From the NCBI GenBank assembly GCA_019054805.1, contig JAHQIY010000001.1, forward strand, positions 8,880,501 through 8,944,500: DNA of 64,000 nt, in the 5' to 3' direction. Every line of letters starts with the position of its first letter. The stretch's first letter is position 1. A model generated the notes under the pieces. It made no database searches. It had not been told where the DNA came from and saw nothing but the letters and a program-made list of their open reading frames with translations. Source of the DNA: Brachionus manjavacas. Lineage: Eukaryota > Rotifera > Eurotatoria > Ploima > Brachionidae. This document shows positions 1-64,000 of the stretch, in pieces. The position numbers and the translations under genes were made by a program.

Positions 1-1139
1 TTATAAATTTATAAAAATTCAATTTCAGGGACTAAATTTGGGTGGTACTTAGATTGTATCAGCTGGTACATTTTGTAGAACAATTTTGAGACTCATAGTA
101 AAAAAGTTATTTCAATTTGAAATTTTTATTGAAACTAAATGTTCCGAAATGCACAATGCCACCATTACAGAGATTGGAAACTTTGTGACTCAATACAGGC
201 ATGATATTTTTATATTTTTGGGATAATTTAAAATATTTAAAAATTAAATTTACCTTCTTTGTTATCTGCCTTTGTTCTCTGCGTGACAAAGCATCAATTT
301 TATTTTTTATTTGACTAAAAGAATAAAAAATCTTTGCAATCAGTCTCCTAGAAAAGGTTTTTTCTTGTGAAACGCTTTACTTTGCGTTTGTTTATTTGTG
401 TGCAAGCAGTAAGAGGTCTTCTGGGTAATTTTCTGGATAAATTTTAGCGTTCTCATTAAAATTCTTGATCAATCTAGGGATTTTTCTGATATACACTCTG
501 CCACAAAGGATTGGCTAATTATTCAAAATTGTATTTTGAAAGTGATAAATTACTATCTTTTTATATTTTGTTTTTTAGAAAGACTAATTTTGCTATTTAA
601 TTTAATTTAATTAGAAAATAATTATCATTAAATTCAGTAGTTAAATGTTTATTTTGAAATGTGAAAATTTCAAGTTGATATAACGCATTTACTCGATATT
701 AGAGCCTTAAATTGCAATTTTTTTTGAAAAGTTTTTTCCCTTCTAAAGTTACATGTTACTAGTGCCTACAAAATAAATAAAATTAAAAATTAAGATAATT
801 AAATTTATTTAAAAGAAAAACAGGAATAGTTTGGATCTTTTTTTTAATCCACAGCACTACGTTTAATGGTAAAGTAAATATTCGTAGGTTTAGGGGCGCT
901 GAACCGGCCGAAAGAATTTTAAAAAAAATTTATAAGTCTAAATCAAGTAAAATTGATTAAAACTAAAGAAAAAAATGAAAAAATCTTTTGTTCGATAAAA
1001 TTTTATACAATACTAAATAACTGATAGAAAACTGTCAATTGTGAACAATTTTTCCAAGACTAAGGCAGTTGCTTTTTTTTTCTTTATTTTTCTTTTGATT
1101 ATTTTCATCGTTTTTTTGTGACTGCGTGATCTTTTCAAA
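1..1139. other. Intergenic, with a possible decayed coding stretch
   Basis: AT-rich sequence without a convincing intact gene. On the minus strand between about 530 and 120 the translation reads like eroded protein: a segment with KIPRLIKNFNENAKIYPE near 430-510 and a later one ending in NGGIVHFGTFSFNK near 130-180, interrupted by stops and a possible intron starting GTAAATTT. I do not recognise the family; an old transposase is one possibility. No promoter or RNA gene is visible. Confidence 0.3.
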
Positions 1140-2080
1140 TGACTGGAAGGAGTTTCACAAATAAATGTATCACAAATTTTCAAAAAGGGAAGTAGGACAA
1201 ATGTTGATAATTATCGGCCAGTCTCGCTCACTTAAATCCCTTTTTAAAGATTTTAGCAAAACAAATAATTTTTTATTTAGAGGATAGCTAAACCTTTTTT
1301 AAAGAGTTTCAGGTCTGGTTACTCATTTCAAAAAGCATTTCATAAGTTCATTTCATAATCGAATAAAGCATAATTTAACTTCCCTATCTTTGTTTATCGA
1401 TTTCAGGAAGGTCTTGGACCTAACTGACCCATCACTCCTTCCTTCACAACTCTTTCTTTATGGCTTCTATAATAATTATCTGAGACTAAAAAAATTTTTT
1501 TTTGAAACAGATCGCAAACACTTTAAATAAAAACATTATCAAAAATAAAAAAATAAAAAAAATTCTTGGCCCCTATTTATTTATTATCTTTAAAAATGAT
1601 CTACTTTTTAGAATTATTAAAGCCTTTATTGAGCTTTTTGTAGATGACAAGACTCTTACTAAAGCTGAAGAGAAGCTCGATTAAGATTTCTTAAAAAATT
1701 TGAATGTTTGATAGAGGATTTGAATTTTGGGTGCCATTACAACAAAGTTGGTATTGATTAGAGTAAAAATAATTCATGTTTTTACCCAAAGAAAAATTGA
1801 GATCTCTGACTTTTTAATCATAAAAGGCCTGAAAAAATTAGACAATTTGTCGTTAGATAGTTTAAATTAATGAGTTTTACCATTGATAAAAATTAAATTT
1901 TATGAATGTTATAATATCATATTTTATGTCTCGAAAACTTGCATTAATGTAAATTAAAAACTCTTTTCATTAAAGAGACTTTTCTACCTCTATACTACGG
2001 TAAAATTTTTAATTTTTAATTATTCACTTGGTTATGTGATAGATTAGTACTCAAAATCAGTACTTTTAAACTAGCGATAT
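1140..2080 (+). mobile_element. Decayed non-LTR retrotransposon (LINE), reverse transcriptase region
   Basis: Translation in shifting frames recovers the order of a LINE reverse transcriptase: a DNYRPVSL-like block near 1205-1225, FIDFRKAFDL-like near 1395-1420, a YGFYNNYLR stretch near 1460-1490, GPxLFIIFxNDL near 1567-1600, and ELFVDDKTLTKAEEKLD (the YADD-box region, here FVDD) ending at about 1683. Further fragments of the thumb/C-terminal region run to about 2060. Many frameshifts and stops show it is long dead. The motifs fit the CR1/L2/Jockey group, but I cannot assign a clade. It is unlikely to be expressed. Confidence 0.75.
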
Positions 2081-3246
2081 TCAACAAAATCATCCAGTCA
2101 CAAAGAAGACGATGATTAATCGATTAAAATTGATAAATGAATTATTAATGAGTTTGAACCATTTCATCTAAATTCATCGATGAAAATTACTATTTTTCAT
2201 CGAGAATAATCGATGAAAAAAAATATTAATTCATCAAAATTTATTTAATTGCTAAATAATATATTTTAATTTTTAAATAATTTTAAAGATAATAATATAC
2301 AAAAATTTAATTAAAAAAGGTTTATTTTCTAGTTTTTTTTTTTTTAAATTGATCGAAATTACAACAATCCCAATTCATATTTAAGACGAACATCAATTCT
2401 CAATAGAAAGACTTTTTTTTTTTATTGTCTAAGTTTTTTATTTATTTTAAAATTATCTAATATTCCTATAACCAGATTAAAAGTAGCTTGAGTAAATTTG
2501 GAATCAAAGAATATTGCAAGCAATTCAAATATAAATAAAACGTTTTTTGTTAAGGTCAGATACAATGAAAAAACAATATAAATATTTTTTATTTTGTTTA
2601 ATTTGTGTAAAAAATAATCTTTATCTTTTATAAAAATTAAAAAAAAAAAAATTTAATTTATTAGAGATAATTCTAGAAAAGAAGTGTCTTATTAACTGAA
2701 ATAGATTCGATTGATCTTTCGTTTTTTTTCAAAGGGTTGAGTGACATTTTCGTCGGTATGCCAGCATCTACTACTTCTTGAATATGAAAACAAAATTGAC
2801 CCGAGAATTTTTTGTTGAAAAAAATTTAAAACCAAAATTAAGACAATTTGTGCAGCTCTAATTAACGAGCAAAATTAAATTCTTTACCAATCTGATTTTC
2901 GCGATTTATACTAATATTATACTTTGACAGATGATAATTAATATTTTGGAAATAAAACTAGATTGATTCTACAATTGAAAAACAAAATTTACATAATAAT
3001 GAGATATTTTTAATTTTTCAAAGTAGACCTATCTATCAAATGAATTCAAAGTTAATTGAAAAACTAATTAATACAAAATAAAAAATATTATCTTTCTTTT
3101 TAGATGTTTATTAACAGACTGTTTAAGCCATAAGCTTAGATTTTAATTGAAATTTTGTATATGTTAACACATTTTAGACAAAATTTAATTTAAAAAAATT
3201 ATTACAATTTTTTTTCGACAGCATTAAGAAAAAAACTTAAAATAAA
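2081..3246. other. AT-rich intergenic region upstream of CRAMP1
   Basis: No gene seen. A cluster of short ATCGATGAAAA / TTTTCATCGA repeats lies at about 2175-2225. Just before the CRAMP1 start, a T-rich tract followed by CGACAG (about 3208-3222) looks like a 3' splice site, which could be a 5'-UTR intron or a spliced-leader acceptor. Confidence 0.4.
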
Positions 3247-6200
3247 ATGGAAAAAGAAAATAATCAGATCGAATTGATAAAAAACAAAAGTGAAGAAACA
3301 GAGGTTGGTGCTGCCAAAACTTGTAATTTATCAAATGATGAATTTAACTCAAAAAAAAAATACAAAAAACGCGAGCGTAGTCCCAGTACTCCAATATGGA
3401 ATCAAATTGAAACGCGTTGCCAAAATAATTTGATAAACGATAAAAATTCAAATTTACAAATAAACAATAATTCTTCCACTTTGAGCACAAGTAATCTAAA
3501 TACTAATCAGCCGCTAAAAAAGGAAAAACAAAAACCAGAATCTTGGAACAAAATAGAACAGCAAATATTTTTCAATGCTCTTAGACAAGTATTTTCAATA
3601 ATTTAATAATACAACACAAACTTTATTTGACTTTTTTTTGTTCAGAATGGCAAAAATTTTGAATCAATTACCCAGTGTTTTAATGCCAGACAAAAAAAAT
3701 ATAAAATTAATGATGGTGCGGGAGTTCAACGGAGCAAAGAACAAATAAGACATTTTTATTACAGAACATGGCACAAGATTATTAAATATATTTCACTTCC
3801 TGTAGTGAATCAAGAGAGTTGCGAAAATGGAAATGATACTTCAAATTATTTAAATGGAAAAATTGTGATCAGTGCTTCCAACTGCTCAATTAGAGATATG
3901 CAAGTCAAATGTTTGATTGCCTACAATGCGCTAATGAACAAATCATATCGTTAGTTAATTCAAGATTTTTTTCGATTTTTTTTTGTTTCAAATCAATAAA
4001 ATTTAGAAAAATTTATTTTTATTTAAGGTTGGAATAAAAAAACTGCTATTAAATTGGTAGAGCTTATTAATCATGGATGGACCACAGTGAGAGAAAAAGG
4101 AAAAATAACTCGTCTGAGAATGCCTATTTGCAAAGTTACTGGAAAACCGATAAGTAAAAAAATAAAATTATTAAATTTATAAATGATTAATTAATAAATA
4201 ATTTTATTTAGTTCTCAAAAATAATATCGAATTTTTTCTTACTTTTTATAAGTATTTTAATCTAATATTAGAAAATCTAATTTTCGAATAAATTTTTGTT
4301 TAAAAAAAATTTAATACTTATAGCTTGTTATTAACTATTTAGTAAAATTTTTCCTTTAAGACTCAGTTTTAAGCGTTAATGACATTTTAATTAACTAAAG
4401 ATACCTTATTTTTTTTTTTTACATATAATTTAAAAATTTTTAATGACATTTTTCACAAAATTTTTATTTTGGATTAAAATTACTATTAACAGTTAGTACT
4501 TATAATTAAAAAAAAAAGCTCACTAATTTTTCAGAAGTATTGTTAAAAGATTAAAAAATAGACAAATCTTTTGGTATTTAAGACTCCGGAGGTATTCATA
4601 TTGACAGCTAGATGAAAAAAAAATTACCCTGCTCAACAAAAAATAAATGATTAAATATTAAATAGATTAGAAGTCATAATATCAAGAAACATATGTTTAT
4701 AACACATATTCTTTTAACAGCATTTTGAATATCCAAGACAAATTAGGTATCTAATCTATGACTTTAAATTAAGTTATAAATATACAGTAACGAGATTAAT
4801 TACTATTAAGTAATCAATGATAGTTGATCACCCACTAACAATTAAATAATATTTTTTTTTGTTTTCCACTTGGTATTTTACCAAGATCTTTAAATGTTAA
4901 TATCTTGATATCATTTGATCCTCAAGTTTACCTAAAATTTGAGAATTTAAAAAAAATTAAGTCTTACAATTTTTTTTTAATTTCCAAAAATTGATAATCC
5001 TCCAAATTACTTTTTAAAGATTCTGAATTTTACAAACTAATAATTAATAGCTAATTTTTTATCATAGACAAAACAAATCCGAATATTTATTTTAATTTTA
5101 GCCTAAAAAAATGTGAGATTTTATTTGTTTTTGCAAAATCTTATTAAAATAATTAAACGATAACCTCTGGTAACTCGTAGGTGACCAAGAAATCATTCGG
5201 GAATTCGATAAAAGTTTTCTTTACTTATTTAAGCTGAACAGTGACGGAGCGATTCTTATAGCATTTTTGATTTTATTCTATTTTAAAAATTATAAATAAA
5301 TAAATTAAACTTATTTAAATTAATTTTTTTTAAGATGATATTGAACAAACTGGACCAACCGCAGCCAATTCAGTGCCCAGTGTTTTGGGTGTTTTCCTAG
5401 AACCAAACAGTGAATCAGCTTTTTGTCGAGTTCACAAATTAGCCCAAAATCCATTTCTGAACATAGAGGTAAACTCTTCACAAACAATAAAATTTCTGAT
5501 CGAATTCCTTGAGAATAAGTGGAAAAACCGGCGGAATCAGTTTGTAAGTTAAAATAAATTTAAACTTATTCTAAAATCTGAGCAAAAAAAAAGATAGAAA
5601 AATTTCGAATAGAAAGTCAATCAAAAAATTCCAAGTCTAGCATTCAAGAAATAAATTCAATGACCGATTCAGATGACAACGATGCAAAGCCGAAAAACAA
5701 AAATACTTTTAATGAACGAAACCAAAATACAACTTTTTTAGAAAATTTGGTCATTTATCCTCAAGACTTTTATCCTCATCTTTCGTCAGAATCACCTGTC
5801 GAAACTGGAACTAAGTCATCACAATCAAATGAACCCAAGGTTTCCACTGCATCGAGCCCTAATCAAATATTGAGTAAGATTAAATAATGAGAAATAAAAA
5901 AGTAATCTAAGAAAAATAATTTTTTCAAAAGATGATGATCCCATGGTAATAGATGAATGTGCCATTGACCAGGAAAAATTTTTAGCCTCTAAAAAAAACC
6001 ATGATAAAGCAGACAAAGAATGTGGCAAAAAATCTGATTTTGATCTAAACATCGACCAAATAAAATCTGGTTTTACTTCCAAAAACTGTTTAGCTCTAAA
6101 TGGAAAAGAAAAAAAAGACCTTACTTTTTCTCAATTATATTTAGCTCTAAATAAACCTAATACTCTTAAGTTTAAATATGACTGGATCCTAGATAAAGAA

Positions 6201-7687
6201 GACTCTGACAAAACTCATTCAAATAATTTAAGTTCGCATGCACCCTCGCCTTCAACTTTAATGAATAAACAAAACATTCAGCAAAGGTTCTACATTGATA
6301 CATTGGCGAGTGTAGCCGCTTCATTTCTGAAAGAAAATGCCAAAAACAAAGAAACTAATCAAACAAAAGCATCTCACGAGACAAAAAATCAATCATCTAG
6401 TCAAATCTTCAAGTCTCCCACACAACCAATTAATGCTTCTTCGCCTTCAATAGCTGTCATTCAACCGAACAACTCCCTAAAGCAAACTATAGCTGTGCCG
6501 ATCGAAAATGTTCTTCAGACACTGAACGAGCAGCAAGCAAATAAGACCAGAAAGTTGCTGGCAGATTTGCCAAAAAGACGGTCTAGACAACGAAAACCAA
6601 TAATGGTTGTTAACTCGAGTCATTCTCAGCGACCAATGCTTCCAAAGATAAATTTGAATCAAATAGCTAATGAAGCCGAAGGTCCTGGGCAGCAAAATAT
6701 TGTTTTTTCCGGCCCAATGGCAGCCATTGCTAGACAAATTGTTAATAGTTCGGATGATTTGAATGATCAGCACAAGCAAACGTCGAGTCCCAGAGCTTTC
6801 AATGAAGAGCCTAACCAAAACGCTCAGTCCAGTCTCATAGCTTCTTCATTGCAGCAAAATTACTCTAATTTAATTCCAAGAATTTTAAACAATTTAATTG
6901 ATAGTCAGGCTGATGAGTGTCAAGATGACCAAGAACAAAGTCAAGAAATTGGTTCACCACAAAATTTAACAAACATGTCTTTGCTTGAATTGAGCATCAA
7001 TAATGCTGACTCTTTGTTTGGCTCTTCGGTAATTAGACTTAAAGATCAACACGAAAATAAAGATATGGACAAAGTTATGGAATCGGATAACTCGTCCAAA
7101 TCTAAGGATAATGTTCAGACAAATTTAGATGAAATGAGTAATATAAGCAGCATTTTAAACTCGATTGTGTCGCAGCAGACACCGAGTAAGAATTTAAAAT
7201 TGAAATAAAATTTGAAATTCTAAATTATTTTTGTTAGCTTCGGAAGCATCTAATAATTTAAATCGATTAAATACAAACAATCCCTCTTTTAGTGATTATA
7301 ACAACAGAAAATCAGATATTGTAGTCGAATGGACCGATTCTGTAATTTTTGATTTTTTAATTAATTTTTAAATTTCTATAAACTAAAAATGTTAGATGAA
7401 TGATGTGTCGCTAAGCGGCTGTTTTTTTTCGGACTTACAAGCAACCGAAAATAGAGATACGAAAAAAACAATCATTAGCGAAGCATCAAGAGACTCATTT
7501 TTCTTTAATGTAAGTGTGTTAAAAATATAAAAATTTAAATTTATTCAAGTAAAATTTTTATTTTTTAAAGATGGACAGCATGATGGAAATTTTACCAAAC
7601 GCAGCTAACCGGTTTGATGAGTCATCTTTGTTGAACAATTCAATGAATACAATCGATAATGTAGTCGGAAAAAATTTATCCAAATAG
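3247..7687 (+). CDS. CRAMP1: CRAMP1-like (Cramped) chromatin protein, 9 exons
   Basis: Nuclear SANT/Myb-type protein; in animals the Cramped/CRAMP1 family is linked to Polycomb and to transcription of linker histone genes. Exons: 3247-3588, 3646-3949, 4028-4153, 5335-5543, 5594-5873, 5932-7185, 7238-7341, 7396-7509, 7571-7687, with all phases matching and giving 949 residues. Family hallmarks are the SANT-like stretch SWNKIEQQIFFNALRQ joined to NGKNFESITQCFN (about residues 98-130), then QIRHFYYRTWHKIIKY, then WNKKTAIKLVELINHGWTTVREKGKI. Exon 4 carries the later conserved block with FLEPNSESAFCRVHKLAQNPF and FLENKW. The C-terminal half is Ser/Asn/Gln-rich and poorly conserved. The start is the first ATG after a splice-acceptor-like tract. 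Intron 3 is unusually long (1181 bp). Confidence 0.9.
4154..5334. other. Long intron 3 of CRAMP1
   Basis: This intron is 1.18 kb, against 45-80 bp for the other introns of the gene. It is AT-rich throughout. I could not define transposon ends, coding remnants or RNA genes in it. Confidence 0.5.
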
Positions 7688-8734
7688 AATTCTAAATCTA
7701 ATATTTAGTTGCTAATGCTTAATTTTCTTAAGTTATAGCTGGCAAGAATTATGTTAAAAGTAAAAAATCTTTTTTAAAAAATATTTTCATTCTGTTATTT
7801 TGGATTTTATTTCCGCTTAAAAATTTTTTTTAAATTTTTGTTCTCTTTGATTTGTGCCTATAAATTCTTATCATCTTAGAAGTAATTGTAAATTTGTATT
7901 TGATAAATATTTCATTTTTTTTCTTTCGTTGTTTTACTTAGATTTTGAAAAAAATAATTTTAAATAAATTCTTTTAAACAATTTATATTATTTCACTCGA
8001 ACTAATTTATTATTCATCTTTTTTTCAAATATTAAAATTTTTTTTATATCAATATTTAGATAAAAAATATCGTGCAATAAACTAAGATTAAAAATATTCT
8101 TCAAAATCCCTGTGGAGCATAAGGCATTCATGCACCTACTCTATTCTATCCTAACCATCTATTTAAAATGTCCTTCTCCAGATCATCTTTGGTCTTTCTC
8201 AATTTCTCTTCCCTTGCTTGAATCGCATCTGATCCTGCTTCTTTCCTACTATTTAAGATTTAGACATCCATCAAAATTTCCAATTCCATTTCATTTTACA
8301 TCTTTATTTTTGCTGCTGTACTCTCTTTATCCATTCAGTTTATGAACGTAGTAATTTTTTCATGAGTTTAATTGCTAATCTATTCTCTCCTTGATCCACT
8401 CAGATATGCAAGTGTGGCATCAGCTGCTTAGGAATGTGTCTTTGATGACATTTTTTCTCCTGCAAATACCCTATCTTAGTTGGAAGATAAACTATTTGTC
8501 AATGTCAATTTTTAGAATAAAAAACAGCATACAATTAAGCTGGCTAATTGTTCAAGATTAATTACTAAAATTCGATGGGATATATATTAAATTACCATTA
8601 TATAAGAGCGCTGAAAATATTTTGAAAATGTGATTTTGAATATTAAAATTAAAAAATTATATTTAATGCAAACATAATTTTTGGATGTGTCTGCATCAAT
8701 AAATGTAGTTCTTCCCAATTTCTTAAGCATTTTT

Positions 8735-8838
8735 TTTCACCTTTTCTTCCATTTCCTCTCATTTTATTCTGCTTTTCATCTGAATTGGTTTCCAAATCTG
8801 AAGGAGATTCGTTTTCACCTTTTCTTCCATTCTTTTTG
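8735..8838 (-). repeat. Orphan inverted copy of the 96-bp coding repeat
   Basis: On the minus strand this reads KNGRKGENESPSDLETNSD followed by EKQNKMRGNGRKGE, nearly the same as one repeat unit of the secreted protein encoded at 10532-12025, and also close at DNA level. The flanking sequence shows no signal peptide or promoter, and the frame runs on into unrelated sequence. It is a dispersed fragment, not a gene, about 1.9 kb from the array and in opposite orientation. Confidence 0.85.
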
Positions 8839-9617
8839 AATTGATTGAAAAGCAATTTTGTATTTCAAAAAAAATCTTAGTTAAATCTTTAAAATATGCT
8901 CAATAATCTTAAAAAATTCAAAAAGAAAAGCTGATTAAGAAGTTTTGAAACATTTGAACCAAGTTTTTTTAAATTAGGAACAGAAAAATGGTCTTAAAAT
9001 TCTGTCCCGACAAGTTTTTTCTGCTAAAATGATAACTTAAGAACCAGTATCAGCTTATCTTACCTTTTCAATTTTAATATCATCCCGTATTTTTTTATCT
9101 CCTAAAAAAAATAAGAATATCATCCGTTTTTTTTTCAGAAATATAAAATAAGAAATTGTTAATTAAAAATATCAAAAAATGCCATTTTTATGACTTTTTA
9201 ACTTTTTTCAGTAAATCAAAAAATTAAAAAAGAAATTTCGAAAAAAAAATTAACCGATTTTTACGAAAAATTAGATATAAAGCCAATTTGAAATGGTAAA
9301 TTTGGAAAAATTCGGAAAATTTTGTTAAAAATTTGTTAAAAAAAATAAAAGTTCAATCAAATGTTTTTAATTAGATACTCATCTAGAATATCTCTATAAA
9401 TTATTAATATAACTTTTGAAATTAAATTTTAATTTTTTTTTGTTTAATTTTTTTACTGCAAATTTTGTTGAGCTTTTTGACGAAAATTTTGGAAAATTTA
9501 CGTAAAATTATTAACCTTAGTATCAAATTAGCATAATTTAAATACATTAGAAAAAATAATAGTTAGGATTACTTGAATATCTTTATTTTTTTAAGACAGG
9601 ATGAATTATTTTCAAAG

Positions 9618-9642
9618 AAGGTACCCGCTTTGCGCGTTGGTT
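9618..9642 (-). mobile_element. Possible Helitron 3' terminus fossil
   Basis: Read on the minus strand, CGCGCAAAGCGGGTACCTTC resembles the short GC-rich hairpin plus tail at Helitron 3' ends. It stands out strongly from the AT-rich surroundings. The final CTRR is not preserved, and no helicase lies next to it, so this is a weak call. Confidence 0.3.
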
Positions 9643-10402
9643 TACTTACCCCATTAAATACAAAATTGATTTCTTTTACTATTTAAATCTTGAGTTACTT
9701 TTACTATTTAAAAGGTGAAGAATCTTTTAAAAAGTAGTGATTATTTGGTCCTCTCAATTTTATAACTTGGTATCTTTTTAATGGTAAAAAACCTTAATTG
9801 ATAATCATCATATTAAGCAAAAACTATGATGGGTCATTTTGACCCGTAAGCTCCATATAAAAACAGTATTCAAAAATTTGGTCATTCAAGTTTTTTAATA
9901 AAAAAATATTTTATTTTTAGAGCCAGAAAGTCTTCCAGGTTTAGATTTTATTTGAGCTTCAGTTGCTGAAGTACCTCAAACAGCCTTTTTCGTAAGGTAT
10001 TGTATAAAATTGCTGGTTTAAATTCAGTTTGGAATATTAAGTTGGTCATTATGAACATGTTCATGATTGTGATGATGATTTTTTTCGAAAAAATTTACAT
10101 TTAAATTGTTACTGTTTTATTGAAGATATATTCTGGCCTCGCGCAAAGAAATTTATTTTAAGTTTATCCTTACATTTTAGTTATCTTCCATTCATCTTTT
10201 TAAGATAAAAATTATTATGTTTCAAAAACTAATCATTTAAAGTATTAAATATGATTTGAGAAATCCAAAACAAATTCGTAATCTTGATAATTAAAATTTT
10301 TAAATTAAATAATAAAAAGTACTTGAAAAATCAAAAAATTGCAATGTATTCATTTTTAATGCCAATTTTTCGTCAAAAAAAATGAACTAAAAAATTGGTT
10401 TC

Positions 10403-10500
10403 CTTATCTCTAGCCAATGAATAATGAATTCGGTATGAAATCAAGAGCAATAGTCTAGGGATTTAAAATTAATCAACCTTTTAATGCATTACTATATAAT
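10403..10500 (+). promoter_or_regulatory. Promoter module of secreted repeat gene A
   Basis: In order: CTTATCT (GATA-factor type, minus-strand AGATAAG) at 10403-10409, GCCAAT at 10413-10418, TTAATCAACCTTTT at 10469-10482 and a TATA-like CTATATAAT at 10492-10500, 31 bp before the start codon. The same elements in the same order and spacing precede the paralog at 16933 (GATA to TATA: about 90 versus 93 bp), which is the main evidence that they are functional. Confidence 0.65.
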
Positions 10501-10531
10501 AAAACATTAATTTTTCAAATACCTAAAAAAA

Positions 10532-12025
10532 ATGAAATCTAAAATTATATTAATTTCTGTTTTCGTAATAATAGTTTTAGTTTGTGAAATAAGCAATGCC
10601 AAGTCAGTTGATTCTAGTGTGGAAGTTTTAAAAAGTAAACAAAAAAATAGATCAAGTAACAAAGAAATCCAACTGAATGATGAAGAAGATAATGAACAGG
10701 AAAAAAACAGTGAAAGTCGAAAAAAAAATAATGGTGATGTTAAAAAGAATAATAACGAAAAAATAATATCAGATAAGGTAGTTGAAAAGCAAAATAAAAT
10801 GAGAAGAAATGGAAAGAATGGAAGAAAAAGTGAAAATGAGTCTCCTTCAGATTTAGAAACCAATTCAGTTGAGAAGCAGAATAAAATGAGAGGAAATGGA
10901 AGAAAAGGAAAGAATGGAAGAAAAAGTGAAAATGAGTCTCCTTCAGATTTAGAAACCAATTCAGTTGAGAAGCAGAATAAAATGAGAGGAAATGGAAGAA
11001 AAGGAAAGAATGGGAGAAAAAGTGAAAATGAGTCTCCTTCAGATTTAGAAACCAATTCAGTTGAGAAGCAGAATAAAATGAGAAGAAATGGAAGAAAAGG
11101 AAAGAATGGAAGAAAAAGTGAAAATGAGTCTCCTTCAGATTTAGAAACCAATTCAGTTGAGAAGCAGAATAAAATGAGAGGAAATGGAAGAAAAGGAAAG
11201 AATGGGAGAAAAAGTGAAAATGAGTCTCCTTCAGATTTAGAAACCAATTCAGTTGAGAAGCAGAATAAAATGAGAAGAAATGGAAGAAAAGGAAAGAATG
11301 GAAGAAAAAGTGAAAATGAGTCTCCTTCAGATTTAGAAACCAATTCAGTTGAGAAGCAGAATAAAATGAGAGGAAATGGAAGAAAAGGAAAGAATGGGAG
11401 AAAAAGTGAAAATGAGTCTCCTTCAGATTTAGAAACCAATTCAGTTGAGAAGCAGAATAAAATGAGAAGAAATGGAAGAAAAGGAAAGAATGGAAGAAAA
11501 AGTGAAAATGAGTCTCCTTCAGATTTAGAAACCAATTCAGTTGAGAAGCAGAATAAAATGAGAGGAAATGGAAGAAAAGGAAAGAATGGGAGAAAAAGTG
11601 AAAATGAGTCTCCTTCAGATTTAGAAACCAATTCAGTTGAGAAGCAGAATAAAATGAGAAGAAATGGAAGAAAAGGAAAGAATGGAAGAAAAAGTGAAAA
11701 TGAGTCTCCTTCAGATTTAGAAACCAATTCAGTTGAGAAGCAGAATAAAATGAGAGGAAATGGAAGAAAAAGTGAAAATCAAACTGTTCCTATTACAAAT
11801 ATAACAAAAGATTTTAATAAGACATTAAGTCCTCTAACAGAATCAACTTCACCTTTCACATCAACTGTTACCATATCTTCATTTTCCACTTATACGTCTG
11901 CAGATAAAGAAACTTTAAGTGCAGAAGAACCTGAGAGTGAAGAAGCTATCACTGTAACTACACAATCAGTTTCCTCAACTTTGCAAAAAAGTCCAGCTAT
12001 TGAAGAAGTTATTACAAGCAATTAA
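10532..12025 (+). CDS. Secreted tandem-repeat protein A (unknown function)
   Basis: A single exon encoding 497 residues. Residues 1-23 form a typical signal peptide (Lys, then IILISVFVIIVLVCEIS, cleavage probably after SNA). An acidic/basic linker follows. Then come ten repeats of about 32 residues plus a partial eleventh (about residues 85-415), each with a basic half (RGNGRKGKNGRKS) and an acidic half (ENESPSDLETNSVEKQNK). A Ser/Thr-rich mucin-like tail ends in SAEEPESEE and SPAIEE. Both ends match the paralog at 16933-17967. There are no Cys in the repeats. It is likely exported and extended or disordered: a matrix, adhesive or cuticle component, or a peptide precursor, are all possible. 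The family is not one I recognise. The reverse strand is also open through the array, but only because the repeat length is divisible by three. Confidence 0.8.
   Translation: MKSKIILISVFVIIVLVCEISNAKSVDSSVEVLKSKQKNRSSNKEIQLNDEEDNEQEKNSESRKKNNGDVKKNNNEKIISDKVVEKQNKMRRNGKNGRKSENESPSDLETNSVEKQNKMRGNGRKGKNGRKSENESPSDLETNSVEKQNKMRGNGRKGKNGRKSENESPSDLETNSVEKQNKMRRNGRKGKNGRKSENESPSDLETNSVEKQNKMRGNGRKGKNGRKSENESPSDLETNSVEKQNKMRRNGRKGKNGRKSENESPSDLETNSVEKQNKMRGNGRKGKNGRKSENESPSDLETNSVEKQNKMRRNGRKGKNGRKSENESPSDLETNSVEKQNKMRGNGRKGKNGRKSENESPSDLETNSVEKQNKMRRNGRKGKNGRKSENESPSDLETNSVEKQNKMRGNGRKSENQTVPITNITKDFNKTLSPLTESTSPFTSTVTISSFSTYTSADKETLSAEEPESEEAITVTTQSVSSTLQKSPAIEEVITSN
10784..11775 (+). repeat. 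96-bp tandem array with 192-bp higher-order unit
   Basis: The EKQNK codons recur at 10784, 10871, 10967 and then every 96 bp to 11735. The first unit is 87 bp and lacks RKG. From 10967 on, two unit types strictly alternate: one encodes MRGNG and carries GGG in the AATGGGAG codons, the other encodes MRRNG and carries GGA. The true recent unit is therefore a 192-bp dimer, repeated about four times with no other differences I could see. This points to recent unequal crossing-over or conversion. Confidence 0.95.
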
Positions 12026-12255
12026 AAGTTGATTTACTTAATTATTATATCCTATTCATATATTAAAGATAATTAATTTTTTTTAAATTTAAAATTAGTA
12101 ATAAATGTAAAATTATTTTAATACTTTTTGCATATTTAATCTTTAATTAAATCTTAATTTTTCAAATTAAATTGTTAATTAGTAAAATAATGTACGGCGT
12201 TAATTTAATTTATCATTATCGTTAATTAGAAAATATTTATAAATAGTATCATAAC

Positions 12256-12788
12256 AATTTGTTGGCAAATCTTTATAAATCTTTAGTTGGTTCAATTCTA
12301 GACTATTCGTTTCCTTGCTTGAATTCATTTTCAGAAAATAACATCAAAAAGTTACAAGCAATTCAGAATACAGCAGTCAGATCCATCCTCAGATTAAAAT
12401 ATGATACTCCCTCCAACATCGTGCAGCATGAAGCTTTTAATAAACTAAAATTACTAACAGTCTCGAATCGTCTTTTTGAGTTGAGTGAGAAATATGTTGG
12501 GACAGAACTGAGTCATTCTATTCCATTGGTTGAAAGACTGGTGAAGGAATACAAAGAAGGTTTCGAATCAAGATATATTGAATACCCAACTCCATTGTGT
12601 AATTGCTACTTTACTATTTCTTCTTTTTTTCCTGAAACTTGAAATATTTAAACATATGTCACATGTAACAATCTTTTCCAATTTATGTCTTTTCAACTTT
12701 CATTTTTATTTTATTTTTTTTATTTTTAACTTATTCTGAAGGAGCTTTAGCTCGGTACAGAAAACAAATAAATAAATAATAATAATAG
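12256..12788 (+). mobile_element. 5'-truncated non-LTR retrotransposon (LINE), 3' end
   Basis: An open frame (12259-12642) encodes the C-terminal end of a LINE reverse transcriptase protein: ANLYKSLVGSILDYSFP, then NNIKKLQAIQNTAVRSILRL, then RLFELSEKYVG. It has no reverse transcriptase core, which is the usual 5' truncation. The 3' part carries GGAGCTTTAGCTCGGTACAG (12741-12760), a potential small hairpin, and ends in an AATA/ATA microsatellite-like tail. The same 20-base signature recurs at 34870-34889. Confidence 0.8.
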
Positions 12789-12789
12789 T

Positions 12790-13085
12790 TTCAATAGTTT
12801 ATTAATTGATTTTAGAAGGCTTGAGCGAACTCTTTTGCCTTCAAGTTAGTTGGTAGTTTAATTAATCAGTTTATAATATTTACAAGTAAAAGAAATAAAA
12901 TAAGAAAAAATAAAAAAGAGAGATTAAACGAGTCTGTTGAGTAATTCTAGAGGAGTATTTCTTTTGGTTGTTACTGTTTGATTTTCGATGAGTTTTAAAA
13001 TTAGAGGGTTACGATTTAATATATTTTTTTCAAGATACTTTTCACTAAGTGAGTAAATGCGATCATGAATAGTTTCAATTTCGTT
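12790..13085 (-). mobile_element. Second 5'-truncated LINE copy, inverted
   Basis: The minus strand from 13085 to 12924 encodes IHDRIYSLSEKYLEKNI followed by NPLILKLIENQT and RNTPLELLNRLV, then stop: the very C-terminus of a LINE protein, homologous to the RLFELSEKYVG region of the neighbouring plus-strand copy. The 3' UTR includes a GAAGGC/GCCTTC hairpin (12815-12842). The two copies meet tail to tail at a shared ATA-rich microsatellite near 12765-12790. They are different subfamilies. Confidence 0.7.
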
Positions 13086-13227
13086 TCAAAATAATAATAA
13101 TATTTTTTTAAATTAAATATGTAGCTTGCTTTTTTTCAAAAACAATAGAATCATTTCTATTTTTTGTTGGTAAAAATCAATTCTCTAAATTAAAATTATT
13201 ACGGATGTGTCATCATGTGAATAAGAT

Positions 13228-14019
13228 GGTAGAGATTCAAAATAGCAACAATTAAAATCGCAAAGGTAAAAAAAACAAGATCAAAATAGCAAAATATAAT
13301 TAGCAAAAAAATTTATTTAAATAGCATGGATTAAAATAGCAATTAAGTTTATCTGAAAAAAAAATCGATTAAGAAGATAATTAGAAAAACAGTGTCAATA
13401 TTCTAGAATAGATGAAAGGTCATCATAAAAGCTGTCATATTTATCAAAAGAAAAATCTTTCATTATTTCTTGTATTCTCTCATCGAGTAAAATGTACAAT
13501 GGGGCTCTTTTATACGTGATACCTGTTCGCAACTGGAAAATAGTGTCCTCGCACTTCTTTTGCTCTTTTCTAAAAGCGTCAACCAATGAATAAACTAATG
13601 GATGGTTAGTAAACATACCGCTAAACGCATTGTGCCATGCCTCAACAAAGTTGTTGGTGCGTGGTAAACAATCATTGATTCTACTATTTACATTCCAAAT
13701 ACTAATGTCAAAAAGAGGTTTCTTATAAACTGTTGTTGTTCGTCTATTTTTACCTCTCCCGACTTCTTTCTCTTCCTAATAACCGATCCATGTTTCTTCC
13801 ATATACTTAAAAAAAGTCAGAATATCTGGAAAGTGATCCCAACATTTGTTTTGATTTGATTTCCTTAAATTTCAATGGAAAAGTACCCTTTTTTGTCTTA
13901 CTTAATTAAAATTAAAAAAATGATCTTGCTATTTATTTTTGCGATTTATATTTGTTTGTTATTTTAAATGTGCTAATTTAATCTTGCTATTTTATTGTAT
14001 GCGATTTTAATACAGAGCC
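13228..14019 (-). mobile_element. Mutator-like (MULE) DNA transposon remnant with TIRs and 9-bp target duplication
   Basis: The two ends are long imperfect inverted repeats built of ATTAAAATCGCA and AAATAGCAAGAT-type words (left about 13228-13345, right about 13920-14019). GAATAAGAT occurs directly outside both ends (13219-13227 and 14020-14028), a 9-bp target duplication as expected for Mutator-like elements. The interior holds the C-terminal part of a MULE-type transposase on the minus strand. At 792 bp with a stop in the transposase, it is a deleted, non-autonomous copy. Confidence 0.8.
13395..13840 (-). pseudogene. MULE-type transposase C-terminal fragment
   Basis: The minus-strand translation contains KYMEETWIGY, a stop, RTTTVYKKPLFDISIWNVN, LPRTNNFVEAWHNAFSGMF, and then HPLVYSLVDAFRKEQKKCED through to a stop at 13395. 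The RTNNxVEAWHNAF block followed by a short helix ending in KEQ is typical of the FLYWCH-linked MULE transposases of animals. The catalytic core upstream is missing and one in-frame stop is present, so it cannot make active transposase. Confidence 0.7.
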
Positions 14020-14028
14020 GAATAAGAT

Positions 14029-16790
14029 AATCTATTCCAATATGATTTGGGATAGTATTATTTTTTGGTAAGGATTGATTTTTAGCAGAAAGAATGAAAT
14101 GTGAAGCCGATGACGTCAATGAAAATTTTTAGAATGAAAACTCATTAATGAGAGCCCCTGAATTTCTAAATAATGGATCTAATGTCGTTGAACCCAATAA
14201 AAACGAGTTTGGGAAAAAATTAAACAAAATTTGAATCGGATATAAAAAATTATACTTAGGGAATGTAATTATTTAAGTAACGATGACAGAATTTTAACAT
14301 TAAAATAAAAAAAAATCTAATTACAAACCAACAATAATTAAATTTGATAACTGATATTTTATTTGATCATTAATATTTCTCTGTTAAATAAAATTATTTT
14401 TTTCTAAATTAGGTGAAGAATATTTTGTTTTATATTGTTTCATCATCAAAGTTTAAAAAAATTCAATTTTTTCAATTTAATTTAATGAATAAGAATTTTG
14501 TTTTTGTAATTTTTGGACGGTTTATATGAAAATTCACAATGCACAATTTTTTGCAGATACAAATTTTACCGTACAAAATTTAACTTTAATTTAAACTATT
14601 ATTTATCTAAATTTATATTCAAATTTGATTAAAATGATTAATTAATTGACTTCGTTTCTATTCCAGTACATTGTCGCATTTTGTCTTTTTAATTTACGTT
14701 TCCGTTCTTAATGTCCTTCTTATTCCTTTTGTTAGATTTTAGAAATTCAAAGAATAATTCTTCAATAAACATACTTTATTAAGCGAATACAAATCTTTGA
14801 TTTTAATTGAAAATTTTTTATTTAATGCAAAATTAAAAATTAAGATTTTTTTACGTTTCGGAAAAAAGTAGCACAACATAAAGAGCATTTATGACAGGAC
14901 TATTATTAATCTTAAATATTAATATTAAAATAGAAATATTTCAAAAGACTTTTCTAATTTTTCATACAATTTTTTACGTTTTATTGCTGTATTTTAAAAC
15001 ATCGAAAATCTTAATTATTTGAAAAAATTCAAATCTTCGGTATTTATTGTCGAAATTGCAAATTAATAATTTACACACCTATGAAGATTCTCAAATTTGA
15101 TAAAAAGTTAGTACTTAAATGATAAAAAAATTACACTTGAATTTTTTTTTTAATTTCATTTGTAATTTTATAGTACAATTATAAAATATTTCACGACATA
15201 AAACTTTATTTCAGCTTAAAATTTAAATTATCAGTGGAAAACTCCTCTCTGTTTTAGATTTAACTTCTTCTAAAAACAGGCACCAAAATTTAGCTTAGTT
15301 CTGATATTCAATTATTTTATTATTTATCTATTTGATAATTAATGAACATTTTAAAAACATTAAAAATAAAAAAAAATTGCACATTTGAAAGTGGAGAAAA
15401 TACATTAATCAGAAATTAGTTATACTTAATTATACTTCAAAAATAAATCTAAATTCTTAGTAAAATATTCAAAATCTTATATCTTATAAAAGTGGTTCTT
15501 ATTTTTTTTATCATATCTTAACATGAAACATATCTTAGATTCGACTAACTTTGTACTCTTGTATTTGAAATTTTGATTCATTTTCATTTAGATCGAATTA
15601 GTCAAAAATGGAGTCCAACAATGAAAAAAATCCAAGCTAAATAAAGCAGCGATATGTTGAATTGCATATTCATTAGAATTTATTTTCATTACAAAATTTT
15701 TTTTATCAGAATAAATTTTTAGCATCCGAAATTTCTAATCAATAAATAAGTTTTCAAGATTTTCTAAATTTATAAATGATTATTTTATTATTTATTAATT
15801 AATCTTAGGGGCATTTTAAAAAAAAAATGAATAAACAAGTTTAAATTTTAATTGTAATTGTATTCAAACATGAACTTAAATATTTCAAGATTTTTAAACA
15901 ATCGTTTCATTTTGGTTAATTAATTTGCATAAAATTTTTTTGAAATAATCAATGTTTAAATTAATTTAAGTAATTTTTTCATTTTTTTGTTTGGAATTCA
16001 TTTTTGTTATGATTTTTTATTTTATTTTCGACAATTAATTTTGAAAAATTAAAAAATTCATATTGTATAATTATTGATTAATGCTCTTCATTTTTTACAT
16101 CAAATGTCATAAATATTTGATATTTAAGATCCTGAAATAAATGGATTTTTGTTTGATGTTGAAATTCTGAAAATTCTAAAGACCTTCCGTTAATTCTGTA
16201 AGTCCGAGTTTACAGTACAAAATTATAAAAAAATTCATTACTTCTGATCGAAAAATTGGATGAAATAGCGACAATGACAAGATTTCTTATATTTTTAAAA
16301 TTTTAAAATTATTATCAAATTAAAAATCACTATTATTTTGAAATGGTCAGATTTTTGCTATCTGAGATAAATTTTCGGACCTCAAGTTAATTAAGAAATC
16401 GAATTTACTTTATTAAACGAATATAAAAATAAAAAAATCAAATAATACTACAGCTATCAGTTAAAATGAATTCAATTTATAATAAAGGAAGTAAAAAAAA
16501 TTTTTATTTTCAAATTATTTTACATTTTTACAAGGCGTAAAAATCTTTTGGAACACTTCACTGAAACACTTCATCATATATTTGGGATAATGAAATAAAA
16601 ATGATAAACAAAAAAAAATATGGTAGTACTTGAATTTAATCTTTTATTTATCTGAAGATGATTTTATAAAAAATTAATTGACCCTTATTTTATGAAGTTT
16701 TTTCTGAAATTTGCCCAGATTGCTGACTTATCAATAAATGAAAAATGTTGGTTCGCAAAAGCAGAAAAATAAATTAAAATCTATGTTTAT
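14029..16790. other. Gene-free AT-rich region
   Basis: 2.8 kb without an open frame, splice-site-bounded coding block or transposon end that I can support. One perfect TGACGTCA palindrome sits at 14111-14118. It may be spacer and distal regulatory DNA for the paralog at 16933. Confidence 0.5.
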
Positions 16791-16892
16791 CTTATCTTTC
16801 GCCAATCGATTTCAAGATGTTTTAAAAATGAAAAGCGATACTCCATCTAGCCAAATATGATTAATCGACCCTTTGCTGTTAGGCTATAAATA
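16791..16892 (+). promoter_or_regulatory. Promoter module of secreted gene B
   Basis: CTTATCT at 16791-16797, GCCAAT at 16801-16806, TTAATCGACCCTTT at 16861-16874 and CTATAAATA at 16884-16892, 41 bp before the start codon. These elements match the promoter of paralog A in identity, order and spacing while the sequence between them has diverged. Confidence 0.7.
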
Positions 16893-16932
16893 GGCGTTCA
16901 TATTTCTAAAATTCATCAAAAAAAATCTAAAA

Positions 16933-17967
16933 ATGAATTCAAAACTTCTACTAGTCTCAGCTTTTGTAATATTTGCAATTGCTTGCCAGAGCGATGCCAA
17001 GTCAATAGGTTCCGAAGTGGAATTATCAAAAAAGGAACGTGGTATTAGAGTTTTAAAAAAAAGAGGAACAAACAACAGTGGTGAAGAGAATGATGAAGGA
17101 TCTCAACCAAGTGCAGAAGGCCAAGAAAGTAAAAATGACAGTCAAAGTGAAAGTAACAGCCAGAGTAGTGCAGAAGCAGGAGAGGTGGAAAACCAAGAAC
17201 AGGAAAATGAAAATCAAGAACAAGAAATTGAAAATCAAGAGGGAGAAGAAAAAAAAGAAAGCAAAACAGAGTCCAATACTAAAGTAAAATCAGAAGAAAC
17301 TCAAAATTCAGTCAAAAATACTGAAAAAAATGAAAAAACGGAGAAAAAAAAAGGCTGTCCATGTAAATCATGTCCAAAGAAAAACTCAGCTTCAGAGCCA
17401 TCCACTCAAAGTTCACCAACCAAGTGTCCTTGTGAAAATTGCCCAAAAAAAAATACTAAAGGTTGTCCGTTTATGAGAGGTCTTTTGAACAGAACTCAAG
17501 ATCCAATTGCTGCTGTGGCTACCGAATTTTTAAAAGCTCTTAAAAACGCTTTGAATGGCACAAATTCTAGCAGAAATATAAACATTGTTGTAGCTATAGC
17601 TGGAGCAGGTGGCAATGTACAAATCAACAGTGCTGATGGAAATGTAACTTCTTCGGGCAATGCTAGTGTTAAAGTTATCAAAATTGGCCAAAGTCAAGAA
17701 GCAAATGTTTCGAATGAAGTTACTGAAACTGAAGTTGAAAGCGCCGAATTGACCACTGTTTCCCAATCACTAAGTGAGAACACTGTTGAATTAACTGTTG
17801 TTCCAAATGCTGCCGAATCTGTTGTATCCAGTACTGTCACAAGTCAAGAAACAACGAGTGCAGAAGAACCAGAGAGTGAAGAAACTACAACTGAAGGTGC
17901 CCAGCCAGTCTTAACAACAACAGCACAAGAGAGCCCAGCTGTAGAAGAAAACACTGTTAGTGCTTAA
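16933..17967 (+). CDS. Secreted paralog B with CPCxxCPKK motifs (unknown function)
   Basis: A single exon encoding 344 residues. The signal peptide (LLLVSAFVIFAIAC, cleavage probably before KSIGSEVEL) is homologous to that of the protein at 10532-12025, as is the C-terminal tail (SAEEPESEE and ESPAVEE). The middle is different: a Glu/Gln/Asn/Ser-rich segment (about 50-130), then two copies of a Cys motif, GCPCKSCPKKN and KCPCENCPKKN, and a third GCPF. After these comes an uncharged block rich in Ala, Gly, Val and Asn (NIVVAIAGAGGNVQ) with several NxS/T glycosylation sites. The Cys motifs could bind metal or form disulphides. It was probably made by tandem duplication, with replacement of the central exon content. 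It has a good TATA box and probably strong tissue-specific expression; the function is unknown. Confidence 0.85.
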   Translation: MNSKLLLVSAFVIFAIACQSDAKSIGSEVELSKKERGIRVLKKRGTNNSGEENDEGSQPSAEGQESKNDSQSESNSQSSAEAGEVENQEQENENQEQEIENQEGEEKKESKTESNTKVKSEETQNSVKNTEKNEKTEKKKGCPCKSCPKKNSASEPSTQSSPTKCPCENCPKKNTKGCPFMRGLLNRTQDPIAAVATEFLKALKNALNGTNSSRNINIVVAIAGAGGNVQINSADGNVTSSGNASVKVIKIGQSQEANVSNEVTETEVESAELTTVSQSLSENTVELTVVPNAAESVVSSTVTSQETTSAEEPESEETTTEGAQPVLTTTAQESPAVEENTVSA

Positions 17968-18055
17968 GAAAAAAAAATAATGTAGTGCTTTTTTTTTAGC
18001 TGTATATGAGTTATAGTTAAATCTTATCAGTTTTTGTTATTTTAGTATTTGGTTT

Positions 18056-18089
18056 TAAATAAAATTAGTGTCGTATAAATTTTTTTATT
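18056..18089. terminator. Overlapping poly(A) signals of convergent genes
   Basis: AATAAA at 18056-18061 serves the plus-strand secreted gene ending at 17967. On the minus strand AATAAA (TTTATT at 18084-18089) lies 40 bp beyond the ARMC3 stop. The two genes are 161 bp apart and end toward each other. Confidence 0.6.
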
Positions 18090-18128
18090 AAAATTAGTAG
18101 AAATAAAAATCTTCCTTGGTTATAATGT

Positions 18129-21100
18129 CTATAACTTTACATATTGAATGGCGTCTAGTGAATTTACAAGCATTAATTTTCCTGGTTCGAATATTAGATC
18201 GACTAAAAAATATTTGAGAGAACCCTTTTAGAAAAAAAAATAAAATTAAAATTGAAATTTGATAAAAAATAATTTTCTCTCTCCTGTTATTAAAAAATAA
18301 AAAGCTCACGTTATCTTCTTTTAGAGCAATGGTGTTCCAGGCGCGATTGTAGTCTCCCCTTTCGAGTGATGCTCGTATAAGGAGACGATCCGCCAGTACT
18401 TTGAACAAAAAAGCTCTGTGATAAAAAGTTCCCAAGCGAATTCTTCCGATCGGAATAATATTTGATTTAAGTTCATATTTAATTTCATTTATTAACAATT
18501 CATATCCCATATTGGCTACATCATCTCGGCTCATGCTACCTCCCAATTTATCAGATACAAATCTAGCTAAATTTATAATTTGCTCTTTTAGTGGCAAATA
18601 TTGAAACAGGTCTTTCACTTGGTCAATGTAAGCTTTTAGATCCTTGTCAATAACAGGCTTAAAAGAATCCATTCCGTAAATAAACTTTAAACTAATGTTA
18701 AAACCTAATGAAATTTTTATTAATTTTACTTGTTCTTTTATCAGAGTTGTTTCTTTTGGTCTCATTTCATCAGGAACTGCGTTTATATTTGCCATCGAAC
18801 CACGATGAAGGTCTTCAGATGATTTCTTATGATCACTTTTTTCTTTCTTACCCTTGCTAAAAAAGATTTTAATCGGTGTAAAAATTAAACAAACAAGCGT
18901 TTTTTTTTAGCATAAGTGACTGTTAATAGAAAAAAAATTAAAAATTTCAAGTCCTTAGGTCAAATGGGCAAAATTTTTTTATCATTGAAAAAAAAAAACT
19001 TACCCAGAATCTTCTCTGCTAATTTCAATTGTTAAAAAGATAAAGTTTAGTTAATTTTAATAAAATGTAAAGAAATCTATACTAATATTTAAAAAATTAA
19101 CTAGCAAATTGATTAATAAAAACCATTTTCTATTAAATTTGATTAAATTTGATTGAAATTAATAATTTAAATAGCTTTTATTGATCACATGATTACGTGG
19201 AAGTTTTAATTAATATTTCCAAAATATTTTAGTATTTAAATGCTGGTTAACTAAATCACATTTTGGAATATTTTGGATTTGGATCAAGGATTAGATTTTT
19301 TTAGGAATCAAAGTAATTAGTTGACACAGATAGGTGAATTGTCCAAAAAATTTTGTGTGTTTGAGTGAATTTTTAATTTAGAATTGACCCAAGATCAAAA
19401 AATTTTGAACCAAGGATCAATTAAAATCAAGGGATTAGTTTGATCAAAGCTAAATTACTACAGCTAATTATTTATACATAAAACTTGCCTCATTTTACTG
19501 TCTCTGTCTTTTTCTTTATCTCGTTTAGTACCAGAGCCAAGTTTAGACTTGCTCTTTGTTACACTCTCTATTTTGGACTCATTTGGGGTAGCTGGTTTTC
19601 TGCATACAAAAAAGATTTTAAATTAAAAATAAATTTAAGATATTCAAGTTTAAGATATTAAGTCATCATAGCCGAATTCAAACAGTCTAAAAGATGTTTT
19701 TTTGTTTAAAAAATGGAATTTTAGGGCTCTTAAGAAATTAAGCCACTAGAATACCATTAGAGAGTTTCAAAGATTTATTTTATTCACATATAAAGTGCAA
19801 GCCAAGATTTGGTTAATAAAACTCACTTAGATACTGGGATTGGGACTGTTACAGTTACAGATTTAGAATTTCTAGATTGCCAGAAAAATTCAGAAAAACG
19901 ATTTTATTTTTTACACTAGAATGGCCATGTAAATTATTATTTTATCAGATAATTTTTGTTTTCAGGTCTATCTAGTGTAAAAATTAAAAAAAAAAATCAA
20001 ATCTTACTCTTCAGTAGTGTAGACAATAATTATAGGGCGTTTATCGTTCACCGGCATCTGACTTAGTTCGTCCAGAGTGTAGAATTTTCCATTTGGCCTC
20101 ATTGGACCCATATCATAGAAACCGTCGCGAATAGTGTCGATAGGCTCTATTAATTAAAATTTCTAAAGATCTAGCATTTTCTTTGCTTTGGATATACCTA
20201 AAAAGTTTTTAAGTGCATATTTTGCTGAAAGATTAGATTCCAGTAGTTTCCTCAAAGCCGATTCCGTAAAGCTACTCTTACGTTTTTCTGACTGATTTAT
20301 TTCTCTCAGAGTTTCAATTGCTCTACAAAGAAAACATTTTTAAAAATTAAAAAATTGTTAGATCGTAATTTTTACACAAAATACAGGTAAATTGAATTGG
20401 AATAAAATATGTTCATAATGAAAATGAACGATTGATGGCAATGTTAAAAAAGATAAAGAAATAAAAGGAAGTTCATTTACAAATTAATTTTTTAAAAGAT
20501 TAAATTTAAAAGTATAAAAAATAACCAATCTAGAATAGATCATTCTTAAATAACACATTTCTTTTATGCTATCGTTATCTTAAAAAAGATTAGCTACTGT
20601 TTAAAAAATAAAATAAAAACAGTGGAGGAGACAGATTTTTAAAAATTTTTGATAGAAAAAAAATCTTTACATCAGAGTTGTTCTAAAGTGACAAAGTCTC
20701 AAAGCCAAGTGAAGTCAAGTTCCTGAGCAGCTTTAAAAAGACTTAAAAAATTAGTTGATAATATTTTTTGCACGAGTCTGTTTACAAGATTTGAAAATAA
20801 TTAAATTTAATTTAAGAAATTAATTTATCTAGTTAGCAAATCACATAAATTAGTAAACTTAAATTAATTTGTTAAATATAGTTATCCAAATCATAAACGT
20901 TTGTCAGACATCAATATTTTCGAATCTAATAAATTCAATGGTTTTCTTTAAAAAAGGTTGGTAGATTTTTTTCAATTCTTGGGAAACATTTTGTAAATTA
21001 ATTCCAATTATCTGAGTTTAAATTAAAAGATATTTTAAATTAGTATGTCTCATATTGCGGTTTGTGATTTGGACCACTTTAAAATAAATTTAAATTTAAA

Positions 21101-23568
21101 AAAACTTTTTTTGTTTACTGTTTTTCGCAGGGAATTGTAGGTTCTTTTTTTTAAAACTAAGGACTTTTAAACAAAATTTTAATTCATTTATTTGGAATTA
21201 GATTTATCGTAGACAATTCTTGGTTTTTCTTGGTTTCACTTTTGCAAAAATTAATCAAAATATTTTTTGATTTAAATTTTGGCCTCGAGCTATATATTAA
21301 AAATATATTTTATCAATATAAATGATTTTTTTGTCAAAAATGGTTCAAAAAGTAATCTAAAAAAAAAAACAAATAAGACCTAAAATTTTCTGATTTGACT
21401 TGACTTAAAATTTTTGCTTAGACGAAAGTATGCTTTCATATACAATTTTATATCAATGACTTAACATTTATATTTTCAAATTAAATTCAAGCTTCAAATA
21501 TAAAATTTTTGTGTAAAAATTTATTAAAATTGGAGCTAACCCGTGTTTGCAATATTCCACGGCAATAGCAGGATCAGATGAACTATTGGTAATGGCCCAA
21601 CAAGAATTAAATCTTACATCATCATTATTTGATTTGATTAATTGAGCAATAATTGGTATCACTCCGTACAATTTTATCTAAATTTTTCAATTTAATTTTG
21701 CTTTTAATTTAATAGAGCTTGACTTACTTCATTTCTTATCAGAGAGTCAACACAATATGAAGCTATTACCAAACAGGCTTTTGCTTGGGTAAATGTATTT
21801 CTTCAAAATTTTATTTAAATAATTATAAATTTAAAAGGCTAACAAAATTTACGAAGAATTTAATGCTGGCAAAATCGATTGACTCAAGGAATATTGAGCA
21901 ACCTCCTCTCTAATAATTTCATCAGCCGACATGTTAACTAAGCAGATGCATGCATAGGCCTTGGTTGTATCTTTTTCGTCTTTTAAAAGGTTAACTATCG
22001 GTTCGATTCCTTGAAAGCTTAAGATATTTCTCCAATTATTGGTATTTTTGAAAGTTAAATTTGACAGAGCTAAAGAAGAGTGCTCTCGAACTTTGGGATT
22101 CTCAGATGTTAAAAGTCTAATTAAAATTTCGATTCCCTCTTTATAACAAAATTAAATTAATTTTTTTTTTAATTTTTTTTTACCATAATTTCTAATTGCA
22201 TCTTGACTGAAAGTACTTTCGGCCATGACAGATAAAGCATGCGAAGCAGCTGCTTTTGTTTCATCATTGTCACTCAGTAACAAATAAACAAGGATTTTTT
22301 CTGCAAATTGTTCATTTAAAATTCTTCGGTTTTCAGCTAATTAAAAGATTTAATTAAAAATCTAATATTTTTTTTTTACTTACGCTTTCTAGCTGATCTA
22401 GCTAAAGCTCTAGCAGCAGCGGCATTTACCAAAGTCATTTCGGTTTCTTCAGATAGGTCTTGACAAAATATCAATAATTTGTTTAAACCACCGGTTTGTT
22501 GTATCAGCTTTTCAATAAAAATTAAAAAAAAATTAATTATTAATTTTCTTAATACGTCTAAACACTGTGTATCTTCTAGACAATTTGATAAAACACTAAT
22601 ACAATTAACATGCATGTCTTTATACTCAGAGCAACCAAGAAACTCAATTAATTTTTCAACTCCACCAACTTCTCTTAATGCTTCTCTATTTTCAGCTTAA
22701 AAATAAATAAAAATCTTTTAAAGAATTCCTAATAGCAAATAAGATAAAATAATACCATTTTGTGTAATCTTTATTAAAGTGCTAAAAGCAGTTTCTTGTA
22801 TTTGTGGAAATTCCGATTTGATTAAGCTAAGAATGGGCTCGATTCCTTTAAGATCCTTGATCTGTTGTCTCGGTTGATAATCTGCCATCAGTTTGTCCAA
22901 GCAGCCAAGTGAATTGAAAACAGCATCTGGATCTTTAGCACTTAACATTGTTATCAAAGAGGACATGGCACCTGAACTTGATGCCATTAAATTTTTGGTA
23001 CTGTAATCTTCTGACATGTTTTTTAGCCACATGGCAGCATACTCATTTGTTAAAGGGTCGTAATCTGAGCTTAGCAAAGATATCATTTTTTCGATATAAA
23101 TTGAGTCTTGGCGGAGAAATTTTCGAATATCAGCATGAGCTGACAAGAGACCAAAAACCATGGTAGAATTTCGAAGTATAATTCGGTCCTCATGACTTGT
23201 TAATGCAAATATTTTAGGTGTCGCACCGAGTTCATGCACAGCAAGTTTATTTCCATCACCTTAAGGATCATATTTAAGAAAAAAGAATTTTGATCCAATT
23301 TAAAGATTACTTTTTTCACAAAATTTAAAAAGTGATTCACATGATTTTTGTAAAACTTCTTCTTCAGGACTGTCAAGCATCAAAACAACTGTATTGGCAT
23401 TACGAGCATCGACTTTGATCGGCTCAAACTTTTTAAAAATTTATGTAAACAATTATATTTGAATAAAAATTTGAATAGAATAAAACTTACTGATTCATCT
23501 AGAGTTTTTTCTTCTTTAGGATTTTTGCCAGGCTTGGCTGTTTTAGCCTTTTCTTTTGTAGCAACCAT
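18129..23568 (-). CDS. ARMC3: Armadillo repeat-containing protein 3, 16 exons
   Basis: ARMC3 pairs N-terminal armadillo repeats with a C-terminal EDR1-type domain, and is typical of ciliated and sperm cells. Exons (5' to 3' on minus): 23568-23491, 23428-23311, 23259-22756, 22695-22556, 22507-22384, 22336-22184, 22138-21853, 21800-21728, 21677-21541, 20322-20198, 20146-20008, 19871-19827, 19599-19489, 19015-19004, 18856-18310, 18224-18129. All phases close, giving 895 residues (human about 870). Arm repeats run from about 50 to 540 (e.g. LIQQTGGLNKLL, NAAAARALARSARK). A charged Lys/Ser linker covers exons 12-15. The EDR1 domain includes LARFVSDKLGGSM, GRIRLGTFYHRAFLFKVLAD and LVDLIFEPGKLM. Exon 13 appears to use a GC donor (ATGAG/GCAAGT) before a 12-nt microexon. 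The start follows a Lys-rich N-terminus. Confidence 0.9.
20323..21540. other. Long intron of ARMC3
   Basis: At 1218 bp this is the longest intron in ARMC3. A stretch AAGTCTCAAAGCCAAGTGAA near 20693 and a GACTTGACTT word near 21395 look faintly like inverted transposon ends, but I cannot define a target duplication or coding content. Confidence 0.3.
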
Positions 23569-24624
23569 TTTTCGGACTATTTCTGATTTCTTAAAATTTA
23601 AAAGAATACAAAGGTCAACTTGTAATATTATATTAATTTTGTTTCAAAATTTATTTGATTTCCTATTGAACTAATAATTAAGTTTATATGAATTTATAAT
23701 TTGTATAAAAATTATAAATTTGAAAAGCTTTTTCGATATAAAAGCATCTCCGTCGTAACTGCTTTATTTTTTCGTTACTATGGAAATTTCTTTTTCTACC
23801 TTTTTGAAAAAGAAAATTTGGTAAACAATTATTGGTATTATTACGTATTTTTGTAAATTAAGTTTTTGAATTTTTAAATTTATTTTTAATAAAATATGAT
23901 ATTTTTTTTAATTTATAGTTTCATAGTGTTGGCGGATGAATAGACTGTCATCTTCAATTGTTTTTGTTTAAGGTATTATTTTTTTGGATTCTAAATTTGT
24001 TTCTCAGAATAAGTTTTTTGACGTTAGATTTTTTTTGAAAATTTCTAATGTGTCAAGGTTACGATATTGTTTAAATTATTTAATTTTTTTAATTCAATTT
24101 AATTTATCAATTTAATTCAATTTAATTTTTTGAAATTTCAAAAATTTCAAAAAATTTATATTTAATTCTAATTTTAAAATAAAGCTAAGTAATTTACTAA
24201 TTTTTTGTAAGTTAAATATTTATATTAGTAAATGTACAAATTGACCGATTTTTTTTTATTTGTCCTAATTAGGTTAAGGTTTTTTATTATAGCCCATAAT
24301 TTCGCTCACCCCAAATGGCAAGTTTTTTTTTCTATTTTACATTTCTAAAAATAATTTCGTAATTATATTTCAAATTTTAACATGCTTAAGTATTGAGTTT
24401 TAATGAAACACGTAATTTCAAAATTTTAAAAAAATTAAATGGAAAAAAAATTGCCAAATGTTAATAAATTTTTTGCTAATTTTGATAAAAAAAATCTAAT
24501 TTTGGATTAAAAATAATTTTAATTTAATACTCTTTTAGTAAAAATTTATCTAATAAAAAAAATGTACTTAATAAAATAAAATAAAAAATTAAATTTTCTT
24601 TTAGCCATTTGTATGTTGCAAGCT
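23569..24624. other. AT-rich intergenic region upstream of ARMC3
   Basis: No gene seen. It is the 5' side of ARMC3 and presumably holds its promoter, but no TATA box or other clear element could be singled out. Confidence 0.4.
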
Positions 24625-24920
24625 GATCCCGTAAAGCCGAAAGGTTTGCGTGTTAGTCATGCAAGCAGATGATTGAGGGTTCAAAACCGGCTGAGGGTAA
24701 AAAAAATCTTCAAAATATCTCTGCAATACGGGGCGAATGTTTAAACCTCTTTCATCATAAAAATAGGAGCACCAGTTTCGACTGGGTAATAATTGCGGTG
24801 TAGATGATCAACTCGATGCAGTAGCCTCTGTGTCAGATCGGAGCCGTTGCTCAAAAAGGTACTTAAAAAGAAGATGAGCGCCTCCCCATTATCCACTAGG
24901 TTAGAATAGGGACAATTATA
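24625..24920 (+). mobile_element. tRNA-derived SINE
   Basis: A GC-richer island of about 300 bp. Its 5' part resembles a tRNA: CCGTAAAGCCGAAAGGTTTG (A-box position), then GCGTGTTAGTCATGCAAGCA and AGGGTTCAAAACCGGCTGAG with a B box matching GGTTCRANNCC. The body following it (to about 24920) has no coding potential and includes CAACTCGATGCAGTAGCCTC. The acceptor stem does not pair well, so it is not a working tRNA. The tail is AT-rich. Other copies would be expected in the genome, though none is seen in this window. Confidence 0.65.
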
Positions 24921-25509
24921 TGTTAAAAGTTGATCAGAATTTTGGAAGTATTTTAAATTAATTTTAGATGAGTTTTTATTAAAATGGTGGTAAGATTACT
25001 AAATTAGAGTAAATTTAATTAAAATAGCGGTATCAAAAAAAAATTTGCCTTATATTCGGATTTGTTTAAAAGTCCAAAAATAAAGTCTTAGTACGGATTT
25101 AAAATTTTTTTTAAAAAAAGTCCAACACTTGATTTCCCTCTATTATAACTACCTGAGAATGCAAAAATATTTTGACGCAACAATGATTACCTGGAAGGGA
25201 AATAATTTCATTACTCCTTGATCCTAACTGATGGATTCCCGATGCTATTAATTTAACCCAGTTTAATAAAAAAAAATTTAAAGCCTTTGGCTCGGAATTT
25301 AGAAAAAAATGAGTTCGGACTTGGACTTGACTTGAGACTTGTAACTCTGCTTTTATTAATTATATTTAAAAAAATTTTTGCTCAAAACTTTATTAAAATA
25401 AACTAAAATAATAAAATAAATTAAATATAAAATTATATTTTCTTTAATTATTTTGACATAATAAAATTTTGACTTGTTAATCGTTTGTGTTTAAAATTAA
25501 TTTAAGAAT
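24921..25509. other. Intergenic spacer 3' of isoleucyl-tRNA synthetase
   Basis: AT-rich. A stretch with GAGTTCGGACTTGGACTTGA near 25311-25330 has the look of a DNA-transposon end, but no matching inverted copy was found. Confidence 0.3.
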
Positions 25510-28500
25510 TTAACTCTCTGTCGACTGTACTTTTTCGATCCAAAGCTCAACTTTTCCATCCAAAAACTTTAAAATAAATCAATTAAAAATTAAAAAATAT
25601 TAAAAAAATTTAAATATTACGTCGAAGCTTTTTCCTTTAGTTTTCAAATTAGAACCACTTTCAATTGTTCTAACCGGTTTCTTAAGATTGCTTTCCAAAT
25701 ACTCAATTGAGTTCCTGAACAAATTATCTAATTTGCAATTTTCAGGTTTAACTTGATAAAAGATTATAATATCGTCTGTTGGAACCAATTTATATTCCTT
25801 CCTCAATCTTTGCACCCTATTAACAACATCTCTCAAGACACCTTCATTGACCATTTCTTCATCCGGACTAATATCCAACAACTCAATAACATTTTTGTCA
25901 AAACCAGGCTCGTATTGACTAAATTTGGCTGTATCCAATTTGGGAAGTATAATGATATCTTCGAGATTCAACTCGATGCCATCGAGAACAAATTTTCCAT
26001 TCTTTCTCAATTCTTGGACTTCAGAATCTGTCATTTTTTCAATAAGACCACTCAATTTTTTCATCTTGTCCTTTACTTTAGTTGCCAAGACGGCAAAGTT
26101 CGGCTTGGCTTTCATCTCAATTCCATATTTTTCTTTGTCCAGAGAAAGCTCAAATTTTTTCACATTCAATTCCTCGTAAATATAAGATTCGACATTTTTT
26201 ATTGCCGAATCGATTCCGGCAAAATTCTCAACGATTACGACCAATTCTTTAAGCGGAAGTCTTAGTGCTAGTTTTTTACGATCACGCAAAGTTCGGCCCA
26301 GTACAATAATCCTTTGCATTACTTCGAACAAATTTTCTGTTTCTGAATTAATTAAATTTTCGTTAACTTCCGGTATTGACAAATAATGTACACTGGCAAA
26401 CTCCAATTTTTGTGCCGTTTCTCCAAGATATTTTTTGATGCGCTGATAAATTGACTCGGCCAAAAATGGAATAAATGGTGCACACAAGCGGATCATCCAG
26501 TAGAGAACATTGTATAAAGTATTCAGTGCAAAGAAAGAGTCTTCGGGACCAGTTTCTCCCCTTAGACGTTTTCTATTCAATCTTACGTACCAATTGCACA
26601 AAGTGTCAATGAATTTAACTAGTCGAGGTAGCACGGTATAAAGACGATAGGCGTTCATCTCTTGTCGAACAAATTTAAGTAAACTTTGGATCGAAGATAG
26701 AAGCCATTTGTCCATAATATTGACACCGGTATACGTCGAAATTTCTTCGTAGGAAAATTTCTTATTTTGTTCGGCTTCCCATCTTTCTACATTTTGAATC
26801 AAAAATTTTGATGCATTAACCCAAGGCAGAAAAGCATCTTTGATTACGTCTCTGACTCCTTTTTCAACAAATTTCACTGCATCACCTCTTACAGCGGGAG
26901 AAGAGATCAAATACAGTCTAATGCTATCAGCGCCATATTTATTAATTGTATTCGATGGGTCAGGGAAATTCTTTCTGCTCTTACTCATTTTTTGTCCATC
27001 CTCAGCAAGCACTAGACCATTGGTGATTAAGTTTTTAAATGGTGGTTTGTTAAAAATAGCCGTGGAAATTACTAATAAGGTGTAGAACCATCCTCTGGTT
27101 TGATCTATGCCTTCGGCAATAAAATCAGCAGGAAAATTATTTTCGAACTCTTCTTTGCGTTCAAAAGGATAATGAACTTGAGCGTAAGGCATACTGCCTG
27201 ACTCGAACCAACAATCGAAAACTTCAGGCACACGTTTCAGCACTCCTTTTCCCATTTTTGACGGAATTGTTATCTTGTCAACAAATTCCTTATGAATGTC
27301 GGTAATATCTTGAACTCCACTAAGCTCTTTTAGTTCCTGAATAGAGCCGACACACACTACTTCTTCAAAATCTTCCGAGACCCACAAAGGTATTGGATTA
27401 CCCCAAAATCTGTTCCTACTTATGGCCCAGTCTCTGGCATCCGACAGCCAGTTGGCAAATCGTTTTTCTTTGGCAAAATCAGGCACCCAGTAAGTCTTTG
27501 CATTATTTTCTAACAGTTTGTCTTTTATTTCTTCTACTTTGATAAACCAACTGGGAACCGCTTTGTACAAAAGCGGTGTATCCGATCTCCAACAAAATGG
27601 GTACTGATGCTGAATGGTTGCTTGGGAATACAAGCGATTTTTCTCTTTCAAATGCTTCATGATATGTTTATCAGCGTCTTTTACATGTTGACCAGCAAAA
27701 TCAGTGACTTCGCTTGTGAAACAGCCTGATGCGTCAACCGGACACACGATTGGCCCCACTTTTGTAATAATTTTGGCTTCCAGACACACACGGTAATCGT
27801 CTTCACCAAAATATGGAGCTTGATGAACTATGCCAGTGCCACTATCGCTGGTGACATAAGAATCGTTGAGAACTCGAAAAGCTCTTGCATCAACAGCATC
27901 GGCAAAATAGCTAAACAATGGCCGATACTTTTGTCCTTTAAAAAAAGAGCCTTTTTGCTTATCCAAAATTTCATAATCTTGATCACTTTTAAATACTTCG
28001 CCTAATCGGGCTTCGGCCAACACATACACTTGATTTTCTTGTTTTTTATCCTTTATCTTGACGTAATCAAGCTCTGGATGCATACAAATGGCCAAATTGC
28101 TCGGCAAGGTCCATGGAGTTGTGGTCCATGCCAAAAATGAGTAGCCTAAATCAATGCCTTTATCGTCTATGGCCGGAAATGTGATGACTACCGCTGGATC
28201 TTGCACATCTTTATAATTTTGGCCTGCTTCAAAATTTGACAGAGGCGTGCAGCACGATGTAGAATATGGCATTACTTTAAAGCCGCGATAAACCAACTTT
28301 TTCTTGTAGATCTCCTTGAAAACCCACCACACTGATTCCATAAATGTTGGATAAAGTGTCTTGTAGTCGTTTTGGAAGTCAATCCATCTGCCTAGTCGAG
28401 ATATAATATCTTCCCATTCCTTAGAATACCTCATTACAATGCCTCTACATTCGTTATTGTAAGCATCAACACCCATTTTAAGCACATCACTGGGACCTTT

Positions 28501-28848
28501 AATTCCCAACTTTTTATCAATTTCGAATTCAACTGGAAGACCATGACAATCCCAGCCAAATCTTCGCTCGACATGATGACCAGTTTGAGTTGCCCAGCGA
28601 GTTACTGTATCTTTTATTGTACCGGCCAGTATGTGGCCGTAGTGCGGCAAACCGGTGGCGAACGGAGGACCATCGTAAAATGTATACCGCTTTTTGTTCT
28701 CAGAAAGTTTAAGTTGAGTTCGAAATGCGTCAATTTCTTTCCACATTTTGAGAACTTTTTCCTCTTCTTTCGGAAAATCGAAACTCTCCGAGCCCAGGTC
28801 GGCATCTAAATTATCCACTTCATCTTGTTTTTTATTTTTTGAGGCCAT
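25510..28848 (-). CDS. IARS1: Isoleucyl-tRNA synthetase, cytoplasmic
   Basis: Class I aminoacyl-tRNA synthetase that charges tRNA-Ile in the cytosol. There are two exons: 28848-25621 (3228 bp, uninterrupted) and 25566-25510, joined in phase 0 to give FDFLDGKVELWIEKVQSTES at the end, 1094 residues in all. Seen: YTFYDGPPFATGLPHYGH with the HIGH-type signature HYGH at 69-72, WDCHGLPVE, the editing (CP1) region with TTTPWTLPSN and a GTGIVHQAPYFGEDDY block, DQTRGWFYTLL, and KMSKS near residue 618. After the anticodon-binding region a C-terminal extension continues, but the length is closer to yeast (about 1070) than to vertebrate IARS1 (about 1260), so the vertebrate C-terminal repeats seem absent or short. 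The start is the first ATG, with a charged N-terminus and no mitochondrial signal. Confidence 0.97.
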
Positions 28849-30060
28849 TTTCCAGATTCAAAATCAAAAATCTAATTAAAGATAAATTTAATATTTAATC
28901 GTGAGGAAATATATATGCTGTAACATTCAAAAATTTTTAATATTTAAATACTGCAGAAAAGAATATGTCAAGTTCAAATTTTGGCTTGAATTTCAACAAG
29001 CAATAAGCACATTGCATCATTTTATAGAAATTTTGCCAATCGAAACTATTTTGAAATAAATGCAATTTGATTAAATTTATTTTAATAAATTGGTAAAAAA
29101 CCCAAATATTGAAGACAAAATTATTTTGATTTTATTAAAGCAAAAAAAAAGATTCAAATTTAAATAAAAAAAATTTCATAAATATTTTGATTGCTTGAAT
29201 TTTTTTTCACTAAAAAGCATAATTTTACAATATGAAACTCTGCAAATGAGTAATTTTGAATTTTGAAGAAAAACTTTTTCTTATTAATTAACATTTGATT
29301 ACATTGAATGCAAGCTTTTATTTAATTTTTGAATTCAATAAAAAAAAATTTTCAACAAAACATTCAATTTGATTCAGACAGAAAGGAACCATTTCGAACC
29401 ATTCATTTTTTGTAATAATTAAAACAATTTAAACAATTTGTTGATTTATTTTAATTTAATTTAAAACGCCAAGAAATTTTTGAGAACCATTTTAAAGTTG
29501 TGAGCATTTTGACTCTGCTTCATCAAAATAGTTAATCTAATTTATTCGAAAAAGAATTTAAGAATGCATTTCTAGATTTTTTTCAAAGATTATAACAATT
29601 ACTAAGAAATATCTTAAGCTAAATAAAATTTCTGTAAAATTCAAAAAAACGATTTCTTTTGGTTTCATAATTTTAAATTTTGTTACCATAATCTCTTCTA
29701 GTTTAATCTTTTGTTTCAACCATGTTGGGGGTTTTATAAACAATGATAAAGATGGGCAAAGATAAATTCCAAATTTAAACTGGCTCAGATTAATAGTAGT
29801 GGCGCTTTCAATCTACCATTTTTTTTTGCATTTTCCTTAGCACAAAAATCTTCGAAAAATCATAAAATATTATAATTTTTGTTTATGACTTCTTGAAAAT
29901 TCATGTGTTTGCTTGGAAAATTTATTTTCAATGACTTAATTAAATAATTCACGTCTATTTTTTATTTAATTTAGAACTTCCTTAATGATCTTTTAACTTT
30001 TGAAAAAATAAATTTTGAATTTTTTTTAGATTCCAATTATATAAAATTCGACTAGATTAA
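28849..30060. other. Divergent intergenic region between IARS1 and PAN3
   Basis: 1.2 kb of AT-rich DNA between two head-to-head genes, so it carries both promoters. No TATA box stands out. A TTTTTTTTAG tract at about 30020-30030, shortly before the PAN3 start, resembles a 3' splice site. Confidence 0.4.
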
Positions 30061-33000
30061 ATGTCTACAGCAAACACTAATTTTGACAATGATCCGTTTC
30101 CGGTCTTCACTCCGGTAATTTTTAAAAAATTTTTTCTAGCAAAATTTACCTTTAAATTAAAACGAAAAATTCCAAATAAATTAAAAAATAAGCCATAGAA
30201 CAATTTAAAAATTATGGAATAAAAATAGTATGAATCTAGCATTTACCTTTAAAAAAAAATTAAAATAAAAAAAAGGGCGAATTTAGATAAATTTAATTAA
30301 AAAATTTCAAAATATCGATTCATTAAGAACTTGTCTTTTTTATCGTTGGTAATTATTCGAATATGAAAACAAAAGTGTGACGGCAAATAAATTGAACTAA
30401 ATAAAAGCCGCTTTTTAAAAAAATTATTTTTATTTTTTTTGTTGGCAGAGAAACTCATTTCAACAACAAATAGGCAGATCTCCAATGCAACAAAATCAGC
30501 AACTACCTGCTTCTAATGTAAATAGCCTTCTTCAATCTCCGTTCAATGCATCTCGGTTCAATTCAACATCTAATCAAAATCTACTTCAGTCAAATAGAAC
30601 CCCCTCAACGCATGGAAATATGCGAAATCAATTCAACCCTGACGTAAAAAAATAAATTTTAATGATTAAATTTTTAATAATCATTTATACAGCCTGGTTC
30701 GGTTAATAGACAAATCTTGGCCAACATGGTTCAAAACTGTAATTCTAAAAGCCCTTTTGCTCAATTCTTGCATGAACAAACCTTTTTCTTAAAGTATCAC
30801 TGACAGCACCTCAGACTCCTTTGATTAACAAACATCAAACACCTAGCACAACCCCACCTCCTCAATCACTCGGCTCTAACCAACATCATGGTTCATCTGC
30901 ACATAGAAAACTATTCTCAAACATCGATAGTCATGTTAGTTGTTTATAAAATTATTTTAATGAAATTTAAATTTTAAATAGTTAGGTAATAATGAAATGA
31001 TTTTATTAAATGGTGGTCAAATGGACGCTGGACTGACAGCCCATTTTCTAGCCCAGCAACAAGCCGGGGTTGTTCCACATCATCTTTTAAGCCAGCAGTT
31101 TTCTCAGTCTGAAATCGAGCCTAGTCGAACTATCCCCAACGATTTGTCCAACGTAACTCACTTGAAAAGATCTGATTCCTACTTCATGAGTGATGAACTT
31201 AGGAGCGAAATTTTGAGAAAAAATTTGCTGGCAACTAGTGTTCCTAGCCAAGAAGTGGTTCTACGTAAATAAATTTTTTTGGTACTGTTTCGGTCTCTAC
31301 TTTTTTAAATCCAAATTATTTTAGAATTACCATCTCAAGTCAAAGACTACCACAATTTGGTTCCTTTGGATAACCAACAAATGAACATAGACCACAAATC
31401 TAGGACATTTATGTACCAAACAATAAGCTACAAGGCGACACACATAAAGACCAATGTTACCTATTATCTAAAGCGAATAATGGGTTTCAGGTTTATAAAT
31501 CAGCGTTATGCCGAAATAGTTGATGCGTGGAAAAAAATTCAGCATGCTAATGTATGTGCTTTTAGGGATGTGTTTGGCACCAAGGAGTTTGATGGAGAGC
31601 ACTGTAAGATAAATATATAATTGAGAGAAATAAAAAAAAAGTATTTTTTTTATTAAAAGCAATCATATTTGTGTATGACTACTATCCCGGATTGGAGACT
31701 CTTCAGTACCGTCTTTATAATAATCCAAATATAAATATGAAAGGTTGGGCAAATCCTTATAACATTGACGGTGCAGCGCGACCTTTTTCTGCAGGCAAAA
31801 ATATGAATGGTTCGCGCTCATTGGGTCTATTGCCGGAGCAAAGTGTCTGGGAGTTTGTGATTCAGCTGTCTTCGATTATTCGCACTATTCACTCGGCAAA
31901 TTTAGCTTGCCGCATCGTGAATCCGTCAAGGATTCTGGTCGATCACAAATCAAGACTTAGACTAAGTGGAGTTGGTATTTTCGATATATTAGACCAAGAA
32001 AATGATCCAAGTCTGATTAGCAAATATCAAGTAAGGATTTATTTTTCATTAACTGGCTTAGGTTGTACAGTCGAGTCGCTATAATCCCGCCTGCCTTAAT
32101 CCTAGCTACTTAGTATTAGGACAAAAATTCATTCATTCCCCAATCATTTCTAATGCATTTTAATATTAATGCTTTTTTTTTTTTTTAAACCGAAAAAATG
32201 TTCGGTTTAATTTGAATTCCGAAAAAAATTAAAAACTTACTTAATTTTTTTAGAAAGTAAAAATTCAATTATATTTGATTATTTATTTATTTATGAATTT
32301 AATTAACCCCTTTCAGGAGAAGTAAAAATAATAAGTTAATGAAAATTTAAATAAAAAAATATAAAAAAGTATTTAAAATTGTGAGAAAATAAAGAGGAAA
32401 ATAGTAAATATTGAAATTCTTGAATCTCAAACTATGAAATTCATTTAGGCCTTATTAATCCATTTAGAAATAAATTAAAATCTTTAAATCTTAAGTTTTT
32501 TAGAAAAGTTTTATATTTTTATAGTTTTATAAAGTTTTAAAGATAGCTATTGACTTTTTTGTCTTCAATTAGAAAAAAAGTTAATTTTTTTAAATTTCTT
32601 ATACTAATAAAAAAACTTGTTTAGTTAATTTTTATTTTTCACACTAAAAGAAAAAAAAATTTACTTTTGCGAATTAATCTATTTTTATATTTTTATGTTT
32701 AGCATTGCCAAGCCTGGCGTAAATTTTGAATAAATTAAATTAAAAATTAAATTAAATATTGTTCCATGATCTTTTTATTAAAAAGTGTCATTTTTTTGTA
32801 TAACATCTTGATTTTCTTGTTTCCCTTTGTTTCCTTGAACAAAGAATGTTTTACTATAGATAAAGTTATAAATTTAAATATTAGTCCTCATTATAATGGA
32901 TAAATTTGCAGTTTGTAAAGCCATGATTTTTTTGTATCATTCCAATCTTTCTTTCAAATATTGCTAAAAGTAACTTTGAGATGATCTGACATTTAATTTT

Positions 33001-36000
33001 AAAAAGGAAACATTTTATTAAAGGACTATTTAAAAATTCTGGCTATATTTAATTCTGGTAAAAATTCAATAATTACCCATCTCACCAATTTTATTTTATT
33101 TTATTTTTTGGCATTAATTTAGATTATTAAAAACAAAACAAAATTCAGATTATTCTATATGTTAATATATAATTTATTTAGAAACTAACAAAAAAAAACA
33201 AAATGAACTTTTTCCTATTTAACTTTTCAAATTTTTTTTTTTTCTTACTTGATTTTTATTTTTAATTTCATCACCCAAGTGGTGTTTTTTTTTAAATAAA
33301 TAATAATAATAATAATTAGATAATTTGAACTTAATTATTTGATAATCCCCGAGTAAGTGTGATTTTTTTTCTATTCATTAAAAACAAAATAGACACTTTA
33401 TTTCAAAGTCATTTATAAAATTATCAAGCATAAATTAAAAAAAAAACTTGTTTCGGGGAAACTTTATATTTTTTTGTTAATTAAAAATGTTAAATTAAAG
33501 ATAAATAAATTTTTACAAATATTTTTTTATTCTGCATAATAAAATCCGAAATTCAAGATTTTTTATTCCGGGAAGTTCGGATAATGCGAGTCGACTGTAC
33601 ATGATCATTAAAAAATATTAAAAATTAATATAATAATAATCAAAACTATTTAAGCAAGATGACTTGATTGAATTTGGTCGCTTGGTATTGGCTCTAGCAT
33701 GCAATTCTTTAATAGCTATTCAAAAAGAGCATATCAATACTTCGATAGAGATAGTGAATAGGAATTTTTCGAACGATCTTAAGACGCTAATAGCGTAAGT
33801 TTAAGCAATATTTTGAAATGCTTGATAAGCAAGTTTAAATTTAAGACACTTTATGACTCCGGTTGGCAATTTAAATGGTAGAGCTAAAAGTATAAACGAT
33901 GTCATGTCCTTAATTGGACCTCGGTTTTTTAACATTTTAGACAATTCGTACACTAGAGGGGATATTATCGAAAATGATTTATCTAAAGAAATAGAGAACG
34001 GACGTTTGTTCCGTTTGATATGCAAACTTAATACTGTCCTCGAACGGCAAGAGTAAGTATCCTTGAAAAAATTAAAAAAAAATTTAGATCATTTTTAAAC
34101 TTTTTTAAATCGAATAAGTCTCTCATTTTACTAAGATCATTTACACTGCATTTGTTTAGTTAATTTTTGAATTTTAAAAATATAAAAATTAAAATTTTGA
34201 GATGAAACTGTTTTAATCATAATTACAGTATAAATACGCCACGTTGATTTTACTTAAATTTACCCTTACTTCTGTAAAATCTAATAGGAACAAAAATACT
34301 CCTATTTTGCTTGTAATTTCATGAATATTCTTAAAATATTTTTTAATTTTCAGCTTTTTTTTAGTAAAAAACTAAATCTTCCAAAATTTTGGTGAAATTT
34401 AATAAAAAAAATTAAAAAATTATGTTTTTTTCAAGCATTATCATGTTTATTAATTAATCTAAATTTTTAAAACAGGTAAACCCTGTTAAGTCGAAGTCGA
34501 AGGGCGGTTGTAAAAAGTTTCGACTGATCTGTTTTTAGCTTAAAAAATATAAAAAAAAAAATTTTTAAATGTGAAAATTTTTTATTTGAAAAACAATAGT
34601 AAAAAATAAAGGATTAGCGATGAAGTTCGTAATTTTTGATTGTTTTATTTGGAAAATCCAGGAAGCTTGACTCCATATAATTAAGATTTGTTCAATGTTT
34701 TTCGACTTAAACGGGTTTACCTGTAACTTTATTTTAACTTTTGATGCTACTCAATCGTTTTCAAAACTATTTGTTGGATTAAACAAAGCTGCGTTAAAAT
34801 AGTATAAATCCTAAGAAGTATAGATTATAATAAGATAAATAAATTTTTTAATATTTATTTATTTTTTATCTGTGCCGAGCTAAAGCTCCTAATAGAAAAG
34901 GAAACATTTAAATTAAGAATTTAGACTGAGACTTTAAAAGAGAAGTCCTTAGCTGCGAGGCTTCGTTAAGGACTCTGATTTTAAAGAAAACCTTTTCTTT
35001 TATAAGTTTATGACTAGCATTTTATTACCTAAGATTACCGACTTTAAGTCCTTAAACTATATCATGTAGCTCAAAATTTTAATGTGAAATTCATGCTTGA
35101 ACTAGTATCTCTTAAAAGAGCGCTATCAAATTTGCCAAAAAAAAGCTAACAAATTTTTATAAGTTTTTTTAAAAATTATGTCTCCTTCAAACTCTTCTTA
35201 CCAGAACCCAATTGAAATGGCTACGGAATTATTTAAATGATTCGCTGAGTTAAATGGAAATGAAAGATGAACAAAAAGCAATTTAAGAAATATTTTATTT
35301 AGAAAAGAGATTAAGTCCATAAAAATGGCAATCATTTATAAGAGAAATTTAAAAAAGATTTTAATAAATTTTGATTATTTTAAAATATAATAATAAGTAA
35401 AAAATGTAAATCGATAAAGTAATTGAAAAAAAAATGGAGACTTGTTTAATCACTAAAAATTTAAGTTCAGTTTTATAGAAACAAAAATTAATTAAATAAA
35501 ATAAAAAACTTACATTTTTTTTCGTTATTTCTGGAATTTTCACGTTGAGAGATTATAAAGTTACAAATGATAATCCATTGTCATCCTCGTCACATTATTT
35601 TTTTGAGAATATATAATGAAATCAAAGTTTTATGTAGAGTCAATTTGAAGGTTCCTGATTTCAGAAGTAATTAATCATTCTCGAAATTTTTTCTTTTTCA
35701 CAAATTCAATCAATTATAAAACCCAATCGACTAAGTAATTGTTGAACAAATAACTTGTAAAGAAAAAAATAGGTTTTTTTTATTTTTCTAATTTTGTTTA
35801 TATTTTTTAACAAGATTTTATAATCATAATTAAAATTCACAAAAATAAAGATTTTAAATGGCTACCCAAATACAAGTCACATTTTTTAAGGTATTAAATC
35901 AAACAAATTTTAGAAAAGTTCTTTAGAAATAATTTGTATTCAAAGGCATTAAGAAAATTTTAATATGAAAATTCTTTTAAAAGAAGCGACTTTAGTAAAA

Positions 36001-36836
36001 AAAAAAAAGATTCAAATAGAAGCAAAAATAAAATTAAAAATAAAACATTGATAACACCATTTTGTCATTTACCAGTGTACTAATACAAGCGTGGGAAGTT
36101 CGGCCGAGCTCTTTGGAAAAATGTGCTTTCTTTCATTACCTCATCTCTATATTTAAAAAAAAGAAGTTTTTTAGTTTAAATTCGTTTTGATAAATTATAA
36201 TTCAAATAGAATAAATTAAATTTTGCATTAGAATTACAACAATACTAAAAATTCCATAATTTCTGATTTATTTTTAAATTTACAAAAAAATTAACTCCAA
36301 TTACTTTCAACGATTTAAATGAAATTCTTGAGTTAATCAAAACTAGAGCTCAAATTATTTCGGAAAATTTGAAAGATCAAAATTTATTAGGCAATTAATT
36401 TTCGGTAATAATTTAAAATTTTGAATTTTATTCAATTTTTTTAAATTCCTGTGAACACTTTTTTTTAATTTCTTTTTATTATTCTTTTTTTGATTTTTTT
36501 TCGTTGTTTAGTTTCAATGGAGATATACAGTGGAGTGAAACAGGTGATCGATACATGCTAAAACTATTTCGTGATTACATATTTCACCAAGTGACACCAA
36601 ACGGTCAACCATGGATCGATTTATCGCATATTGTCCAGTGTTTAAACAAAGTAAATTTAAAAAAATAAAAACTGATAGATAAGTTATAAAATTTTTGCAA
36701 GTTCGATACCGGTTCAAATGAGAAAATTTGTCTAGTCTCTCCAGATAGTCAAAATATAATGATAGTAAGCTATGCTCAATTGAAAAAATGCTTTGAAAAA
36801 GTATTTAGTGAATTGATTGCTTCTATGAATTCTTAG
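30061..36836 (+). CDS. PAN3: PAN2-PAN3 deadenylation complex subunit PAN3, 11 exons
   Basis: Adaptor pseudokinase of the PAN2-PAN3 deadenylase that trims mRNA poly(A) tails in the cytoplasm. Exons: 30061-30114, 30449-30643, 30693-30738, 30795-30934, 30982-31264, 31325-31603, 31660-32030, 33655-33794, 33846-34052, 36512-36650, 36702-36836; phases close to give 662 residues. The N-terminal third is Asn/Gln/Ser-rich, then [13 protein letters not shown] and [15 protein letters not shown]. The pseudokinase domain ([39 protein letters not shown]) lacks an active HRD/DFG set, as known for PAN3. The C-terminal knob follows: [37 protein letters not shown] and FHQV. Introns 7 and 9 are large because of transposons. 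An AATAAA lies at 36975-36980. Confidence 0.95.
32068..33597. mobile_element. pogo/Tigger-like non-autonomous DNA transposon in PAN3 intron 7
   Basis: The left end CAGTCGAGTCGCTATAATCC (32068-32087) and the right end, which reads CAGTCGACTCGCATTATCCG from the other strand (33578-33597), form terminal inverted repeats. Each is flanked by TA (32066-32067 and 33598-33599), the target duplication of Tc1/mariner/pogo elements. The 1.53-kb interior has no transposase frame that I can see. Without it, the intron would be about 92 bp, in line with its neighbours. Confidence 0.75.
34473..34723. mobile_element. MITE in PAN3 intron 9
   Basis: A 251-bp non-coding element with 23-bp inverted ends differing at only two positions: left CAGGTAAACCCTGTTAAGTC (34473-34492, continuing GAA) and right, read from the other strand, CAGGTAAACCCGTTTAAGTC. 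The style is that of Tc1/mariner-derived MITEs. A clean TA duplication is not evident. Confidence 0.75.
34855..34995 (-). mobile_element. LINE 3' end fragment in PAN3 intron 9
   Basis: The minus strand of 34870-34889 reads GGAGCTTTAGCTCGGCACAG, 19 of 20 bases identical to the 3' signature of the LINE copy at 12741-12760, and is likewise followed by an AAATAAATAAAT-type tail. Upstream (toward 34975) a hairpin AGTCCTTA/TAAGGACT occurs. The fragment is too short to encode protein. Confidence 0.65.
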
Positions 36837-37455
36837 ATATGAAGGTCTTAATCTGTTTTTGTTGTTTGTTGTTTATTTTTTCTAATTACTTAAAATTCCA
36901 AATCTACGGTGACTTGTTTTATTTTTGTTCATTTAGATTATCTTATTTTTAGTGATGACTCATAGAGTTTTACAAATAAAATAGCCATAATTCTAAAAAA
37001 CAGTAAAATTACTGCTTATGTATTCTACTGCATCGGTATATTTTGTCCCCGTAGTCTTTAGCTATTTGTTTGAGTTTTCAGGTGTTGAATTTTCTAAATC
37101 TCATCATTTTTGTTTGGAATTTTAAGACTTCTATATTATTTTATAAGTTTATAATAAAAAAATGCTTATTTTTGTGCTTGCATTACTTGAAGCATTAAAG
37201 CCTGTTTGTGAACAGAAAATCTCAAATTTCGAAAATTACTGTCAAAAAATTATTTTAAAAATTAAAAAACTTAAGAAAAAATAATAAAAATTTGTAAAAT
37301 TAATTTTTTTTAATAAAATATTATCATAGCAGTGGTTGATACCGCTGCTTCAAACAATAGAACAAAAAAAAACTAACAAGCTTCTGTCGTTTTAATGTGG
37401 TTAGATGAAATTTTTAATTTTTAGCCAAAATTATTTATGAATATCATCAGTTGAA
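36837..37455. other. PAN3 3' UTR and spacer
   Basis: This holds the PAN3 poly(A) signal (36975-36980). At 37329-37350, AGCAGTGGTTGATACCGCTG with a following CT can fold into a 9-bp hairpin with one wobble pair. No gene was seen otherwise. Confidence 0.4.
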
Positions 37456-38232
37456 ATGGTAGCTTTTATAAATTAATTAAAAGCCCAATTTTAGATTTGA
37501 TTTTTTTTTCAAGCAACTTAACTCAAGCTCAATCGATCTTCAAATTTCTCAAAAAGACCAGGAATCATTTAATTTTGGAGAAAATGCTCCTCCTGGATTC
37601 GAAAACGCTAATTCAAAATGTAATTTCTAGTTATTAATTGAAAATTTCTTAAAAAGTGTTGTTTCTTAGCTACGGCACCAACATCTTCCAATTTTTTTAA
37701 AACAATTAAATATGCAGGAGACACCTCTCGGAACAGCTATCGGCGGCTAATGAACCTAGGCGAAATATGCATCTGTACATCATCACTGCTGGTTATTTTA
37801 GTTCTTTTAATTGCTATTCCAATCACAATGATAATTATTGGTGGTATTCACTTTAATGATTGCAGTTTACAGCGCCTGATACCCATTTGGTTAATTGTTT
37901 CGGGATTTTTAACAATCATAAAAAATATATCAACCTTTGTTGAGCGAATTAAAATTCGAGACGATAATCGACCAGGAAACAAGATCTTAAGCGTTTTTGA
38001 CTCATTTTTGACCATAGCTATAATTGTTTGGTTTATATGCGGCAACATTTGGACTTATTCGAATTTTAACAAAGTCCAAACAACCGAGCCAACGCAAGAC
38101 AAATATTGTCATTCTCTGGTTTATTATTTTTCATTTTGGATAATAACTTCAATTTATATTTTGATAGCATTAGCTTGTATAATATTTTGTTGTACTATTT
38201 GTATTACTCTTTTTTTGCCATCTAATAAATAA
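37456..38232 (+). CDS. TMEM272-like four-pass membrane protein
   Basis: Exons 37456-37458 (only the proposed ATG), 37514-37619 and 37670-38232, giving 223 residues. The last exon has four hydrophobic spans: about LLVILVLLIAIPITMIIIGG, LIPIWLIVSGFLTII, FLTIAIIVWFICGNIW and FWIITSIYILIALACIIFCC. The stretch IAIPITMIIIGGIHFNDC and IPIWLIVSG match the TMEM272 family of uncharacterised animal membrane proteins. The N-terminal exon is hydrophilic (SSSIDLQISQKDQES). The start is uncertain: the second exon is open to its acceptor without ATG, so a start codon lying exactly at the previous exon edge, or a spliced-leader start, is inferred. It converges with FAM210 (171 bp apart). Confidence 0.7.
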
Positions 38233-38403
38233 TCTATTTTATTTAAATTAGTTAATGTAAATATACATTTTTTAAAACTAAACTGAACGTGGTTAGAAAT
38301 TGATCCTTTTAATCTAAAAAAATATTAAATAGGATATTTGAAAATTTATTTTAAATCTCTTAATAAAATTGACAAAATGATTAAATTTTTAAATTAATTG
38401 TTC

Positions 38404-39081
38404 TTATGACTTCATCAAACCTTTTGCTCTAAGATTTTTGACCAGAACTCTAACAATGCCAATTGATACCATGTATCGAAATGGAGCTATTACTTTGTAG
38501 ACCATGTAGGCTGTAGCAAAGTGTTTTATATCTGCACCGGTAACCCAACCGTTTTTCGGCTTGTAATTGTCAATTTTGTGATGAATTGATTCTACCGTGC
38601 TCTGGGCCATTAAATTCATTTTGTGAAATATATTCAGTATTTGAGTTATATCGTAACCCCTAAGCCAATATAAAATTAAAAGAACATTTCTAGAAATATA
38701 ATTTTACTGTTTTGAAATCAAGAAAAATCCATAAATCCATAAGATAACTGTAATCATATGAACAACAAGAAATGTCGGTCCGTATTGACTGTAAAATTGT
38801 TTGAATTTGGAAATTTTTTTTGGTGATTGTTCTTGTTTTGTCTCTTTAGTTTCCTTAGCCTCAGCCGTGTAGTGCCGGAATAAAAGGCTTTTATTTTTTT
38901 GAGTGAGTATTAGAGTCCGATTGGAATAGGAAGTATCTACCAAAGAACATTTTTTGAAGTTTAAAGGATAATTTAAACCTGATGAACTAGTGTAATAGCT
39001 TGATAATTTGGAAAAATTGTTCAAATAAATTTTAGACTGGGTAAAGATCGGATTGCGCCAAACCAAATTTAAAATTTTCAT
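38404..39081 (-). CDS. FAM210 family mitochondrial protein (DUF1279)
   Basis: Exons 39081-38708 and 38659-38404 with a 48-bp intron, 209 residues. The N-terminus is basic, Ser-rich and nearly free of acid (MKILNLVWRNPIFTQSK), fitting a mitochondrial presequence. The DUF1279 core runs from FKQFYSQYGPTFLVVHMITV through the membrane span VILWIYGFFLISKQ to the second half with FATAYMVYKVIAPFRYMVSI and VKNLRAKG. FAM210A/B proteins sit in the mitochondrial inner membrane and affect mitochondrial translation and metabolism. I cannot decide between the A and B paralog. It lies 291 bp downstream of UNC50 on the same strand. Confidence 0.85.
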
Positions 39082-39372
39082 TGCAAACTTAAATAACTAG
39101 AATATTTTATTCATTTTAAAATAATTAAATTTTTCAAGGGTGAACTAAGCCCTTTTTGTTTTTAGTAAATGATTAAAAATTCTTTTAAAACTTATGTTTT
39201 GTAGTTGTTTTTTTTATTCAAAGTTTCATAATACATCATTTAATTTTAAATATTTTATTTTTTTATTAATAATTAAATATTCAATATAAGATGATAAAAA
39301 ATATTTAAAAAATTATTTTTCTTCTTTAATACCGCGGAAATGAGGGACCGATGCTAAATTTTATCAGTATTT

Positions 39373-40400
39373 TCAGAACGACCAACTGAGTAAACGGTAC
39401 TCGTAAGCATTCATTAAAATTCTACTTAAATTCAAATTTAGACTGATTGTCACTAAGTATATTAAAATTAAAATTGTAAATGGGTATAATAAAACTTTTG
39501 TATTTTTCAAAAATGGTAGAACTTAAATTGAAAAAATTAATCAAAAAATTTCTAAAAATAACAAATTAAATTGGTCTAACCATTAAATCCTAGAAATAGA
39601 TTGTAAAAGTAGTAGCTGATTGCAGCTAGCCAAAAAGTATTTCCAATTATTGTTGAAATGTACCAGTTATGGTCAATTATTGCTTAAAAAAAGGATTATT
39701 TTAGGTTCATTATTGACCAAAATTAAAATACTCATCAAAAATGGAAGTTGAAAAACGTGTAAAATTGTTAGAAGAGGAAAAAACGCATTTAAGTGAACAT
39801 CGAAGCAATATGCCCATTCAACATCAACATTTGATTTCGGATTTTTTACCAAAAATTTGTTTGACACAAACCAATAAATACTTGCTATTATCACACCAAC
39901 TCCAATACAGTCAATAAAAACCACCCATATTACAAATTTAATTAGCAAACCGAAACTCAATTTCATCACCAGGCCGAACAATATTGAGCTAACTTGAATG
40001 CAATATCGTAATATTTTCTATATTTTCATTAATTGAGAAGTTACTTATTAAGAAAAAGCTGAGTAAAACTAAAAATGCTGGATCATCTCGGGCAAATTGG
40101 TTCTTAGTTTCTGGAAAAAGGCTAAAATTTAAACAAAAAATTTAATTTGAAAAATTTACGTTTTCTATAAACAAAGTCTCTGAATACCCTCTGTGGCGCT
40201 ACAAAAAGAAAATACATTTGCCATAAAGCAAATTGAAAATCCATGTGGCTTAATTTAAACAATCGTTTGATAAATTTGCTTCTTTTAGCAGCTGCAGTAT
40301 ACCGATCCATACAAGTTCTGGTTCGATTAGGACTTGGATCGGGGAGCGAAAAAGAAGAGGAGCCTGATAATATGGGAGGGCTGGGTGGCATATGCATCAT
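39373..40400 (-). CDS. UNC50: UNC-50 homolog, five exons
   Basis: Multi-pass Golgi/ER membrane protein needed for trafficking of some receptors such as nicotinic acetylcholine receptors. Exons: 40400-40160, 40110-40045, 39992-39732, 39682-39581, 39521-39373; 272 residues (human 259). Family blocks in order: AAAKRSKFIKRLFKLSHMDF, LWQMYFLFVAPQRVFRDF, RKQTKNQFARDDPAFLVLLS across the first splice, IKFVIWVVFIDCIGVGVIIA, VEWAYCFDVHLNAFFPLL, and IGNTFWLAAISYYFYNLFLG. The frame is open upstream to an ATG at 40478, which would add 26 residues. I prefer 40400 (MMHMPPSPP) because it follows a CAG acceptor-like site and better fits the family length. Head-to-head with USP40. Confidence 0.9.
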
Positions 40401-40478
40401 ATTTACCCAAAAATAGCTGTTTTTTACAATCGTTTGAAGGAAAAGTTTAAAGGATAAATTAATGAAATATTCCCTCAA

Positions 40479-41622
40479 AAATTCTTATTTTGGAATAATT
40501 TGACTATGAATTATTATAAAAATTATTTTAATTTTAATTTATAACAAAAATGGCTGTATACTAAAAAAAATGATTAACTAAATTAACAATGACGTTTCCA
40601 AATTTACAAGTGGCAAATATTTTGGAATTTAGTTAAAAAGTCCAAATAATAACAACATTTATTTATCAAATTTAGCTTTAAAAAAATCGATGAATCATTT
40701 TTTAATTAATAAATAAAAATTTCAAATTGGAACGAATTTACAAATAAATTATTGAATAAATTTTAAAATTTTAGAGTAATTAAATCAGTTAAAAGTAGAA
40801 CAGTCAAATATCAATACAAAAAGAAATAGCTTTCTAGTCTAGCTATTTCTTTTCTAGTAAAGAAATGATGATCAATTTATTTTTTATCAATTTCTTTATT
40901 TATCAATTTATTTATTTTATTTATTTAATTAAAGTTTAAGTCCCATGGACAAATTGAAATAATAAAAAAAAAAAAAAAAAAATTGGACAGTTAAATATCC
41001 ATTTTACAATTAAGTAAAAAATTCAGTTTTTTAAATACAAAAAAATGATCAAGATTATTCTATTAATATTCTATTAAATAAAAATAGTATTTTATCGGAA
41101 TTCATCGGAAAATCTACGTAAAAATTAACATTCAAATTTTCTAATTAATTTTCATTAGAAGACCCAAGGTATTAAATCAGTTAACAAATTTTTTAAATGT
41201 GAATACAACCTCTTCAAAAATTTTATATTTTCTCTGAAATTTGCGCGCCTTAATAAAACATTGAATGAAAATGCAATTAGCTTGCAGAAATTTTGCAGAA
41301 GCTTAATTTAGATTTGATAAATTAGTCCAACTAGAAAAACTTAAACTTTATTTATAGAACCTTCATAAAAAATTTTAGTATCGTTCTATTAATTTTTCTA
41401 ATTGGTTTTAACTTGACTCTAATTTAATATAATCTTTAAAAGTTTTTTATTACGAAATTAGATCAATTAATCGTTTAATTGATTTAAAAAAGCAAATGTT
41501 AAGTTAAATCTTTGATTTTTAATTGGGAAAATTTCATTTTAAAAGATGACATTTTGAAATTAAATAAGCAAAAGTATAAATCTTTGAAATATTTGAATTA
41601 AATATTTGAATATTTACCTACA
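40479..41622. other. Divergent region between UNC50 and USP40, with a retroposed insert
   Basis: No gene. A possible retroposed insertion of about 170 bp (40816-40986) ends in a run of about 19 A and is flanked by near-identical 16-bp repeats, ACAGTCAAATATCAAT (40800-40815) and ACAGTTAAATATCCAT (40987-41002). Inside it is a perfect 10-bp hairpin AGAAATAGCT/AGCTATTTCT (40822-40850). Confidence 0.5.
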
Positions 41623-44600
41623 ATGCTTGAAGATCTTTTCACAGAATCAGGAGGTGAGAATTCATCTAGAAAAAATACCTCTGATTCTAAAGCAAAAACG
41701 TTGGGGAAACGAAAGAATACTAACTTTTCAGGAATTGTAAATCAGGGCGCAACTTGTTATTTAAATTCTCTTATACAAACCTTACTTCTTACCAAAGAAT
41801 TTCGCGGTAAGTTAAATGCTTTGAATAAAGTTAAATTTTAAATTTTTTTTTTTAAATAGACAATCTTTTTTCTTTATCTGATGTTGAACTTGGCTTAGCA
41901 CCTTCAAAAAATGGTCAGCAAGCTAAACTAAGAGTAATTCCAGTAGAGCTACAACGGCTTTTTTCTCAATTGCTTTTTCTCGATCAAGAAGCCTGCTCTA
42001 CCAGTCGGCTAACCGATAGCTTTGGCTGGTCAAACAATGAAGAACTTCAGCAACATGACGTACAAGAGTTAAATCGAATTCTATTCACAGCAATCGAGCA
42101 ATCGTTAGTCAACACAAAACAGTCAAAATTGATCCAAAATTTGTACCGAGGTACTTGCATCAATAAAATTAAGTGTCTTGGTTGCTTGAATATATTTGAA
42201 AGAGAAGAAGAATTCTTAGATTTGGCAATCATGGTTCAAGGATCGCCAAATTTAAGTTATTCTTTGCACAACTCATTTGTTAAACGTGAAAAATTAGAAG
42301 GTAATAACAAATATAGATGCGAAAAGTGTAATAATCAATACTGTGATGCTGAGAAATATTGTCAACTGAAATCATTACCACCAATTTTGACTCTATCACT
42401 TCTTAGATTTACCTATGACTTGAGTACTTTCCAGCGAATTAAAGAAACTGGGCGGTTTGAATTTCCATTTGAGGTTAATTTAAATGAGTACATGGAAGAT
42501 TCTTTTAAATCAGAAATTAGCAATGATTCAACTATTTACGAGCTTTTCAGTGTGATTATTCACAGTGGCAGTGCTTATGGCGGTCATTATCACTGTTACA
42601 TTAGGGACTTTGATAAAATTGGAAAATGGACTTTGGCTGATGAAATAACTGAAGAATTGAACAAAAAAAGTGACACCAGTGAATTCGATGAAAGCATTCC
42701 CAAAGAAATTGTTTTGATTTGTTTGGATGACGATGATCAAATTCATCGCAACGATAAGGATCTGGTTAATTTAGACTATTTGAAATATGAAAAACCATTA
42801 GATCTCCTTAAAGCCTTTATTTACAATAGATATAAATATGATGAGTTTAGGCTGGAGAATATATGTGCAGATTTGACCCGCGAGACAGGAGTCTCTTGGA
42901 ATAAGCGTTTCAAATCTAAATATGGACCTATTGAAAAATTTTTAAGAAAAAATGATGATACTTTTGAAGTAAATCAAGATGGAAGATCGGCTAAACTCAA
43001 AATTCATGATGAAATAAAACTAGTCTCTGGTGCCAATTTTAATTTCAATGAAACAAACGAATGCATAAAAAAGGTTTTGATTTTTTTTTAATAATTTAAA
43101 AGGTGAAATATTCACTTGATTAATCAAAAAAAAAAAGATAAGTTAAAACAAGCATTTATTTTATGAGATAAAAAAAAAGGTTACTAAGTTAAATTTAAAA
43201 AATCCAAAGTAATTTATTTTACCGCTTAAATACGAATTTGGTATTCTCGAATGAGAAAATAATTTTTAATTTAGCATTGGTATTAATGCTGATGAAAAAT
43301 TGATTGAAAAAAATTTCAAAAATTTAAAAGACAAAGGACAAGATAATTGAATATTCAAATAATAAAAATAAAGTCTTATGATTTTTAAATTTTGTTAAAA
43401 TCCAGTTTTTGTACTTGTACAATTAATCATTTAAAAATTAAAAATAATCAGTTGAAAAAAAAATTATTAGTTTAAGGAGTTCAATTGAATCAAAAAGCTA
43501 ATTTTTTATCTCATTTAAAAGAGTAGAAATAAAAATTAATTGCTTTTAATTTCATATTTTCAGAAATTTCAAAAAATTTTTCAAACTAAAAAATCAAATT
43601 AAAATAATTGATAAATGCGATTGTAAATTAAAGAATGCAGTTCAAGTTTGTTAATTAGACCTCATTTAGTAGTCATTCAATATTTCGGTTTTTTATTAAA
43701 GTCAATCAAAAAATTTTTTTTGTCAGTAGATAAATATTTTTTTAGTAGATATCTTTTTAATGATAGAAGATATTTATTTTTATAATATAGATTATTAGAA
43801 TAACAATAAAAAAAATCAAATATCTAAAGATGCTTTTTATGTTTTTTTTATTCCCACTTGATAATTAAATTTTTTATCTTTATTTTCTTTTTTTTGGAAC
43901 TTTTAAATTTACTTCTAAAAAGGAGGTTAATTCAATTAATAATAATAAAAATAATAAAAAAAATACCTTGAAAAATACAGACAAAGTAATTAAAACTTAT
44001 TTTCTTAGATTTTTGATTGTTGCTCGCTATCATTGCATGTTTTTATGAGTCCGCCACATTTTCGTTTCTCAGAGACCTGAATATTGTTTTCGACATGATC
44101 TAGTACTTTTGAACTTGAAGCTAAAACCAATTGTTTTTGATTAGAGACTAATTTACACTTTGGACCCAACTTGAAACCTCTTATTGAGCTTCGTGATGAA
44201 TTTGATTGTGTAGCTGCCTTTTAATCGGAGCAATCGTACTTCTCTTTATAGTTAATCTTGCTACGACAATATCATAAACTAGTGCTTGGTTCCCAATTTT
44301 CCGAATCGATTTTAATATTAATGAATTTTCTATTCCATTACAATAACTCATCACAATCATTCCGAACACCATCTTTTTTTTCATTTCTTTTTTCTTTTGC
44401 CAATTTAACTTAAAATTTCTTTGTCGTTGAAAAGTCCGCGTCTTCATCAAGAGACCAATTCTGCAACAAGTCTCTCACTACTTTAAACAAAATGGTTTAA
44501 AACTCAATCTATCTCGATAAGTACTCTCATATTAACACTTTTATAATAATTGCCTACAACATTAAAGGGTTGTCTTACTTTGAATTAAATTATCTACAGA

Positions 44601-47489
44601 ATGTTTTTTTTATCTTATTACTAAAATGAATGATCCTCTATTTATTTTATCTCCTTTTTTTAATTAAAATTATCTGCCAGAAAAAAATTATTTATCTACT
44701 GACGAAAAACTATGCCATAAGTATAATAGAATAATTAATAAAAAAAATATTTTTAAATTCACAAGGAGGAAGCTAAGAAAAAGCTCAAATTTTCTGATGA
44801 AGAGATTGCTGAGTTGAATGTCGATTATCATTGGTATGACTTTGATGACGCAAGAATAACACCTATTTGTACATCTAAAATAAAGAATCAGTTTGAAGGT
44901 AAAGAATCAGCTTACATGCTATTCTACCGTAAAAAATCGCTTTCCAAGTCTTCCAAAAATATGCTCACAACGCTACCAAATTGGCTAAAATCAGAAATCG
45001 ATAATGAGAATAATCGACTGCAAGATATGCGCCAAGAATACGAAAAAAGCTTGAACTCAATCAAAATAGAATGTTATCTAGAAACAGATTTTTATGCCGA
45101 AAAAAATATTCTCTATTTAAAAAAAAAATACCAGGAAAAAAGTTTCGGTATCTTTTGTGATAAAAGATTTGACATTGTGGAAAACTTGAAAGAACTTTTA
45201 ACAAGATTTTGCACGGAACATAATGATTCAGAAAAAATAGATCAAGAAATTCAAGAACGCAAAGAAAAGTGCTTGGAAATTTTGTTCGATGAAGTTCCTT
45301 TTAACTGGTTACTAGTCGAGCGTGTCCAAGGCTTATCCGAGCCTATTTTTTACGTCAAAAAGATTCTATCCGACCCATCCGAATTGATGTCAAACATCTT
45401 CAGCCATGATCATAAAAATTTGTTGCTAATAATATCTAAACATTTGGATAGATTGCCCGTAGGTGAGGAATTTATGCCAATTTCGATTTGGTTCAAATAC
45501 TATGATCAAACTTTTGACATAAAACAAAAATCTTTTTTATTTACATGTAGCACAATGTTAAAACAGGTAAAGCAAGAACTGGGATCTTATTTACTAAATA
45601 TTCAATCAAACCATCAGCTTGACTTGACTGATGAAGAATTACAGAATTTGTCATGCCAGTCGTTTACTTTTAATTTGATTAAATCAAGACCTAGTTCGAT
45701 CATTAATCAAAACGAAAATCGAACAGAAACTATTTTGCTCGATCAATCCAATTACGATCATAGGTCACTCAGAGAACTTGATGTCCACAATGGAGATACC
45801 ATAGCAGTTGAATCTGAAGAAATAATAAATCAGCTTTTTGAAAAAAAAATGGATTTAAGCTCCCTTAATACCGCTCAATTTTCAAATAAATTAATTAAGG
45901 TAAATGTCATTAATTTTTTGTTATCAGAAGATGAGCTAAAATCAGGATTTATTCCGAGTTGTGAATTGTCCATTGAAGAGTCAGATACGGTAAAAAATAT
46001 GCGTATTATGGCCATTTCTTCATTTGAAAATGGAGCATCTTTAGACCAATTTCATTTAAGATTTTTGCTTGACCAAGATTTAGACATGGTTAGCATGATG
46101 CAGAATTTTAACATCCAAGACACTCAAACAAAATTTTTCTATGCTTTGTATGATGATAGCTTAGTTGGTGAAATAGTTGAGCCAATCTTGAAAAAAGCAA
46201 TTAACATCGATGAACCTAAATTGATTTTTTTGCTCAGCCCTGGCAAAGCTCCACTGCACACGAATGGAGATTTAGTTCTCAAATGTTGCACAGACAAATG
46301 TATAGGGGACTTTTTTGTTGAAATCATGACTAATCTAAACGAAACAGTTGGTCAGCTGACTGAAAAAATTTGCTCTCTATTAAATCTGGAACCTTTGGAT
46401 GCTAATGATGAGAGTGCTTATTATTTACGTAAGCTAGACTGGCTCGGAGATATAGAATCAGTTTTAAATGATATACATCAAAAATGCTCTCAGGCAAAGC
46501 TCAAAAATAGTCAAACAATTCAGCTAACTAGAGGAGTTTTAGTACCACCAAACAATTTTAAAATTAAACTTTGGCTCTGTGGAAAAATTGAACCTCTGGA
46601 CAAAGATGAAGTTGCTCTGAACGAATTAATTGACAAAAGACAAAAAGACTTTAGGCTGATCAAAGAAATAATTGTATCAAATGAGCTTAAACTGGATGAC
46701 TTGAAGCTTCTGGTTTCAAATATTCTTTCTGAGTCTCAAATTGAATTTATAGATTTTAGAATCCGAATTCTCAAAAGTGTTGCCAAAGAAGATTGGTCAG
46801 ATTTGAATTATAAATTTATTAAGAAAAAGGCTTTGATCGAATGGCACCATAATTTAAGGCAACTTCATTTAGCTCAAGAAACCGATTTGGGAATTGAACT
46901 ACTTGATGAAGATGACTCAATAAATCAAGGAGTTGTACTGCTCGATTGTGTTAGGCTTGATTTAAAGACTCGCTTGTGCTCGAGTAAAAGCTTTAAGCAA
47001 ATATTCTGGAATATTAACAATGGAGCAACATTGGCATCGTTGAAGGACTCCATTCTAAAGTCGTATCTCGATCTGGAACCAGGAGAAGCATTTAGGATTC
47101 ACATAGCCAAACGATTCTATGAAAAATACCAGTGGATCGTGCTAAGAGACATGGTTGAAACTCAGCCGCAAAAAGGAAAAAAGAAAAAAGGCTCAAATTT
47201 TGCACAAAATACAAGGTCTAATCTTAAACAAGGCCCTTTTAATATGGGAAACGGAGATTTAATCACGTTTACGGTGCTTGATCCGATTGACAATCGAACC
47301 AGTCTTTCTCCTCAAGATTTTATGTCAAATGAAGATTTGGACTATATGAACAAGAAAAACATTACTGAAGCCGAAATAAATAGAATGAGAAAAGAAAAGC
47401 AATCAAAAGAGCAAAAGGGAAAAAAGGAAGCTTACAGAAGACCCGAAGTTGGAATCAAAATTAAAATTGATGATTTTAGTAAAGATTAA
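41623..47489 (+). CDS. USP40: Ubiquitin carboxyl-terminal hydrolase 40
   Basis: Cysteine protease that removes ubiquitin. Exons 41623-41806, 41860-43073 and 44766-47489, all in phase, 1373 residues (human 1235). The Cys box [19 protein letters not shown] has the nucleophile at Cys45 and the oxyanion Asn at 40. USP40-specific [20 protein letters not shown] and [17 protein letters not shown] follow. A Zn-finger pair CLGC/CEKC lies in the fingers region, and the His box reads [15 protein letters not shown]. Then come [20 protein letters not shown] and, in exon 3, [20 protein letters not shown], both diagnostic of USP40 among USPs. The long C-terminal part has ubiquitin-like repeats by family knowledge. 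It ends in a basic tail. The middle intron is 1692 bp. Confidence 0.93.
43074..44765. other. Long intron 2 of USP40
   Basis: 1.69 kb against 53 bp for intron 1. Its first kilobase is featureless AT-rich DNA. From about 44000 to 44500 the minus strand carries protein-like sequence (separate entry). Just before the acceptor the sequence is AAATTCACAAG. Confidence 0.6.
44000..44470 (-). pseudogene. Decayed antisense coding fragment inside USP40 intron
   Basis: Minus-strand frames read like eroded protein with four or more stops and shifts: [69 protein letters not shown], then an open stretch [20 protein letters not shown] through [13 protein letters not shown] to a stop near 44010. Codon style is more protein-like than the surrounding intron. 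I do not recognise the family; a processed pseudogene or transposon gene is likely. Confidence 0.45.
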
Positions 47490-48082
47490 ATTTGAACTTT
47501 TAAATAAGTAAATAAAAATTGCAAGATTTTTTCCTATCAAAATTTTTAAATAAATAGAAAGAAGTACAAAGCGCTATAAGTTTTTTCTTACCTCAATTTA
47601 AATAAAAATTACCCCAATTATTAAAAAAAACATATCAAATTTATTAGAAGAATATTTTTTTCTATTAAGCTCATCAGAAAATATAGTTCATAAAAGATTT
47701 AATTTTAAAAATAATACAAGTTGTTTAAATTAAGAGCAAAAGCTTAATATCTCAATCAAAAAATTAGCAAATATTACCACAATAGAAATATCTTCTTTTT
47801 ATTTATGAACTGGGTTTTTTTTAAATTCTTGTTTTTTTTTAATTGTTTGATACTTTTTGTTGATCTAGTTTTTGTTAACGTCTTCTTCTTCTCTATCATT
47901 CTAACAAATTCCCTTTGGTTCACCATAACCACCGACTGTATCAGAGGGCTGGCGAATTAAAACTAGTTTTTTTAGAGGCACCACTTTTTAGGTTATATAG
48001 ATAAGTCCATTAAAATAGTACCAGATACGATGCGAATACTTAGAATGTTGCAATCCTAAGTTTATAATATGTTTATTAATTT
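47490..48082. other. USP40 3' flank
   Basis: AT-rich, no gene seen. A CCATTAAAATAGTACCA word at 48007-48023 resembles a motif at 50829-50846 and, inverted, at 62264-62280. Confidence 0.35.
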
Positions 48083-48328
48083 TTAGGCTTTAAACCTAAA
48101 TTCTCTTGATAAATTATTTCCTTCTTGACTTCTTCTGAAATGTGTTTGAATTTTTGTTATTTGAACGTCGTAGTTTGTATGTTTACCGTCAGAAATAAAG
48201 ACTTTTTCATTAATTTCACCATTGTCTCTAAAATAAATTGAAACTTTGCACCCGCCTTTCTTGTAATAGAAATCATAACAGTATTTTTGCCTTCGTTCTT
48301 GTTTGTTTTTTGCCCTGTAAACGTTCAT
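48083..48328 (-). pseudogene. FLYWCH-like zinc-finger fragment of a MULE transposase
   Basis: An 81-residue open frame: MNVYRAKNKQERRQKYCYDF, then YYKKGGCKVSIYFRDNGEIN and FISDGKHTNYD. The order of aromatic, Cys, GCK and a late His matches the FLYWCH-type Zn finger found at the N-terminus of animal MULE transposases. Sequence upstream on the minus strand is broken by stops, and the catalytic domain is absent. It is a fragment; no relation to a host gene is seen. Confidence 0.5.
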
Positions 48329-49159
48329 AATTTATCTGCTATAAAATTATTTTTTAGTTACTCTTGAAACATTTCTTACGTATCGCAATCACTGAAATGT
48401 GTGTATACTTTGCCTTTACCGCGTTTTCGTTTAAATAACGTAATCATCCGAATTGAGTGATATATTAATTTTTTCAAAATTGAGCACTGTTTTTAAAAAA
48501 ATAAAAATTCAATTTTAGTGACATGTAATAAAAAGTGAACACATTTTAAAACTATTAAAAATTGTAAAAGCTTATATAAAATTCTTTTAAATAGTGATAT
48601 GTCATTATTTGATTTGGTAGCATGTCACAAAATTATTTTTTAATTTAATATATTTATTAACTTTTATAGGTAATTTTTATAAAATTTGAGGTATGTTTTA
48701 TTTGAGGCACGATATTTCCAAATGCCTAAATTTAATAAATTTATGTGAATTAAGTAAAAAAACTCAAGCAACGAACTTAATATATAAAAAAAAATAATAG
48801 ATTAACTTTTTTTGTTTTTAGTATTAAATTTGATTGTAATAAAATTATAATACAATTTCCAGTTGTTTTATTAAGAGAGATTAACTATTACTATTGTTAT
48901 CAATTTTTTTGAATTTTCTTTTGTATTTGTTTTTTTTTAATGAATTTATTAAATTGGCTTCTTTAAATTCATTTGGCAGATTCATCAATTTGTTGCAATC
49001 CTGTTTGTGAGGAAATTTTGTCTAGTCGAACAGTTCTTTACCATTTGTCTTTACAGCTCATTTTGTATATTTGCTGAGCCATTTAGTAAAATTATATTTG
49101 AGTCCGGTAAGCATCTGATAAAATGATACCAATTTATTTGATAATATTTTTTTGATTTA

Positions 49160-50091
49160 CAGTTTCTTCTCGATTTTGTGATAGGGCGCGTCAAACTAAA
49201 AAGCTGTCACAAAATCAAAATGTCACAAATTCGCTCCTGTGTCATAAATGTCTAAATAATAAAAATCTAAGTTTACATAAAATTACATCAAATGTAGAAT
49301 CTAATAAAATGTTGCTAAAAATGCGTAAAATGATGTAATAAAGTCAGTAGCCATTTCATCTAAAGACTTGTTTGAGTAAAGATTTTGAATAGCTATAATA
49401 AAATACTCCTAATTACAGTTGTTTAATTCTCCAAATTTCTTAATAAAAGAATCGAATATTTTTGATAAATCTTCTCACATAATTGTATCAAATGACTCTT
49501 TTTCGATTCTTGGCCGCTAAAATCTAAGTCAATTTTTGCAATTTGAGCATAATTTTTTTTTCAGCATAAAAATAAGAATAACTATCTAAATTAACTAAAT
49601 TAAAAAAAAAATAATATTTCCTTTGTACAGAATCAAGTATATACTACTAGAAGCACCAAAAAAAGTCATTTTGAATCGTTTTTTAATTGAAATTTTGAAT
49701 TTATCTACAAAATCAATTGATGAGTCATAAAATATTTATAAAAAGTATACAAATCTTTAAAAGACTGACTCAAATCCTAATACTTGAACGAAGATAAGCA
49801 AATTTAAAAAATACAAAAATTATAGTCTGCATATTTTACATGAAAGGAATGAATTCATTAGAAGATAAAATTTCATTAGAAGATAGAATTCATTCCTTTT
49901 TGAACCTATTTTTCTTCTTTCATGTAAAATACGCAGACTATAATTTTTGTATTTTTTAAATTTGCTTATCTTCGTTCAAGTAATAGGATTTGGGTCAGTT
50001 TTTTAAAGGTTTGTATACTTTTTATAAATATTTTATGACTACAAAATCAAATTGTCACAAAATCATGTAACACAAAATCGAGAACAGACTG
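49160..50091. mobile_element. pogo-like non-autonomous DNA transposon with internal palindrome
   Basis: The ends are inverted repeats: CAGTTTCTTCTCGATTTTGT on the left (49160-49179) and, from the other strand, CAGTCTGTTCTCGATTTTGT on the right (50072-50091). Nearby TCACAAAATC words repeat at both ends. The left flank is TA; the right flank is CA, a possibly mutated TA. The 932-bp interior has no transposase and is dominated by a long palindrome at 49723-50040. Confidence 0.65.
49723..50040. repeat. 318-bp near-perfect palindrome
   Basis: The left arm 49723-49846 and the right arm 49917-50040 are both 124 bp and inverted copies of each other with about five mismatches (AGTCATAAAATATTTATAAA at the outside; TATTTTACATGAAAG at the inside). 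The 70-bp centre contains a second, small inverted pair GAATGAATT/AATTCATTC and a repeated CATTAGAAGATA. Transcribed, it would fold into one long hairpin. Confidence 0.9.
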
Positions 50092-50821
50092 CATTGTATT
50101 AGATCATCTCTTGTTCTAAGATAATTAATTCTATAATCATCAAAACATCATTCCGAATGAATTGAATGTTTTGGCAAAACATCATTCCGAATGAATTGAA
50201 TGTTTTGGCAAAACATCAAAATGAATGTTTTTATGCCCGAGTTTTTAAAAACTCTGGTTTTACATACAATAAATTTTGCAAAATGATTGCAAAGATAACT
50301 CAAAATTTTTCTGAAAATTTAACAAATTTTTGCCAGCCAGAAAATAAAGCGTCCTAACAACAAATGCTTCAGTTGTTTTATTTTAATACTGAATAAAAAT
50401 TACAGCTAAAATTTCTAATAATTTTACACTCTCAACATTAATAAAATATTCTAATTAAATTTTAATTTCACAATGAAATCGGACATTTGTTTGATCAAAA
50501 TATACAAAAAAAGTGATCATGAATTCACAAAAATATTTATGGATTGAATGCTTAACAGAATATATCTTATTATTTATCTATATCTTTATTTTTATTATTT
50601 TCGAGTCAAAATTTTACCGAAAAAGAGCTAATTTATGTATTATAGTGGACTAATATATAAAAGAGAAAAACCTTATTTACTTTTATATTTAAAATAGAAT
50701 TAGAAATAGAATTTACTTGGATAATCTTTATCTATTAGGATTTACTAGAAAATCTTTTCTGTTTATTTTTTGTCTACCTTATCCTTGGTAGCAGCTATTT
50801 TTTAATTATTCTTATATATAT
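50092..50821. other. Spacer between transposons with a 34-bp tandem repeat
   Basis: At 50141-50208 a 34-bp unit beginning CAAAACATCATTCCGAATGA occurs twice in perfect tandem, with a partial third copy to about 50230. The rest is AT-rich and no gene is supported. Confidence 0.6.
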
Positions 50822-52590
50822 ATAAGGGCCATTAAAAACGATACCACAAAACTTAAATAGAATACCCCGAAATTTCACTGAAAAGCGCACTGAAAAAACA
50901 ACCGAATGAAACACAAGCTTTTAACGCTGTTCCAAAAGGTATCGAGTCTAGTGAGTCTGAAGAAGAGGAACCAGTTTCAAAAAGAGCAAGATTGGAGGCA
51001 AACAATGTAGAAGTAATTGTCAAACAAACAAAATTGTGTGATCAATGTGGCGCGCAAATGAAGAAAAAACGCTACTGGGATTTTCCAAACAAATGTGGGA
51101 AAAATTAAAAAATTTAGTGTCACAAGTAAAAAAAAGTTTTTTTTTTTTAATTTATTGTCTTTTTAATCAAATTGGTGTCAAAAAATAAAAAAAGTGTTTT
51201 TTTTATATTTTTATGTATTTTTTTATTTTTGTGGTTATTCTAATAAAATTAACCGATATTCTTTGGAAGCTCTTGATAGAACCTTACGAGACATAATGAA
51301 AGAAATTAATCCAGAAAATGCCAACATTCTGTTTGGAAATAAAGTAATTGTCTTTGGAGGTGACTTTAGTCAAATTTTGGCAGTTGTTCGAAAAGCTAAT
51401 AGTGCTGAGATTGTAGCAGCCTCTATTAATAGAGCATATTTCTGGAAATAAGTCCAAAAATTAAAATTAACAATAAATATGAGAGTTAAAAACGGCAACG
51501 ACAATGACTCAAAAGAGGCTGAAGAATTTTCGAATTTTTTATTAAGAATTGGAGAAGGCAGAGAAAAAATGTTTAATGACGAAAGTGGCATAAGTGATCT
51601 TATTGAATTACCGACTAAAATAACAAATCATTTCGGACCTATCGATTTAATTAAGCATGTTTATCAAAATTTTTCAACTGAGTAAACAAAAATCAAAAAT
51701 TTTTATTTAAATAATTTAAATTAGAATTTTATTTATTAACAGAATTGATGAAGAATTTTTAATAAATAGAGCGATTCTCTGTCCCAAAATTAACGATGTT
51801 GAAATTATCAACAATCTAGCAACTGATCTTTTTAAAGGTTTTAAACTTTATAAACTATATTTTAATCAAACTATCAAACTATTGATTTTATTAAAGGTGA
51901 TTGCAAAGAATATTTATCGATCGATACCTTAATTACTGATTCAGATACAGCGCTTTATCCCACCGAATTTCTTAACACACTTAATATATCAGGATTGCCA
52001 CCAAATAAATTGAGACTTAAAATTGGACAACCAATTATTTTAATGCGAAATATTTCCCCTAACGATGGTTTAATGGTACCAGACTAATTATTCAAAATCT
52101 ATATGATAAAATCATTCATGCCAAAATAGCCATAGGAGAGTTTAAGGGAAAATCAGTATATATTCCAAAAATGCCTTTGATACCAAGCGATTCTGGATTA
52201 CCATTTGATTTTAAAAGAATTCAATTTCCTATAAGACCTGCTTTTGCGATTTCTATTAACAAATCTCAAGGGCAAACCTTAAAATTTGTTGGTATTTATT
52301 TATCTGAACCAGTTTTTACGCATGGTCAATTATACGTAGCTTTGTCAAGAGTGTCTTCAATAAATAATATTTGCGCAGTACTACCTGAAAAGGTTTTTCT
52401 TACAAGAAATGTTGTTTATACAGAAATATTTATTTAATTATTTAATCTATATATATAAAAAAATTTTATAACATCAGTTCTAATTAAAATTTTTCTATAT
52501 AATAATAAAATTTTTCAATTAATCTCCATTTTTATTATTATTATTCCGGCAGCGGAGCAACGGGTTAAACCTTGTTGTCTTTATTTTTGA
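50822..52590 (+). mobile_element. Helitron remnant with RepHel helicase domain
   Basis: From 51264 the translation gives the PIF1-type helicase of Helitrons: LEALDRTLRDIMKEI, NKVIVFGGDFSQIL, INRAYFWK, a stop, KLKLTINMRV, FSNFLLRIGEGREKMF. After two apparent introns (51682-51741 and about 51838-51896) come PPNKLRLKIGQPIILMRNIS, a frameshift near 52070, and [20 protein letters not shown] with [13 protein letters not shown] to a stop at 52437. Rep and the first helicase motifs are missing. An upstream segment (about 50880-51108) encodes KLCDQCGAQMKKKRYWDF, perhaps its N-terminal zinc motif. A GC-rich CCGGCAGCGGAGCAACGGGT (52545-52564) may be the 3' terminus. It is dead. Confidence 0.8.
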
Positions 52591-52913
52591 AAATTTTTTT
52601 AATTAAAAACTTTTGAATTTGATTATTATTTTTAAACATTTGCAATTTATTAAGGGAAATTCTTTTTGAAGTTCAAAATTTTCAATCAAAATTTAAATTT
52701 AAAAATCTTAGAATTTATTCTTAAAAATTTCTTAAATTAACTCTCCTCTTGAATTTTCTAAAAACAAGACAAATTAAAATCCATGTATATACTATTTTTA
52801 AGTGTTTATCTAAGTTATATTTGCTTGATTGTAAAAATTAAAAAAAATAAAACTTATAAATTTGAAACATTTTTTAAATCAAAAAAATTTATAAAAATAT
52901 AGAAAGAATTTAA
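52591..52913. other. AT-rich upstream region of CDC26
   Basis: About 320 bp with no gene; it presumably holds the promoter of the CDC26-ADAT2 pair. No TATA box is obvious. Confidence 0.4.
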
Positions 52914-53289
52914 ATGATCCGCCGTAAGCTAACCAGAATCGAAGTTACCTTAGACGACACAAAAGAATTAGACGATTTATTTACAAAAACACCACAAATA
53001 AATCAGGTATAAATTTAATATTCGTTAAAATCTTTAAATAAAATTTGGCTTTTTTTAACTAAAGCAACTTCTGGTTTTGGGAAAAAAATTCGACTTAAAC
53101 CAAACTACTGATTCTCCATTAGATTCTGCTTCATTAGCCACCAGAAACAACGCAGCTAACTCAACCATCAACACAATTGTTGGGGAATCTCAATCCAACC
53201 AGTCCAATTTAAACGAATCTGAGACTCGATTTATGTACAACCCTCAACCATTTAATCCTTCTTCAGATCGATTTAGTCAAGACAATTAG
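52914..53289 (+). CDS. CDC26: Anaphase-promoting complex subunit CDC26
   Basis: Small APC/C subunit (APC12) whose N-terminus threads into the TPR groove of CDC16/APC6 and stabilises it. Exons 52914-53006 and 53065-53289, 105 residues (human 85). The N-terminus MIRRKLTRIEVTLDDTKELD matches the family's M-hydrophobic-RRKPTRxELKxDD signature, and the C-terminus MYNPQPFNPSSDRF matches its YKPQPKPNNRxSxF block. The Asn/Ser-rich middle is longer than in vertebrates. Its stop lies 14 bp before the ADAT2 ATG and no poly(A) signal fits between, which suggests a shared transcript. Confidence 0.88.
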
Positions 53290-53303
53290 ATATCTAAGTA
53301 ACA

Positions 53304-53855
53304 ATGAACACATTTAATCATACAAAATGGATGAAAGAAGCATTAAACACTGCAAAAAAAGCTTTAGATTTGAAAGAAGTTCCTGTCGGTTGTGTTATTG
53401 TTAATGAAAATGAACTAATAATTGGCAAAGGTCATAATTTGACAAATGCTTTAAAAAATCCCACTCGACATGCTGAATTTCAAGCAATTGATGAAGCATT
53501 TGAATGGTGTGAGACAAATGGTCAAGATTGGAAGACTGTCTTATCAAAATCCATCTTGTATGTTACGTGTGAGCCATGCATAATGTGTGCCAGCGCTCTC
53601 AGACGAGTTTATCTTAACAATTGTGTTTATGGATGCAGCAATGAAAGATTTGGAGGATGCGGAAGTGTATTAGATATATCATCGTCAAATAATGACCTCA
53701 ACTATGGCCAAGATATTAAAATAATCAGAGGAATTTGTGAAGATTTGTCAGTTAAATTACTTCAATCATTCTATGCTTGTGAGAATCCTTTTGCTCTTGA
53801 ACCAAAGTCTAAAGAAAATAGAATTAAACCTGAATTAACTTCAATTTTGATCTAA
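53304..53855 (+). CDS. ADAT2: tRNA-specific adenosine deaminase subunit ADAT2
   Basis: Catalytic subunit of the ADAT2-ADAT3 enzyme that converts adenosine 34 to inosine in tRNA anticodons. A single exon of 183 residues (human 191). The deaminase motifs are complete: HAE at 56-58 (Zn ligand and proton-shuttle Glu) and CEPCIMCASAL at 89-99 with the two Zn-binding Cys at 92 and 95. VPVGCVIV and NERFGGCGSVLDI are also typical. AATAAA follows at 53899-53904. TATCTAAG directly before TAACAATG could serve as a trans-splice acceptor between CDC26 and this gene. Confidence 0.95.
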   Translation: MNTFNHTKWMKEALNTAKKALDLKEVPVGCVIVNENELIIGKGHNLTNALKNPTRHAEFQAIDEAFEWCETNGQDWKTVLSKSILYVTCEPCIMCASALRRVYLNNCVYGCSNERFGGCGSVLDISSSNNDLNYGQDIKIIRGICEDLSVKLLQSFYACENPFALEPKSKENRIKPELTSILI

Positions 53856-54016
53856 AGCTTATTTTTAATTATTAATTTTTTTTATTCAATTAATTCGAAA
53901 TAAATATTTTGTATGATTATTTTAGAATTTTGAGTAAATTTTTTCACATTTATTGTAGAAATCGAAGTCTACTACTTTTTACAGAGAGAATTTTTTTTAT
54001 TTTCCTTTTTTTTAGC

Positions 54017-57000
54017 ATGACTTTCATTAAAGATTTCTTTTCAAATCGATTTGTTTCATTATTTTTAAATGTTATTAAATATGGAAGTTTGTTTTGTATT
54101 ATACCTCCATTGCTCAACTATGCAGCTTTGAACAGAGAGTCTCCATACATGAGCTCCCATGGTCTTCCTTATGATGTCGGCTCAAGTCAAAAATTATTTC
54201 TTAGTTGTAAAGGCAAAGGCTTACCAACTGGTATTTAGAAAAACTTTAAGTCGTAGTTGCTATACAAATTTAATTAAGTTGTCTTTGATGGCCCCATTGG
54301 ATTAAACTCTGATTTATGGCTGCTTCTGCAAGAAAAATTGTCTGAGCTAACTAAAGTTTGTGTTTATGATAGGGCTGGAATCGGCTTAAGTGAAAGACCT
54401 TTTGAAATACCTCAAAATGATTCTGAAAAATTACCTAGGGCTAAAATTCAGCGTGGACAAGAATTTACAATTGAAAGGTAACTCTTAGAAACTATAAAAC
54501 ATGAACTAAAAATTGCATTAGAATGGCCGAAGATTTAAGAAGACTTTTAACATCATCGAGTCAGCAGGAAAGGCCACTTATGTTTGTTGGATCTGAATTG
54601 GGTGCTATGATTGCCAGATTTTATACACAAATTTATCAAGAGTAATTAAAATATATATTTTTTTACAGGATGGTTTATAAAAAATTTTAAAAATTAAATC
54701 TTAAATTTCCAAAATTAATTATTTTATATGGTCTACCTACCACTACCACACACTCAATTCCCGATGAATAATTTTATTAATAGTAGGATTAAATTGGCTA
54801 AAAACAAAAATTAAAGTTTAAATAGTGCAAAAGACTTTATTAGCTCCTTTAAAAGCACTCAAATTATTTTCATTAGCCATAGTTTTTGGAACTCGTCTCC
54901 TAGTGCTAGATATCCTTTTTAAGAAGAAATTATTTCGTCTTTTTTTTTCTCTCCTTTGAATTTGTTTTATGCCCTCTTAAACATTGACAATGTCTAACAC
55001 GTATTAAGTAAAATCCTATTAAAATCATATCACTTAATTTATTTCAATTTTTTAAAATAAAAAATAAAAATATTTTAATTGATCATTTTTCTATTATTTT
55101 TTAATCTTTTTCAATTTATTCATTTTGTTCATATATCTCTTTTTTTAATCATCAATTAGTAAGTAAGTTAAGTAAAATTAGTAAGTTTTCTTTAAACAAA
55201 AAGGGAGAAAACATGGGGTTCGGAACGTAGCCCCGATTAAGGGAAGGTATTAGGACTGGACAGATTACTTATTATATAAATTAAAAAAAGTATATATATA
55301 AAATAATAATAATAGTATTAAGTAAGGGGAACTTTTATAAATTGAAAATTTTAGCTGTTTCAAGTCAGTCATGTGGAAATTCGTAGACAAAAATTGAGAC
55401 TATTTTCTGGATCTCTTGAACTCTCAACAAAAACATACTCATAGTCCTTTATGAGTGATATAATTAACTCATTTTTGTAGAAAAAAAAGTTTTATATGAA
55501 CAGTACATATCTTATAAAGAGTTTTTTAAAACATGTCTTTGATTGTATCAATTTTTGATTTTCAAGAAAACATACGGAGATTTATGAGGGTGTATCATGT
55601 GTTAAAGGATAAATTGAGTTAAAGAAAATATTTTAAAGTTTATGAAAGTTAGTATGTGAAATGAGACTGTTAGTTTCTTACACTCACTCTTGATTTTTTT
55701 ATTTTTTATTTTAATTTTTTAACTAATGATAAAGTTTGGTCTTAATTATTTCTATCAGTTGTAAAATCGGAATCTGAAAATGGAATAGCATCAAAAAGAT
55801 GGTTAAATTTTTTTCCAGTCTGCTTTTCTGAAAAAAAAGCTTTTAAATTATTTATTTCCACTTTCGAATAATTCAAGTCCAAATTCAAGTTTAATTTGAA
55901 AATTATCACTAGTCAAGTCATCTTCAAAGACTTCGAAACTGGGAAAAAAAAGGAACCTAAGCTATTAGAAAAAATCAAGAATCGAATTGAAGTTTCAATT
56001 AATTATATTGAATTAAATATGGATATATATATTTTTTTAAATTATGTTAAGTGTTAATTAAACAAATAAAAATTAATTAAACATTAAAATTAAACATTAA
56101 TTTATGTTCTCAGACAACTTACCATTAATACATTTAAATACATCTTTTTAATTAATTATTTATATTTACATTGTATATATTAATTATATTTAATTGGTTT
56201 TATATTTTAAATTTAAAAACTATAGCAACAGTCAGAAAGCAATAAATGGCTCTTTTTGGATAGATTGAACTAAAATGTTTTCCCTTTGATCAATCGAAGG
56301 AAATACTTTACCTTTACATATTAAATAACTATTTTCATGACGTTCAAATAATTTTTCTATCTATTACCTGACTGATTTAACTTTTCGAGTAACATCGAGT
56401 ATTTTGTTGCACATTTTGTTTGGTTCAGTTTTGTTATTTTTAACTAAATTTCTTATTAATTAATCAAATGAAAGTTCGCATAGATAGAGCATGTATTCTT
56501 TTTTCCAAAAATTATTTTCATTAGATTTTTTATATAGTTTTAATAATCTGAATCAAAAACTTATTAAAAAGATTTAAATTTCTTAATTAGAGATAACTCT
56601 GGTTTAAAAATCCTTTTAATAATTAAAAATTTTAAAATAAAACCTAAAAAATAATTTAACATATTTTGTCACTTGACAAATGAAAGTCAAAGGAAATAGT
56701 ATAAAAAATTAAGAAAAAAATTTGTGGGTTTGAGAGTAGAAAGGCTGAACATTTTTTTTTAAAGTGATATCAGCCACATTGTAATGATAAACCCCTTAGT
56801 AGAGACTTTATTTGATGAAGACAATGGCGACTGGAAAAAATTTTGGTAAATTAGTAATTATTTTTTAATTGAATTTTATTTATCTCAAAAAAATAGGTAT
56901 GAAAATATGGTTCCAAAATGGTACAGTTATGCGATTGGATCATTGATCGGTTTGAATCGATTTTTGATAATGGCTAATGTTTTAAAGCCTCAGATAAATT

Positions 57001-57543
57001 ATGAAAAATTACCTCAGGACATAATCAATAGACAAGTAAAAAAAAAAAAATTTCCGAAAATTTAATATTAAAATAATTATAAAAAAAAATTCCCAGAAAT
57101 TTTTAATGAGCAACCCGAAGCATCTGTTTTCTTTAGTTGACGAATTTATAAATCTCAATGAAACATTTGATCAAATGAAGTTAATTTGGAGCATAAAACA
57201 ATTTCCACAAAATGTATCAATGACCATTTTAACTGGAAAAAATGACGACATGTTCGTTTCATCGGATCTGTTCGAATCCAACTCGAAACGTTTGAATTCT
57301 TTCAGAAATGTAAGTTAAATAAAATAAATCATTTCCAAGCGAACAAAAAAAATAATTTATTTTAAGACATGGAAAAAAAGCACTGAATATTTGAAAAAAA
57401 ATTTGCATCCAAATGCAAATAATGTTGAACTCGATGATTCTATTTATAAACAATTGTACACAAAGCCAAATTACATGTTCGATTTAATTAAAGATCTGAT
57501 TCTTAAATGGCGCAAAAAAAACATCGTTTATGAAAAAATTTGA
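54017..57543 (+). CDS. Membrane-anchored alpha/beta-hydrolase-fold protein, probably catalytically inactive
   Basis: Exons 54017-54230, 54279-54477, 54522-54641, 56765-56845, 56897-57035, 57097-57309, 57367-57543; phases close, 380 residues. A membrane anchor near residues 12-31 (VSLFLNVIKYGSLFCIIPPL) is followed by the hydrolase fold: VVFDGPIGLNSDLWLLLQ, LTKVCVYDRAGIGLSERP, then the elbow FVGSELGAMIARFY and later VSMTILTGKNDDMF. The elbow normally reads GxSxG. Here VGSELG puts Glu at the nucleophile position, and I see no His in the expected C-terminal place. The family is recognisable as uncharacterised animal alpha/beta hydrolases, without a firm name. CTTTTTTTTTAG lies 2 bp before the ATG, like a 3' splice site. 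It is third in the same-strand cluster after CDC26 and ADAT2. Confidence 0.75.
54642..56764. other. Long intron 3 of the hydrolase-like gene
   Basis: 2.1 kb, while its sister introns are 44-61 bp, so insertions are likely. A GC-rich quasi-palindrome GGGGTTCGGAACGTAGCCCC at 55214-55233 stands out, but I could not define transposon ends or coding remnants. Confidence 0.4.
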
Positions 57544-57592
57544 CCAAAAATAAAGTCTTCGCTATAGCGTTACTAAGAAATTTAATAAAAAG

Positions 57593-58352
57593 TTAATTAG
57601 CTATCATATAATTTTCATTCAAATAGCGATTTTGAAACTTAGATTTTAACCAATTTCTTGGTGCGCCTACATTCACCTTAAAACAGTTGCCATACTTTGA
57701 TCCCGTAATATCCTTCAATTTTATTTATTTAAACAAATTAATAATTTTTTAAGATTTTAATTATTTTAACCTCGTATTTGAATCCGCATTGTCTATAGTT
57801 GTAATACAAAGTTGGCTTGCTTTTAATGTCTGATTCTTTTTTCTTTACCACGCTCGGAATCAATGACGGCATCTGGTTATAGATGTCATCCAATTCTTTG
57901 TTGGCATTTGTTTCCATTGAGCTGGACGAGTCCGTACTATTTACTAAACTCTTGACATAGTCTACTCTATTACTATTATTACCCAAGCTTTTACGATGAA
58001 AATTCAAATTTGTTTCGGTTTTATAAAATGATTTTTTCTTATGCTGGTCAACTCTGTGCTCGTCAAAGTCTCTTATCGGAGTTTTGCTAGGGGTCTTACT
58101 ATTAGGTGTTTTAACACTTCTAAATAAAATCTTTCTTATTAACTGATTTTTTACGAAATTAATTTACTTTCTAATATGTCTGGTAATTGTAAGATCAATT
58201 GGTGAAATTTCTGCATCTTGAAATTGTGGTCTTTTTTGTTCCAAATTTTTGTTAATCAGCAGTTCCTTGATTAGCTTAAACGCTTGATTTTTGTCGTCCT
58301 GGACGTTGGAACTGGAATTTTGTTTTTTCCTAGGAGAACTGACTTTGTTCAT
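57593..58352 (-). CDS. Unrecognised 217-residue protein, three exons
   Basis: Exons 58352-58168, 58119-57771 and 57712-57593, with correct splice sites and closed phases. The N-terminal two thirds is hydrophilic, Lys/Ser/Asn-rich and probably disordered (PRKKQNSSSNVQDD; KTPNSKTPSKTPIRDFDEH with SP/TP sites). The C-terminal end looks folded: LYYNYRQCGFKYEDITGSKY and NCFKVNVGAPRNWLKS. No membrane span or signal peptide. The TP-rich stretch suggests a proline-directed kinase substrate such as a cell-cycle or centrosomal protein, but that is only inference. The last exon is supported by splice sites and phase alone. It converges with the hydrolase gene (49 bp between stops). Confidence 0.65.
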
Positions 58353-60538
58353 TTTGCAAAAAAATATTTGAAAAAATTTACAAATTTTTCATATTTCTAA
58401 ATTAAAATCCATTGTTTCTTATTAGAAATTTTTATTTGATATTAATTTTTGGAAAAGCAATATTTGCTTCCTTTAAACGATACTTTAAATATTTTAAGAA
58501 CAAATAGGTTTAAAAAAAAATTAAATGCTAAAGCTTAAAACTTTAATATTAACAACGAAATCAACTCTGAATTGAATAAATTGTTTGGATAAATTGAGCA
58601 AAACTAATTTTTAGACCTTATTACTTGTGAGCTTTTTGTTAATTCAAGGTAAATTAATGTTGAATTTAAAAAAAGTAATTAAATTTTTATTGCTAATTTT
58701 TTCAATTTTGGTTGTTCGTTGCTGTTTTTTTTAAATTTAAATAACAGATATATTGACTTGTTTTAAAAGCTTGTTATAAAACAATTTGAAGCTAAAATAA
58801 TCACAATTTAAATAATTTTTTTTTTCAATTATTTGCTCAATTTTAATTTACAAAAATTCTCTCTTAAGACTGCTACCATAAGTTGTCTCAATACTAGATT
58901 TAGTAAATTATTTGCTTCGAACAATCAAGTGTTTGGTTCAACTTGTTACATTAATAAACTTCTTTACAATCAATTGAAAGTAAATCTTGAATTTAAAAAA
59001 AATTAAAATTTTTTTCTTAAGTAGAACAAAGTATGTCAAAATATGAAAAGACGCTTGTCTTTTATAAAAAATAAAAAACTTTGCTACTAATGATCTGTTT
59101 TTACATTTTTTTGTTGATCTCTATTTAGACTCTTTATTAACTGTTTTTTAATTATGTAACCAAAATACAATGTTAAACTATAACCATGGTTATCGCTTTT
59201 TTGTTGTTCTTTATTGCCAGAATAAAAATTGTTTCCCTTTAATTATTTTTTTAAGCTTTTTATTAAATTATTCAAGTTTAAATCTCAGTCAACCCTAAGT
59301 TTTGTTTTTTTATTTTGACTTTAAGACCCTTTATAACGAATTTAAGCTAATTATCGCTATTAAAATATAAAAAAACGATTGCTGAAGAAAAACGTTTCAA
59401 ATTTTAAAAAAATTCATTTTCATTATTTTCAATTATAGTTTGCATGGAAAGAAGAATTTTATTTTTGAATTGATGGTTTCTCTCAGAAAAATAATTTGAG
59501 TTTAAGGTGAGATTTTAATAAAAATAAAATTGAAAATAATTTTTTTCATTATTCTAAAATTATTTATCTTTTGAAACCTGAAAAATCAAACTAAAAAAAT
59601 TTATTTCAGATTACCTGTTAAATTTGGGTTTTTTATTTTATTTCTTAATGAAATCTCTTAATATATAAAAATAAATAAAAATGTTCGTCAAAAGGAATTT
59701 TAAAATATAAAAGCCTAAAATTTTGTTCATTTTTATTTTAAAGTATACATATGTCTCTATTTTTAAACATTTATTAAGAAGCCTTTCAAAATTTTAATTA
59801 AAAAAATAACAAAAAAATTGTCTATGAGTAATGAAAGCAAACTTAAAATTTTTTTCGGTATCTTTTAAATCCTTTTGTTTTTTAATATATTTTTTATCAT
59901 CATGAATTAATTAAATATACTATTTATTTAAAACTCAAGCTCTTGAATGCTTTTTAAAAATTTAATGATACAATTAGCTGCATGAAGATTGAAGTTAACA
60001 CTTCACTTCTTGATAGTTTTATTTTTAATTTTAGTTAAAAATTTAATTGATAGCTTGGTAACTGAACTGGATATATTTTATTTTGATGTTTTTTATTTTT
60101 TTAATAAGTATAACTAACAATTAGGATATTTTTAAATATTTGAAAATAATCTAAAAGTCCGACTTCAGGGCAGTTTCGAGAACTCTTTATGGTCCTCTTG
60201 TTAATTAACTTTTGATTATATAAACATATTTAAATGAGAAAAAAATTAATATATAATGAAATTAAAGCTAAAGTATAAAGTTTTGGAAAATTTAAAAATA
60301 AGAAATTTAGATCCACAAAATTAAAATAAACTCAAATATTTAATCATAAAAATTATAAATAAAAAAATTAATTTAAACTATCTAATGTAATTAAGATGTT
60401 GGCACTTTAAATAATGAATGTTCTAATTAGAAATAGAAAAACCTAAATTTTTAAATAAAAATATTTAAAAAAGACTTTTTTTTCAACTGTTTTATTTTTT
60501 TTTATTTTTCCTTTTAAATTTTTTTAATTCACTTAATA
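58353..60538. other. Gene-free AT-rich region
   Basis: 2.2 kb without a supported gene, splice-bounded coding block or RNA gene. Confidence 0.5.
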
Positions 60539-60864
60539 TGTAATACACCCTACGTATCACTTGATCATCAGCTTCTCAACTTATGCGCAATGATAAGAAA
60601 GAATTAATACAATTGTCACGTATCTCAGAAGATAGACGCTTCTAGATGCTGATATAAACATTTATATTATAGCTCACATCTTGTCTTAATTATAAGCCCG
60701 TGTTCTTGACACGAACTCATGGGTATAAATAATGATTCCATTCTCAGTGCTTGGAGAGATATTTTTAGGGATTACACTAATTATATAAATTGTTAGAGCT
60801 CAACAATTATTTAATAAACTATTCAAAAGTATACTTGTTTTATCATTCATTAACCCGCCTTACA
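60539..60864 (+). repeat. Complete LTR of a Ty3/gypsy-type element
   Basis: 326 bp beginning TGTAATACACCC and ending CCGCCTTACA, with short inverted ends TGTAA/TTACA. It contains TATAAATA (60723-60730) and AATAAA (60813-60818). Two bases after the end is TGGTAGCAGCG (60868-60878), a plausible tRNA primer-binding site because it starts with TGG, the complement of a tRNA CCA end. Confidence 0.75.
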
Positions 60865-60888
60865 TCTTGGTAGCAGCGATAAGTAAAA

Positions 60889-62175
60889 ATGTCCACAATG
60901 AGTTTCTTTTCATTGCCAATATCCATGGAATATTGCGAAAGTTTGCCCGTTCAGGCACTTGTTCACATGGTAAAAGCTCAGAACCACTTGGAAACCGATT
61001 TTCACTACCTTGAGGAAAATGGAACATTAGTAAATGGCTCAGAAGTAGAACAAGCTGATTGGTTGGAGAAAATAACGGCTACTAAGGCTCCTAAGAAACT
61101 TTTAATTAGTCTTCTGACTCAAAGAGCGGTACTTGTAGCAAAGAAAAAGGAACAACCAGATGCAAGCCATCAAAATAAATCGACACCCCAATCAAGCTTA
61201 TCAACTACAACGGAAAGTACTCATCAACAAGAGCAAATTATTGAACCAGACATGTCACCAATGGAAAATAGGGTTTTCAATAGACGTCCACAGTTTAAGA
61301 TGGATGATATCCCGAAACTATATGGAAACGACAAAGATAAAATTGAGGAATGGATCTACCTTGTCGAAACAGAGGCGGAAGACCAGGGAATTGATAAAAA
61401 TAGATTAGTCACTGCAGTTAACAAATTTTTAAGAGGTAATGCTTTGCAATTGGTCAGGAATCTTAAGAAAAAGAAAGAAAACCTGACATGGGTTGAGTTG
61501 AAATCTCACCTGTTGGCCACTTATAAGCCAGACGATGTCCAAAGAACTTAAAGATCCGAATTTAAGGCAATCAAATTGAACGTGAATTATGAGGAAAATG
61601 TTCTGAAATTCCAGCAAATTGCCAACAAAATCGAAAAAATAGATGAGTTCGAGTTGGTTTGGATGTTTTTTGACGCGGTTGACCCCCGCGTTAGAGCTGA
61701 GTTGGAAAGCAAAAATGTCAAGACACTTGACGATGCTATAACTCAAGCTAGGATATTCAGTAGGAGTACGTGGAGTGTTAATAAGCCAGTACCCGTTTAT
61801 TATTCAAGAAACAATTATAAGAAGCGCTTAAAATCATTCTATAACTTAAGAGAGAAAGAAGTTGATAGAGGAAAAAACTTAAATAATAAAACAGATGATA
61901 GAGGTAAAATCCCTGTCTGTTACAGATGTAAAAAACCAGGTCACATTAAAGCAGATTGCAAAGTGAAATTGTTTAGCGGCGAGAACAATAACAAATCAAA
62001 TTATGGAAGGAATCAGAACAAAGGAAAATGGAGCAACCCGAAGAAATCATACTTAGCAGAAGAAATGGAAGAACCAGAGTCAAACAATCGTAATCGTGAT
62101 ACTGAATACGTATACGTTTGCACATCAGGTAACTTACTGAGAATAAATGGTACGTATCACTTGATCATCAGTTGA
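60889..62175 (+). pseudogene. gag of the Ty3/gypsy-type element
   Basis: A gag-like protein starting MSTMSFFSLPISMEYCE. The capsid-type region includes IPKLYGNDKDKIEEWIYLVE and NKFLRGNALQLVRNL. A TAA at 61549-61551 interrupts the frame, which continues in phase through FQQIANKIEKIDEFELVWMF. It reaches one zinc knuckle, CYRCKKPGHIKADC (CX2CX4HX4C), and stops in the fold-back terminus. Protease and reverse transcriptase are absent. The otherwise clean frame suggests recent insertion. Confidence 0.8.
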
Positions 62176-62212
62176 GAAGCTGATGATCAAGTGATACGTA
62201 GGGTGTATTACA

Positions 62213-64000
62213 AATATTTAAGTTTATTTTTGAATTTTGATTTGGATAACTAAACGAATTCTATGGTATCGTTTTTAATCGTGCTAAAAAATTTCAAAAT
62301 AAAAATAAAAAAAATCTTCTATAAAACATATTTTCTTGGATTATTTATGCTTCCTGAAAAACTAATTAACTTAGATGGCATTTTACAAAAAATAAACATT
62401 TATACGCTTGAAATTTTATTTTAATAAATTAAATGCCTTAACACATTAAATTTTGAAAATTTAGAAGTTGAGATATCAAGAAAAAATTATTTTTCAAAAA
62501 ATAATGATAATCAAACAAAAAATAAACAGGAAAAAAAAATTCAAAAAGAAATTAATTTTAATTTATCTAATGAAATAAAAGAGCAAAATCTGGTAACAAT
62601 TGTAAAAATCAGATAATTTTATTAGTCTAATTAATATATAATAAAACAAAATAGCATTAAAAACCTGCCTCAATGCTAATTATTAAAAAATTATTAAAAA
62701 TCATGAATTTATGCTCATTTAAAAGAGAATTTTTGTTATTTTTCATTTAATTTTAGACTATAGACTATGGTCTTGAGCTATTTGAAAGTAGATTTTTTTG
62801 GATTAAATGGAAAGCAACAATTGAGGGATAAAGGATAAGATTTAAAGTCATGTAAACTAAATTAAAAAAGAACCGATTAAATATTTTAAAAAAATTGAAA
62901 AACTTTTTTTTTACTTAAACTTCTTTTTTAAATTATCAAAAGCTTGTGTTAAAAAGAGGATTTAAATTTATTAGAATATTTCTATTCGATATTTATTTAA
63001 TCAAAGTATTTTAAGAAACTAAAGTTCAAAAACGATCCAAATAAATACTTATTGATAAAAAAAGGAAATTTATTATTCGTTTTCATAAATTCCTTAAATA
63101 CTAATTAATCTATTTTTCAGCGAATTTTTTCTCCCAAAAAATTATTTTGAATATTTTTTAAAATCTCCAAAAATAATATTTAGATTGGGGTAAATAGTTA
63201 TGTTTGCTCGTCTAAACATAATTAAATGGAATCGTTGAGCTGAAATTAATTTCAAATTATATTTTCATAAATGTTGAAATATGCTTTTCACTAATTTGTT
63301 TCTCTCGGTCATTTAAATAAAAATGAATAATTTAAAATTTCTATTTTTGAGTCGTATTAATTAAGGATGATCTCATTTTACGAATATAATTAAGATTTAT
63401 GACGAAATCGAAAAATGCTTAATATTCAATTTTTAGATACTTAATTAGATTATTTTATCTCAGCTTTTATCTGTCTTGCATTTAACAAATTTTTGATAGC
63501 TCAACAATGAAATTTTACCAGATGATATATTCTAGAGTTTCGAGCACTATTAATCAAGTATCTTTGTTTAGAATAAAATTAAATGCAAAATCTAGTCTGG
63601 AAAAATCTTATCTAGTTTATTTTTAATAAATGGCTAGTGATATGAAAAATGAAATTTTGCTATAAACCAAATTTATTAAATAATTTATTAATGTTTGTCT
63701 AGATTTGGTTAGCATAGATAAAATTCACTAAATCTTTGTATCAATCCGCCACCACTTTTTTTATCATCAAATAAATAGAAAACTAAAGTTCAATAAATTG
63801 TTTATTTGAATATTTTTCAGTTTGTTTTGCGTTCAAAAGGATAATTTTCATTTAAAGATTGAAGATTACGATAAGTTAAATTTGTTCTGAAATATTTTTC
63901 TGATTGAATTTTTAAATTTAAAATTCAAATTTTAATAATTTTATCCAAAATCGACTTCAGTAGAAGAAAATCAAATAAAAAGGCGATGAATAAATTAAAA
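62213..64000. other. AT-rich region to the window end
   Basis: No gene supported. TGGTATCGTTTTTAATC at 62264-62280 is the inverse of a motif at the Helitron edge near 50829. Confidence 0.45.

Follow-up and report, generated by a model that had tools for sequence, protein, structure and literature searches.

In spidroin-type silks, conserved ends enclose a repetitive core that changes freely; the ends are folded helical domains. Rotifers are also described as secreting repetitive proteins: according to the excerpted reports, MMR-A and MMR-B combine a signal peptide with tandem repeats that are almost the same in sequence, the MMR-B of Brachionus manjavacas RUS being listed with 3 and 5 of them (PMC3495898), and the secreted biopolymer of Euchlanis includes disordered multi-copy repeat proteins, although SCO-spondin is proposed as its main component (PMC12154537). 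In the cement of sabellariids, oppositely charged proteins are packed with phosphoserine, and the involvement of FAM20C kinases has been proposed (PMC12621633).

The locus considered here lies in a window of 64,000 nt (positions 8880501-8944500 of contig C1), the whole stretch of DNA that was analysed, in a B. manjavacas genome of 114.17 Mb in 61 contigs. It contains two neighboring genes on the + strand, g1 (10532-12025, 497 aa) and g2 (16933-17967, 344 aa), with starts 6.4 kb apart. Each is predicted from the sequence as a single open frame from ATG to stop, and reading of the frames makes an intron unnecessary in either. The predicted g1 product consists of a signal peptide with a ...SNA/KS cut, a charged region preceding the repeats, an array of 32-residue repeats, and an acidic, S/T-rich tail bearing sequons; that of g2 has a signal peptide with a ...SDA/KS cut, an acidic E/N/Q/S linker, a Cys-rich stretch, a small alpha-beta domain, and an acidic, S/T-rich tail. 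The signal peptides were judged by reading the sequence rather than with a predictor; on this basis secretion of both products, as proposed when the locus was first read, is likely.

Shared ends and promoter

Local DNA alignment scores for g1 against g2 were compared, region by region, with those of dinucleotide shuffles. The N-terminal ends score 36 (shuffle mean 16.0, best 27) and the C-terminal ends 60 (mean 19.6, best 30), values reached by none of 300 shuffles in either case. The middles score 34, which 17 of 100 shuffles reach; the 3′ flanks score 36 (46 of 300) and the DNA 200-1000 bp upstream scores 33 (52 of 100), with no detectable match in any of these regions. At the protein level, the first 34 residues of g1 match the first 33 of g2 by BLASTP (50% identity, E 3e-07), and the tails, when aligned with MAFFT, are 42% identical and have SAEEPESEE unchanged in both. 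By this alignment the conserved tails, both with S-x-E sites, lie at 11885..12022 (+) in g1, where SAEEPESEE is joined by SPAIEE, and at 17830..17964 (+) in g2, where it is joined by SPAVEE. The sequence-only reading had seen the same signal peptide and SAEEPESEE/SPAxEE tail in both genes, and unrelated middles between them; both observations hold.

The similarity extends upstream of the start codons. The g1 promoter block (10403..10531, +) has CTTATCT at 10403, GCCAAT at 10413, TTAATCAACC at 10469, and TATA at 10493; that of g2 (16791..16932, +) has CTTATCT at 16791, GCCAAT at 16801, TTAATCGACC at 16861, and TATA at 16885. The reverse strand of CTTATCT, AGATAAG, is presumably a GATA-type site. 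Between these words the two genes are identical at 10 of 10 bases (CTTATCT to GCCAAT), 56 of 60 (GCCAAT to TTAATC), 24 of 24 (TTAATC to TATA), and 39 of 48 (TATA to ATG). Over their whole length from CTTATCT to ATG (129 and 142 bp), the two blocks share 88 of 126 aligned bases (~70%) and score 98, where the highest of 299 random window pairs scores 73; the local DNA score of 37 was reached by none of 300 dinucleotide shuffles, but by a narrow margin (mean 22.8, best 36). The words, and their order, are thus common to both genes, as the ordered module first described would have it, but they belong to one alignable, homologous block of ~130 bp rather than standing as separate words. Because this likeness follows from the duplication, it is by itself no proof of expression in a shared tissue; GATA and CCAAT sites occur often and, taken alone, point to no tissue. 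A strict form of the pattern (fixed GATA-CCAAT spacing plus TTAATC) occurs genome-wide at 2 sites, those of g1 and g2, where window base composition alone predicts 0.07. A relaxed form has 3 sites, the third being an unrelated locus where no frame of 50 codons begins in the 600 bases that follow.

The alignments show that g1 and g2 are tandem paralogs, with common descent for the promoter, the signal peptide with its pro-region, and the tail. Genome-wide protein searches single out the same two loci. Queries with either N-terminal end, at E ≤ 10, find two loci each, self and partner (partner E 0.0023 with the g2 query, 0.0050 with that of g1), and the C-terminal queries at the same limit find the g1 and g2 loci only (partner E 0.013 and 0.014). 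Since two separate ends each single out the same neighbor in 114 Mb, chance is very unlikely. A degenerate C-terminal 27-mer, with up to 3 mismatches allowed, has 4 sites in the genome: g1 and g2 are the sole sites without mismatches, and the other two (2 and 3 mismatches) are inside unrelated proteins. Whole-gene queries are less sensitive than the ends, that of g2 (E ≤ 0.001) missing g1 and that of g1 (E ≤ 1) missing g2. The 12 matches to whole g1 comprise 10 in g1 itself, an inverted unit at 8734-8835 (see below), and one on contig C3, which was taken as chance (E 0.45, 39% identity over 50 residues, with an internal stop).

These searches went exon by exon in six frames, with the best candidates scored, so that a member that is split, or has diverged greatly, could escape them. 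The sequence-only reading had envisaged a larger secreted family, and took the finding of no further members as evidence against it; the N- and C-terminal searches give the pair alone, and the promoter pattern adds one unrelated site. On that reading's own terms the family is therefore a pair, in this one genome. Its impression that no described family has such ends has been borne out, in that the Pfam search gave no accepted family for either protein and no fitting known family was found. One Pfam match to g1, the ZFHX3 C2H2 zinc finger (PF24056), exceeds its 27-bit cut-off at 34.3 bits, but the best stretch is 7 residues and none passes alone; the only Cys in g1 is in the signal peptide, and there is no His. 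A text search of the open-access literature, in which protein sequences are not searchable, found no description of the pair among the matches listed, and the excerpted account of secretory lectins of rotifers (PMC8878817) includes nothing fitting either gene.

The middles and selective constraint

The g1 array (10802..11776, +; net charge +35, pI 10.3) is built from a 96-nt unit encoding the 32 residues SVEKQNKMR[G/R]NGRKGKNGRKSENESPSDLETN. The 10 full units fall into two types, arranged A A B A B A B A B A, and those of one type have the same sequence, apart from one base in the last unit. This near-absence of within-type differences points to a very recent origin of the present array, which thus either expanded as 192-bp doublets or was homogenized, unless its uniformity is an effect of assembly. 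On sequence evidence, the array is far younger than the ends of the two genes.

A lone g1-type unit (8734..8835, - strand; 102 nt, 93% identical), found in the genome search, is inverted relative to g1. It has no signal peptide or tail, so unit DNA can evidently move independently of the ends. It has 6 differences from g1, and 4 of them are silent, against an expected proportion of 18.6% (post hoc P = 0.013, without correction and with transition bias ignored), which hints that the g1 repeat is protein-coding and under constraint.

For the two ends together, 79 aligned codons give dN 0.35, dS 1.07, and omega ~0.33, a rough figure from few codons; the bootstrap median is 0.32 (95% 0.16-0.61), and none of the 495 usable replicates (of 500) reaches 1. 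By this estimate the ends evolve under constraint. The proposal that the middle of these proteins evolves freely can be kept in part: the middles cannot be aligned, but there is constraint on the ends, and perhaps on the g1 repeat as well. The best reading of the comparison is that the promoter, signal, and tail are the part that selection keeps, and with them the site of production, the route of secretion, and the modification or packing of the end, with the middle set by local repeat dynamics.

Possible roles of the two proteins

Both predicted proteins are hydrophilic (GRAVY -1.85 for g1, -1.01 for g2), and their computed net charges are opposite. Mature g1 (474 aa) has a pI of 9.85 and a net charge of +30, with -7 in the tail region; mature g2 (322 aa) has a pI of 4.66 and a net charge of -20, divided among the linker (-13), Cys stretch (+9), small domain (+2), and tail region (-18). 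The Cys-rich stretch of g2 (17344..17472, +), with KKKGCPCKSCPKK...KCPCENCPKKNTKGCPF, includes CPCxxCP and 7 Cys (residues 142-178). The small domain (residues 177-257; 17461..17703, +) comes from structure prediction: modelled alone it has one helix and four strands, with a mean pLDDT of 70.8 and values of 83-87 in the first-strand blocks, and fold comparison gave no convincing match. AlphaFold2 gives mature g2 alone a mean pLDDT of 48.8, with 182 of 322 residues below 50, which from a single sequence is weak evidence of disorder; the g2 tail is predicted with low confidence and without structure. Both proteins are best read as largely disordered.

With these properties, one possibility, which we favor tentatively and put somewhat short of an even chance, is that the products of g1 and g2 are phosphorylated and glycosylated, are secreted, and make up a gel, glue, or coat outside the cell, perhaps through the attraction of their opposite charges. 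Driven by their common GATA/CCAAT/TATA promoter, both genes would be active in the same gland or epithelial cells, and both products would enter the secretory pathway there. Their S-x-E sites (SAE and SEE within the SAEEPESEE of both tails, and more elsewhere; the motif is short, and weak alone) would be phosphorylated by the FAM20C-type kinase of this genome (PF06702, one locus, E 6e-80, above cut-off), and their sequons and S/T-rich stretches would be glycosylated. There are 14 sequons in g1, of which 10 are the NES of the repeat units with Pro as the next residue, and 8 in g2, five within the small domain and a sixth just after it. Pro after a sequon disfavors N-glycosylation. The products would be largely disordered extracellular polymers, polybasic and repetitive in the case of g1, acidic and with Cys for cross-linking in that of g2, which might make up a gel, adhesive, or surface coat; the common phospho-tail would bind calcium or the partner chain. 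Their middles would turn over through repeat expansion and homogenization, while the ends would be retained for secretion, processing, and packaging. One argument against a glue is that, unlike many glues, neither protein is rich in Tyr (one in g1, none in g2) or His (absent from both).

As a second possibility, g1 might be a multi-copy peptide precursor, cut at the RK of NGRK to give some ten amidated peptides ending in ...KMRGN or ...KMRRN, and g2 a diverged prohormone cut at KKR after a short pro-region. The g1 signal peptide, the near-identical copies with two GRK in each full unit, and the LKKRG at residues 41-45 of g2 would suit such precursors. However, g2 has no GRK, the 32-residue units of g1 are equally conserved throughout, with no spacer more variable than the core, and a conserved acidic tail of ~46 residues is, from general knowledge, atypical for precursors of this kind; we consider this role unlikely.

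A third possibility, unlikely to about the same degree, is a mucin-like or lubricating coat of the gut or another epithelium, in which the glycosylated stretches act and the charge difference is incidental. Sequons do precede the tails (NQT, NIT, and NKT in g1; NRT, NGT, NSS, NVT, NAS, and NVS in g2), S and T account for 35 (g1) and 32 (g2) of the last 100 residues, and a GATA-type site would be consistent with gut expression. Against this, a Pfam search at E ≤ 1 found no mucin-type domain, and the g1 repeat is basic rather than S/T-rich.

It is also conceivable, if very improbable, that these are drifting, weakly used orphan genes from an old duplication, with ends left similar by chance or recency. 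Low-complexity middles and a stray repeat unit nearby might be expected of such genes, but the frames are intact over 497 and 344 codons, omega is below 1 in every usable bootstrap replicate at a dS of about 1, and the promoters are still 70% identical where the flanks are unalignable.

The mmr-b genes can be located in this genome with the primer 2MRPs2 (PMC3495898), which has one exact match, on contig C7, and two more with one mismatch; translation of two of the three sites gives MMR-B, one with 3 repeats and one with 5. A role like that of MMR-B, as a recognition signal at the surface with repeats homogenized by concerted evolution, would be one known from the same animal group, and MMR-B, like g1, combines a signal peptide with near-identical tandem units. 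Such a role is extremely improbable here: the g1 unit differs from that of mmr-b in length and sequence, all six protein queries leave the mmr loci unmatched, none of CTTATCT, AGATAAG, and CCAAT occurs in the 400 bp that precede the primer site at two mmr-b loci (ATTGG occurs once, at one of them), and g2 has no tandem array.

To return to the gel, glue, or coat, the opposite net charges suggest, by analogy with sabellariid cement (PMC12621633), that the g1 and g2 chains could assemble together. A more specific version, which seems quite improbable, is that duplication of a gene for an ancestral secreted phosphoprotein produced a charge-complementary pair, polybasic g1 and acidic, Cys-motif g2, co-secreted from the same promoter and condensing with calcium, with the phospho-tail as an assembly tag. 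Opposite charge in two low-complexity proteins may be coincidence, and neither chain is one-signed, the g2 Cys stretch being basic and the g1 tail acidic. If this version were true, one duplication would offer a simple route to a two-part biomaterial, and charge complementarity is the part of the case most deserving of a test. More generally, the two genes are a clean case for asking what selection preserves in a secreted disordered protein (here promoter, secretion signal, and tail) and what it leaves free to change. As CRISPR editing (PMC10395877) and whole-mount in situ hybridization (PMC13161344) both work in B. manjavacas, the tissue and phenotype of both genes are within reach.

Comparison with described systems

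The pair recalls the spidroin-type silks in its conserved ends, with a repetitive core between them that changes freely, but g1 and g2 have a short, acidic, S/T-rich tail, and the cores of the two paralogs are of unrelated kinds. Pfam finds no spidroin-type terminal domain in either protein, and the g2 tail is predicted, with low confidence, to be unstructured.

Like g1, the secreted rotifer proteins MMR-A and MMR-B have a signal peptide and then units in tandem that hardly differ from one another, but their full units are 261-276 bp (~87-92 aa; PMC3495898) against the 96 bp of g1, of unrelated sequence, and g2 has no array; no tail or promoter words in common with g1/g2 were seen. Membership in that family was rejected, as neither gene has mmr-homologous repeats and queries from both miss the mmr loci. 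The MMR layout, a signal peptide and then repeats ending in a terminal repeat, was likewise rejected: the mature g1 chain has 67 residues before its array and 82 after, and there is no array in g2 to compare. The Euchlanis repeat proteins are also rotifer-secreted and disordered, with a multi-copy motif, but this motif (STTRPTGTT) is in neither g1 nor g2, and the excerpted report identifies those proteins only in E. dilatata (PMC12154537).

Sabellariid cement resembles the pair in its opposite charges (+30 and -20 for mature g1 and g2), with phosphoserine and FAM20C there and S-x-E sites and a FAM20C gene here (PMC12621633); the likeness is one of analogy alone, with no homology claimed, and phosphorylation and adhesion are putative for g1/g2. 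Secreted orphan paralogs whose ends are conserved and whose repetitive cores vary are already known, and g1 and g2 appear to be a further example.

An inverted repeat unit upstream of g1

A lone copy of the repeat unit that makes up the array in g1 (96 nt, 32 aa) lies upstream of that gene in inverted orientation (8734-8835, minus strand), with 93% identity to the g1 unit. It sits within a frame of 71 codons, in which neither a signal peptide nor the acidic S/T-rich tail of g1 and g2 was found. AG and GT dinucleotides at the edges of the copy would be compatible with a splice-bounded exon, in which case the copy would belong to a gene not otherwise seen.

Neighboring frames

Between g1 and g2 are two frames without a match in a Pfam search: one (12247-12642, plus strand) is suggestive of the C-terminal end of a non-LTR retrotransposon, and the other (13395-13775, minus strand) of a transposase fragment. 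The latter is enclosed by the 65-nt arms of an inverted repeat (13251-13315 and 13947-14011; 74% complementary), possibly the ends of a DNA transposon. Directly downstream of g2, a frame (18097-18906, minus strand) matches PF14381, the EDR1/CTR1/ARMC3 peptidase-like domain, with an E-value of 3.5e-15; beyond it are frames read from sequence as armadillo-like (21849-23260, minus strand). Near the window end, frames resembling a retroelement gag (60883-62175, plus strand) gave a weak Retrotrans_gag match, under the Pfam cut-off, and a CCHC zinc knuckle in the same search.

Mate-recognition loci

Outside the window, contig C7 of the host genome carries mmr-b mate-recognition genes with five repeats (L009, ~5.018 Mb) and three (L008, ~5.027 Mb), ~9 kb apart; a third match to the mmr-b primer lies at 5.124 Mb, on the strand opposite to the other two.
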